NCBI GenBank assembly: GCA_944390195.1
Contig: CALXOZ010000017.1
Coordinates: 1-47,869, forward strand
DNA: 47,869 nucleotides
From: an uncultured Alphaproteobacteria bacterium
GTDB lineage: Bacteria > Pseudomonadota > Alphaproteobacteria > CAAGCB01 > CAG-977
Direction of reading: 5' to 3'
Below, one piece after another: positions 1-47,869 of the stretch. Within the stretch, counting starts at the first letter, position 1. The number at the start of each line of letters is the position of its first letter. The notes under the pieces are model-generated. The model was not told the DNA's origin. It ran no database searches and saw only the letters and a list, made by a program, of their open reading frames with translations. The translations under genes and the position numbers were made by a program.

Positions 1-110
1 CCAAAGATTTGAACTCTCGGGGAAGAGTTCGGCGACCGAAGGGAGCGACGCCGTCAGGCGACCCCATAGGGGTGAGCAAAAGCGAACAACCTTTCTGGGC
101 GCGCCAAAAA
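1..110. other. G+C-rich palindromic leader segment before a terminator
   Basis: This segment is visibly richer in G and C than the rest of the window and is full of short self-complementary words, for example ACCCC-ATA-GGGGT at 61-73 and CGGCG...CGCCG around 30-53. No convincing protein reads through it. It runs straight into a strong terminator, so it is probably the 3' part of a transcript that starts outside the window, possibly downstream of a stable RNA gene. The identity of that gene cannot be seen here. Confidence 0.3.
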
Positions 111-115
111 AAACA

Positions 116-147
116 GCCCCGTTCATTAGAGCGGGGTGTTTTTTTTG
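116..147 (+). terminator. Rho-independent terminator of an upstream, off-window transcript
   Basis: Stem CCCCGTTC (117-124) pairs with GAGCGGGG (129-136) around an ATTA loop, with one G-U pair, and is followed by a run of T from 139. It is oriented to stop plus-strand transcription entering from the left edge. Confidence 0.75.
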
Positions 148-239
148 AAGTAAGTCCAAAGATAAAATCAAAAGACAGGAAAAATTCTATTTACCCCATT
201 TTCTCCGTCTTTTTTGATGAATTTTTATAATGCCTTCTC

Positions 240-1040
240 TTAAGCCATTTCTTTTTTGTAAGGAAAAGAAAGCGTTTCTCCGTCATCGGGTACCAATAAA
301 TTATCAATGTGATTAAGCTGAATAAATTCTTTTAAATCTGTTCTGGTAACGGCAAGATGGCTGACTGTATCCATATGGCTGGCAATTATGGTTCCATAAG
401 GAACTGCTTTTAATACGTTATTGACATCTTCAATATTCATAATCAATCGTTCGCCATTTAAAACTGTTGCAGCACAGGCGTTAACAACAATAACATCAGG
501 AGTGAATCGGTTGATGACCTCTGAAACCTCCTTACACCAGATTGTGTCTCCAGCAATATATAATGTTCTTTCGTTCTTTGCCTGAAAAACAACTCCCATG
601 GCATCATAAGGCATTCCGATTTTTTCGCACAAAGGTTTGACGACTTCTTTTTTTCCATGTTGAGTCGCAGTTTTGAATAAAGAAATTTTGTTGTATTCCG
701 TTCCGCTTTCAGTTAAAATTTCCGTATTATTAAATCCTTTGGTGATAAAAAATTGTTGATCGTTTTTCGATTGAACAAATAATTTGATATCTTTATTTAA
801 AGCTTTTTCAGCGAACTTATCCCAATGATCCGGATGAACATGCGTAACAATGACGGCATGGACATTCACGATTTTTTCAGTATCAAAAGGTAAATCTACA
901 CGAGGTTGGCGAATTTCAGAATGGATCGCCGTTTCAAAGCCGGGCATGTAATCTTTTGGACCGAGCCAAGGATCAATTAAAAAACGCGTGTCATTATAAT
1001 CTACAATCAGTGTTGCATTCCTGACTTGTGTTACTTTCAT
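240..1040 (-). CDS. Metallo-beta-lactamase-fold metal-dependent hydrolase (UlaG-like)
   Basis: A 266-residue protein with the full metal-binding set of the metallo-beta-lactamase fold: the T-H-V-H-P-D-H-W-D motif at 66-74 (ligands H67, H69, D71, H72), H128, D165 in AGDT, and H222 in ASHMD. It has no signal peptide, so it is probably a cytoplasmic hydrolase of the UlaG/YycJ-like group; the substrate cannot be predicted. The ATG at 1040 is preceded by a good Shine-Dalgarno sequence (AAAGGGAG about nine bases upstream). It is divergent from the HxlR-type regulator at 1153 with about 110 bases between them, a common arrangement in which the regulator controls the enzyme. The gene is more A+T-rich by eye than the mutS or lpt genes, which may hint at acquisition. 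Confidence 0.85.
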   Translation of the reverse strand: MKVTQVRNATLIVDYNDTRFLIDPWLGPKDYMPGFETAIHSEIRQPRVDLPFDTEKIVNVHAVIVTHVHPDHWDKFAEKALNKDIKLFVQSKNDQQFFITKGFNNTEILTESGTEYNKISLFKTATQHGKKEVVKPLCEKIGMPYDAMGVVFQAKNERTLYIAGDTIWCKEVSEVINRFTPDVIVVNACAATVLNGERLIMNIEDVNNVLKAVPYGTIIASHMDTVSHLAVTRTDLKEFIQLNHIDNLLVPDDGETLSFPYKKEMA

Positions 1041-1095
1041 ATTTTCATCTCCCTTTTATCGGACAATAATAAATTTATGAAGTATTATTTTCTTT

Positions 1096-1142
1096 TTGAC
1101 AAGAATGTACTTTTTTGTACAGTATTTACAAAAAAGTAAGTA
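1096..1142 (+). promoter_or_regulatory. Promoter and paired operator palindromes of the HxlR regulator
   Basis: A perfect -35 box TTGACA lies at 1096-1101 with a weaker -10 TACAGT at 1118-1123 (16-base spacer). Between and just after them are two inverted repeats: TGTAC-N6-GTACA at 1106-1121 (perfect) and TATTTAC-N6-GTAAGTA at 1123-1142 (6 of 7 matching). Both have a six-base A or T centre. HxlR-family proteins are known to bind GTAC/GTA-type inverted repeats that overlap promoters, so autoregulation and co-control of the divergent hydrolase are likely. Confidence 0.65.
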
Positions 1143-1152
1143 TGAGGAAATG

Positions 1153-1527
1153 ATGTCTAAACATCCAAAAGATGAGTATAAATGTCCGTTAGAAGCCACG
1201 CTGGATATTATTGGCGGAAAATATAAAGGTGTTATCATCGGTCATCTGATTGACAGGACACTAAGATATAACGAACTGCAAAAACTGATTTCTCATGCAA
1301 CGCCAAAGATGCTTATTCAACAGCTGAAGGAATTGGAAGCGGACGGAATTGTTGAACGAAAGCTTTATCCGGTTGTTCCGCCGAAAACGGAATATTCTTT
1401 AACGCCAAGAGGTAAAACTTTGATCCCTGCCATTATTGAATTAAACAAATGGGGAATACTGTATTTAAAAGAAATGAACATTCCGTGCGCTTATTTGCAA
1501 AAAGAGCAAAATGATTTTTTCAAATAA
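1153..1527 (+). CDS. HxlR-family winged-helix transcriptional regulator
   Basis: About 124 residues. The N-terminal C-P-L-E-A-T-L-D-I-I-G-G-K motif, with the conserved cysteine at residue 11, followed by the winged-helix segment LRYNELQKLI...PKMLIQQLKELEADGIVERK, is diagnostic for the HxlR family. Several members sense electrophiles or quinones through that cysteine. I place the start at ATG 1153 because GAGG at 1144-1147 sits five bases upstream; ATG 1150 is in frame and possible. A longer reading from TTG 1096 would start inside the -35 box and is unlikely. The gene is followed by a bidirectional terminator. Its probable target is the divergent metallo-hydrolase, an inference from layout and operator position. 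Confidence 0.88.
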   Translation: MSKHPKDEYKCPLEATLDIIGGKYKGVIIGHLIDRTLRYNELQKLISHATPKMLIQQLKELEADGIVERKLYPVVPPKTEYSLTPRGKTLIPAIIELNKWGILYLKEMNIPCAYLQKEQNDFFK

Positions 1528-1552
1528 AGAAAGAATTATTTGTCCTTGAATT

Positions 1553-1577
1553 AAAAAAGCCTCTTAACGAGGCTTTT
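1553..1577. terminator. Bidirectional Rho-independent terminator
   Basis: Stem AAAAGCCTC (1555-1563) and GAGGCTTTT (1569-1577) with a five-base loop. It has A and T tracts on both sides, so it can serve the HxlR gene on the plus strand and the secretion ATPase on the minus strand, whose stop codon touches the right arm. Confidence 0.8.
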
Positions 1578-2544
1578 ATCGACTTTCCGGTTCGCGAAAT
1601 AAAGGTTTACCTTTAAACATACGGGCGGCTTGTGCTTCTATCAGGGTTCCTAAAGACATTTGTCTGTCTCTGATAGAGACACGCAACTGGTCAGCTACTG
1701 TGGGGTCGGGATTGGCAAATACAAAGCGAACTTCGGGAAACAAGGTTTTTATCCCCTGTAACTTTTGGTGAATGACACCTAAAATGCCGCGCCCCAACAG
1801 ATCTGATGCCAGTTCTTCGCTTAGGTCGGCACTTGTGGCGTATTTTATAACTGAATTTAAAGCGTCTTCAACACTGTTCGCGTGAATAGTCGATAAAACC
1901 AAATGCCCTGATGTCGCTGCGCGTAATATTTGACTGGCACAATCAGGCGTGCGGATTTCACCCACCAAAATATACCTCGGACGGCAACGCAAAGCGGACT
2001 TTAACGATTCCCCCCAATCGTTATTGTTCGGTTCCGTTTGTTTACACATTCCCAATCCGCCTCGTCTGGATTGATAAATACCATCAAGAGGCATTTCGGG
2101 GGGATCTTCAATCGTGTAAGCGTAACCGCCTTCACGTTCTAAAAATTTGCGCAACAGGCAAGAAATGGATGTTGTCTTTCCCGCTCCCGTCGGACCGGCC
2201 CATAAGATTAAACCGGATTCGCGGTTAAGGGAAATCAGATGATTGGTTACCGCTTCGGGCAAGCCCAAACGGATGACGTCCGGCGTCTTTCGGGGCATTC
2301 TGCGAGCCGAGTACATGATTCCGGTCAATGTTGAAACACGTTCGACACGATACATTGTCGAACCGTATGCCATAGCATAACTTGATCGCCCCGTATAGGC
2401 TTGTTCAAGAGCTTGTAGAAATTCTTGAGCGTCATCGACCTCCAACACTTTCAGACCGAATCGTGTTTCTCCGTCATGAACGTAAAGTGTGTGATCTGGT
2501 GTGTACCAGATGTCTGAAAAAAGTTGTTCATCAATTGTTGCCAT
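1576..2544 (-). CDS. Orphan type II/IV secretion ATPase (PilT/DotB/TraJ superfamily)
   Basis: A 322-residue hexameric secretion-ATPase type protein. It has an N-terminal domain starting like those of PilT-class ATPases (S-D-I-W), Walker A GPTGAGKT at 117-124, an Asp box around YTIEDPPE (143-150), Walker B YILVGEIR (191-198) and a His box GHLVLSTIHA (213-222). Such ATPases power type IV pili, type II secretion, or Dot/Icm and IncI-type conjugation systems. The length and single-domain layout are closer to DotB/TraJ/PilT than to GspE. No other secretion or pilus gene lies in the window, so its machine is either elsewhere on the chromosome or lost. AAGGGTAG precedes the ATG. It lies 76 bases downstream of znuB and could be read with it. 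Confidence 0.8.
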   Translation of the reverse strand: MATIDEQLFSDIWYTPDHTLYVHDGETRFGLKVLEVDDAQEFLQALEQAYTGRSSYAMAYGSTMYRVERVSTLTGIMYSARRMPRKTPDVIRLGLPEAVTNHLISLNRESGLILWAGPTGAGKTTSISCLLRKFLEREGGYAYTIEDPPEMPLDGIYQSRRGGLGMCKQTEPNNNDWGESLKSALRCRPRYILVGEIRTPDCASQILRAATSGHLVLSTIHANSVEDALNSVIKYATSADLSEELASDLLGRGILGVIHQKLQGIKTLFPEVRFVFANPDPTVADQLRVSIRDRQMSLGTLIEAQAARMFKGKPLFREPESR

Positions 2545-2620
2545 TGTCTACCCTTATATCAAAGAAGATATCAATATACCAAAGGAGAAGGAAGATTCAA
2601 GAAAGTTTGTATTGGTGTAT

Positions 2621-3415
2621 TTATTGTATGAAAGAACGGATCAAGTGACATATCAAGAACAATACCGAGCAAAAGACGACCATAGTTGCTCCTGCGGGCA
2701 GGTCGAAATAAAGTGAACTCGCAAATCCGGTCATGACACAAAAAATACCGATCAATGAAGCTGAAAATGCCATCATTTCAGGAGTTTTTGAAAAAAAACG
2801 GGCTGTGGCAGCCGGAATGATCAGCAAGGCGGAGATCAGCAATAATCCTGTTGTCTTCATACCAGATGAAATGAACAATGCGGTCAAGATCATGAAAATA
2901 ACTGAATGCAAACCGACATTAATCCCTTCGCTATGGGCGACATCTGGCATTACGGCAATGAATATTTGTTTTTTCCAGCTAAGTACAATCAGTAAAACGC
3001 AAAGGCAAGCGATTAAAGTAATGAAAGCAAGATCTCCATCGGAAACGGACAGTACATCTCCGAACAGATAAGCGGTGATATCCGTTCGCACATCAGGCAT
3101 AAGGGATAATCCGATAATGCCCAGACATAAAGCGGTTTGTCCGCTGATTAATAGAAAAATATTGTTATCGACACCATTCCGGTGATGAAGACGGGTTAAG
3201 ATCAAAGCTGTCAAGCAAACAACGATCGTTACGCCGGCATTGTCTCCGATCCCCAAGACTAATCCGAGTAAAACACCTGTTAACGCGGAATGGGAAAGCG
3301 TATCACTGAAATAGGCCATATTGCGCCAAATCATCAAACATCCAATCGGACCGCAAAGACTTGCCATGATCACAGAGGCAATCAATCCGCGTAAAACGAA
3401 AGGTTCAGTCAACAT
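2621..3415 (-). CDS. znuB: Zinc ABC transporter, membrane permease ZnuB
   Basis: A 264-residue integral membrane protein of the ABC-3 (metal-type) permease family, with about eight hydrophobic segments. The signature stretches are GCLMIWRNMAYFSDTLSHSALTGVLLG near the N terminus and the segment TTGLLLISALLIIPAATARFFS around residues 185-205. It forms the transmembrane channel for zinc (or manganese) import with ZnuC. The start at 3415 lies 11 bases inside the end of znuC and has GGAG upstream, which indicates translational coupling. The binding protein gene is divergent at 4238. Zinc rather than manganese is inferred from the ZnuA-like partner. Confidence 0.9.
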   Translation of the reverse strand: MLTEPFVLRGLIASVIMASLCGPIGCLMIWRNMAYFSDTLSHSALTGVLLGLVLGIGDNAGVTIVVCLTALILTRLHHRNGVDNNIFLLISGQTALCLGIIGLSLMPDVRTDITAYLFGDVLSVSDGDLAFITLIACLCVLLIVLSWKKQIFIAVMPDVAHSEGINVGLHSVIFMILTALFISSGMKTTGLLLISALLIIPAATARFFSKTPEMMAFSASLIGIFCVMTGFASSLYFDLPAGATMVVFCSVLFLICHLIRSFIQ

Positions 3416-4157
3416 ATTTTATGTCTCCGTTTGGTAAATGTCGATGATCGTGACGGTGTCGGTACAAGCTTAAAAGGGATTCTTCGCCAAACAGCTGTTG
3501 GCAGTCCGGATGTGATATGATTTCTTTTGCAGACCCGCGACAACAAATATGCCTGTTGATGCATAATACTTGGTGAGAACTTGACAAGACGATATGCAAA
3601 TCATGGGAAACCATGATGACGGCGCATTTTTTTTCTTGGTTGAACCGGTTGAGCAAAGCGTAAAATTGTTCTTCTGCCACAGGATCCAATCCTTGAGCCG
3701 GTTCGTCCAGAACTAACAGATCGGGGTGTTTCAGCAAAGATCGGGCGAACATGACGCGCTGCATTTCTCCGCCCGATAAAAGGTGAATACTGGAGGATAA
3801 TAAATCCGGTATGCCGGTTTCTTCCAGAATGTCCATCAGTTCTTTACGGTTGTAGTGTTCGTTCAGGCATAAAAAGCGTTCTACTGTTAACGGAATGTTT
3901 TTTGATAAATATAGCTTTTGAGGGACATAACCGATTTTTATTCCCTCTTTTTTCCAGACGGTTCCGCTGCTTGGCGCTACGATTCCCAAGATGATTTTTA
4001 ACAAAGTCGTTTTTCCGGCTCCGTTCGGACCGATCAGAGTTGTAATTTGTTTCGCTGGAATGTCAAAAGAAATATGTTCCAAAATGTTTTTATTGTTTAA
4101 ACATAAATTGACATCGTTTAATTTAACGACGGCTTGTGTTGTATTGTCTTTAACCAT
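3405..4157 (-). CDS. znuC: Zinc ABC transporter, ATP-binding subunit ZnuC
   Basis: A 250-residue ABC ATPase. Walker [10 protein letters not shown] lies around residues 42-50, the Q-loop in VPQKLY, the signature LLSGGEMQRV, Walker B LLVLDEPAQGLDP and the switch histidine in MVSHD. The C-terminal tail is histidine-rich (YRHRHDHRHLP), a feature often seen in ZnuC-type ATPases and consistent with zinc handling. It energises ZnuB. It is the first gene of a minus-strand znuC-znuB pair and faces znuA across an 80-base intergenic region that must hold both promoters. I could not find a convincing Zur box there. Confidence 0.92.
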   Translation of the reverse strand: MVKDNTTQAVVKLNDVNLCLNNKNILEHISFDIPAKQITTLIGPNGAGKTTLLKIILGIVAPSSGTVWKKEGIKIGYVPQKLYLSKNIPLTVERFLCLNEHYNRKELMDILEETGIPDLLSSSIHLLSGGEMQRVMFARSLLKHPDLLVLDEPAQGLDPVAEEQFYALLNRFNQEKKCAVIMVSHDLHIVLSSSHQVLCINRHICCRGSAKEIISHPDCQQLFGEESLLSLYRHRHDHRHLPNGDIKYVD

Positions 4158-4237
4158 AACAATGCTCTTTATTGAAAGCAGGTTTGAACGTGCTTGTTAT
4201 AAAAGAATAAAACCGTGTTTTCAAGTGTACCGCTGAA

Positions 4238-5173
4238 ATGAAAAGGCATTTCTTGATGTTGCTTAAAATTTTGCTTTTTGTTGTATTTTTGTGTCATGCA
4301 TTTTCTTTTGCCTCTTTTGCTCGAGAAGCAAAAAAGATTGATGTTCTGGTTTCTATAGCTCCATTTCATTCAATCATAAGCAGGGTTATGCAAAATGTAG
4401 CGGAGCCGGAGTTGTTACTGGATTCTTCGGTCTCATTACATGGATATCGGCTTAAACCGTCAGATATGCACCGTTTGGTAAAATCGGATATTTTGTTTTG
4501 GGGAGGAGCGGAACTGGAATCTTTTTTACAAAAAGCGGTCGAAATGACGGATTTTAAAGGTAAGAATGTTGCTTTTTTATCTTATCCGGAATTAAAAGCG
4601 CGTTTATTATCGGGAAAAGTGGATAAAAAGAGGAAAGATCCTCATTTTTGGCTGGATCCGGAAAATATGATTGTTGTTGCAAAAATTGCCGCACGGGAAT
4701 TATCGGTTCTGGATCCGGAACATAAAGAAATTTATGATAAAAATGCACAATCCGTTGAAAAGGAAATGAAAGAGCTGAAACAACGGGGGATTGTGTCGTT
4801 ACGTCCTTATGCAAACGAACCTTATGTTGTTTTTCATGATGCCTATCGATATTTTGAGAATAGTTTCGGTCTTGAACCTGTCGGCTTTTTATCAATCGAC
4901 CCTCATCATGTCTCGGGAGCCGGACATTTATTGGCTTTAAGAAAAAAAATGGAGCGGGTGGGGGCTTTATGTTTGTTTTCAGAACCTCAATTTTCAGATA
5001 AAAGCTTGAAAGTCCTTGCCGAGGGGCTGGAGACCGTTCCCGCGACTTTGGATCCTTTAGGGATCGGTTTAAGTCCGGGAGTGTCTTTTTATCCGGATTT
5101 GATGAATGCGTTGTATCAATCGTTTTCCGAGTGTTTTTTCAAGTTGTCAAAGATAAAAGGTGAACAGAAATAA
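4238..5173 (+). CDS. znuA: Periplasmic zinc-binding protein ZnuA
   Basis: A 311-residue cluster A-I metal-binding protein with an N-terminal signal peptide (hydrophobic core at about 7-22, probable cleavage near ASFA). The expected metal ligands are present: H68 in SLHGYRLKPSD, H136 in DPHFWLDP, H200 in VFHDAY and an acidic residue D272 in TLDPLG. The histidine-rich charged loop seen in E. coli ZnuA is not obvious. It captures zinc in the periplasm and delivers it to ZnuBC, which are encoded divergently next door. No strong Shine-Dalgarno precedes ATG 4238, and the in-frame ATG at codon 7 would shorten the leader only slightly. Confidence 0.88.
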   Translation: MKRHFLMLLKILLFVVFLCHAFSFASFAREAKKIDVLVSIAPFHSIISRVMQNVAEPELLLDSSVSLHGYRLKPSDMHRLVKSDILFWGGAELESFLQKAVEMTDFKGKNVAFLSYPELKARLLSGKVDKKRKDPHFWLDPENMIVVAKIAARELSVLDPEHKEIYDKNAQSVEKEMKELKQRGIVSLRPYANEPYVVFHDAYRYFENSFGLEPVGFLSIDPHHVSGAGHLLALRKKMERVGALCLFSEPQFSDKSLKVLAEGLETVPATLDPLGIGLSPGVSFYPDLMNALYQSFSECFFKLSKIKGEQK

Positions 5174-5283
5174 AAAGAGCATCTAAAAATTTTGATACAT
5201 TAATAAAAAATTGATCCTTTTAGAGAAACGATAAATTGATCAGAGTCGAAAAATCAAAAATATTATTTGTGGAATAGGGAAAG

Positions 5284-5718
5284 ATGCCGAAAGTTTTATG
5301 GGTTGTCGCGGCTGCATTAATTACGGATGATTTCAAGGTTTTGTTATCCAGGCGTCCTGAAGGAAAGAATCTGGCGGGGCTTTGGGAGTTTCCCGGCGGA
5401 AAAATGGAAGCGTTTGAAACGCCGGAACAAGCGTTGTGCCGTGAATTAAAGGAAGAGTTAAACTTGGAGGTGGGGAAAAACGATTTGATTCCGTTGACAT
5501 TTGCTTCATTCGGATACGAAACGTTTCATTTAGTCATGCCTTTGTTCGTGTGCCGTAGTTGGCAAGGAACGCCGGTTGGTGCGGAAGGACAGGAAATCGC
5601 GTTTGTCCAAGGGGATTTGATCGGGGGCGATTATCAAAAATATCCCATGCCCCCTGCCGATGTAAATTTAGCTAACAGCTTGAGATTATGGATAAAAAAT
5701 CAACACGGAAGAAGATGA
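5284..5718 (+). CDS. mutT: NUDIX hydrolase, MutT-type 8-oxo-dGTP diphosphatase
   Basis: A 144-residue protein with a clear Nudix box at 39-61: G-x5-E, then R53-E-L-x-E57-E58 supplying the metal-binding glutamates. One conserved glycine of the box is Asn60, a common variation. The FPGGK lead-in and LLSRRPEG are typical of the MutT branch, which removes oxidised purine nucleotides from the dNTP pool and prevents A:T to C:G transversions. The gene stands alone between znuA and pgsA with more than 80 bases on each side. The family also contains other (d)NTP pyrophosphatases, so the exact substrate is inferred. Confidence 0.87.
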   Translation: MPKVLWVVAAALITDDFKVLLSRRPEGKNLAGLWEFPGGKMEAFETPEQALCRELKEELNLEVGKNDLIPLTFASFGYETFHLVMPLFVCRSWQGTPVGAEGQEIAFVQGDLIGGDYQKYPMPPADVNLANSLRLWIKNQHGRR

Positions 5719-5804
5719 AAAATTTTTTATTACACTCTGGAGATTATCTGAATCTTAGTATATATTATCTGATGGTTTGATATTGATAAAGCGGACAGGA
5801 AAAT

Positions 5805-6383
5805 ATGACGCAAAAAACAGCTTCCTCTTTCATGCAAAAGTTGCCTAATTATCTTACTTTTATGCGAATTTTAGTTATACCGGGGGTCGTGGCGTCTTTT
5901 TCATTTCCGGGAATGCTTGCCGCTTGGATCGGGTGCGGTTTGTTCATTGCCGCTTCTGTTACGGATTATTTCGACGGTTATCTTGCCAGAAAATTTAAAA
6001 GCACTTCCAGCATCGGTCGGATCTTTGATCCGATTGCGGACAAGTTGTTGGTGGCGGCGACTCTGTTGATGATGGCGGCTTACGACCGTTTGGGATATAC
6101 GGGGCTGTGGCCGGCAATCGTTATTTTATGTCGTGAAGTACTGGTTTCTGGTCTGCGTGAATTTTTAGCGGAAATCCGTGTCGGATTGCCTGTAACACGC
6201 TTGGCAAAATGGAAAACGGGAATCCAAATGACGGCGATCCCGATGCTTATGGTCGCTGATTTCTCTCCGTGGTTCTGTTATTTCGGCGAAGTCGGCGAAA
6301 TATTGATCTGGATCGCCGCATTATTGACAGTTATTACCGGATATGATTATTTGCGTGCCGGATTGAAACATCTGGACGGTTGA
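5805..6383 (+). CDS. pgsA: CDP-diacylglycerol--glycerol-3-phosphate 3-phosphatidyltransferase PgsA
   Basis: A 192-residue membrane enzyme of the CDP-alcohol phosphatidyltransferase family. The catalytic motif D-G-x2-A-R-x8-G-x3-D-x3-D is complete at D57-G58, A61-R62, G71, D75 and D79, between the first hydrophobic segments. It makes phosphatidylglycerol phosphate, the precursor of phosphatidylglycerol and cardiolipin, on the inner membrane. The PNYLTFMRIL start and length fit PgsA rather than phosphatidylserine or phosphatidylcholine synthases. A CAGGA ribosome site precedes the ATG. In several alphaproteobacteria pgsA neighbours moaD/moaE or uvrC; none is seen here. Confidence 0.9.
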   Translation: MTQKTASSFMQKLPNYLTFMRILVIPGVVASFSFPGMLAAWIGCGLFIAASVTDYFDGYLARKFKSTSSIGRIFDPIADKLLVAATLLMMAAYDRLGYTGLWPAIVILCREVLVSGLREFLAEIRVGLPVTRLAKWKTGIQMTAIPMLMVADFSPWFCYFGEVGEILIWIAALLTVITGYDYLRAGLKHLDG

Positions 6384-6513
6384 TTATTGAAATATCCGAC
6401 TTTTTAAAAATCGCCGGATCCAATGGTGGCATTAAACCGGACTTTCCCTTTTATCGCTTGGTCGGCTATAAAGTAAACAGTTGTTAGTTGTTTTTTTACT
6501 TTTCTCTTTGCTC

Positions 6514-7713
6514 TTACCGGCAGAACTTTTGTTCTATCAATTTCTGATACAAATTTTTGTCCGCTTCATCCGTTTGCCCCCGAGATGAAAAATCATGCAA
6601 GCGGGATTGTTCCGGCTTATCCTGAATAATGTTTTTGTAAGCAGATAAAAGTCCGTCCAAATGTGATTGAGGAATTGAACATTTTTTTGAATAATCCTTT
6701 TCTTTTCCGTTAATTGAAATTTTGTTTGTAAAATCTATCGTACAAACGCCATCTGAAAAAGCGGAAGACAATCCTTTTGTGATTTTTATATTATTTTGTG
6801 TCGTTGTTTGAACGGCTCCCTTGTGATGTTTCATTCCTTGCCGGCAATTATCAAGTTCAAATGACAAACCGGTGATTTCATACTCCGGAATGTAACGGGC
6901 AATAGTTTCATCTTCGATTAAATCTTCAAAATCTTGCATGGAACGGATTTCATCGACTCGATCCATGGGGATTTTTAAATCGAAAGAACCGTAAATGATA
7001 TGGCAAAGATTATTTTCTTTTCCAACGATTGTGGCTTTTTTAGAAAAAAACAAAAATGTTTTTTCTTCCTGATCTGGCTGACAATTTATTAAGTTGTTTG
7101 AAAATTCAGAAGAAAAATTGTTTAAACTGTCTTTGAAACCAAGAAAAAACTCAGGTTCCGGATCGCGTTCTATCTGTTCGCAAGAATCAGCGTTTATTTT
7201 ACTCCAGACAATATTGAATTTAGAATCCGTCATTGTTGTTTCAATGGGGATTTTTTGCTCGGAACCGTTAGCGTCATTAATGTAGGCATAGGTTGTAAAA
7301 GTTTCCGTAACAGGTTTTTTACTTTTATCAGTCATGGCAAGATAGATTTCTTTGAGCTGTTCGTCGGAAACGCTACAGCGATGTTCAAAGACTTGAATGC
7401 CGATTAAGTTGTTAATGACCGAAAAATGACAAAATCCTTTTTCGTCTTTTCCTTTGATATGGATGTCCAATGTGGGATTTAAAGCGCCGAACATATGTGC
7501 CGTATCTGCTAAGGAAGGGTTGTTTTTCATGAAATCTTCAGTATAGGGCGTACAGTTTTGAACGGCGTTCAATAAATCGCTACTGAAATTGTAAAGTGAA
7601 ATATCGTCTTGTGAAAAAGAAAGATCTCCATTGGAAAAAGACAATTCAAAGCCATTGACATATAAAGGAAAGGAAAAAGCAAGAAGGAATGGGATTAAAG
7701 CGGATTTTTTCAT
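6514..7713 (-). CDS. Secreted cysteine-rich protein with three related domains, function unknown
   Basis: A 399-residue protein that I do not recognise. Residues 1-21 form a signal peptide. The mature part seems to hold three diverged copies of one unit: an N-C pair starting each unit (C54, C211, C290), a second cysteine in G-x-C-x-(I/V)-like context (C95, C237, C324), and a third Cys-Ser (C113, C345) or the equivalent K-I-P-M stretch (about 247-250), followed by a helix rich in Leu and Asp such as SDEQLKEIYLAM, MDRVDEIRSM and SHLDGLLSAY. This suggests disulfide-stabilised periplasmic repeats. The gene starts six bases after murJ in the mutS-glnD-murJ direction, so it is probably the last gene of that operon. 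An envelope role is possible but is only an inference from location. Confidence 0.75.
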   Translation of the reverse strand: MKKSALIPFLLAFSFPLYVNGFELSFSNGDLSFSQDDISLYNFSSDLLNAVQNCTPYTEDFMKNNPSLADTAHMFGALNPTLDIHIKGKDEKGFCHFSVINNLIGIQVFEHRCSVSDEQLKEIYLAMTDKSKKPVTETFTTYAYINDANGSEQKIPIETTMTDSKFNIVWSKINADSCEQIERDPEPEFFLGFKDSLNNFSSEFSNNLINCQPDQEEKTFLFFSKKATIVGKENNLCHIIYGSFDLKIPMDRVDEIRSMQDFEDLIEDETIARYIPEYEITGLSFELDNCRQGMKHHKGAVQTTTQNNIKITKGLSSAFSDGVCTIDFTNKISINGKEKDYSKKCSIPQSHLDGLLSAYKNIIQDKPEQSRLHDFSSRGQTDEADKNLYQKLIEQKFCR

Positions 7714-7718
7714 TTTAT

Positions 7719-9308
7719 TTATTTCCTTGTAACCAGTTTGCTTTTTATTTCATTGATCGTGATGCCTTTTGACAGCAGGACGGATAAAGTAAAAACGATT
7801 GCGCCGAAAAGAATCAAAGCTGTCAACAAGGTGAATTTTATCATGGAAGGATTATGTATCCAATCGGGAAAAAAGTTTTCGACTTTTTCTTTTGCCATGA
7901 AGACTGCTCCTGCCATAACGATTGTTGAAAACAAGATGGAAAGCGTTCGTCTTTTTAAAGTGGCGTCGATTGTGTGCAACTTCAGTTTCCTGATGTAGCG
8001 TATGTATTGTAAGACATTGATCCAAGCGACAATTCCAGTGGCTAAGGCGATGCCGACATATCCGAAATGAGGCAGTAAGACAAGGCACAAAAAGATGTAC
8101 AGACCTAAAGCCCAAGCAGCGATACGCACGGGAGTAAAAGTATCACCGCGAGCGTAAAAGACGGGAGCCAATGTTTTTGTCAGAATGTAGGCAGGCAGTC
8201 CACTGGTGTAAGCGCATAGGGCGACAGCTGTTTTCATACTGGCTTGAGCATCAAATGCCCCACGTTCAAACAAGACGGCGATGATGGGGGTGCTTAGAAC
8301 CATCAGTCCCGCCATAGAGGGAACGGACAGCAACAAAGCGAATTCCAACGCACGGTTTAAACTGTTTCGAGCCAGCTCCTGTTGTCCGGATTTCAATTGA
8401 CGTGTCAGAATGGGTAATAAAGCGGTTCCGATGGCGGCTCCGATGATACCGACGGGTAACTGGTAAAGTCTGTTGGCATAATACAGCCAAGAAACGGCTC
8501 CGGTTGTCAGGAATGAAACGAACAAAGTATCTAAAAACAGGTTGATTTGGTATATTCCTGATCCGAATACGCCGGGGATGATCCGTTTCATTAATAATTT
8601 CAATTCGTTCGATCGGTTTTTCAATACGCTATAAAAGCCTTGCAATTTAATTGGCATACCGGCTTTTCCGGTGTTCCAGATCAGCCATAGCAGTTGTAAA
8701 ACGCCGGCAGTAGAAACTCCGATGGACAAAGCGTATCCGTAATTCCCTCCGCATAAAGGTGTGAAAGCGAACAAAGAGGCAATCATGGTTAAATTTAATA
8801 ACACAGGTGTCAATGCGGGTGCGGCGAAATAGCCCAAAGAGTTCAGGACGCCGCTTTGCAGGGAATTAAGCGATACCAGAAGAAGATACGGGAAGGTAAT
8901 GCGTGACATGACGACTGCGGCGTCGAATTTTTCAGTGTCTTCCATAAATCCGGGAGCCTGAATCAAGATGAAAAGCGGCATGGCGATTTCGGCGACAGCC
9001 GTAAACAGCAGAACAATATAAAACAATGCTGAAAAAGCTTCTTGGGCAAACATTCCGGCTTCTTTTTTTCCTTTTGTTTCCAGACGTTCGGAAAACAAGG
9101 GGACGAAAGCGACGTTAAAAGCCCCTTCTGCGAACAGGCTTCTGAACAGATTGGGCAACTTGAAAGCGACGAAAAAAGCGTCGGCAATCATTCCTGCGCC
9201 TAAAAAATTGGCAATTAATAAGTCGCGGATGAATCCCGAAACGCGACTGATCATTGTCCAACCGCCAACGGTTAGAATTGATTTAATGACATGAACGGGT
9301 GCTGGCAT
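7719..9308 (-). CDS. murJ: Lipid II flippase MurJ (MviN)
   Basis: A 529-residue MOP-superfamily membrane protein with about fourteen hydrophobic segments. The N-terminal stretch GGWTMISRVSGFIRDLLIAN and the following FRSLFAEGAFNVAFVPLF are strongly conserved in MurJ. It moves lipid II across the inner membrane for peptidoglycan synthesis. The start codon lies 26 bases inside glnD, indicating coupled translation, and the order mutS-glnD-murJ matches many alphaproteobacteria. In those genomes trpS often follows; here an unknown secreted protein gene does. Confidence 0.94.
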   Translation of the reverse strand: MPAPVHVIKSILTVGGWTMISRVSGFIRDLLIANFLGAGMIADAFFVAFKLPNLFRSLFAEGAFNVAFVPLFSERLETKGKKEAGMFAQEAFSALFYIVLLFTAVAEIAMPLFILIQAPGFMEDTEKFDAAVVMSRITFPYLLLVSLNSLQSGVLNSLGYFAAPALTPVLLNLTMIASLFAFTPLCGGNYGYALSIGVSTAGVLQLLWLIWNTGKAGMPIKLQGFYSVLKNRSNELKLLMKRIIPGVFGSGIYQINLFLDTLFVSFLTTGAVSWLYYANRLYQLPVGIIGAAIGTALLPILTRQLKSGQQELARNSLNRALEFALLLSVPSMAGLMVLSTPIIAVLFERGAFDAQASMKTAVALCAYTSGLPAYILTKTLAPVFYARGDTFTPVRIAAWALGLYIFLCLVLLPHFGYVGIALATGIVAWINVLQYIRYIRKLKLHTIDATLKRRTLSILFSTIVMAGAVFMAKEKVENFFPDWIHNPSMIKFTLLTALILFGAIVFTLSVLLSKGITINEIKSKLVTRK

Positions 9309-11787
9309 TGATCGTATCCAATAAAGTGGTTTTTATATGTTGAATGGTGTCAGGATCAGTAATTTTTTTTCCTGCCGTGTTCGTTAAATAGAAAACGTCG
9401 ACGATACGAGAACCGTATGTGTAAACGTGAGCCGAAACGATTTTCAAATCAAGCGAGGTCATGGTACGGGTAACGGCGTGTAAAAAACCTATGCAATCCG
9501 TCCCGTTGATTTCGATTAAAGTGCAAGTGTCGGAAGCCGTATTATTAATAAAAACGCGCGGAGGCGTCCATAAGACACTTTGCGCTTTTGTCAATGTCCG
9601 TTTCAGTTTTAATTTCTGTTCGATTAATTCGGGATCGGCGTTTTGTATGTTGTTTTGCAATCGCCGGATCTTTTTAACGGAAACGAGGGGTTTTTTCTCG
9701 TTGAGCAGATTTGTTTCCTGAATTAAAAAAGTGTCCAAAGCCATACCGTTGTCCAAAGTTAAAATTTGAGCTTCGACTACGGAAACGTCTTCCAAAGCCA
9801 TAGCTCCAGTGATTTCCGCAAACAATCCGTCATGATCGGGAGCCAACACGATAAATTCACTGACACCTCTTTGGTTGTCGGTTGTTATTGAAAAAGCGTA
9901 TTGTCCACAGGGAGCTTTTTGAACCATCTCTTTTTGAGCGGCGGTCAAAAGGCGGGACCGGTTGTTTTCCCCTTGCATTTTTTCCAAAGCGAATGTGAAT
10001 AAATCTTCCAACAATTTCGCTTTGAATGAATTCCAGACGTTAGGTCCGACGGCTTTTATATCTGCTAGCGTCAAAGCATACAACAGCTTTAACCGTTCTG
10101 GAGATTGCACAATTTCAACAAAGTCCCTGATTGTTTTCGGGTCAAAGATGTCTCGTCTGAAAGCGGTTTGGCTCATGACCAGATGATTGGCGACCAACCA
10201 TACCACGGTTTCGGCATCGTCGTTGTCCACATCCAGCTCCGTAACGATTTTTTTTGCCAGTTCGGCTCCTTTTTTTTCATGTTCGCCGCCGCGTCCTTTG
10301 CCGATGTCGTGCAGTAATGCGGCAAGATATAAAACACGCTTTGATTGAGGCATTTTTTGTTCTTCCGTTTCCGACAAAAAGCCGATTGTTTTAAATGTAT
10401 GTTCGTCTGTTGTATAAACATGATATAAATCGAACTGCACTTGGGCGACGATATTTTGAAATTCTGGAATCAAGTATCCCAATATTCCGCTTTCGGCCAT
10501 TTGTCGCAAGGAGGATTCGGGAAACGGTGAAAGTAAAATTTCAAAAAACATTTTTTTTGCCGCTCGAGTGTGGCGTATTTTCCTGACTAATTTTGCATTG
10601 TCGGCGATTAATTGCAATGTTTGCGGATTTATGGAGCGTTTCAGGCGTTGTTTTAAAACGAAAGCCTGTAACAAAGCTAAGGGATTTTCGTTAAGATGCA
10701 AATGATCTTTAAAGGCGATACGGTCGTTGATCAGATGAAAATCCGCCGTTTCATTCAGATATGAAATACGGGGTGTTCCTTCTGAAATGTCCGTGATGGC
10801 GACTGTGATCTGGCGGGAAAGTTCTTCGACGGTTTTGCAAATCAGATAATAATGTTTCATGAAACGTTCGGCGGCGGATTGTCCCGTTCTGGAAAAATAT
10901 CCCATTGCGGCGGCAATTTTTGTTTGCGCATCGAAAGTCAAAATATCGCTGCCGCGTTCATTGAGAATATGCAAATGGCAACGTACAGTGGATAAAAAAC
11001 AATGCGCTTTTAAAAACTTGTGACAGCCAACGGGACTCAATATGCCTGAATGGACTAAATCGTGCATATCCGTTATACCGAACAAATATTTTGCAAGCCA
11101 GAACATCAAATGTAAATCGCGCAATCCTCCGCGTCCTTCTTTGACATTGGGTTCCAACATATATTTTGACAATCCCATACGTTGATGGCGTTCCCGACGT
11201 TCAGTCAGCTTGGCTTGAACAAAATCGCGCCCGTTGTCGATTTGGTGCAGGATATCATAACGTTGGCAAAAATCGTCAAATAGTTCTTCATTTCCCCAGA
11301 TCAAGCGATTTTCCAACAAGTTTGTCCGGATACTCATGTCCTTTCGAGCCTCTTCGATACATTCCCGTGTGGAACGCACGGCGGCTCCGATCTTTAATCC
11401 CGTGTCCCATAACAAAGAAGTCGCAAAGGAAATAAGCTCTTTTTGTTTTTGCGTACCGGTTTCATCGGTTAAAAATAAGATGTCGATATCGGAATAAGGG
11501 GCAAGCTCTTTGCGACCGTATCCTCCGACGGCAATCAAAGCTGTGTTGCTAATGCAGGTGCCGTCGAAGACCGTTTCGTCGAGAAAGCTCATCAGTTGAC
11601 ATAAAATTTCATCAAATGCGTCCGCATGGAAGTACATTGCTTCCAATCCGCTTTTTGACGACGTGTTTAAGATTTGCTCCATATGTGACACGATTTCATG
11701 GTGGCGTTGTTTTAACAATTCTACGACCGGATTTCTTTTTTGAGGATCGTTTTCCCATATTTGTTGCAGATCGTGTTTTAAATTCAT
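9283..11787 (-). CDS. glnD: Bifunctional PII uridylyltransferase / uridylyl-removing enzyme GlnD
   Basis: An 834-residue protein with the standard four-part GlnD layout. The nucleotidyltransferase domain has GGYGRKEL at 88-95 and catalytic D100 and D102. A linker domain is followed by an HD phosphohydrolase domain with H493-D494 in LLHDIGKG, and there are two C-terminal ACT domains from about residue 645 that sense glutamine. It uridylylates PII proteins under nitrogen limitation and reverses this in excess. Its start overlaps the mutS stop (ATGA), and murJ overlaps its 3' end. Together with rpoN and ptsN later in the window, it shows a working nitrogen-regulation circuit, unlike the most reduced intracellular alphaproteobacteria. 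Confidence 0.94.
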   Translation of the reverse strand: MNLKHDLQQIWENDPQKRNPVVELLKQRHHEIVSHMEQILNTSSKSGLEAMYFHADAFDEILCQLMSFLDETVFDGTCISNTALIAVGGYGRKELAPYSDIDILFLTDETGTQKQKELISFATSLLWDTGLKIGAAVRSTRECIEEARKDMSIRTNLLENRLIWGNEELFDDFCQRYDILHQIDNGRDFVQAKLTERRERHQRMGLSKYMLEPNVKEGRGGLRDLHLMFWLAKYLFGITDMHDLVHSGILSPVGCHKFLKAHCFLSTVRCHLHILNERGSDILTFDAQTKIAAAMGYFSRTGQSAAERFMKHYYLICKTVEELSRQITVAITDISEGTPRISYLNETADFHLINDRIAFKDHLHLNENPLALLQAFVLKQRLKRSINPQTLQLIADNAKLVRKIRHTRAAKKMFFEILLSPFPESSLRQMAESGILGYLIPEFQNIVAQVQFDLYHVYTTDEHTFKTIGFLSETEEQKMPQSKRVLYLAALLHDIGKGRGGEHEKKGAELAKKIVTELDVDNDDAETVVWLVANHLVMSQTAFRRDIFDPKTIRDFVEIVQSPERLKLLYALTLADIKAVGPNVWNSFKAKLLEDLFTFALEKMQGENNRSRLLTAAQKEMVQKAPCGQYAFSITTDNQRGVSEFIVLAPDHDGLFAEITGAMALEDVSVVEAQILTLDNGMALDTFLIQETNLLNEKKPLVSVKKIRRLQNNIQNADPELIEQKLKLKRTLTKAQSVLWTPPRVFINNTASDTCTLIEINGTDCIGFLHAVTRTMTSLDLKIVSAHVYTYGSRIVDVFYLTNTAGKKITDPDTIQHIKTTLLDTINASTRSCH

Positions 11788-14510
11788 ACGTTTTGATCCG
11801 TCATTTTTTTGAGTTTGTACAATTCTTCCAAAGCCTGCCGCGGCGTCAAGTCATCCGGATTGATATTTTGCAAAGCGGTAACAACCGGAAGCGTTTTTAA
11901 ATTTTGCTCTTGAATTTTTTCCTCTTGATCGGATTTCTTTTTGACTAAAGCGAACAAAGGCAGATCATTCATAAAATTGATTTCATAAGAGCCTTGTTTT
12001 TCCATTTCGTTTAAGACTTGCTTTGCTCTGGCAATCACGGCGGCGGGCAGACCGGCCAGTTGCCCGACATGGATGCCATAAGAACGGTCGGCGGTTCCTT
12101 TTATGACTTCGTGCAAGAAAACGACGTTACCCTTCCATTCTTTCACGCGCATGGTGTAAAGGGACAAACAGGCCAGAACTTCGGATAATGCGGTTAATTC
12201 ATGATAATGTGTGGCGAACAGAGCGCGGGATTTATTAACGTCGTGCAAATATTCGACGACAGCCCATGCAATGGATAATCCGTCGAAAGTTGCGGTTCCC
12301 CGTCCGATTTCGTCCAGTATGACCAAAGAGCGTTCTGTGGATTGATTTAAAATGGCGGCTGTTTCTATCATTTCGACCATGAATGTGGAACGTCCGCGGG
12401 CAAGGTCATCGGCGGCACCGACACGAGAAAACAGTTTGTCGACAATGCCGATCCGCGCTGATTGGGCGGGGACGTAACAACCGGCTTGAGCCAAAATGGC
12501 AATCAAGGCGTTCTGACGTAAAAAAGTGCTTTTCCCCGCCATGTTCGGACCGGTGATCAGCCATAGACGCCCGTCTTTCGTATCACGGTTGCCCAGATGG
12601 CAGTCGTTGGTGATAAAGTCTGTTTCATGAGCTTCTTTCATCGTTTGTTCTACGACGGGATGGCGACCTTTGGTAATGTCAAAAGCAAGACTGTTATCCA
12701 AAACGGGGCGGCAATAGTCATATTCTTCCGCGCTTTGAGCCGTTCCGGCGGAGACATCGAGAACCGCCAGAATTTGTGCGTTTTGAGCTATTTGATCGGC
12801 ATGTCTCATTGTTTCGTTAACCAGACTTGAAAACAATTGCAGTTCCAAAGTTAAAGCTTTTTCGGCCGCCCCTTTGAGCTTTTCTTCCAATTCTGAAAGT
12901 TCGACCGTTGTAAAACGGATGGCGTTTGCCATTGTTTGACGGTGAATGAAGATGCTTTTGCCGTCACGAATTTCTTGAAGTATTTTTTGAGCGTTTTTTG
13001 ACGAGATTTCGATAAAAAAGCCCAACAGATTGTTATGGGATATCTTCAATCCGCTGATGCCGGTCAGATCGACATATTTGGATTGCAATTCGATGATCAG
13101 TTGCCGGCTTTGGTCGCGCAGGCGTTTCAGATTGTCGAGTTCCGGAGAATACATCGGGGCGATAAAACCGCCCTCCCGTGTCAACAGGGGGGGATTTTCC
13201 ACCAAAGCGCGACATAGTGTATCTGTTAACTCGTCAAGGTTGTTTAAAGTTTTCAAGCAGGTTTTTATAGCGGGAGGCATTCCCAAGTCCGAATGAAGCG
13301 ATAGTTTCAAGTCCGGAATTTGTTTCAAGGTGTCGCGTATCATCGTCAGATCGCGAGGACCGCCGCGTCCTGAAGACAGTCTTGCCAAAGCGCGTTCCAT
13401 ATCGGGGCATTCCGCCAGCCTGTCACGCACGGTGGCTCTGATCAAAGGGTTTTTAATAAAAAATTCGACTCTGTCCAAGCGTTTGTTGATAGCTTCGACA
13501 TCTGTCAAGGGCGCTGATAGATATCGTGATAATAATCTTGCTCCCGCTCCGGTGATTGTCCGGTCGATTGCCGAAAACAATGTCGCCCCTTTTTCTTCGC
13601 ACAGGGAATGGAAGATTTCCAAATTTCTTCGTGTCGCCGTATCTATTTCCATTACCCCTGAACAGGAATAATGTTTCAAAAGATTTAATCGAGGAACTTG
13701 ACCTTTTTGAGTCAATTCGATGTAGTCGAGCAGGGCGCCAGCCGCGCTGACTTCGGTTTTGTTGAAGTGTCCGAAAGCGTCCAATGTTTGCACTTTAAAA
13801 AAGTTTTCGAGTCTTTTCTGAGCGTTTTCAAAGGAGAAACGGACAGAAGGCAACGGTGTGACAATCCGTTTTAAATCGTTGAAGACTTCGAAAAATTCGG
13901 GGGTCTGCAACATTTGTTCCGAAACGATGATTTCCTTCGGATCCAGTCTGGAAATGCCTGCGGATAAAGAGATCGCCTTTTTGTCCGCCAGCGTTTGAAC
14001 GGCAAAGTCGCCGGTCGAAACATCAACCCACGCCATAGCGATCTCTTGCGGCGCTTGTGTCAGGGAAACAAGGTAATTACAGGTTCTCGGTTCAAGAATG
14101 TTATCTTCGGTCAATGTGCCGGGAGTGATCAAACGTATGACTTCGCGTTTCACCAAAGTTCCAGCGCCGCGTTCCTTGCGTGCTTGGACTGGGTCTTCCA
14201 TTTGTTCGCAAATCGCGACCTTGAATCCTTTTTTTATCAAGCGGGATAAATAAATTTCATGTGAATGAACGGGAACGCCGCACATCGGAATGTCAACCCC
14301 TTTTTCGCGGTTGCGTTTCGTCAAAGCTATATCTAAAACGCTGGAAGCCTTGATCGCGTCCTCAAAGAACATTTCATAAAAATCGCCCATTCTGTAAAAC
14401 AGCAGATATCCTTCGTTTTCCTGTTTAATCTTAAAGTATTGTTCCATCATCGGCGTTAATTTTTGTGTGCCGTTCGTGGGGGAATCGGTGGTTTGTTTCA
14501 TGGCATTCAC
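11784..14510 (-). CDS. mutS: DNA mismatch repair protein MutS
   Basis: A 908-residue MutS. The mismatch-reading Phe-x-Glu lies in MGDFYEMFFEDA near the N terminus, followed by the connector, lever and clamp regions. The C-terminal ABC-type ATPase has Walker A GPNMAGKST near residue 655, VGAADDLARGRSTFMVEM, Walker B LVILDEIGRGT and the FATHYHEL switch. It recognises mismatches after replication. It is the first gene of the minus-strand mutS-glnD-murJ operon and divergent from the malic enzyme gene, a known alphaproteobacterial arrangement. Two ATGs (14510 and 14501) could start the protein; AGAAG lies upstream of both. No mutL is in the window. Confidence 0.96.
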   Translation of the reverse strand: MNAMKQTTDSPTNGTQKLTPMMEQYFKIKQENEGYLLFYRMGDFYEMFFEDAIKASSVLDIALTKRNREKGVDIPMCGVPVHSHEIYLSRLIKKGFKVAICEQMEDPVQARKERGAGTLVKREVIRLITPGTLTEDNILEPRTCNYLVSLTQAPQEIAMAWVDVSTGDFAVQTLADKKAISLSAGISRLDPKEIIVSEQMLQTPEFFEVFNDLKRIVTPLPSVRFSFENAQKRLENFFKVQTLDAFGHFNKTEVSAAGALLDYIELTQKGQVPRLNLLKHYSCSGVMEIDTATRRNLEIFHSLCEEKGATLFSAIDRTITGAGARLLSRYLSAPLTDVEAINKRLDRVEFFIKNPLIRATVRDRLAECPDMERALARLSSGRGGPRDLTMIRDTLKQIPDLKLSLHSDLGMPPAIKTCLKTLNNLDELTDTLCRALVENPPLLTREGGFIAPMYSPELDNLKRLRDQSRQLIIELQSKYVDLTGISGLKISHNNLLGFFIEISSKNAQKILQEIRDGKSIFIHRQTMANAIRFTTVELSELEEKLKGAAEKALTLELQLFSSLVNETMRHADQIAQNAQILAVLDVSAGTAQSAEEYDYCRPVLDNSLAFDITKGRHPVVEQTMKEAHETDFITNDCHLGNRDTKDGRLWLITGPNMAGKSTFLRQNALIAILAQAGCYVPAQSARIGIVDKLFSRVGAADDLARGRSTFMVEMIETAAILNQSTERSLVILDEIGRGTATFDGLSIAWAVVEYLHDVNKSRALFATHYHELTALSEVLACLSLYTMRVKEWKGNVVFLHEVIKGTADRSYGIHVGQLAGLPAAVIARAKQVLNEMEKQGSYEINFMNDLPLFALVKKKSDQEEKIQEQNLKTLPVVTALQNINPDDLTPRQALEELYKLKKMTDQNV

Positions 14511-14576
14511 TTCTGAAAATATTTATGGTATTTGTAATATAGCCATTTTTTATCGATCAATAAAGGCTTGAAAGAC

Positions 14577-15818
14577 ATGACAGAAAAGAAAGAACTACTT
14601 CAAAAGGAATCCCTTGATTTACACGCCTCTTTCCCTTGCGGGAAATTAGCCGTTGTTGCAACAAAACCGCTGGAAACACAAAAAGATTTGTCTTTGGCGT
14701 ATTCTCCCGGCGTTGCCGCACCGTGTTTGGAAATCCAAAAAAATCCCGAAGAAGCTTTCCGTTATACGGCAAAATCGAACCTTGTTGCTGTTGTATCTAA
14801 CGGAACGGCTGTTTTGGGATTGGGGGACATCGGTGCTTTAGCCTCAAAGCCGGTCATGGAAGGAAAGGCGGTATTATTTAAACGTTTTGCCGGTGTCAAT
14901 GCTATAGATATCGAAGTCAATTCAAAAGATCCGGACAAAGTGATCGAAACCGTGGCTTTGATCGGCGATGGATTCGGCGGCGTCAATCTGGAAGATATAA
15001 AAGCTCCTGAATGCTTTTACATTGAAAAGGAAATACAAAAACGTTTGAATGTTCCCGTTTTCCATGACGACCAGCATGGAACGGCCGTTGTCGTTGCCGC
15101 AGGACTGGTGAACGGATTGAAGTTGACAGGAAAAAAAATTGAAGAAATCAAACTGGTTGTCAACGGAGCCGGAGCGGCTGCCATTGCCTGTGCCACTTTG
15201 TTACGAAGCATGGGAGTTCAAAATATCATCATGTGTGATTCCAAGGGAGTGATCTACGCCGGACGTCAAGAAGGAATGAATCCTTTTAAAGAACAATTTG
15301 CCGTTCATACTTCAGACAGGACTTTGGATCAAGCAATTGAAAATGCTGACGTGTTTCTCGGACTGTCCGTCAAAGGGGCATTGACCGTTGACATGATTAA
15401 AAAGATGGCGCCTTCGCCAATCATTTTCGCTTTGGCGAATCCGGATCCAGAAATCACGCCACAGGAAGTTTTTGATGTATTGCCGGATGCCATTGTTGCA
15501 ACGGGACGTTCGGATTATCCCAACCAAGTTAATAACGTGTTGGGTTTCCCTTATATCTTTCGCGGCGCTTTAGACGTCAGAGCTTCTTGTATCAACGAGC
15601 AAATGAAACAAGCTGCCGCCTCCGCTTTGGCGGAACTGGCAAGAATGGACGGTTTGTCAAAAGATAAAATCATTCCTTCCCCCTTTGATCCGCGTTTAAT
15701 CCAAACCGTGCCGGTCGCGGTTGCAAAAGCGGCCTGTGATTGCGGTGTCGCCGGTCAGCCCATCTGTGATTGGGAGGCTTATCGTACCGGATTGGGAGAA
15801 AAGATAAAAAAAGGATGA
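14577..15818 (+). CDS. maeB: Malic enzyme, short form without phosphotransacetylase-like domain
   Basis: About 413 residues covering the malic enzyme catalytic and NAD(P)-binding domains: LAYSPGVAAPCL, NGTAVLGLGDIGALASKPVMEGK, the HDDQHGTA motif, the Rossmann stretch VVNGAGAAAIACA, and DPEITPQEV and DYPNQVNN. It decarboxylates malate to pyruvate. Most proteobacterial MaeB proteins carry a further domain of about 330 residues resembling phosphotransacetylase; here the stop follows GEKIKKG directly at the expected hinge, so that domain is absent. A TTG at 14568 is in frame, but ATG 14577 with AAAGG upstream is preferred. Cofactor preference (NADP or NAD) is not decided. It is six bases ahead of the histidine kinase gene and may be cotranscribed with it. 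Confidence 0.88.
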   Translation: MTEKKELLQKESLDLHASFPCGKLAVVATKPLETQKDLSLAYSPGVAAPCLEIQKNPEEAFRYTAKSNLVAVVSNGTAVLGLGDIGALASKPVMEGKAVLFKRFAGVNAIDIEVNSKDPDKVIETVALIGDGFGGVNLEDIKAPECFYIEKEIQKRLNVPVFHDDQHGTAVVVAAGLVNGLKLTGKKIEEIKLVVNGAGAAAIACATLLRSMGVQNIIMCDSKGVIYAGRQEGMNPFKEQFAVHTSDRTLDQAIENADVFLGLSVKGALTVDMIKKMAPSPIIFALANPDPEITPQEVFDVLPDAIVATGRSDYPNQVNNVLGFPYIFRGALDVRASCINEQMKQAAASALAELARMDGLSKDKIIPSPFDPRLIQTVPVAVAKAACDCGVAGQPICDWEAYRTGLGEKIKKG

Positions 15819-15824
15819 TAAAAG

Positions 15825-17291
15825 ATGTCAGGACAAAATTCGGATCGAAATGATGTCCCTTATCAGTTTGTTGAACGGATCTTGACTGTTTCTTTGCCGA
15901 CGGCGTTTATGTTGATCATTCTTGTCGTCGCCGGCGAAGTTCAGGTGATGAGCGCCATTGCGGGCTTTGCCATGGTCGTTTGCCTGACGATTGTTTTGGC
16001 TTTGCCGTTTTTGACGAATCTGAGCAATTTGACGCAATACGTTCACCGGCTCGCCCAAGATGAAGACGTTTCCAATATGCCTGTTTTCGGCAAAAAAGAT
16101 GAAGAATCTTCCAGAATCATAGCTGCTATAAACCAGATGAGAAACATTTGGGCGACGAAAACTGAACAATTGGAGGCTCAAACATTATCTGACGCGGCTG
16201 TTTTGGACAGTTTGCCGGATCCTTTGTTGATGTTGGACGGCGAAGGGCGGATTATCGGAGCTAACTTGTCGGCTCGACGGTTGTTCGGTTTCAACGTCCG
16301 TGGACGGATCTTAAGCGATTTATTTGATTCCCAGTCCTTAAGTCCTATCCTTGAACGCATATTGCAAGAAAAAACGCGACAGGAAAATGTTGAAATTTGT
16401 TTTAGACAAAAAGTCTTTGACGCAAAATTGGAACGTTTGCCGGCGGCGGCGAAAGCGGGGGCGGTTGCCATTTTTGCTTTGTACGATATGACGGCGCAAA
16501 AACAATTTGAACAAATGCAAATTGATTTTATTGCCAATGCCAGTCATGAATTGCGTACTCCTTTGTCCGTATTGTCCGGTTTTATAGAAACATTACAATC
16601 TTCTGCCAAAAACGATGAACAGGCTAGAGAAAAATTTTTGGCAATCATGCAAATCCAAGCCGCTCGGATGTCCGGATTGATCGAAAGCCTGCTTTGTCTG
16701 TCCCGTTTGCAAATGACGGAAGGCGTTGAAATTTCCGAACAGGCGAACATTCCCGATATTTTGTCTTTAGTTAAACAGATGTTGGATGCCAAAGCGGCTC
16801 GAAGGAATATGACGATTGCATTGCAAACGTGCGAACAAAGCGGCAAAATCTGGGGGAATGCCAGTGAATTGAATCAAGTTTTTCAAAATTTGACGGATAA
16901 TGCTTTGAAGTACGGGAAAGAAGGTGGAACGGTAACATTGTCCTGTCATGTCTTGCAAGAAGGAAAAATACAAAATATTTCCTCTCCTTTTATTTATGCC
17001 GTCAGTGTGCATAATGAGGGAGAACCGATTGCAGCGGAGTATCTTCCCCATTTGTTTGAACGTTTTTATCGTGTCGCGTCGACCAAGAACAAAGCGGTCG
17101 GTACGGGGTTGGGGTTATCTATCGTTCAACAAATTGTCAAACATCATCAAGGTGTTATTGATGTTCGATCCGATGAAACGGGGACGGTCTTTACGGTGTA
17201 TCTGCCGATGTATCCTGAGGATTTTTGTGAGGAAACTTCCGGTTCAGAACCAACAGGACGATCAACCCCGGCAGGCTCAGAAAAGCCGTAA
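15825..17291 (+). CDS. PhoR-like membrane sensor histidine kinase, orphan
   Basis: A 488-residue sensor kinase. Two transmembrane helices (about 20-38 and 41-63) are separated by only a very short loop, so there is almost no periplasmic sensor. A HAMP-like or linker region follows, then a PAS domain (about 125-225), the H box ASHELRTPLSVL with phospho-accepting H241, and a HATPase domain with NLTDNALKYG, a short linker, and GTGLGLSIV. The topology and PAS-HisKA-HATPase order match PhoR of the phosphate regulon, but no phoB, pst or phoU genes are adjacent, so the signal remains open. It follows the malic enzyme by six bases. Its last 101 bases overlap the ampG-like gene on the other strand. 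Confidence 0.85.
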   Translation: MSGQNSDRNDVPYQFVERILTVSLPTAFMLIILVVAGEVQVMSAIAGFAMVVCLTIVLALPFLTNLSNLTQYVHRLAQDEDVSNMPVFGKKDEESSRIIAAINQMRNIWATKTEQLEAQTLSDAAVLDSLPDPLLMLDGEGRIIGANLSARRLFGFNVRGRILSDLFDSQSLSPILERILQEKTRQENVEICFRQKVFDAKLERLPAAAKAGAVAIFALYDMTAQKQFEQMQIDFIANASHELRTPLSVLSGFIETLQSSAKNDEQAREKFLAIMQIQAARMSGLIESLLCLSRLQMTEGVEISEQANIPDILSLVKQMLDAKAARRNMTIALQTCEQSGKIWGNASELNQVFQNLTDNALKYGKEGGTVTLSCHVLQEGKIQNISSPFIYAVSVHNEGEPIAAEYLPHLFERFYRVASTKNKAVGTGLGLSIVQQIVKHHQGVIDVRSDETGTVFTVYLPMYPEDFCEETSGSEPTGRSTPAGSEKP

Positions 17292-18468
17292 TGATGAAAA
17301 ACACCGGCCAAGTCGTATGATCCGCAATCCAACCGCTACCTGAGGACAACAAATCGCGTGGCAACGCCATTAAAGAACTTAACAAAGCGTATTGTGTCGC
17401 TGTATAAGCCGTATTGCATAAGAACGACATATAAGCGACAAAAGCCGAAGTTGCCATGGCTGCGCCCAAGTTGTCGGAGATGACCGAAATTGCCAGCCAA
17501 GTTAAACTGTTGCCTTGCGTTGCCAGATAAGCGAAGGGCAAATTACTTATTCCTTGTAATATGCCACAAATCAGCAGGCTTGGCATTACGCCGAAACGCA
17601 CGACAATTACCCCGCCGATCAATCCCCCCAATATGGTGGCAATGATACCGTATAATTTAACGACCGTTGCGATTTGATCGTAAGAAAACCCCATTTCCGT
17701 ATAAAAAGGAGCTGTCATCGTTCCCATTGTCGTTTCACAAAGCTTGTAAAGCATGATAAACAATATGATCCACACCCAACCGGGGCGGGAAATGAAATCT
17801 TTTATCGGGGCAACGACGGCGCTGTTAAAAAAATTCCCGTTTTCTTTTACGATATGTCGGGGAGGTTCTTTTACAGATAAAACGGTCAAAAGACCGATCA
17901 TTCCGGATAAGGCCAATAAGGTGTAGACATTTTCCCAAGACATGACTTCAGCCAGATACAGGGCTCCGGCTCCGGCGGCAAGCATACCGATGCGATAACC
18001 GAATACGAAGCTGCCGGAAGCGGCTCCTTGGTCTTGAGGTTGAAAATCCTCCACCCGAAAAGCGTCGAAAACGATATCCTGGGAAGCTGAAAAAAAAGCG
18101 ACACAGACAGCGCATATCCCCGTCATAACCGGCATTGAAACCGGATCCGTCCTGATTAACAGCAACAGGCTGATCATCAGGAAAATTTGAAATACGACAG
18201 CCCAAGACCGCCTTTGTCCCAACATTCTGGTTAACATCGGGATCTTGTATTGATCAACATAAGGAGCCCAGAGGAATTTGAAACTGTATGGAAAACGAAC
18301 CAAAGAAAATAAAGCAATATCCGTTTTTGAAACGCCTTTGTCTGCAAGCCAATAGGCAAGTGTTGAAAAAATTAAAACAAAAGGCAAACCGCTGAAAAGC
18401 CCCAAAATCAGCATAACGATCATCTTGGGATTGCGATAAACGCCGATTGAAGCTTTCCAGCCGCTCAT
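17191..18468 (-). CDS. AmpG-like major facilitator (PAT family) permease
   Basis: About 425 residues with twelve hydrophobic segments. LGLFSGLPFVLIFSTLAYWLADKGVSKTDIALFSLVRFPYSFKFLWAP and the SASQDIVFDAFRVE stretch are typical of AmpG and related PAT-family permeases, which import anhydro-muropeptides for peptidoglycan recycling. I start the protein at ATG 18468, one base after the typA stop and with AGGA overlapping the end of typA; longer readings run back into typA. The 3' end overlaps the convergent histidine kinase gene by about 100 bases. Whether the substrate is muropeptide or another compound such as acetyl-CoA cannot be read from sequence. Confidence 0.82.
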   Translation of the reverse strand: MSGWKASIGVYRNPKMIVMLILGLFSGLPFVLIFSTLAYWLADKGVSKTDIALFSLVRFPYSFKFLWAPYVDQYKIPMLTRMLGQRRSWAVVFQIFLMISLLLLIRTDPVSMPVMTGICAVCVAFFSASQDIVFDAFRVEDFQPQDQGAASGSFVFGYRIGMLAAGAGALYLAEVMSWENVYTLLALSGMIGLLTVLSVKEPPRHIVKENGNFFNSAVVAPIKDFISRPGWVWIILFIMLYKLCETTMGTMTAPFYTEMGFSYDQIATVVKLYGIIATILGGLIGGVIVVRFGVMPSLLICGILQGISNLPFAYLATQGNSLTWLAISVISDNLGAAMATSAFVAYMSFLCNTAYTATQYALLSSLMALPRDLLSSGSGWIADHTTWPVFFIITAFLSLPGLIVLLVLNRKFPHKNPQDTSADTP

Positions 18469-18469
18469 T

Positions 18470-20299
18470 TTAATCCTGTCCCGTTTTTGCAGCTTTGTTG
18501 GCTGCCCGTTTACGCAGATTTTCATCTAAAATAGCTTTACGCAATCTGAAAGTTTTCGGGGTTACTTCCACCAATTCGTCTTCTTGAATATAAGCCAAAG
18601 CCTCTTCCAGACTCATCTTTTTAGGCGGAGTCAACAAGACGTTATCGTCTTTTCCGGCGGCGCGTATGTTGGTGAGGTGTTTCGTTTTTACGGGATTGAC
18701 CTCGATATCGTTCGATTTTGTGTGTTCTCCGATGATCATGCCGGCATACACGTCGACACCGGGTTCGATGAACATCGGTCCCCTGTCTTCCAATTTCCAT
18801 AAGGCGTAAGGAACGGCTTTCCCGTTGTCGGTCGATACCATGACACCGGTTCTGCGACCGGGAATGGGACCTTTGTAAGGTTGATAACTGTGGAACACCT
18901 TATTCATGACACCCGTTCCACAAGTATCCGTTAAAAATTGAGAATGATACCCGATCAAGCTGCGGGAAGGGGCTAAAAACGTAACACGCGTCTTGTTGCC
19001 GCCGGACGGACGCATATCGGTCATTTCCGCACGACGTTCCCCCAACTTTTCGCAAACGGTACCGACATATTGCTCGTCAACATCGACGATGACTTCTTCA
19101 ATCGGCTCAAGCTTTTTACCTGATACCGGATCGACTTGCATGAGGACACGCGGACGACTGATTGATAATTCATAACCTTCGCGGCGCATTTGTTCGATTA
19201 AAATACCCAATTGCAATTCCCCGCGTCCCGCGACTTCAAACGCATCCGTTGATTCCGTGCGCGAAATTCGTAAAGCGACGTTGCCTTCGGCTTCCTTTTG
19301 CAAACGATCCCAGATAACGCGTGAAGTCACTTTATCCCCATCTCTGCCGGCTAAAGGAGATGTATTGATGGAAAATGTCATAGCCAATGTCGGCGGGTCG
19401 ATCGGTTGAGCCGGTATCGGGGTTGTAACGGATTGATCGCACAACGTATCGGCAACCGTTGCCTTTGTCAAACCGGCCAAAGCGACGATGTCGCCTGCAT
19501 GGGCTTCTTGCAAGCCTGTACGTTTTAAACCACGAAAAGCTAATATTTTGCTTACGCGAGCTGTTTCTATTGTTTTACCGTCTCGTCCGATGGCTTTGAT
19601 CGTCGAATTGAGCTTGACGGATCCGCTATGGATTTTTCCTGTCAATATCCGTCCTACGAAAGGATCGTTTTCAATGGCTGTAACCAAAAGGGAAAATGCC
19701 CCGAGGGGGTCGCATTTAGGTGGTGGAACATAGTCCATGATCAAATCAAACAACGGAGCTATTGATTCGCGAGGATCTTTTTCAAGATCTTTGACTGCCC
19801 AGCCTTCGCGTCCGGAGGCGTATAAGACCGGAAAATCCAGTTGTTCATCTGTTGCGTCCAATGAAGCGAATAAATCGAAAACCTCTTCGTACACTTCTTG
19901 CGGTCTGGCATCGGGGCGATCAACTTTATTGATAACGACGATCGGTTTCAACCCGATTTTCAATGCTTTGCTGACGACAAATTTTGTTTGAGGCAAAGGA
20001 CCTTCGGCGGCGTCGACCAAAACAATCGCCGAATCGACCATATCCAAAATACGCTCTACTTCTCCGCCGAAATCAGCATGCCCCGGTGTGTCGACAATAT
20101 TAAAACGAGCCCCTTTCCATTCAACGGAAGTGCATTTTGCTAAAATTGTAATGCCGCGTTCACGTTCCAAATCGTTTGAATCCAAAGCCCGTTCGGCGAC
20201 AACCTGATTATCCCGAAATGTCCCGCTTTGACGTAGCATTGTGTCGACCAGTGTTGTCTTGCCGTGGTCAACGTGGGCAATAATCGCAATATTACGCAT
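18470..20299 (-). CDS. typA: Ribosome-associated translational GTPase TypA/BipA
   Basis: A 609-residue GTPase related to EF-G and LepA. G1 [10 protein letters not shown] lies at 8-17, the switch region in ERERGITI, G3 [14 protein letters not shown] and G4 NKVDRPDA. The C-terminal BipA domain contains [17 protein letters not shown] and [19 protein letters not shown], which distinguishes it from LepA and EF-G. It acts on ribosomes under stress or low temperature and helps 50S assembly. It is the upstream partner of the ampG-like gene, with only one base between stop and start. The promoter must lie in 20300-20380. Confidence 0.96.
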
Positions 20300-20454
20300 A
20301 GAAGTTCTTCTTTTATCAAGTTTGAATAAATACTCTTTTTTAGTATGCTTTTACGGATTCTTATTGTTTTTGTCAATTATTGTTGTTTAAATTCGTTGTC
20401 TTGTCATTTATTTTATTGCTATGCTCTGAAATGAAAAGAGGAGGGATGTTTCAT

Positions 20455-20991
20455 ATGTTTTCTTTTTTATTTTTTGCTATGGTTTTTCTTTCCGTTCCCG
20501 CTTTTGCGCAAACGCCAGAAGAACAATTTTCGCAAATGGATGTCAATAAAGACGGATTTTTATCTGAAAAAGAATTTGTTGACGGTATGCAAAAAAAGTC
20601 GGCTTCAACAGATGATTCTTTGGAAACGTTGCAAAAACTTTCCGGCCCTGAAAAAAAAGAGTTGATCAGATTGATCGTAACACAGTTGAAAGAGCAGTTA
20701 CCTTACAAGGTTGATGAAATAACGGTATGGACTGATATCTATGCACAAGATGAGGAAATGCATTATGTGTATCAGGTGGATATACCTGAAATCGATACGC
20801 TTCCAGCAGAAGAACAAGGAACGTTTATGACGTATTTCAAAGATCAGGTTTGTAAGATTTCGGTACCGTTGGTTTGCCGTTTTACAAATGATGCGCTTTT
20901 GAAATACGGGATACAGCTTATAACGCATTATAAGGATAAATCCGGCAAAGAATTGGCATCTTGCCAAATCACGTCAAAAGATTGCCAATAA
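20455..20991 (+). CDS. Secreted EF-hand protein, function unknown
   Basis: About 178 residues. The first 18 form a signal peptide ending AFA before Gln. One canonical EF-hand loop follows directly at D29-x-N31-x-D33-G34-x5-E40, which would bind calcium in the periplasm or outside. The rest is not recognised; it has four cysteines in two pairs (VCKISVPLVC and SCQITSKDC), which suggests disulfides. I choose ATG 20455 because AGGAGG at 20439-20444 lies ten bases upstream and the resulting leader is ideal; ATG 20446 is only one base from the ribosome site. The gene is monocistronic, convergent with the adenosine kinase gene. Confidence 0.72.
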   Translation: MFSFLFFAMVFLSVPAFAQTPEEQFSQMDVNKDGFLSEKEFVDGMQKKSASTDDSLETLQKLSGPEKKELIRLIVTQLKEQLPYKVDEITVWTDIYAQDEEMHYVYQVDIPEIDTLPAEEQGTFMTYFKDQVCKISVPLVCRFTNDALLKYGIQLITHYKDKSGKELASCQITSKDCQ

Positions 20992-20999
20992 GCGCCAAT

Positions 21000-21046
21000 A
21001 GGCATTCATCTTGCCTAGAACAATGCAAAATGCCTTGCTAGGTTCT
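21000..21046. other. Cluster of short inverted repeats between convergent genes
   Basis: AGGCA (21000-21004) can pair with TGCCT (21012-21016), AGGCATT can instead pair with AATGCCT (21029-21035), and AGAAC (21017-21021) pairs with GTTCT (21042-21046). These lie between the stop codons of the EF-hand gene and the PfkB kinase gene. There is no T-run on either strand, so it is not a classical terminator, but it may form a transcript-end structure. Confidence 0.3.
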
Positions 21047-21081
21047 GTATTCAAAAGGTGAAAACGGGAAAAGTGATGATA

Positions 21082-22080
21082 TTATTTCAATTTTTTTGCG
21101 ATCAGCTCACTTAAGGACGTTTCAGGTCTTGCGCCGTAGTGTGAAATAACTTCCGCTGCGGCTAAGGCTCCCATTTGTAAACAATCGGGAATGGATCTGT
21201 TTTGAGCAAGCCCCGTTAAAAAGCCCGCTGCGAACAAATCGCCGGCTCCTGTTGTGTCAATGACGCGATTGATCGGTTCTGCAGGGATTTCATATCGTGT
21301 CTGACCGCAAATCGCAACAGCCCCTTTTGCTCCGCGTGTAACAACCACTATTTCACATAATGTTTTGCAACGTTCAAGTGCGGCTTCCGGATCCTGAGTA
21401 TCAAACAATGCCATAATTTCATCTTCGTTGCAGAATACGATATCAATACCGTTTTTGATTAATTCTATGAAACTGGATCGATGTCGGGTTACACAACATG
21501 GATCGGATAAAGACAAGGATACTTTGCGGTTATGCTTGTGAGCCAATTCCACTGCATAAGCCAACGCATCTTTTGCCTCCGGTCTGTCCCACAGGTAACC
21601 TTCCATGTAAACGATCTTTGTTTGGCGGATTAATTCTTCGTCGATATCTTTGCGTGTCAATTTTGAACACGCTCCCAAATAAGTGTTCATCGTTCTTTGA
21701 GCATCGGGACTGACGATTACCATGCATCTGGCTGTGGGACGTTCGTTTTCCAAACACGGTGTTGTGAAATGAACGCCGTATTTTGTGATGTCCCTGCGAA
21801 AGATTTCTCCTAGTTTATCATCAGCGACTTTCCCTATGAAAGCCGGCTTTCCCCCCAAGGCGGCGATTCCCACTGCCGTATTTGCGGCCGAACCGCCGGA
21901 ACATTCCACACCGTTTTGGGCAATGTGGTCGTAGATTTTTTCCGCTGACGGAGCATCAATTAAAGTCATCATGCCTTTGGGCATATTATGTTGGATAAGA
22001 AAATCATCATCCATGTTGGCAAGTACGTCAACCATGGCATTACCGATCGCGACAACGTCAAAACGTGTCAGGGCGTTCAT
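21082..22080 (-). CDS. PfkB-family sugar kinase, probable adenosine kinase
   Basis: About 332 residues of the ribokinase/PfkB family. The N-terminal FDVVAIGNAMVDV, the substrate segment GGSAANTAVGIAALGG, and the C-terminal anion-hole and catalytic motif DTTGAGDLFAAGFL are all present. The IGNA(M/I)VDVL start, the length and the YMEGYLWD stretch match alphaproteobacterial adenosine kinase-type proteins, which phosphorylate adenosine to AMP; other nucleoside or sugar substrates are possible. The start is ATG 22080, which has GGAGG five bases upstream; a GTG at 22092 is less likely. A probable adenosine deaminase lies 2.9 kb away, so the window holds both fates of adenosine. Confidence 0.82.
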   Translation of the reverse strand: MNALTRFDVVAIGNAMVDVLANMDDDFLIQHNMPKGMMTLIDAPSAEKIYDHIAQNGVECSGGSAANTAVGIAALGGKPAFIGKVADDKLGEIFRRDITKYGVHFTTPCLENERPTARCMVIVSPDAQRTMNTYLGACSKLTRKDIDEELIRQTKIVYMEGYLWDRPEAKDALAYAVELAHKHNRKVSLSLSDPCCVTRHRSSFIELIKNGIDIVFCNEDEIMALFDTQDPEAALERCKTLCEIVVVTRGAKGAVAICGQTRYEIPAEPINRVIDTTGAGDLFAAGFLTGLAQNRSIPDCLQMGALAAAEVISHYGARPETSLSELIAKKLK

Positions 22081-22185
22081 ATGAACCTCCACCGGAAGTT
22101 AAAAGATAACAGCAGTATAAAGAAACTTACAATTCAGACAAGACTCTGGTATAAAAAATAAGGAAATTTTTTTTGGGGATATCAC

Positions 22186-22863
22186 ATGCTGACAGAATTA
22201 AAAGACGCTGTTAAAGATGTTTTTTCTAATAAAATCAGGGGGTTGATAGGAAAAACAGTCATTGTTACCCTTTTGGTTTTTATTGTTTTATTTTGCTTGT
22301 TCGCCGTCGGAATTTCTCATATCGAGTTGACGGACAGTCCGAAGTTGCAAAATTTGATAGAAATATTCGGTTATATTCTTTTTTTCATCTTTTCTTTAAT
22401 GCTGTTTCCGCCAATGGCCGCCTTTGTCTGCAGTTTTTTTATCGATTCGGTTGTTGAACGGACGGCTCAGGAAAATTCGGGAAGAACTTTAAGAAACGTT
22501 CCTTTGTCCGAAAGTCTCTTGTTTTCCGGAGTCGCAGCTTTCAAAGGAGTCTCTTTGTCCTTTTTGTTGATCCCGATAACGGTCGTTCTTGCTTTGATCC
22601 CGGTTGTCAACTTATTGCCTGTTGCTTTGTACTACGGTGTGAACGGACGACTCTTGGCGAATGAATACTTTTACAGTATTGCTCTGCGTTATTTGACAAA
22701 GCCGGAAGCCGATGAATTGTTTGAAAAAAATAAAACCTATTGGACAAAAGGTGGAATTATTATTGCATTTTTAATGACAATTCCCATCGTAAACGTCATT
22801 TCACCGCTGGTTGCAATGGCTTTTATGCAACGTTTGTTCTTTAAAAAACAACAAAGCGCTTGA
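22186..22863 (+). CDS. EI24/CysZ-like integral membrane protein
   Basis: A 225-residue membrane protein with about five to six hydrophobic segments. The layout (a short amphipathic N terminus with F-S-N-K, segments near 22-42 and 58-85, ALIPVVNLLPVALYYGVNGRLLANEYF, and a last pair around 190-215) matches the EI24 domain family, which includes the sulfate permease CysZ. Bacterial members of this group are often uncharacterised. No sulfur-assimilation genes are adjacent, so sulfate transport is not claimed. It is followed 90 bases later by the PAP2 phosphatase gene on the same strand and may be cotranscribed. Confidence 0.7.
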   Translation: MLTELKDAVKDVFSNKIRGLIGKTVIVTLLVFIVLFCLFAVGISHIELTDSPKLQNLIEIFGYILFFIFSLMLFPPMAAFVCSFFIDSVVERTAQENSGRTLRNVPLSESLLFSGVAAFKGVSLSFLLIPITVVLALIPVVNLLPVALYYGVNGRLLANEYFYSIALRYLTKPEADELFEKNKTYWTKGGIIIAFLMTIPIVNVISPLVAMAFMQRLFFKKQQSA

Positions 22864-22953
22864 TAAAAAGACGATACAATCATCAAAGAGAAGTGTTTTC
22901 TTCTGGTTCTTTTTTTAAGGCGCAAAGGGGCTGTCTTTAATATCAGCAGCCGA

Positions 22954-23496
22954 ATGAAAGCAAGAGATATGCTTGAAAATATTCTTTTATGCGATAACGC
23001 TTGTTTGAAATATGTTCAATCTTTACGCTCGCCTGTATTAGACGAGATTATGCCATGGATAACATATTTAGGAGATGCCGGTTTGATTTGGATCGGCTGG
23101 GCGTTGGTCTTATGTTGTTTCTCTGAAAAAAGAAAAACCGGATTATTAATGATATTCGCTTTGGTAATAACTTATGTGATCAGCACATTGGGATTGAAAA
23201 ACGTATTTGCAAGACAAAGACCATGCGTTCAATTTCCTGAAGCGTTGTTTTTTGTTTGTCCGGGTGGTTTCTCATTTCCGTCTGGGCATTCGATTTCGTC
23301 TTTTTGCGCGGCGGGGGTTTTGTTTTTCCGCCATGAAAAAGGAGCCGGAATCGCGTTGTTCATTGCTTTTATGATAGCTTTTTCCCGAATATATCTGTTT
23401 GTTCATTTCCCGTTCGATGTCTTGGCTGGCGGACTTTTGGGGACGGGGACGGCTTATGCTTTGGTCGTGTTGCAGAAAAAGTATTGGAATGAATAA
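22954..23496 (+). CDS. PAP2-superfamily membrane phosphatase
   Basis: A 180-residue membrane protein carrying the complete PAP2 catalytic triad of motifs: K82-x6-R89-P90, P109-S-G-H112, and S144-R145-x5-H151-x3-D155. Enzymes of this family dephosphorylate lipid phosphates such as phosphatidylglycerol phosphate, undecaprenyl pyrophosphate or lipid A, at the outer face of the inner membrane. With uppP elsewhere in the window, either lipid-carrier recycling or phospholipid synthesis is possible. Neither ATG 22954 nor the in-frame ATG 22969 has a strong ribosome site; AAGAG lies just before the second. Confidence 0.85.
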   Translation: MKARDMLENILLCDNACLKYVQSLRSPVLDEIMPWITYLGDAGLIWIGWALVLCCFSEKRKTGLLMIFALVITYVISTLGLKNVFARQRPCVQFPEALFFVCPGGFSFPSGHSISSFCAAGVLFFRHEKGAGIALFIAFMIAFSRIYLFVHFPFDVLAGGLLGTGTAYALVVLQKKYWNE

Positions 23497-23542
23497 AAAT
23501 TTTAAAAAAGTTTTAGTGCTTGTATACAGATTTTCTTGTTCG

Positions 23543-23570
23543 GTAAAGGCGGTGGCAATACCGTCTTTAC
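23543..23570 (+). terminator. Strong hairpin after the PAP2 gene, possible terminator
   Basis: GTAAAGGCGGT (23543-23553) pairs with ACCGTCTTTAC (23560-23570) over eleven positions with one G-U pair and a six-base loop. It is 46 bases after the PAP2 stop codon. The following TGTTGTTCC is only moderately T-rich, so termination is plausible rather than certain. Confidence 0.5.
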
Positions 23571-24900
23571 TGTTGTTCCATAACAGGTGTCATGTCTAAG
23601 TTCACCTCTTTATCAAAAGAATACATATCTCTGAACAAGGGGCATAAATATCTAAGAAAACCTTTGAAAGAAAGATTTCCAACGTAATATTAATCGCTGA
23701 CGTGCCAATCAATTACCTTTAAAACAATCTTTTGAAGCTAACACCGTGTGTTTTTCCGCACTGAAAGCTATAAAGTGAAAGTGTCTTCAGACATGACATC
23801 TTTTGTTTTGTAGAATGTTTTTTATGTTTGTTTCCCTGTCGGATTTGATAATGACCGCCTGATTCTTCTGATGCTTGATTGCCGTACAAGCGACTCATTT
23901 TGTTATGAAAAATACAGACAGTTAAGATTAAAGGTAGTTTCTTTATACAGAACGTTATTTCTTTTTTGTTAAAACAAAACTCTCTCTTAAAAAGAGGAAA
24001 ATATATAAGTATCCAATGGCTGAAATCAGTATGAATATTTAAAGCCGTTATTATGAGCGGTTGGACTCTTAAATGTTTCTGACTCCGGTCTGCCAGTGTA
24101 TGTTAAAGATTAACTGAAAACAAAAAGCGATCATATATAATCCATTGTTTTTTTTAGATCTTTGTTAAACGAAGATGAATTATCTTTAAATCGGGTAAGC
24201 TCCATAATTTTTTGATAATTTGTAAAGAAAGATGTCTTTGTAAAAAAAAGTGCGTTTTCGATAGTTTTTATTGAAAGTGTAAAAGGCGTTTAATGATATA
24301 CGATATTTAACAATATTGAGGTACTGGTTAAGGCAAAATTTTCTAAATATGGTAAAATATTTTCAGCTAAATTTTCAAAGAATAGTGGCATACAGATTGC
24401 TGATATCAGGCGAGTGACACTTGTCCGGTTGTTAGGTTTTTATATAACCCTTTTATAGGAAGGATGAAATCCGTACACGCGAAATAATGAGTCGGGTTTG
24501 CAAAAAGGGAAAATACTTGTGTCGAAGGTTGTCTTTATGCTGAAAAGAAACGGTTTTTATTTTTGAAATAAGTGTAAAAGCTCTGTACCTTTCTCTATCC
24601 GGTTCTATAGTTGTATCAATATCATCATATATGATCTTGAAAACCGTGATATGAGAGCATTAAAAAAAAGCCGTATCAGTCTTATTTTCAGACAATAAGG
24701 ATTATTGTAAAGTTACGCTTGTCAAGCACAAGAGTTCGATAAGTAATCGGATACAACATGAAACCGTTGTCCAAGGGGTTGAAATTGTTGTTTATATGAT
24801 ACAAAAGATATTTGTTGCAGTGTTTTTTGCGACCTATGAACAGGATCTAGTTTTAAGTCGATTGGGGGGGGGAAAATGGACTTGAAAAATTTGTTTGATA
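23571..24900. other. Gene-free A+T-rich stretch
   Basis: About 1.3 kb with no reading frame that looks like a gene on either strand, no tRNA-like fold that I can see, and no recognisable protein fragment. It contains a nine-base G run at 24864-24872. It may be a fully decayed gene remnant or may hold an unrecognised RNA; nothing visible decides this. Confidence 0.5.
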
Positions 24901-24902
24901 TG

Positions 24903-24935
24903 AAAACCCCCGCGTTTTACGCGGGGGAAAACTTT
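24903..24935. terminator. Strong bidirectional Rho-independent terminator
   Basis: CCCCCGCG (24907-24914) pairs perfectly with CGCGGGGG (24920-24927) around TTTTA, with AAAA before and AAAACTTTTT after. On the minus strand it immediately follows the adenosine deaminase stop codon and ends in TTTT, so it terminates that gene. Confidence 0.88.
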
Positions 24936-26207
24936 TTAGCGTCCTGTTACTTTTTGATTTAAAAGAGCAGTACGGGAAGCTTTCATTGTCTTTAATGTTT
25001 TAGCCCGACGTTTTTGAATTTCAAGTTTTTTTGCAACCTTTTCACTTTCATAAACACGGGTTTCCAGACGTTTTTTCAAGAACGGATTGGAAGCTTTTGC
25101 CGCGAGATCCTTTAATTCGGAGCGATCTTCCGCAGACATTTTTTTATAAATATCTTCTTTGATCTGTTTGCGTGTTTTAACGTCGGCAAAGGAATTTTCA
25201 ACGGCGCATAGTGTAATGTCATACATTTCGGCTTTTGAAAAACCGAACTTTTCCGCACTGATACGATGTTCTTTTCCGGTGTGCGTTCCAAAAATGCCAG
25301 CGTCGTCAGGATTTAAAGAAATGCGTATTCCGGCATCATATAACCGACGTGCGGGATGGTTTGCCAGATCCCCTTTGAGATCGGTAACAAGAATGCGATT
25401 AGATGTTGGACAGACTTCCACCATGATGTTTTTTTCCGCCAGTTCTTTCATGACTTCGGGGTCTTGGGGCGCGGAAACGCCATGTCCAATTCTGGATGCT
25501 CCCAGACGAATGGCATCTTTAATGCTTTCTGGACCGCGGATTTCACCGGCATGCAAAGCCAATTTCAATCCGGCGGATTTTGCGATGGCGAGAGCCGGAG
25601 CGAAGTCGTCAAATTCACCGGCGCGTTCATTTCCCGCAATACCGAATCCTGTTACAAGGGGATGAGGGTTATCACGGATGAATTCGGCTATTTTTGTTAC
25701 GTTTTCAGCTCCTAGGTTCCGGACGCCTGTTGCAATGAAGCGTGTTTCCAGACCGGTTTCCTCTTTTACCTCTTGAGCGGCTTTAGTGATGGCTTCCATC
25801 ATATCATGATAACGTTGCGCGGATAATTCGCTTTTCCCTGTTTGAGGGTTGACTTCCATCGCCATGTGAGCCGGAGATAAAATCAATTCAGCGTAAACAC
25901 CGCCTTCAGCGGCGTTTTTACTTAAGTAATCTTTGGTAACGTCATAATAGTCTTGAGGTGTACGCATCATATCGGCGACATTGTCATAGGTGTTGATGAA
26001 AGCCCAGAAATCGCTTTCATCATACGCATAACGACCGTTTGGAAAATCCGACTTGTCGTATTGCCCTTCAGCCATGACAAAGTTGTCAGGCAGCGTAACA
26101 TGATGTCGCCGAGCCAATTTTTCTGCCATTTCCGGCGTAACCGTACCTTCTATATGTTCATGAAGCGTTGCTTTCGGCAATGAAGCCGTATTGAATTCTT
26201 TTGTCAT
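24936..26207 (-). CDS. add: Adenosine deaminase family enzyme with basic C-terminal tail
   Basis: A 423-residue metal-dependent deaminase. The zinc ligands H16 and H18 lie in LHEHIEG, H219 with catalytic E222 in ALHAGE, the catalytic H242 in RIGHG, and the paired aspartates D301-D302 in SLNPDDAGIFGT. It would convert adenosine (or deoxyadenosine, possibly adenine) to inosine. It is longer than typical bacterial enzymes of about 330-345 residues: from about 345 on there is an extra lysine- and arginine-rich, helix-prone tail (KKRLETRVYESEK, KKLEIQKRRAK). The tail is not recognised. The gene is monocistronic and ends at a strong terminator. Family members differ in substrate, so adenosine specificity is an inference. 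Confidence 0.85.
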   Translation of the reverse strand: MTKEFNTASLPKATLHEHIEGTVTPEMAEKLARRHHVTLPDNFVMAEGQYDKSDFPNGRYAYDESDFWAFINTYDNVADMMRTPQDYYDVTKDYLSKNAAEGGVYAELILSPAHMAMEVNPQTGKSELSAQRYHDMMEAITKAAQEVKEETGLETRFIATGVRNLGAENVTKIAEFIRDNPHPLVTGFGIAGNERAGEFDDFAPALAIAKSAGLKLALHAGEIRGPESIKDAIRLGASRIGHGVSAPQDPEVMKELAEKNIMVEVCPTSNRILVTDLKGDLANHPARRLYDAGIRISLNPDDAGIFGTHTGKEHRISAEKFGFSKAEMYDITLCAVENSFADVKTRKQIKEDIYKKMSAEDRSELKDLAAKASNPFLKKRLETRVYESEKVAKKLEIQKRRAKTLKTMKASRTALLNQKVTGR

Positions 26208-26490
26208 AGTTCACCTTCTCGGGGCGTTCCTGCCCTCTGTTTGTTTATTTTCTTGGATACTTTTTTACATTCTTAACCTATAACCATACGTTTTTTTTTT
26301 GAAAGAGTCAATAATTTGTCCAATTTGTCCACCACTTTTTTTGTAACATATTGTTAGTAAAACAAAAAAACAATTTATTGTTTCTCCCCTTTTCTGAAAA
26401 AAGCTTTTATAAAGTCTTGCTTGCTCTTTTGACGGACTGCTTGTAATATCTTTGACAAGGTTCTTGTCGCGGGGGTCGGGTAAAACAAAA

Positions 26491-27138
26491 ATGAAAAAAT
26501 TCCATCTAGGTTTCTTTTCTGCCGGATTGATGTTTGTTTGTACTCTTGCCGCTTGTTCTTTACCAAAACAAAAACATTACTACGGTTACGAAAATGATTT
26601 TTTTATACCGGAACCGAATATGATTCCTTCAATGCCGGATGACAAACCGGGGCGCACGGTCGATGAAATGCTGGAAACGACTTCTGCTAAGTTAAATGAA
26701 AAAGAGAATGGGCAACCCGTAAAAAGTCAAATATACGAACATTCCGGACGTTTCGGCACAAAAGAAAAAATTTCTTTGCGCAAAGGTTTGAACGCTGATG
26801 AAACAGAAGACCGTTACAGTCCGAAACAACGGCAGATGCCCGAAGTCGTTCGTCCGTTAAAATTGAAAGAACGTCTGAAAAATCGTGAAGAAGTCTTGTC
26901 TGAAAAAAAATTGCTCGAAAACATCATTACGCCTAAAACGAATGAAGTTAAAATGATCGAGGTCATCCCTTTATATGAAACTCGGCAAAAACGACAGGAT
27001 CAAAAGCAAGTGGAACAAATGAGGCAAGATCGGATTCCGGAACATAATCCTCCGTTACTGCAAAAAGAAGATGACATAAAGGCTCCGTTACAGGAAAAGA
27101 CACAGGAACCAAGTATCGAAATATTTTTAAAGGATTGA
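26491..27138 (+). CDS. Lipoprotein of unknown function, hydrophilic and charged
   Basis: About 215 residues. A type II signal peptide ends in the lipobox L19-A-A-C22, so it should be an acylated lipoprotein. The remainder is highly hydrophilic, rich in Lys, Glu, Gln and Pro, with many charged segments such as LKERLKNREEV and QKRQDQKQVEQMRQDR, and probably disordered or coiled. I see no known domain. The start is ATG 26491; the in-frame TTG upstream would spoil the signal peptide. It ends three bases before hom, so it is probably cotranscribed with hom and recJ. Alphaproteobacteria commonly carry metabolic genes in front of hom, so the lipoprotein is an unusual operon partner. Confidence 0.7.
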   Translation: MKKFHLGFFSAGLMFVCTLAACSLPKQKHYYGYENDFFIPEPNMIPSMPDDKPGRTVDEMLETTSAKLNEKENGQPVKSQIYEHSGRFGTKEKISLRKGLNADETEDRYSPKQRQMPEVVRPLKLKERLKNREEVLSEKKLLENIITPKTNEVKMIEVIPLYETRQKRQDQKQVEQMRQDRIPEHNPPLLQKEDDIKAPLQEKTQEPSIEIFLKD

Positions 27139-27141
27139 TTC

Positions 27142-28437
27142 ATGTCAAACATATTTAAAGTTGCTTTAGCCGGTCTGGGAACAGTCGGCGGCGGTGTCGT
27201 AAAATTACTTTTGCAACATCAGGAAATATTGTTACAACGTTGCTTTCAAAAGATTGAATTGACCGATGTTGCCGACTTGAATGAAGCGCGTGTAAAGCAA
27301 TTAAATATTCCTGAAAGCGTGCGTTATTATAAGGACGCGGCTGAAATGGTTGAAAAAACTGATGCCGACGTCGTGATCGAATTAGTCGGAGGCGCGAATG
27401 GGATTGCTTATGAAATTTGTAAGAAAGCCCTGCAACGTAAAAAAAGTTTCGTTACCGCAAATAAGGCTATGATTGCGCATCACGGAAACGAACTGGCAAA
27501 ATTTGCCGAAGAACAAGGAGTCTTTTTCGGCTATGAAGCGGCTGTCGCCGGTGGTATTCCCATTATAAAATCTTTGCGCGAGGGGTTGATCGGAAATAAT
27601 ATTTCAGAAATATACGGGATTTTAAATGGAACCTGTAATTACATTTTAACGGTTATGCGGGAAACCGGTCGCTCTTTCGACAAAGTTTTAAGTGATGCGC
27701 AAAAATTGGGGTATGCCGAAGCCGATCCCAGTTTTGACATAGACGGTATTGATACGGCTCATAAGATGTGTATCCTCGGATCCTTGGCTTTTGGTATCCC
27801 GATTGATCTGAACGCGTTGAATGTTCAGGGAATCCGTTTCATTACAGACGCTGATATCGCGTTTGCGGAGGAGCTGGGTTTTCGTATTAAGTTGTTAGGG
27901 GTCGGACGTCGAAGCCAAGCGGGTGTTTCTTTGAACGTCTATCCCTGCATGATACCGCAAACAGCGGAAATTGCTCATGTCGACGGTGTGTTTAACGCCG
28001 TTATCACCGAAGGGGATTTTGTCGGTCATTCCATGTTTGTTGGACGAGGTGCCGGAGAATGTCCAACAGCTTCCGCAGTTGTTTCCGATATTGCCGATGC
28101 CGCTTTAAACCGCCGTCTGCCTTTGTTGGGCGTGCCGCATCAGTGTATTAAATCTATTCCTGTCATTCCCTTGGCGGATCGGGAAGGGGAATATTATGTC
28201 CGTTTCCAAGTTCAAGACAAACCGGGGGTTGTTGCGGAAATTTCCAAAATACTTGGAGATAAAGAGGTCTCTATTGCCTCGATGATTCAACGTGGTCAAT
28301 CTGAAAACGGATCTGTTCCTTTGATTATGACGTTCCATAGTTCAAAAGAATCCGCTGTGTGCTCCGCCTTGACTGAAATTGAACGGCTGGAGTGTGTTCT
28401 TGATAAGCCTTGTATGATCCGGATAGAGCGGTTGTAA
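27142..28437 (+). CDS. hom: Homoserine dehydrogenase
   Basis: A 431-residue homoserine dehydrogenase: Rossmann motif LAGLGTVGGGV at the N terminus, VTANKAMIAHHG, the catalytic-domain stretch GILNGTCNYIL, YAEADPSFDIDGIDTAHK, and a C-terminal ACT domain (YYVRFQVQDKPGVVAEISKIL) that usually gives feedback control by threonine. It makes homoserine for threonine and methionine synthesis. recJ begins one base after the stop. In many alphaproteobacteria glpX lies between hom and recJ; here it is absent. Confidence 0.94.
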   Translation: MSNIFKVALAGLGTVGGGVVKLLLQHQEILLQRCFQKIELTDVADLNEARVKQLNIPESVRYYKDAAEMVEKTDADVVIELVGGANGIAYEICKKALQRKKSFVTANKAMIAHHGNELAKFAEEQGVFFGYEAAVAGGIPIIKSLREGLIGNNISEIYGILNGTCNYILTVMRETGRSFDKVLSDAQKLGYAEADPSFDIDGIDTAHKMCILGSLAFGIPIDLNALNVQGIRFITDADIAFAEELGFRIKLLGVGRRSQAGVSLNVYPCMIPQTAEIAHVDGVFNAVITEGDFVGHSMFVGRGAGECPTASAVVSDIADAALNRRLPLLGVPHQCIKSIPVIPLADREGEYYVRFQVQDKPGVVAEISKILGDKEVSIASMIQRGQSENGSVPLIMTFHSSKESAVCSALTEIERLECVLDKPCMIRIERL

Positions 28438-28438
28438 C

Positions 28439-30217
28439 ATGGAACGAAATGCTGTTTTAGGAGTTGATCGGTCTGTAACGTCTCAATTTTGGGCGGCGCA
28501 TGATGTCGATTTTGATGATGTGGAAAAAATCGTCCGCAAAGCCGGTGTTTCGGAAATCATAGCGCGGCTGTTGGCTATTCGTCATGTCAGTCCTGAAAAT
28601 GTTTCTTTCTTTTTAACGCCTTCGTTTAAACAGCATTTGCCGGATCCTTATATCCTGAAGGATATGGAAAAAGCGGCTCGAAGAATTGCTGATGCGGTGA
28701 TACGGCGCGAAAAAATCGGGGTGTTCGCCGATTATGATGTTGATGGAGCGACTTCCGCTGCTGTCATGACGCAATTTCTGAAAATTTCGGGCGTTGATGT
28801 CTATACGCGCATTCCCGAACGTCATGAAGGTTACGGTCCCAATGAAAAGTCTATGCAGGAATTTGTAGACAGGGATATTTCTTTGATTATTACTGTTGAT
28901 TGCGGAACGACGGCTTTCGACCCGTTGGCTTTTTTAACGCGGCAAAACAAACATGTGATCGTGATTGACCATCATGAGCCCGATACCCTCTTGCCGGATG
29001 TCTTTGCCGTCGTTAATCCGAAACGTTTGGATGAACCGGCGGATAACCCGTGTCGCCAAATGGCGGCGGTCGGTGTCATTTTCATGACAATCATAGCTGT
29101 CAACCGTTTGTTGCGTGAAAAAGGCTTCTACCGTGATAAAAATGAACCGGATTTGATGCAGTTTTTGGACTTGGTCGCTTTGGGGACGGTTTGCGATGTC
29201 GTTGCTTTGAGAGGCTTGAACCGTTTGTTCGTCAAATCAGGCTTGACAGTTATGGCGCAAAGAAAAAATAAAGGGTTATGTGTTTTGGGCGATCTGGCGA
29301 AAATCAAGGAAAAGCCATCCGCGTATCATTTGGGATATGTGATCGGACCACGCTTGAACGCGTGCGGTCGGATCGGAAATGCGGCTTTGGGAATGAAACT
29401 GTTATGTTCCGCAGATGAAAAAGAAGCGTTGGAAATTGCTCGACATCTTGACGATTTAAATGCTCAACGTCGCCATATGTGTGAAGAAATTTATAAGCAG
29501 GCAACGGCTTGCGTGGAAAGTTCCGATTCAAAAGAAGACGGAATTGCTTTCGTGTACGGATCAGGATGGCATTCTGGAGTTGTCGGGATCATTGCCGGAA
29601 GATTAAAAGAGCGCTATAACATACCCTCTTTGGTTATGGCGCAAGAAGGCGATGAATTGCGCGGATCTGGGCGTTCCGTTCCGGGAGTCGATTTAGGGGC
29701 GGCTGTATTGGCGGCAAAAGAAAAAGGCTTGTTAATTGCCGGTGGCGGTCATACCATGGCGGCGGGCTTTTCTTTAAAAGTCGACAAGGCTGAAGAATTT
29801 AAAAATTTCCTGATTGATTATTTTAAAACGCACCGGCAGTCTGAAAAACAACTTTCCGACTATATGGTTGATTCCGTGATTGACATCGGAGCCGTTTCCG
29901 GACGTATTCTTGAAACACTGAGCGCTATGGAGCCGTTCGGAGAAGGAAATCCGGAACCGCGTTTTGCTATCCCCGATGTCGCGGTGGCGAATGTGCGTAT
30001 CGTCGGATCAGGGCATATATCCTGCTCTTTTGTCGGGCGCAACGGTAAAAGCAAACTGAAAGCCATCGCTTTTCGTGCTGTGGATTCGCCTATCGGACAT
30101 TTTCTGCTTAATCACAAAGGAAATTTATTCCATATTGCCGGTTATATTCGTCCCGATTCTTTTCGAGGCGAAAATAATGTTCAATTCGTGATTGAAGATT
30201 TGGCACAGGCTCTATAG
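28439..30217 (+). CDS. recJ: Single-stranded-DNA-specific 5'-3' exonuclease RecJ
   Basis: A 592-residue DHH-family exonuclease. The metal-binding motifs include ADYDVDGATSAA near residue 98, VDCGTTA, the defining DHHEP near 180, and ALGTVCDVVAL; the DHHA1 region carries SGWHSGVVGIIAGRLKERY and AGGGHTMAAGFSL. The C-terminal OB-fold-like part is present, so the protein is full length. It degrades 5' ends in RecF-pathway recombination and in mismatch and base excision repair. It is the last gene of the lipoprotein-hom-recJ operon. I see no clear terminator after it. Confidence 0.95.
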   Translation: MERNAVLGVDRSVTSQFWAAHDVDFDDVEKIVRKAGVSEIIARLLAIRHVSPENVSFFLTPSFKQHLPDPYILKDMEKAARRIADAVIRREKIGVFADYDVDGATSAAVMTQFLKISGVDVYTRIPERHEGYGPNEKSMQEFVDRDISLIITVDCGTTAFDPLAFLTRQNKHVIVIDHHEPDTLLPDVFAVVNPKRLDEPADNPCRQMAAVGVIFMTIIAVNRLLREKGFYRDKNEPDLMQFLDLVALGTVCDVVALRGLNRLFVKSGLTVMAQRKNKGLCVLGDLAKIKEKPSAYHLGYVIGPRLNACGRIGNAALGMKLLCSADEKEALEIARHLDDLNAQRRHMCEEIYKQATACVESSDSKEDGIAFVYGSGWHSGVVGIIAGRLKERYNIPSLVMAQEGDELRGSGRSVPGVDLGAAVLAAKEKGLLIAGGGHTMAAGFSLKVDKAEEFKNFLIDYFKTHRQSEKQLSDYMVDSVIDIGAVSGRILETLSAMEPFGEGNPEPRFAIPDVAVANVRIVGSGHISCSFVGRNGKSKLKAIAFRAVDSPIGHFLLNHKGNLFHIAGYIRPDSFRGENNVQFVIEDLAQAL

Positions 30218-31120
30218 CGACAAAGTATTTTTTTCAATTGTCTTGTACGGAATATCGCTTCGGGAAAAGATTTCAAGCTGCGTGCTGTTTCTATTTTAAC
30301 AGAAGTAAATTTTTTCCTTTTCTTGAAGGTAAGCATAAGTTTTTTTGCCGGATTTGACACGGATATCCGATTGCCGAACGAAGAAATCTATAAAGGAGTT
30401 TTTTCGGATAAAAAAATATACGTTAGGGCGTAAGGGGGAATCAAATAAAGCATTGTGAAAGTGAGCATTCACACCTTTTGATGAAAATACTGTCGCTTCA
30501 AATTTAGCAAATTTGATACCTGTTCAAGCGGAAAAAAGTAAACATCAAAATGCTGAAGCTTGTGTAATGACGTTTTGGTTGACGGTTGTCGTGTGTTATT
30601 CGGACGAGTAGAAAATTTACGAATGAGTCCTGTTTTTGCTTTGAAGTTGATTGCAAGGGCTTATTTGCAATTATCACGCAAAAAAGGGATTTGTTTTTAA
30701 TGGCGTTGTTGTGCTTTTTATTAAAAGGAATTGAAAATTTCAGGTGTTTTTCAAAACGTCGGTGTATGTAAGCTTATTTTTTTATATTTTATAGGGAAAC
30801 GGATAAACTTTTTTTATTGTTAAAACGGAAAAGGCAAGCGGTTTTGTGGTGGACAATCAAAGAGGGTATTGAAATAAAAGTCGTTTCATTTTTTGAAAAT
30901 CACATGAACGAATACAGTGATAAATATAAGTTTTTATAAAACAGCACATCAAAGAAGACTGTTACGACATAAGAATTAATTCATTTTTGTAATTTCTTCA
31001 AAACGAAAGTAAGTGAAAAATATTTTCATCATATAAGATCATTTAAAATTTGATTCCTAATTGTTTTAAGTGAGGAAAAAATCTTGACGAACACGGAAAT
31101 AAAGAGTTTTTGATTTTTTT
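30218..31120. other. Gene-free A+T-rich stretch after recJ
   Basis: About 0.9 kb without a believable reading frame, RNA fold or protein fragment on either strand. It is A+T-rich and grades on the right into the tandem repeat before infC. I see nothing else in it. Confidence 0.5.
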
Positions 31121-31260
31121 AAATAAAGAAAAATAGTTCTCTTGGATAATCAGGTTTATGTCTGTAAATGGTTTTGGAGGCTTTGAATAAAGAAAAAAGT
31201 ACTTCCTCTTGGATAATCGGCTTGTTTCAGTAAAGGGGGCGGTTTTAAATAAAGAAAAAC
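31121..31260. repeat. Imperfect tandem repeat, unit about 62-64 bases, just over two copies
   Basis: The block AATAAAGAAAAA occurs at 31122-31133, 31186-31197 and 31248-31259, and CTCTTGGATAATC follows in the first two units at 31139-31151 and 31206-31218. The sequence between these blocks has diverged. The third, partial copy runs directly into the infC terminator. Confidence 0.7.
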
Positions 31261-31282
31261 CCCGATATGCGGGGTTTTTTTA
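31258..31282. terminator. Rho-independent terminator of thrS-infC
   Basis: CCCCG (31260-31264) pairs with CGGGG (31270-31274) and is flanked by AAAA on the left and seven T on the right. On the minus strand this follows infC by about 25 bases and ends in a U-run. Confidence 0.75.
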
Positions 31283-31304
31283 GTAATATATTTATTAGAA
31301 TTAA

Positions 31305-31841
31305 CTATTTGGGTACGATGACCAAAGTGATTTGTTTGCCTTCTAATTTAACAGGTTGCTCGACTTTTGCATATAAATCGGAATCCTCGATAACACGCGC
31401 CATGACTTCTTCCCCTTGTTTCATGTAAGCCATTTCCCGTCCACGGAAACGCAAGGTGAACTTGACTTTGTTACCATCGGCGATAAATCGTTGTGCACTG
31501 CGTAATTTTACATCAAAATCGTGTGTGTCAATGTTCGGACTAAGTTTGATTTCCTTTGTTTCTATCACTTTTTGATTTTTTTTGGCTTCAGCTTTTTTCT
31601 TTTGCTGTTCGTAACGAAACTTGCCCAAGTCCAAAATTTTACACACGGGCGGTGTAGCATTCGGTGAAATTTCGATCAAATCCAACCCTGCTTCATCGGC
31701 CATTTTCAAAGCTTCACGAACAGAAACGATGCCGACATTTTCACCGTCGGCGCTGATTAACCGGACTTCTTTTGCTGTGATATCCGAATTGGCTCGCGGC
31801 CCCTCACGGGTGGGCGAAGCCTGTGTCATACCTGTAGATAT
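31305..31841 (-). CDS. infC: Translation initiation factor IF-3, probable AUA start
   Basis: About 178 residues with both IF-3 domains: GPRANSDITAKEVRLISADGENVGIV at the N terminus, the linker YEQQKKKAEAKKNQ, and the C domain KEIKLSPNIDTHDFDVKLRSAQRFI. It prevents premature subunit joining and proofreads start codons. A clean GGAGG lies five bases before an in-frame ATA at 31841, while ATG 31853 overlaps that GGAGG and has none of its own, and ATG 31829 has only a weak site one base away. IF-3 genes in other bacteria are known to use AUU, AUC or AUA to allow autoregulation, so AUA is preferred. It lies just after thrS in the same operon. Confidence 0.9.
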   Translation of the reverse strand: MSTGMTQASPTREGPRANSDITAKEVRLISADGENVGIVSVREALKMADEAGLDLIEISPNATPPVCKILDLGKFRYEQQKKKAEAKKNQKVIETKEIKLSPNIDTHDFDVKLRSAQRFIADGNKVKFTLRFRGREMAYMKQGEEVMARVIEDSDLYAKVEQPVKLEGKQITLVIVPK

Positions 31842-31862
31842 AAATACCTCCATCAGTTAAAG

Positions 31863-33782
31863 TTATTCATCAATATGCGGTAAAACCGCTTCCTGTTTCA
31901 GTTTAGCAATTACTTCATCAAGTGCAAGTGTTTCTTGATTTTGTTGTCCCAAACGTCTGATTGTAACAGTTCCATCGGCAATTTCCTTTTTGCCGATGAC
32001 AAGCATGACAGGGACTTTTTTCAAAGAATGTTCACGGATTTTGTAATTGATTTTTTCATTACGCAGATCGGCTTCGGCACGAATGCCCGCTTTTTTCAAA
32101 GCTTTTAAGACTTCTTTCGCATAGTCGTTTCCTTCGTCTGTGATTGTAGCGACGACGACTTGCAACGGGGCGAGCCAGAAGGGGAATTTTCCTGCATAAT
32201 TTTCGATCATAATGCCCGTAAAGCGTTCCAAGGAGCCGAACAAAGCGCGATGCAACATGATCGGACGATGTTTTTCTCCGTCTTCGCCGATATAAGAAAC
32301 GTCAAAACGTTCAGGCAGATTCATGTCGACTTGTAACGTTCCCAACTGCCATTCTCTGCCGATAGCGTCTTTGACTTTAAAGTCGAGTTTCGGACCGTAA
32401 AAGGCGCCATCGCCCGGATTTAAAGTATACTGATATCCCATATCGGTCAAAGCTTGAGCAAGAGCCGCTTCCGTTTTATCCCATAATTCATCGGCTCCGA
32501 TGCGTTCCGCCGGTCGTGTCGACAACTTGATACTGACATCTTTCAAATCGAAAGCATCATAGATGTCAAGCATTAAACGGACAACTTTCTGGCATTCTTC
32601 TTCCAACTGTTCCGGTGTGCAGAAAATATGAGCGTCGTCTTGGGTAAAAGCGCGCACTCTGAACAATCCGTGTATTGCGCCGGAAGCTTCGTAACGGTGC
32701 ACACGACCGAATTCAGCAATATATTGCGGCAGATCGCGATAAGATTTTATTCCCTGTTTGAAAACAAGAATGCCACCCGGACAGTTCATCGGCTTTACAC
32801 AATAGACACGGTCTTCGATCGTGGTTGTGAACATATTTTCACGATACCAGTCCCAATGACCGGAAGTTTCCCATAAGACACGATCCATGATTTGAGGCGT
32901 ATTGATTTCGACATAGCCGACATCGTTTTGGCGTTTGCGAAGATAATCAATTAATGTTTGAAATAATGTCCACCCGTGCGGATGCCAGAAAATGTCTCCG
33001 GGAGCGATATCTTCAAAATGGAACAGATCCATTTCTCTGCCCAGTTTGCGGTGATCGCGCTTTTCCGCTTCTTCCAGTTGCAACAGATAGGCATCCAGAG
33101 CTTTTTTATCCGCCCAAGCCGTACCGTAGATGCGTTGCAATTGTTCGCGAGAAGAATCTCCGCGCCAATAAGCGCCGGCAACTTTCATCAACTTGAACGC
33201 CTTACCGACTTTTCCTGTTGAAGGTAAGTGGGGACCGCGGCATAGATCGATGAAGTCTCCTTGACGGTAAAAAGTGATGGTGGAATCTTCTGGCAAGTCT
33301 TCAATCAATTCGACTTTGTACTTTTCACCTTTATCTTTGAAGAAAGCAATTGCTTCCTGCCGTGTTTTTTCTTCACGGACGATAGGATCGTTACGATCGA
33401 CGATTTCGCTCATTTTTTGTTCGATCGCCTTTAAATCTTCCGGTGTGAAAGGTGTCTTTCGCGCAAAGTCGTAATAAAAGCCGTTTTCAATAGCCGGACC
33501 GATCGTAACTTGAGTTTCCGGGTACAATTCTTGAACGGCTTGAGCCATGACATGAGAACATGTATGGCGGATGATGTCCAGTCCTTCCGGAGATTTCGAC
33601 GTTATGATATCAATCTGTGCATCAGTAGTAATCGGTGTCGTTAAATCTTGTACTTTACCGTTTACTTTGATAGCCAAAGCCGCTTTTGCCAAAGAAGGCC
33701 CGATCTTTTCAGCGATTTGAACGCCATTTACCTGTTCATCAAAAGACAATATGGAATTGTCTGGAAGCTTTATTGAAACCAT
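31863..33782 (-). CDS. thrS: Threonyl-tRNA synthetase
   Basis: A 639-residue class II synthetase: TGS domain at about 1-60, the editing-type second domain with HTCSHVMAQAV, the catalytic core with KPMNCPGGILVFKQ (the Cys is a zinc ligand), motif 2 YEASGAIHGLFRVRAFTQDDAHIFC, motif 3 near HRALFGSLERF, and a C-terminal anticodon-binding domain. It is full length. It charges tRNA-Thr. AAGAG precedes the ATG. infC follows after about 20 bases, the conserved thrS-infC order. Confidence 0.97.
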   Translation of the reverse strand: MVSIKLPDNSILSFDEQVNGVQIAEKIGPSLAKAALAIKVNGKVQDLTTPITTDAQIDIITSKSPEGLDIIRHTCSHVMAQAVQELYPETQVTIGPAIENGFYYDFARKTPFTPEDLKAIEQKMSEIVDRNDPIVREEKTRQEAIAFFKDKGEKYKVELIEDLPEDSTITFYRQGDFIDLCRGPHLPSTGKVGKAFKLMKVAGAYWRGDSSREQLQRIYGTAWADKKALDAYLLQLEEAEKRDHRKLGREMDLFHFEDIAPGDIFWHPHGWTLFQTLIDYLRKRQNDVGYVEINTPQIMDRVLWETSGHWDWYRENMFTTTIEDRVYCVKPMNCPGGILVFKQGIKSYRDLPQYIAEFGRVHRYEASGAIHGLFRVRAFTQDDAHIFCTPEQLEEECQKVVRLMLDIYDAFDLKDVSIKLSTRPAERIGADELWDKTEAALAQALTDMGYQYTLNPGDGAFYGPKLDFKVKDAIGREWQLGTLQVDMNLPERFDVSYIGEDGEKHRPIMLHRALFGSLERFTGIMIENYAGKFPFWLAPLQVVVATITDEGNDYAKEVLKALKKAGIRAEADLRNEKINYKIREHSLKKVPVMLVIGKKEIADGTVTIRRLGQQNQETLALDEVIAKLKQEAVLPHIDE

Positions 33783-33870
33783 GAAAAACTCTTCTTTCCT
33801 ATTAAAAATTTCGAATGCGCGTATTCTAATTCTGCTTTATTTTTGTTGCAAGAGAGAACGAAGCAAAATT

Positions 33871-35049
33871 TCACACAGTGTCATTTTTTTTAACAGGATG
33901 TGTTTTCAGGATTTCTTGATACAGATTTAAAGTTTTTGAACACATCAAAGATTTTGAAAATTCCCGGCGGACGCTATCGACAGCGTTTTGAGCCATTTTC
34001 CGGCGTTCGTCGGCGGACAGGTTCAATGCTGCGTCCAGCTTTGCGGCAAGATCGTCAGCGTTTCCATGTTTAAACAGGAAACCCGTTTGTCCGTCAATAA
34101 TTGTTTCCGTTGCTCCGCCGTGATCCGGACCGATGACGATTCGTCCCATAGCCTGCGCTTCAGGAACGACGCGTCCGAAAGCTTCCGGATCGGTCGAAGC
34201 TGAAACAACAATGTCCGAAGCCATATAAGCGACATCCATTTCGCTGCAATGGTCGACGAATTGGACGATATTTTCCAATCCTGCCTTTTTGGTTTTCATT
34301 TCCAGTTCATGGCGATATTTTTTTCGTCCCTGATCCGATCCGACAAACAGACAACGTAAGTCTTTATGCTTCATTTTTGACAAAGCTTCGAGCAATACGA
34401 GCTGTCCTTTCCAACGGGTCAAGCGCCCCGGCAACATGATAACGGGCAAATGTTCGGGTAAATTCCATTTTTTTGACAGATCAATCAATCGTTCTGGGGA
34501 AACATTATTTATATTGAATCGTTCGACATCAGCGCCGCGATGAATGACGCGAATTTTTTTTTCGTCAATATTATCGTAATTTTCAAGGATATGTTGTTTT
34601 ATGAAGTTGGAAACGGCGATGGTTACAATACCGTCTGTCATAACTTTATTATATCTTTTTTTTATTTTGAACGGTCCCAGATTATAGGCGCCATGAAAAG
34701 TTGTGATGAACGGGACACCTGTGATATCGCACGCTTTTTTTGCGCTCCAAGCGGGGGCGCGCGAACGGGCATGAACGATATCGACGTTATTTTCTTGGAT
34801 AATTTTTGCCAGCAAAAGGGCGTTTTTATGAATTAAAAAAGGATTTTTTGAATAAACCGGCAAAGTGATATGCAATGTTCCCAAGTGTTCCAGATCCCGC
34901 ACCAACCGCCCGCCGCCGGAAACGACGATTGATTTCCAACCGGCGTCTTTTAAGGCAGAGGCAATTTCGACGGTTCCCCTTTCCACTCCTCCGGTTTCCA
35001 AGCGGGGTAAAATTTGCAAAATGACAGGCGTTTTATCAGAATTCATCAT
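33871..35049 (-). CDS. GT4-family glycosyltransferase
   Basis: A 392-residue GT-B glycosyltransferase. The N-terminal nucleotide-sugar fold starts ILPRLETGGVERGTVEIASAL, with VHARSRAPAWSA and TTFHGAYN, and the C-terminal donor site has GRLTRWKGQLVLLEAL and the E-x7-E motif in DPEAFGRVVPEAQAMG. Such proteins transfer a sugar to LPS, capsule or other glycans; acceptor and donor are unknown. The gene follows a small lipoprotein gene by 23 bases and forms a minus-strand cluster with it and the GST gene. Two adjacent ATGs (35049 and 35046) are equally possible. Confidence 0.85.
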   Translation of the reverse strand: MMNSDKTPVILQILPRLETGGVERGTVEIASALKDAGWKSIVVSGGGRLVRDLEHLGTLHITLPVYSKNPFLIHKNALLLAKIIQENNVDIVHARSRAPAWSAKKACDITGVPFITTFHGAYNLGPFKIKKRYNKVMTDGIVTIAVSNFIKQHILENYDNIDEKKIRVIHRGADVERFNINNVSPERLIDLSKKWNLPEHLPVIMLPGRLTRWKGQLVLLEALSKMKHKDLRCLFVGSDQGRKKYRHELEMKTKKAGLENIVQFVDHCSEMDVAYMASDIVVSASTDPEAFGRVVPEAQAMGRIVIGPDHGGATETIIDGQTGFLFKHGNADDLAAKLDAALNLSADERRKMAQNAVDSVRREFSKSLMCSKTLNLYQEILKTHPVKKNDTV

Positions 35050-35072
35050 TTTTTTCTTTATATTATAAGGGA

Positions 35073-35450
35073 TTAAAGCGGACCACCGTAAGGACGACGT
35101 TCTTTATAGCCGGCCTTTCTCATGCAATAGGCGTAGCGCCAATAGATGACGGTTTTTGATGGAGTTGCCGTATTTACATAAACAGGCATGGCTCCGGGGT
35201 AGGGTGAAAAGTTCGCCCAGATCCCGCCGTTTTTCAAATTCAAACGCAAATCAAGGGTTTCCGCCGCCATGGGATCGAAATTAATAAAGTCCCAAGGCCA
35301 TATGTCGGCTTGTCGCAAACATCTGTTATGGTCTTGGACAAAACGTTCGGCTCCCGTATTGTCTTTCGCCCAGTAATAGACCCGGGTCGGAGAAGAAAAA
35401 CAGCCGTTTAAGAAAAGGCAGAAGACGAACAAACAGACGAAACGTTTCAT
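35073..35450 (-). CDS. Small lipoprotein, function unknown
   Basis: About 125 residues starting at ATG 35450 with AAGGA upstream. Residues 1-16 form a lipoprotein signal with lipobox L14-N-G-C17. The mature region has conserved-looking aromatic stretches (RVYYWAKDN, YWRYAYCMRKAGYKE) and two further cysteines, R-C-L and Y-C-M, which may form a disulfide. I do not recognise a family. A longer reading upstream runs into the GST gene and is rejected. It lies between the GST and glycosyltransferase genes on the same strand. Confidence 0.7.
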   Translation of the reverse strand: MKRFVCLFVFCLFLNGCFSSPTRVYYWAKDNTGAERFVQDHNRCLRQADIWPWDFINFDPMAAETLDLRLNLKNGGIWANFSPYPGAMPVYVNTATPSKTVIYWRYAYCMRKAGYKERRPYGGPL

Positions 35451-35475
35451 ATTTTTTTCCTTGGTTTTAAAAGTT

Positions 35476-36159
35476 TTAAAAATCGAGATCTCCGTAACAA
35501 GCCGAAGGGACGATGCCCGGAATGCGGTCGGCAAGAAGAGGTCTGAAGCATGGACGCGATTTAATTCGGGCGTACCAGTTTTTTGTTTCTTCAAACATCA
35601 ACATACCATTTTGTTTTTTTTCCCACGGGATTTCGCCGATATAGTCCAAGACGGAGAATTGAGCGGCGGCGGAAAAATCGGCTATGGTCAGGACTTCTCC
35701 TGCCAGCCAGTTGCGTTGTTTCAACAGCCATTCCACATAATTCATATGAGCGGTGATATTTGCTTTGCCTGCGCGGATCGTGTCTGAATCCGGAGCGGTG
35801 CTACGCAAACGTTTGAAAATTTTTTCTCCGATCAAGTAGGCGGTGACTTCTTTGTAGAATTTATCGTCAAACCAATCGCACAATCTGCGAACTTCGGCTT
35901 TATCGCGGGCATAAGCCCCGAATAAAGGGCGTGATGTGATTTCATCAATGTATTCACAAATAGGACGGTGTCCACATAGGATATGACCGTCATGTTCTTC
36001 CAGTACGGGGATTTCCCCTGCAGGGTTTTTCGCCAAAAAAACCGGATTGAATTTCCAGGGTTCTTCGTCTTTCAGGGTGAAATTCAGTCCTTTTTCCGCC
36101 AACATAAGCCGCACCTTGCGGGAAAAGGGATCGGCTAAATGATGGTAAAGCGTATACAT
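35476..36159 (-). CDS. Glutathione S-transferase family protein
   Basis: A 227-residue protein with an N-terminal thioredoxin-like GST domain (MYTLYHHLADPFSRKVRLMLAEKGL, the cis-proline in GEIPVLEE at about 48-55) and a C-terminal all-helical domain containing the conserved N-capping motif LTIADFSAAAQ. Ser13 in the D-P-F-S-R segment is the likely glutathione-activating residue. It would conjugate or reduce substrates with glutathione in the cytoplasm; the substrate is unknown. It is divergent from uppP and upstream of the small lipoprotein gene. Confidence 0.85.
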   Translation of the reverse strand: MYTLYHHLADPFSRKVRLMLAEKGLNFTLKDEEPWKFNPVFLAKNPAGEIPVLEEHDGHILCGHRPICEYIDEITSRPLFGAYARDKAEVRRLCDWFDDKFYKEVTAYLIGEKIFKRLRSTAPDSDTIRAGKANITAHMNYVEWLLKQRNWLAGEVLTIADFSAAAQFSVLDYIGEIPWEKKQNGMLMFEETKNWYARIKSRPCFRPLLADRIPGIVPSACYGDLDF

Positions 36160-36268
36160 TTTTAATCTTCCTGAAAAACAATGGTATGATCTTAATCGAA
36201 ATTAGTTTATAGCTTGTAAATATTAAAAAAAAACTTTGTTGAAAAAAACAAAACTTTAGGAGTTCGTT

Positions 36269-37063
36269 ATGTTGCAAACAGTCGTTTTAGCTTTAGTTCA
36301 AAGTGCTACCGAGTTCTTGCCGGTCAGTTCATCGGCGCATTTGATATTAGTGCCTTATTTGTCCGGTTGGCAAGATCAGGGTATGGCGATGGACATAGCT
36401 TTACATATGGGGACTCTTTTCGCTGTTTTGGGATATTTCAGAAAAGATGTTTTTTCCTGTATCAAGGGAATCGGGGATATTTTTAAAAAGCGTATCGAAA
36501 CGCAACATGCGCGCTTGGTTTTAAAATTAGTTGTGGCTTGCATCCCTGTTTTTTTTATAGGCTTTTTTTTTCATACATATATCGAAGGACATTTCAGAGA
36601 CCCGCGTATCATTGCTGTAACGGCGATTGTTTTCGGAGTGTTGCTTTATTTTGCGGACAGAAAAGGGGAAACTGATAAAAACGTTGATACGATAGGACTC
36701 AAAGACGCTTTTATCATAGGGGCGGCTCAAGTGTTGGCTTTGATCCCGGGGGTCAGTCGTTCCGGTATCACAATGACAGCGGCGCGCCTGTTGGGGGTCG
36801 GTCGGGCGGAAGCGGCAAGATTTTCGATGTTGTTGTCCATCCCGACGATCGGTGCGGCGGGAGCCTTGGGCATATTGCAGTTTTTTTCAAATCCAGTTGC
36901 CGGACAATTGTCCGGAACAATGATTTTATGGGGAATGTTGATTGCGCTTGTCGGCGGCGTTTTTGCCATAGGTTTTTTAATGAAATGGTTGAAACATTCT
37001 TCATTTGCCATTTTTGCCATTTATAGAATTTTGCTGGGATTGTACCTTTTTTATGTTTTTTAA
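36269..37063 (+). CDS. uppP: Undecaprenyl-diphosphatase UppP (BacA)
   Basis: A 264-residue membrane protein with about eight hydrophobic segments. It has the two catalytic signatures: Q-S-A-T-E-F-L-P-V-S-S-S-A-H-L near the N terminus and PGVSRSGITMTAARLLG around residue 160. It dephosphorylates undecaprenyl pyrophosphate on the periplasmic side so the carrier lipid can be reused for peptidoglycan and LPS. AGGAG precedes the ATG. It lies 55 bases upstream of tRNA-Leu. Confidence 0.95.
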   Translation: MLQTVVLALVQSATEFLPVSSSAHLILVPYLSGWQDQGMAMDIALHMGTLFAVLGYFRKDVFSCIKGIGDIFKKRIETQHARLVLKLVVACIPVFFIGFFFHTYIEGHFRDPRIIAVTAIVFGVLLYFADRKGETDKNVDTIGLKDAFIIGAAQVLALIPGVSRSGITMTAARLLGVGRAEAARFSMLLSIPTIGAAGALGILQFFSNPVAGQLSGTMILWGMLIALVGGVFAIGFLMKWLKHSSFAIFAIYRILLGLYLFYVF

Positions 37064-37071
37064 TTTTTTTG

Positions 37072-37100
37072 TTGACGAAAATGAAACTTCATAATAAAAA
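37072..37100 (+). promoter_or_regulatory. Probable tRNA-Leu promoter
   Basis: TTGACG (37072-37077) and TAAAAA (37095-37100) are 17 bases apart and end 17 bases before the mature tRNA 5' end. The -35 is good, the -10 matches only four of six consensus positions. Confidence 0.4.
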
Positions 37101-37117
37101 TTACCCTAACTTGTTTT

Positions 37118-37204
37118 GCCCAAATGGCGGAATTGGTAGACGCGCTAGCTTCAGGTGCTAGTACTCGCAAGGGTGTGTAGGTTCGAGTCCTATTTTGGGC
37201 ACCA
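37118..37204 (+). tRNA. tRNA-Leu, anticodon CAG
   Basis: An 87-base class II tRNA. The acceptor stem GCCCAAA pairs with TTTGGGC, the anticodon stem CTAGC/GCTAG encloses the loop TTCAGGT (anticodon CAG), there is a long variable arm, the T arm is GTAGG-TTCGAGT-CCTAT, and the 3' ACCA is encoded. It reads CUG leucine codons. Confidence 0.97.
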
Positions 37205-37221
37205 AGACAAGTTCTGAGAGC

Positions 37222-37250
37222 AAGGGGCGTTTAAAGCCCCTTTCTTTTTT
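37222..37250 (+). terminator. Rho-independent terminator of tRNA-Leu
   Basis: AAGGGGC (37222-37228) pairs with GCCCCTT (37236-37242) and is followed by TCTTTTTT, 18 bases after the tRNA 3' end. It precedes the RNase D-like gene, which therefore needs its own promoter or readthrough. Confidence 0.8.
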
Positions 37251-37272
37251 GAACATAAAAAGGAGCAAATCA

Positions 37273-37887
37273 ATGACCCAGATTTTTTTTCATGAAGGTG
37301 ATCTTCCCGCTAGTGTGGATTTGCCGAAAATAATTGCGGTTGATACGGAAACAATGGGATTGGAATTGCATCGCGATCGTTTGTGTCTGCTTCAAATAGG
37401 CGATGGTCGTGGAAATTGCCATATCGTCCGTTTGAAAAAAGGGGAATATGACGCTCCTAATTTAAAAGCATTATTGACTGATGCCTCTGTTTTAAAGATT
37501 TTTCAGTATGCACGTTTCGATATTGCCGCGTTGTATTTGTATCTGGGCGTATTGTGCCGTCCTGTTTATTGTACGAAAATCGCGTCGAAAATAGCGCGAA
37601 CGAATGCTCCTTCACACAGTTTAAAAGCGTTATGCCAGCAATTGTTGTCGGTGGAATTGGAAAAAGAACAACAATGTTCGGATTGGGGGGCGGATCAATT
37701 AAGTCAAGAGCAACTGAAGTATGCGGCAAACGATGTTTTGTATTTGCACGATTTGAAAGCCCGCCTTGATGAATTGCTGGTTCGAGAAGACAGAATGGCT
37801 TATGCTCAGGCGTGTTTTGATTTTTTACCTTATGCGGGTATGCTGGACGTTGCCGGATTCAATTGTGAAACGTTGTTTACCCATTGA
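37273..37887 (+). CDS. Ribonuclease D-like 3'-5' exonuclease, no HRDC domain
   Basis: About 204 residues comprising only the DEDDy exonuclease domain: D24 and E26 in AVDTETMG, D83 in YARFDIAAL, Y150 and D154 in YAANDVLYLHD. Classical RNase D is about 370 residues and has one or two C-terminal HRDC domains, absent here; short RNase D-like proteins beside kdsD and lptC are known in alphaproteobacteria. It probably trims structured RNA 3' ends such as tRNA precursors. ATG 37273 has AAGGAG upstream; readings from further left would begin within the tRNA. It is the first gene of the kdsD-lpt block. Confidence 0.88.
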   Translation: MTQIFFHEGDLPASVDLPKIIAVDTETMGLELHRDRLCLLQIGDGRGNCHIVRLKKGEYDAPNLKALLTDASVLKIFQYARFDIAALYLYLGVLCRPVYCTKIASKIARTNAPSHSLKALCQQLLSVELEKEQQCSDWGADQLSQEQLKYAANDVLYLHDLKARLDELLVREDRMAYAQACFDFLPYAGMLDVAGFNCETLFTH

Positions 37888-37910
37888 TTTTTTTTTGTTA
37901 GGATAGCCAT

Positions 37911-38882
37911 ATGCTCACATCTCAAGAAATTTTAGAAAGCGCTCATCGCGTATTAGATCTGGAAAGCCAGTCCTTAAAGCTTTTATCGCAAAGTTTGGAC
38001 GATTCTTTTGTTCAAGCTGTCCGTACAATCTATGCAACGAAAGGGCGTGTGATTATTACGGGGATGGGTAAAAGCGGTCATGTCGGCAGAAAAATTTCAG
38101 CTTCATTGTCGTCTTTGGGGACGACCGCTTATTTTGTTCATCCGGGAGAAGCTAGTCATGGCGATCTTGGAATGATCGAACCGGAAGATGTCGTTGTGGC
38201 TTTGTCAAATTCCGGAGAAGCTCCTGAGTTAAGCGATATTATAGCCTTTTGCCGGCGCTTCAGTATTAAATTGATCGGCATGACAGGGCGCAGGGACAGC
38301 ACTTTGGCGCGTCAGTCCGACATTGTCTTGTGTCTGCCGCCAATTCAGGAAGCTTGTCCTTTCGGGTTGGCGCCGACAACATCGACAACTTTGATGATGG
38401 CTTTGGGAGACGCTTTGGCAATTGCATTGCTGAAATTGCATAATTTTTCCAAAGATGAATATAAACTCCGTCATCCCGGAGGCAAGTTGGGGAAAATGAT
38501 GCTGACCGTCGGAGACTTGATGCATACGGGCGATGAAATGCCTTTGATAAAACCGGATACGGTCATGTCCGAAGCTTTGATCATTATGAGCGCTAAAGGT
38601 TTCGGGTGTTTGGGAATTGTAAAACCGGACGGTGAGTTTTGCGGGGTCTTTACAGACGGCGACTTGCGCCGTAGCATGGCTCCGGATTTGCTGACCAAAA
38701 CAATCGCGGATGTTATGACCAAAACACCGACGACGACGACAGCGCAAACATTGGCAATAGATGCCTTGCGTATCATGAATACGACAGGTAAGGGGATTAC
38801 AAGTTTGTTTGTTCTTGATGATCAAAGAAGACCGATCGGGTTGTTGCATATGCATGATTGTTTGCGTGCAGGAGTGGCTTGA
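37911..38882 (+). CDS. kdsD: D-arabinose-5-phosphate isomerase KdsD/KpsF
   Basis: A 323-residue protein with an N-terminal SIS domain (VIITGMGKSGHVGRKISASLSSLGT, HPGEASHGDLGMI) and two C-terminal CBS domains (about 205-323, with VMTKTPTTT). It interconverts ribulose-5-phosphate and arabinose-5-phosphate, the first step towards Kdo for the LPS core. The gene directly precedes lptC: its stop codon shares one base with the lptC ATG. The combination of Kdo precursor synthesis and LPS transport in one operon is the usual alphaproteobacterial layout. Confidence 0.94.
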   Translation: MLTSQEILESAHRVLDLESQSLKLLSQSLDDSFVQAVRTIYATKGRVIITGMGKSGHVGRKISASLSSLGTTAYFVHPGEASHGDLGMIEPEDVVVALSNSGEAPELSDIIAFCRRFSIKLIGMTGRRDSTLARQSDIVLCLPPIQEACPFGLAPTTSTTLMMALGDALAIALLKLHNFSKDEYKLRHPGGKLGKMMLTVGDLMHTGDEMPLIKPDTVMSEALIIMSAKGFGCLGIVKPDGEFCGVFTDGDLRRSMAPDLLTKTIADVMTKTPTTTTAQTLAIDALRIMNTTGKGITSLFVLDDQRRPIGLLHMHDCLRAGVA

Positions 38883-39592
38883 TGGTCGATAAGGTCGTCG
38901 ATCTGAGTGATGTAAAATGGGGCAAGACCCGCACAAAAGGGGTCGCCGATTGGCAGCGACGTCAAAGAAAAAGGATGCGTCATCACAGTCGTTTGGTGAT
39001 TTCTTTGAAAGTTTTTTTCCCGAGTCTTGCCGCCGTCATGGTCGGATTGGTGATTTTATGGCCGCAAATGAAAGCTCAACAAGATGAAAGCATTTCATTA
39101 GTGGCTTCTGAAACGGATCAGTTGAACTTGCCGAGCGATCAATCAATGTTAAATCCGCGTTTTTTTACGGTTGACCAGAAAAATGAACCGTTCAGTTTGA
39201 CTGCGGGTGTTGCTTTTGAACTGCCCGGTGATGTTCGTCGTGTCCGTTTAGATGATATTCAAGCGGATCTTTTAATGCAAAATGACCGCTGGTTTGCTTT
39301 GGATGCGACTGTCGGGGTTTATTCGCAATCAACGGACACGATGGAATTGTTGAAACAGGTTAATCTGTATACCGAAACCGGAGAAGAAATCGAAACGACA
39401 CAGGCGTTGATCAATATGCGGAATCGAGATATTTCAGGAACGCAAGATGTTTTTCTTCGAACACCGTCCGGATATGCCCATGCTCAAGGGTTTTCCGTAA
39501 CACAAGATGGCACGGTTTTTCGATTGACAGGGAAGACGCGTGCTGTTTTTTATTCCGAAGATGAGGAAATGGAAGATGACCCGTTTAATTAA
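38882..39592 (+). CDS. lptC: LPS export protein LptC
   Basis: About 236 residues. A basic cytoplasmic N terminus (WQRRQRKRMRHHSR) precedes one transmembrane helix (about 40-58), then a periplasmic beta-jellyroll domain of the LptC/YrbK type (LNPRFFTVDQKNEPFSLTAGVA, and the repeated beta strands). It is the bitopic part of the inner-membrane LPS extractor LptB2FGC and passes LPS to LptA. The start is ATG 38882, overlapping the kdsD stop. The 3' end overlaps lptA by 17 bases. Identification rests on fold pattern and position, since LptC sequences diverge strongly. Confidence 0.88.
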   Translation: MVDKVVDLSDVKWGKTRTKGVADWQRRQRKRMRHHSRLVISLKVFFPSLAAVMVGLVILWPQMKAQQDESISLVASETDQLNLPSDQSMLNPRFFTVDQKNEPFSLTAGVAFELPGDVRRVRLDDIQADLLMQNDRWFALDATVGVYSQSTDTMELLKQVNLYTETGEEIETTQALINMRNRDISGTQDVFLRTPSGYAHAQGFSVTQDGTVFRLTGKTRAVFYSEDEEMEDDPFN

Positions 39593-40475
39593 ATCGCTTT
39601 ATTTGTTGTGTTTCTGGACGGTTTTATTTTCTACCGGCGCCTTTGGCGCACCGAAAAAGCAACAGGTCGTCTTAACGTCTCAAGGCGGTTTGGAATGGAA
39701 CAGCAATAAGAAAACGTTGACGGCGGAAGAAAAAGCGTTGGTCGTGCGCGGAGATACCGCTTTGGGAGCGGATAAAATCGTCGCATATTATAAAGATGGC
39801 AATGCTGGCAAAGACAGCGAAGTTTATTTGGTTAAAGCTTTCGGGAATGTCATCATTACGACTCCAAAACAGACGATTTATTCGGATTCGGCTGTTTACG
39901 AGATTGAAAGATCGGTAATCATTCTTAAAGGAAATCCGGTTAAACTGTTAGCCGGTCAGGAAAAGATGACGGCAAAAGTGTTGGAGCTTTGGCAAAACAA
40001 AGATATGGCTGTCGCTCGTCAAGACGTGATTGCTCAGAACAAGGCTCGCCGTCTTGAAGCCGATGAGGTGACGGCTTATTTTGTTAAAACAGGGGGAAAG
40101 ACTCAGGTCGAACGCTTTGAAGCGAAGGATAATGTACTTATTTCAAACGATAAAGAAAAAGTTCAAGGAGATTTCGGAGTTTATTATGTAGATAAGGAAA
40201 CGGCGACATTGCAAGGAAATGTCAAAATTTCACAAGGGAACAATTTTATTGTCGGAGAAGTGGCGGATATAAACATGAAAACAGGGGTCAGCCGCTTGCA
40301 AATGTTGCCAGAAAAAGGTAAAGCTAAAGGACAAGTGCGAGGTGTTTTTATTCCTGACAGCCGTAAAGAAAAAAAGGTTGTTGTTGAAAAACCGAAAGCC
40401 CCCGCTTTTATAAAGGAAGAAGAAAGTATTGACGAACGTAAAAAGAACGAAAAACTCCTCGACGCCTCAAATTAA
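39576..40475 (+). CDS. lptA: LPS transport periplasmic protein LptA
   Basis: About 299 residues. A signal peptide (hydrophobic core 6-19, cleavage after FG-A) is followed by an OstA-like domain with repeated beta-strand pairs such as [52 protein letters not shown] and [33 protein letters not shown]. It bridges the periplasm and carries LPS from LptC to LptD. I use ATG 39576 (GAGG nine bases upstream), which overlaps lptC by 17 bases; longer readings go deeper into lptC. The C-terminal tail is lysine-rich (about the last 40 residues), as in several alphaproteobacteria. Confidence 0.9.
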
Positions 40476-40521
40476 TAAGGGGAATAAAAAAGAAAAATCC
40501 CGTTCGCCGACCAGTACGGAA

Positions 40522-41241
40522 ATGGGGTTGCAGGCAAAATGCCTGTCTAAGGCTTATAAAAAACGTCCCGTCCTGAGAAATGTTTCTTTTAAAGTCGAAC
40601 GCGGCGAGGCAGTCGGTTTGCTTGGACCGAACGGGGCGGGGAAAACAACGTCTTTTTATTGTATAACCGGATTGATTACACCGGATTCGGGAACGGTGTC
40701 AATTGACGGTATTGATGTTACTTCTTTACCGATGTATCGCAGAGCGCGTTTGGGTATAGGATATTTACCTCAGGAAGCCTCGATTTTCAGAAGTTTGAAC
40801 GTTGAAAACAATATTCGGGCGATCTTGGAGGTCGTGGAACCGAAATGGGATAAACGCGAAGAAATGCTGGAAGAGTTGTTAAACGAGTTTTCAATTACTC
40901 ATTTGCGACGGGCTCCCGCATTGGCTTTGTCAGGCGGTGAAAGGCGGCGTGTTGAAATCGCGAGAGCTTTGGCATCGTCCCCCTCTTTTATTTTGTTGGA
41001 CGAGCCGCTGGCCGGAATCGACCCCATTTCCGTTGGGGAAATCAGAGATTTGGTTTCTCATTTGAAACATCGCGGAATCGGTGTTTTAATTACAGATCAC
41101 AATGTGCGTGAAACATTGGATATCATAGATCGTGCTTATATCTTGCATGACGGAGTCGTTTTGATGGAAGGGGATCCGCAAGATGTCGTGCACCATGAAG
41201 ATGTACGACGTGTTTATTTGGGTGAAAAATTCGCTTTATAA
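40522..41241 (+). CDS. lptB: LPS export ABC transporter ATPase LptB
   Basis: About 239 residues, the usual LptB length, with Walker [10 protein letters not shown]-loop YLPQEAS, signature [15 protein letters not shown], Walker [14 protein letters not shown] and the switch HNVRETL. It drives LPS extraction with LptF, LptG and LptC. ATG 40522 gives a standard-length protein but has only a weak ribosome site. A TTG at 40429 is in frame, has AAGGAAGAAG upstream, overlaps lptA by 47 bases and would add a basic 31-residue extension, a feature also found in some alphaproteobacterial LptB proteins. lptF and lptG are not in the window. Confidence 0.92.
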
Positions 41242-41262
41242 TAAAGAAAGCGGAGGGAAAAT

Positions 41263-42768
41263 ATGTCTGTAGTACCCCGTTTGGACTTGCGCCGGTCGCA
41301 GGTATTGACAGTTACACCCCGTTTACGACAAGCTATCAAACTGTTGCAAATGTCGTCTTTGGAGTTGGATGCGGCAGTTGATGAGGAACTTTTATCCAAT
41401 CCTTTTTTAGAACGTGAAGAAGTCTTGGAAACGCAAGATACCATGAAAACGGAAGTTTCTCCTGAATCTGAAAGACGGGAGGAAACACCCGTTTTGATCG
41501 ATTCATCGGGGCGGGAAGAATTTCCTTTGGAAGCGGAAAATGATCAGGAAGAAGACAGCTTTTACGAACAGCTGCGGCAAGATGACGCACTTGCGGCCAA
41601 GCTTGACAGTGATTTTTTGGATCCATGGCGCGGTTGCGGGGCGAAAGGGGAAAAAAATCCGGATTTCCGTTATGTTGATTCTTGTCCGGCTCCTCCTCCG
41701 ACACTTTATGACGACTTGCGCTTTCAGATCAATGCCGTTTTCAGCGAAGGTGAAAAACGTCAAACGGCTTATGCGTTATTAGATGATCTTGATGAAAACG
41801 GCTATTTGCAAATAACAGATGAAAATCGATATTCTTCAGAGGAGGTACAACGGATATTACCTGTTTTGCAGAGCTTTCACCCGACTGGTGTTTTTGCAAG
41901 GAATCTCGAAGAATGCCTGTCTTTGCAATTAAAAGAAATAAATCGTTATGATCCTGCTATGGTCATCATGTTGCGGCATTTGGACTTGATCGAAAAGCGG
42001 GAATATAAAAAGCTTTCAAAACTGTGTGGCGTTACCGAAGATGAGCTTTCAGCAATGATTTCCGAAATAAAAAGGTTAAATCCCCGTCCGGCGGAAATGT
42101 ATGCACCTCAATTTTGCAATGTCCTTGTGCCGGATGTGTTATTAAGGCAAGATAAAAAATTTCATTTTGTCGTAGAATTAAATCAAGCTGTTTTGCCCCG
42201 TGTTTTGATTAATCATTCATATGTGGCGGAACTATCTCATATTGCGGGTAAAGACAAAACGGTTAAAAAGTTTATCAATGAAAAACTGTCTTCAGCAAAT
42301 TGGTTGATTAAGGCTTTAAACCAACGGGCGGAAACAATTTTAAAAGTAGCTTGTGAAATTGTTTCGCGACAAAAAGAGTTCTTTATCTATGGCGATAAGG
42401 CATTGAAACCGATGGTTTTGCGTGATATCGCCGATGCGACGGGATTGCATGAAAGCACAATCAGCCGTGTAACTGTGCGAAAATACATAGCATGCCCGCG
42501 TGGCATATATGAGTTGAAGTATTTTTTTTCCCAAGGAGTTGGAAAGTGTTTTGATGCAAATGGTATTTCCGCTCAAGTGATACGACGGCGGATCAAGGAA
42601 TTGATTGCAACAGAAAAGAAAGAAAACATCTTGTCCGATGAAGCTCTGGTTTGCCTTTTAAAGCAGGAAGGGATCGTTGTCGCAAGAAGAACGGTCGCAA
42701 AATATCGCGAATCAATGGGCTTGCCGACTTCGGCTCAAAGGAAAAGGGATAAAAATCTAAAACGATGA
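41263..42768 (+). CDS. rpoN: RNA polymerase sigma-54 factor RpoN
   Basis: A 501-residue sigma-54. The glutamine- and leucine-rich activator-binding region I is at the start (TPRLRQAIKLLQMSSLELDA), followed by the acidic region II (about 60-120), the core-binding domain, the HTH (ATGLHESTISRVTVRKYI) and the RpoN box ARRTVAKYRE at 474-483. It directs transcription with ATP-dependent enhancer-binding activators, classically for nitrogen metabolism. It lies 21 bases after lptB and upstream of hpf and ptsN, the usual order. Confidence 0.97.
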   Translation: MSVVPRLDLRRSQVLTVTPRLRQAIKLLQMSSLELDAAVDEELLSNPFLEREEVLETQDTMKTEVSPESERREETPVLIDSSGREEFPLEAENDQEEDSFYEQLRQDDALAAKLDSDFLDPWRGCGAKGEKNPDFRYVDSCPAPPPTLYDDLRFQINAVFSEGEKRQTAYALLDDLDENGYLQITDENRYSSEEVQRILPVLQSFHPTGVFARNLEECLSLQLKEINRYDPAMVIMLRHLDLIEKREYKKLSKLCGVTEDELSAMISEIKRLNPRPAEMYAPQFCNVLVPDVLLRQDKKFHFVVELNQAVLPRVLINHSYVAELSHIAGKDKTVKKFINEKLSSANWLIKALNQRAETILKVACEIVSRQKEFFIYGDKALKPMVLRDIADATGLHESTISRVTVRKYIACPRGIYELKYFFSQGVGKCFDANGISAQVIRRRIKELIATEKKENILSDEALVCLLKQEGIVVARRTVAKYRESMGLPTSAQRKRDKNLKR

Positions 42769-42794
42769 ATTTTATGTTTTTATTTAACATTTTC

Positions 42795-42823
42795 TTGACT
42801 TACGGCGCGTAGGGTCGTACTTT
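42795..42823 (+). promoter_or_regulatory. Possible hpf promoter
   Basis: TTGACT (42795-42800) is followed after 17 bases by TACTTT (42818-42823), 62 bases upstream of the hpf start. The -35 box is close to consensus and the -10 poor, so this is tentative. It would uncouple hpf-ptsN from rpoN. Confidence 0.35.
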
Positions 42824-42884
42824 TTCGCTTTAGGCGGTAAACTATCGCTATATGATTTAACTTTTAACAAACGAGAACGGCACT

Positions 42885-43445
42885 ATGAAAATTGCGATTA
42901 CAGGTAAACAAATCGATATCGGTACCAGTCTTCGTTCCTATGTAGAGGAACGTCTGGAAAATACTGTTAAAAAGTATTTTGAAACACCTTTGAATGCTTC
43001 CGTTGCTTTTTCTAAAGAAGGTAATTTGATTAAAGCGGATATTTCCGCTCATCCGATGAGCAGTGTTCTGATACAGGGGTCTTCCACAAATCCGGATGCT
43101 TATGCCGCTTTTGACGCTGCGAACGATCGTATTGCAAAGCAGTTGTTGCGTTATAAAAAACGTCTGACAAATCATAAAGCAACTTCGGAAACAGTGAATT
43201 TCGCCGTTATTGAACCTGAAAAGGAAATGGATGAAGATTCTTTGCCTCAAGACGAATCGGCTCCGGTTGTCGTCGCCGAAATGCAATCCGAGTTGCCTTT
43301 GTGCACAGTTAGCGGGGCTGTTATGCGTATGGATCTGGCAGATGTTCCTGCGTTGATGTTCAGAAATATTGCCCATGGCGGATTGAACATGGTTTATAGA
43401 CGCGCTGATGGAAATATCGGTTGGGTTGATCCTCAAGCAAATTAA
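42885..43445 (+). CDS. hpf: Ribosome hibernation-promoting factor, long form
   Basis: A 186-residue protein with the N-terminal ribosome-binding S30AE domain (MKIAITGKQIDIGTSLRSYVEERLENTVKKYF) and a C-terminal dimerisation domain (about 135-186, ALMFRNIAHGGLNMVYRRADGNIGWVDP). The two-domain architecture is that of long HPF, which joins 70S ribosomes into 100S dimers in stationary phase, rather than short HPF or YfiA. It lies between rpoN and ptsN as in many proteobacteria. Confidence 0.93.
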   Translation: MKIAITGKQIDIGTSLRSYVEERLENTVKKYFETPLNASVAFSKEGNLIKADISAHPMSSVLIQGSSTNPDAYAAFDAANDRIAKQLLRYKKRLTNHKATSETVNFAVIEPEKEMDEDSLPQDESAPVVVAEMQSELPLCTVSGAVMRMDLADVPALMFRNIAHGGLNMVYRRADGNIGWVDPQAN

Positions 43446-43461
43446 GCTGAAGATATTTGAT

Positions 43462-43917
43462 ATGTTGATTTCTGATTTGTTGACACTGCGATCGATTATT
43501 CCCGATCTTAAAGCAACAAGCAAAAAGCAAGCGTTACAAGAAATAGCATCTTATGCCGCCGCTCAATTGGGGTTGGAGGATCGTGCAGTTTTAGATGTTT
43601 TACTGGAACGTGAACGTTTGGGATCAACAGGAGTCGGAGCGGGTGTCGCCATTCCGCATGGAAAAATGACGAATTTGGACAGGTTGTATTTGCTGTTTGC
43701 CAGATTGTCGGTACCGGTTGCTTTTGATTCTGCAGACGGGCGTCCTGTTGATTTAATGTTTTTATTGTTAACTCCTGAAAATGCAGGAGGAGACCATTTA
43801 ACAGCTTTGGCAAAAGTATCTCGTCTGTTGCGTGATGAAAAAGTATGCTCTTTATTGCGTGGCAGTGAGAATGCGGAAGCTATTTATTCCGCTATCTTGG
43901 AAAGCGAACAAGCTTAA
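43462..43917 (+). CDS. ptsN: Nitrogen-PTS enzyme IIA (PtsN)
   Basis: A 151-residue EIIA-Ntr. The phosphorylated histidine is H66 in GVAIPHGKM, within the typical STGVGAGVAIPHG stretch, and DLMFLLLTPENAGGDHL matches the family. Its phosphorylation state regulates potassium transport, sigma factors and nitrogen or phosphate responses. The start is ATG 43462; earlier in-frame codons lie inside hpf. It is 16 bases after hpf and is followed by a strong terminator. The partners ptsP and ptsO are not in the window. Confidence 0.93.
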   Translation: MLISDLLTLRSIIPDLKATSKKQALQEIASYAAAQLGLEDRAVLDVLLERERLGSTGVGAGVAIPHGKMTNLDRLYLLFARLSVPVAFDSADGRPVDLMFLLLTPENAGGDHLTALAKVSRLLRDEKVCSLLRGSENAEAIYSAILESEQA

Positions 43918-43945
43918 TAAAATAAGCTAAGATTTGAAAATAAGA

Positions 43946-43978
43946 CGAAACCGGATCTGTTCCGGTTTCGTTTTTTTG
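43946..43978 (+). terminator. Rho-independent terminator after ptsN
   Basis: CGAAACCGGA (43946-43955) pairs perfectly with TCCGGTTTCG (43961-43970) around a five-base loop and is followed by seven T. It ends the rpoN-hpf-ptsN transcript. Confidence 0.9.
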
Positions 43979-44990
43979 TAACAGGAAAACTCTGCGCTCT
44001 TTGCAAGCTATCGCCATAGCTTAGGGGTATGCGTATCCAAAATCTCTTTTGATAGAATGAAAATCGGTGTGGTGAACTGATAGTATGACATGGAACGGCA
44101 AATATCAGATTGTTTCCATGTCTGGGAATTGCTGTAAAGTGTCTTATTGTGAATGAAAAAACGGTAAGAAACATGAAAAATGTTCAGGAAATCATATAAA
44201 TGGAAAGAAATGGCGAGATTTAAAGAGTATCATATTAGTCTGGATATATTAAGGGTGAGTGTGGCTAAGTTTATATGCTTATTGTAAAGCTAATCTATGA
44301 GCAATGAAACATATGAATGCCGATATGAAGAATGTTATGAAGCGGCGGTTGGGAAAATAAAAAGAAAATGAGTGGATTAATTGACACCAACCGGAAGAGT
44401 GCGTGTTGTCAGATCAACAGATATCAAACTTTTGGGATTCTTTTACAGATAGTAAGTAGTAAATTGATTTGCAGTGAAACAAACAAAATACTGTTCAGAT
44501 GTAACCGGATCGTTGATTGTAGAAAACTCCTGCGTTAAACAATGGGGTGCTTTTAAAATGTGTCCGTTGAATTAATGTAAGTAGTGTGTTTTTATAATTC
44601 TTTATGGCTGTTATTTTTTTCTTTTTAATGTTTTTATTAAGAATGAAAATATTTTTTATGTATAAATAAAGTATAAATCAGAAAATTATACTTATAATAT
44701 TTTTAATTTTTTATAATTTATTGTAAATAAAGTTCTCATATCATTTTTAAAGTCGAATATTATTTAAACGAAAGGCGTGCGGTTTGGAAATTGTATGAAT
44801 GATGAACGATTCTTTTTATTAAAGAAAAAAGTGTTGATTTAATAATAATGAGCTTGTTTTTTTATGGAGCGAATCGACATAAAAGTGAGTTTAAAAATTG
44901 TCATGGACAAAAAACGATTCTATTTGATTTTTAAACAGCCTTTTGGGAATCAGAATCGATAAAGAAAATTATTGGGTTCTTTTCAACCGA
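43979..44990. other. Gene-free A+T-rich stretch
   Basis: About 1 kb with no believable protein gene on either strand. It becomes extremely A+T-rich from about 44580 to 44860. A terminator-like hairpin closes it at 44991, so an untranslated transcript could lie here; I cannot define its start. Confidence 0.45.
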
Positions 44991-45036
44991 AAAAAGCCCT
45001 TTGTAATAAAGGGGGAAGTTCATAGGCTTTTTATTG
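44991..45036 (+). terminator. Terminator-like hairpin inside a gene-free region
   Basis: AAAAAGCC (44991-44998) can pair with GGCTTTTT (45025-45032), with a smaller inner hairpin CCCTTT (44997-45002) / AAAGGG (45008-45013) as an alternative, and T-rich sequence follows. It is not next to any protein gene on the plus strand. Confidence 0.45.
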
Positions 45037-45119
45037 ATTTTTATCTATATGCTCTTATTGCCGTTTTTCATTGTGAAAAAATTTCTTTAAAGGATTTTTT
45101 TATAAATCGATGATTTTTA

Positions 45120-45149
45120 TTGACAGATGAATTGTTTTGGAGGCATAGT
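45120..45149 (+). promoter_or_regulatory. tRNA-Ala promoter
   Basis: A perfect TTGACA at 45120-45125 and CATAGT at 45144-45149 (18-base spacer, four of six -10 positions matching), ending 14 bases before the mature tRNA. Confidence 0.6.
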
Positions 45150-45162
45150 ACGTTTCTGTTAT

Positions 45163-45238
45163 GGGGGTGTAGCTCAGCTGGGAGAGCGACGCGTTCGCAA
45201 TGCGTAGGTCAGGAGTTCGATCCTCCTCATCTCCACCA
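45163..45238 (+). tRNA. tRNA-Ala, anticodon CGC
   Basis: A 76-base tRNA. The acceptor stem GGGGGTG/CATCTCC contains the G3-U70 wobble pair that identifies alanine tRNAs. The D arm is GCTCAGCTGGGAGAGC, the anticodon stem ACGCG/TGCGT encloses TTCGCAA (anticodon CGC, reading GCG), the T arm is AGGAG-TTCGATC-CTCCT, and ACCA is encoded. Confidence 0.97.
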
Positions 45239-45240
45239 TA

Positions 45241-45280
45241 AAAGCCTCATATCCTGACGGATACAGGGCTTTTTTTTTAA
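45241..45280 (+). terminator. Rho-independent terminator of tRNA-Ala
   Basis: Outer stem AAGCCT (45242-45247) / GGGCTT (45266-45271) and inner stem TATCC (45250-45254) / GGATA (45259-45263), followed by a run of nine T. Confidence 0.8.
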
Positions 45281-45372
45281 TTCTCTTTCTTTTTTAAACT
45301 GTTTGCCATATTTCCCTTCTTTGTTTTTTTTCTATTTATATTGAATTTGTGTTATCTTCTTTTGAAAAACAA

Positions 45373-46413
45373 ATGTGGCAAAAGATGACGTTTAATATTT
45401 CTGAATTTATCCGTGTAAATAGAGTGTATTTCATTTGGGCTGTTTTTATGGGATTACTCTATTTGTTTAGGAATTTGTTCGGTTTGGTTTTTATCACGTT
45501 TATTATGTGTTTTATCGTATCCGATATCACACACCGTTTGCGCAGAAAATACCACCTGAACAGAAGGTTGATTGTTATTTCCATCTATCTGCTGTTTTTA
45601 ATGGGCGTGATCGCGTTTTTGGTCTATGTGCCCTCTAAAATTTTATCTGAAACCATCACGTTTACAGATCAGTTGCCGAAATCAATCAACTCTATTGGAA
45701 GCTGGCTGAATAATACCTTGGAACATAATGAAGTGATCGCCCCTTTGTTGCCTGAAATAAAAGAAGCTTTATTCCCCGGGACACTTGTCGTCAGTGTATG
45801 GAATGTTGTACGGGAAATGCTGGAAAGGGGATTGCATTACGTCGGTTGGTTCTTTTTGGCGTTGTTATTCAGTTTTTTGATCATGTTTGATTTGCCTGAA
45901 TTGTCCAGAGGAATGCGTCGCTTGCGCTTTACAAAATTGGCGGAGTCTTATCGGGAAACGGCGGATAGTGTGATTTTGTTCGCCAAGGTTGTCGGGGAAA
46001 ATTTCAGAGCGCAGTTGCTTATTTCTGCTATTAATACTGTCTTGACGGCTTTAGGACTTTATTTTTTAGGGATAAAAGCGATTGTTTTGTTATGCACAAT
46101 CGTTTTTATGTGCGGTCTGATACCTGTGCTAGGAATGTGGATTTCATCGGTTCCGGTCGTGTTAATGGCAATTAACAGCGGTGGCATGGAACTGGGACTG
46201 TGGGGATTGCTGATGATTTTTGCTATTCATATGTTGGAAGCTTATGTTCTTAATCCCAGAATAGTTTCTTCTGTCATGCATATTAATCCCGTGATGACGT
46301 TGATTATTTTGTATATTGCCCATAGTATGATCGGTATGTGGGGGATGTTATTAGGCGTTCCGATTTCTGTGTATGTCTATCGTAAAATCAGTAAAACCAG
46401 TGAAAGAGTATAG
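45373..46413 (+). CDS. AI-2E family (PerM-like) membrane transporter
   Basis: About 346 residues with roughly eight hydrophobic segments arranged as in the AI-2E/TqsA/PerM family: paired N-terminal helices (RVYFIWAVFMGLLYLFRNLFGLVFITFIMCFIVSDI), a central soluble part with SILNNTLEHNEV-like helices, and the C-terminal signature stretch LGIKAIVLLCTIVFMCGLIPVLGMWIS...LEAYVLNPRIVSSVMHINPVMTLIILYIA. Members export small molecules or act as sodium-proton antiporters; autoinducer-2 export is only one possibility. Start choice is open: ATG 45373 and ATG 45385 both lack a good ribosome site, and a GTG at 45349 is in frame. Confidence 0.82.
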   Translation: MWQKMTFNISEFIRVNRVYFIWAVFMGLLYLFRNLFGLVFITFIMCFIVSDITHRLRRKYHLNRRLIVISIYLLFLMGVIAFLVYVPSKILSETITFTDQLPKSINSIGSWLNNTLEHNEVIAPLLPEIKEALFPGTLVVSVWNVVREMLERGLHYVGWFFLALLFSFLIMFDLPELSRGMRRLRFTKLAESYRETADSVILFAKVVGENFRAQLLISAINTVLTALGLYFLGIKAIVLLCTIVFMCGLIPVLGMWISSVPVVLMAINSGGMELGLWGLLMIFAIHMLEAYVLNPRIVSSVMHINPVMTLIILYIAHSMIGMWGMLLGVPISVYVYRKISKTSERV

Positions 46414-46822
46414 ACAAGTTACTATGACCTGAAACGTCATTGGTTTTAAAATCTGTTTTCAATTCTTGGATGGGGAAAAAGAAAACGGACGGTTATTGTC
46501 ATAAAAAAATTACTATAAAGAAGGTCATATGACATTGTAATCTTTCATATCATCAGATTGTGTTTTTACAGTATCTTTTTTAAAGTTTTTTCTAAATATT
46601 GTATGGGAAGCGGGCTGTTGAAAAGATTTTTTGATGTGTTTAAAGGTGTCCTTTTAAAATGTGGTACTCTTAAAATATCTTGATTAGATTTGAAATTTAA
46701 AATGATTTATTTTTAATTTCTTTTTTATCCGTTTGATAAAATCATTACTTACAAAAAAAGGGTTATTTCCCTCATTTTTGTATAAAGAAAGTCAAATAAA
46801 AAAGTGTGTCGGATCAGATATG
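46414..46822. other. Gene-free A+T-rich stretch
   Basis: About 400 bases without a recognisable gene, RNA or repeat. No clear terminator follows the transporter gene. I see nothing else in it. Confidence 0.45.
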
Positions 46823-46852
46823 AAAAAATCCCCTTGTTCAGGGGATTTTCAG
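46823..46852 (-). terminator. Rho-independent terminator of the ribbon-helix-helix gene
   Basis: AAAATCCCC (46825-46833) pairs perfectly with GGGGATTTT (46841-46849) around a seven-base loop; on the minus strand the stem ends in a T-run. It lies about 20 bases after the stop codon at 46872. Confidence 0.8.
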
Positions 46853-46871
46853 CGGTATTCAACACTAACCG

Positions 46872-47093
46872 TTAATCAACAACGCGTACATGAAAATGTT
46901 CCTGTTCTTCATTATTAAGCATAGAAACAGCAGAACAATAATCAGTCCAAGCTTCAATAGAATCGCGTAATCTGTTTGTAATAAAATTTTCTAATGTTTC
47001 ACCGGCAAGTTGAGCCTGTGTTTCAATAAGATGGTAAAGAGATTCGTCTAGCACAAGAGGGATCACTTTATTATTTGCAGGAGATGTTCCCAT
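46872..47093 (-). CDS. Small ribbon-helix-helix (CopG/Arc-like) protein, orphan
   Basis: 73 residues. The strand KVIPLVLDESL followed by helix YHLIETQAQLAG and helix TLENFITNRLRDSIEAW follows the ribbon-helix-helix pattern of CopG/Arc/MetJ-like DNA-binding proteins and many antitoxins. AAAGGA lies upstream of the ATG at a suitable distance, and a terminator follows, so it is a complete single-gene unit. I see no toxin gene on either side. It may be a stand-alone regulator or the survivor of a toxin-antitoxin pair. Confidence 0.68.
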   Translation of the reverse strand: MGTSPANNKVIPLVLDESLYHLIETQAQLAGETLENFITNRLRDSIEAWTDYCSAVSMLNNEEQEHFHVRVVD

Positions 47094-47389
47094 GGCAGCG
47101 TCCTTTAGATATAAAATGTAACTTCTGTCACTATATATAGATGGGAATCCCTAAATCCAGAAAAAAATGAAAAAAAGTTAAAAAAAAGTTATCAAGTTTG
47201 TTTTTGTTGTGTGGATGATTGCTTTAAACATATTGAATAATAATGCTTTTTTTAAGAAAATAATATTTAATGGAAGAAAAAAGAGATTTTTATAAAAAGA
47301 AAACAAAAAGGGAACGTTTTGTTAAAAATAACTTTTAGTTTTTAAAATAAAAACGAAACATTTAAAAGTTGTTTTTCTGTGTAAAAAGA
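47094..47389. other. Gene-free A+T-rich stretch upstream of the ribbon-helix-helix gene
   Basis: About 300 bases, very A+T-rich, with long A and T tracts. It must hold the promoter of the minus-strand gene at 47093 (TATATA-type sequence near 47135-47143), but I cannot fix a -35 box. Confidence 0.4.
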
Positions 47390-47453
47390 AGACATACCTT
47401 CTTAAAACGGTTAAAAAGTAGAGGAGGAAAAGTGTTTTAAGAAAGGTATGTCT
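47390..47453. repeat. Long near-perfect inverted repeat (hairpin)
   Basis: Left arm 47390-47408 (begins AGACATACC) and right arm 47434-47453 (ends GGTATGTCT) are reverse complements over 19 positions with a single one-base insertion, separated by 25 bases. There is no T-run after either arm, so it is not a standard terminator. It lies 22 bases beyond the stop codon of the tandem-repeat gene on the minus strand. Confidence 0.75.
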
Positions 47454-47475
47454 GTTCGTAAAAAGTTGATTTATT

Positions 47476-47869
47476 TTAAGGATGCGGCTTTTTATCCGGA
47501 GAAGAAACGTCGATTTCATTTAAAGTTGGAGACATCCGCTTTACTGTGTGGGTTTTTTTTATGACAGCAATAATTTTTTTATCCGGATTGGGTGGAACCA
47601 TTGCTTTATTTTTCGCTTCGTCCGGTATGGGAGTCGGCTTTTTGGGATCTGTTTTTTCTTCTTTCAGATCTTTTTTCGGAGCAACAGAAGGATCCATACG
47701 CCGTCTTTCTCTTTCTTCTTTAATTGCTTCCGGATCCAATGGCGCGCCTTTGAAAAAATCACGTCTATGATGTTTCGGGAACGGCCTTGCCGCTTCTTTC
47801 AGATCTTTTTTCGGAGCAACAGAAGGATCCATACGCCGTCTTTCTCTTTCTTCTTTAATTGCTTCCGGA
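47476..47869 (-). CDS. Partial gene for a charged tandem-repeat protein, 5' end outside window
   Basis: The reading frame is open from the window edge to the stop at 47476, giving about 131 residues of C-terminal sequence. It contains a 45-residue unit (a charged helix-like part I-K-E-E-R-E-R-R-R, then MDPSVAPKKDLKE, then a basic HHRRDFFKGAP part); the end of one copy and a following partial copy are seen, identical where they overlap. After the repeats comes a Pro- and Lys-rich C terminus (DPKKPTPIPDEAKNK, VPPNPDKK). No known domain is visible. Such basic low-complexity repeat proteins can be surface, nucleic-acid-binding or secreted factors; no function is claimed. An ATG at 47832 is internal to the repeat and not the true start. 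Confidence 0.75.
   Translation of the reverse strand, partial: PEAIKEERERRRMDPSVAPKKDLKEAARPFPKHHRRDFFKGAPLDPEAIKEERERRRMDPSVAPKKDLKEEKTDPKKPTPIPDEAKNKAMVPPNPDKKIIAVIKKTHTVKRMSPTLNEIDVSSPDKKPHP
47658..47869 (-). repeat. In-frame 135-bp tandem repeat within the edge gene
   Basis: The sequence from 47658 to 47734 is identical to 47793-47869, an offset of exactly 135 bases (45 codons), and the window ends inside the second copy. Zero differences over 77 bases point to recent duplication or ongoing homogenisation. Confidence 0.9.

Follow-up and report, generated by a model that had tools for sequence, protein, structure and literature searches.

A one-species expansion of a 135-bp repeat in the tail of an ECF-linked Metal_resist protein

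To which gene does the tandem repeat at the edge of this contig belong, and what could the repeats do in its product? The window, i.e. the whole stretch of 47,869 nucleotides analysed here, ends with two segments (47658-47734 and 47793-47869) that are identical at 77 of 77 bases, with a spacing of 135 bases. A chance origin of a 77-base repeat was rejected, as Markov-1 simulated windows (n = 40) gave exact repeats of at most 20 bases. On the minus strand a frame remains open from the window edge to a stop codon at 47476-47478; it encodes 130 aa and its 5' end lies beyond the window. The original prediction spoke of perfect 135-bp repeats. The arrangement in in-frame units of 45 codons is borne out by this open frame. 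The word perfect holds for the 77 shared bases but not for whole units, since the edge truncates the first unit and the last one diverges after codon 35. Elsewhere in the window an Rfam scan returned two tRNAs only, and the segment 39540-43917 encodes, in the usual order, what we take from the translations, named by eye, to be an Lpt protein, LptB, RpoN, a ribosome-hibernation factor and PtsN.

The window is the entire contig C17, one of 38 in a genome of 2.12 Mb, and it stops within the array because that is where the assembly broke. Contig C19 of this genome carries the repeat too, in its first 360 bases. The ends of C17 and C19 share 54 bases exactly, and 17 residues are common to both parts of the protein. 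An upstream reading frame and a start codon, looked for beyond the window, are both present on C19: the gene starts at C19:1064, minus strand, and runs for 354 residues to the contig end (L004:3-1064, minus), which gives an N-terminal part of at least 354 codons. The shortest possible C19-C17 join is a protein of 467 residues with the units U1, U2, U3/W1 and W2. The array therefore counts at least four copies of the 45-residue unit, and further units may be hidden.

This join is supported by the gene order in relatives. In all seven near relatives considered (six of the same genus and one of a sister genus), a homologue of the 73-aa gene of the window follows the gene homologous to the C19 part, named here Metal_resist after the domain described below. 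In a third genus the 73-aa homologue follows the Metal_resist gene at none of four loci, two of which have short flanks. Between the Metal_resist gene and the 73-aa gene of the window lies a hairpin (Table 1) that is a probable terminator, with a minimum free energy of -21.6 kcal/mol, a z-score of -5.31 and no shuffled sequence as good (0 of 200). The 90 or so bases upstream of the TraY-like gene (47101-47190) are 73-84% identical over the matched stretch in the seven near relatives, an identity that exceeds that of the remaining intergenic region.

Table 1. Position of the features discussed in the text (window coordinates unless a locus is named).
Feature	Position	Strand	Remark
Downstream neighbour, 73-aa protein, weakly TraY-like (below cut-off)	46872..47093	-	
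Hairpin, stem of about 19 bp, 3' U-rich run	47390..47453	-	22 bases after the stop codon
C-terminal 130 codons and stop of the Metal_resist/CnrX-like gene	47476..47868	-	N-terminal part on contig C19
Unique Lys/Pro-rich C-terminal 60 residues beyond the array	47479..47658	-	
Last repeat unit W2, first 35 codons of the 45-codon unit	47659..47763	-	then departs from the unit
Repeat unit W1, partial, 35 of 45 codons, PKKD type	47764..47868	-	cut by the contig end
TolC-MacA-ABC ATPase-MacB-type permease operon	L066:1841-6308 (G000:C1)	-	same promoter-like element as the ECF/Metal_resist operon

The 135-bp unit has recently been amplified or homogenised, and on this point the original prediction stands. 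On C19 the full-length adjacent units U1 and U2 differ at 3 of 45 codons, and U2 and U3 at none of the 27 codons compared. At the same position of the unit, those of C19 read PEDD and those of the window PKKD. Tandem units of this kind occur in one of the 19 Metal_resist genes compared, that of the present genome. The remaining 18 show no exact residue repeat longer than 6, and their only DNA arrays have units of 9 and 12 bases in about two copies. Within its own genome no repeat DNA was found elsewhere, and in relatives the only matches to it, of 31 and 35 bases, lie in a different gene of two of them. No relative of the encoded repeat was detected among 35 candidate stretches of viral_contigs, and a full-text literature search found no paper combining Metal_resist with a tandem repeat. 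As judged from sequence comparison, the repeats are a recent addition, made in one species, to an otherwise conserved gene.

The C19 part of the protein matches PF13801 (Metal_resist) at residues 66-135, with 32.3 bits for a cut-off of 29.2. Ten homologues were scanned with the same profile: eight are above the cut-off, one is below (26.4) and one gives no match. All 12 homologues, the present protein included, have an N-terminal hydrophobic segment. The predicted model of one of them (G002), built from a nine-row alignment, comprises a TM helix (3-28) and a helical core modelled with confidence (56-140), besides a disordered tail. With this model, rows 1-16 of Foldseek are all Spy, CnrX, CpxP or ZraP with a probability of 0.93-1.00, the best E value being only 0.077, i.e. 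short of the usual significance. The best VIA-align match is ZraP, with a Z of 8.6 and an rmsd of 3.9 over 75 residues, a range that helical proteins can reach by chance. Sequence searches for solved structures returned none for the window protein and only E values of 0.41 and 0.64 for the homologue profile, and neither the sensor nor the small protein nor the tail had an NCBIfam match above cut-off. The core contains one His in the present protein and 0-5 per homologue, and no His is common to all 12. An HxxxM motif is found at an equivalent core position in the seven genus members. A second Metal_resist-like match of the same genome, L054 (G000:C2:108309-108638), has 22 bits, below the cut-off, in an open frame of 173 residues.

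Upstream of the Metal_resist gene on C19 lie the genes of an ECF sigma factor, which matches PF04542 and PF08281, and of a 126-aa protein for which one span is weakly predicted. The ECF gene adjoins the Metal_resist gene in 11 of the 12 family genomes; in the twelfth (G004) only 98 bases of contig precede the Metal_resist gene. The region had been called accessory-like, and this does not hold, as the operon is present in all 11 family genomes that have contigs long enough to show it. For other alphaproteobacteria the two genes are adjacent at six of seven loci, the seventh contig being cut just before the gene. All 12 genomes of the family have a relative of the C19 protein, as do 2 of 29 others in the class, and the relatives that are named include metagenome-assembled genomes from rumen and horse faeces. 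In G009 and G010 (L034, L035) the order is Metal_resist, ECF, small protein, and the promoter-like element described below stands in front of the Metal_resist gene instead. The small one-span protein is probably the anti-sigma factor, judged by its position and size. Pfam has no family above cut-off for it; mean hydropathy passes 1.6 in 9 of the 13 small proteins beside an ECF gene, with predicted span scores about the cut-off.

Taken as a whole, the gene product is rather likely to be an inner-membrane-anchored periplasmic Metal_resist protein of CnrX/Spy type, with an ECF sigma factor and a probable anti-sigma factor as partners. An edge repeat left unassigned is thereby placed in a signalling operon of uncultured gut and rumen alphaproteobacteria.

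Which genes could this sigma factor control? In the regions before nine ECF genes a GYAWG(N)TTT-like element is separated from CGTTTA by a constant distance, and from these regions the motif GYAWGNTTT-N12/13-CGTTWA was read by eye. An ECF promoter of the GAAC/AAAC-N-CGT type was dropped, having 1 match in these 9 regions. The exact motif has 21 matches in 12 genomes versus 10 for a reversed control: 10 places with the 16-base spacing (control 4) and 11 with the 17-base spacing (control 6). Eight of the 21 precede the ECF/Metal_resist operon, eight precede TolC or MacA genes (one of them, in G001, a MacA-like gene on another contig than the TolC orthologue) and five fall inside long ORFs. Six of the eight operon matches are obtained by construction, G009 and G010 being outside the motif derivation, and the eight TolC/MacA matches are not independent, the upstream regions being mostly homologous. 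In these TolC/MacA regions the spacers vary between species while both boxes are kept. The present genome has only two exact matches, a number not far above chance, one before the ECF/Metal_resist operon and one before an efflux operon. The latter has genes for an outer-membrane efflux protein and a membrane-fusion protein, together with those for an ABC ATPase and a MacB-type permease; the MacB-like ATPase and permease are separate genes. Upstream of TolC orthologues the motif is full in 7 of 11 cases, at 13 of 14 positions in one and at 9-12 in three; upstream of TolC paralogues it is full in 0 of 4, the best having 10-12 of 14. The orthologue regions of G001, G009 and G011 are without the full motif, and G010 has no orthologue at the threshold. 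The shared element suggests that the TolC-MacA-MacB-type efflux operon belongs to the regulon, and the ECF operon gains a testable target. Among the literature matches listed for ECF sigma factors and MacAB efflux, none is titled on such a link.

The metal site of CnrX consists of three His, a Glu and a Met. This three-His site is absent here, and as a single core His does not fit it, an envelope signal other than metal is at least as probable. At rest, the anti-sigma factor would retain the ECF factor on the membrane. The core of the Metal_resist protein would sense or modulate an envelope signal, be it metal, misfolding or a toxic compound, and trigger the release: by analogy with CnrYXH, the Metal_resist protein would act on the small membrane protein and the ECF factor would be freed. 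It could then transcribe its own operon and the TolC-MacA-MacB-type efflux operon, so that efflux would rise. For the CnrX/CnrY/CnrH mechanism of Cupriavidus metallidurans we refer to an extract of PMC4598750.

The repeats themselves are located in the tail that follows the core. This tail measures 29 to 167 residues in 11 relatives and more than 214 in the present protein, where it is Pro/His-rich. It exceeds 100 residues in 5 of the 12 proteins, and these five share Pro/Cys/His-rich stretches, with 2-6 Cys versus 0-1 in the seven short tails. Modelled alone, the 130 residues of the window give a model of low confidence, with a mean pLDDT of 65.7 and one helix of 11-12 residues per 45-residue unit; by prediction the tail is disordered, and it differs between sister species. 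The array is Lys/Arg- and Pro-rich, and a unit contains 2 His, no Cys and 1 Met, with a net charge of 0 or +4. The array is preceded by a 93-residue linker with 10 His, 3 Cys and 5 Met. The repeats had been described as basic and helix-rich. Both terms are weak: the first for units that may carry no net charge, the second for a single short helix per unit at a mean pLDDT of 66.

The tail has probably grown in this species by unequal recombination or slippage of the 135-bp unit, to at least four copies. Most likely it is a length-tolerant periplasmic linker, possibly metal-binding via its His/Cys/Met-rich part, or close to neutral, and to us the simplest reading is a tolerant linker whose unit number is under little selection. 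Neutral drift, which concerns the tail only and would make the repeat an accidental duplication of recent date that serves no function by itself, is compatible with the main reading of the gene and we give it somewhat less than an even chance. It accounts for the spread of tail lengths over the 12 homologues, for repeats in only one gene of 19 and for the predicted disorder, but less well for a frame still open across at least four units and for the common stretches of the five long tails. Alternatively the tail could buffer or sense metal, the segment before the array binding it and the repeats spacing this segment from the membrane. The residues of the 93-residue linker, the Cys content of the other four long tails and the HxxxM motif agree with such a role, which we nevertheless judge unlikely: the unit itself is poor in these residues, no His is conserved across the family, and a MacAB-type pump rather than a metal exporter is predicted as target. 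The tail might even be a length-tunable tether, the unit number setting the reach of the sensor towards peptidoglycan, the outer membrane or the MacA-TolC pump, hence the threshold of sigma release; we regard this as quite improbable. If true, slippage in one sensor gene would tune efflux from strain to strain. More generally, if repeat number affects signalling, an ECF pathway would be tuned through the length of its periplasmic sensor.

The original prediction favoured a variable surface or host-interaction protein, in which changes of copy number vary an exposed protein. Near-identical in-frame units restricted to one species and their Lys/Arg- and Pro-rich character are what such a protein would have. 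The gene encodes instead an N-terminal membrane anchor and a Metal_resist core within an ECF operon conserved in the family, and profile searches matched no anchor or domain typical of surface proteins, so that this reading is very improbable. Could the copies result from misassembly or strain mixing in this metagenome-assembled genome? Both contigs do end within the array, with their 54 bases in common. But on C19 alone there are two complete units and a portion of a third, which differ in their substitutions and in unit type from N- to C-terminus, and the window holds another unit pair; we give an artefact hardly any credit.

The feature is thus a one-species repeat expansion in the tail of an ECF-linked envelope protein of a known kind. 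With CnrYXH (ECF sigma factor CnrH, anti-sigma factor CnrY and anchored periplasmic sensor CnrX) the operon has in common an ECF gene, a gene for a small protein with one predicted span and one for an anchored periplasmic protein of Metal_resist type; further points of likeness are the Foldseek match to CnrX, at the weak E values given above, and an efflux operon as predicted target. CnrYXH controls an RND pump, whereas the predicted target here is a MacAB-TolC-type ABC pump. The protein also differs from CnrX by its single core His and its long disordered tail with tandem repeats, and the small protein is likened to CnrY by position and size. Spy, CpxP and ZraP have a helical core fold that the present protein probably shares (Foldseek rows 1, 4 and 5, and the VIA-align match to ZraP). 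They are partners of two-component systems, in contrast to the present protein, which is partnered with an ECF factor, is anchored and carries a long tail. Within the same class, Azospirillum brasilense Sp7 has an operon composed of RpoE8, a hypothetical protein and a "periplasmic heavy metal sensor", which is upregulated on RpoE6 overexpression, according to an extract of PMC12826043. As described there, and by description rather than by sequence, it has the same three-gene layout as the operon reported here.
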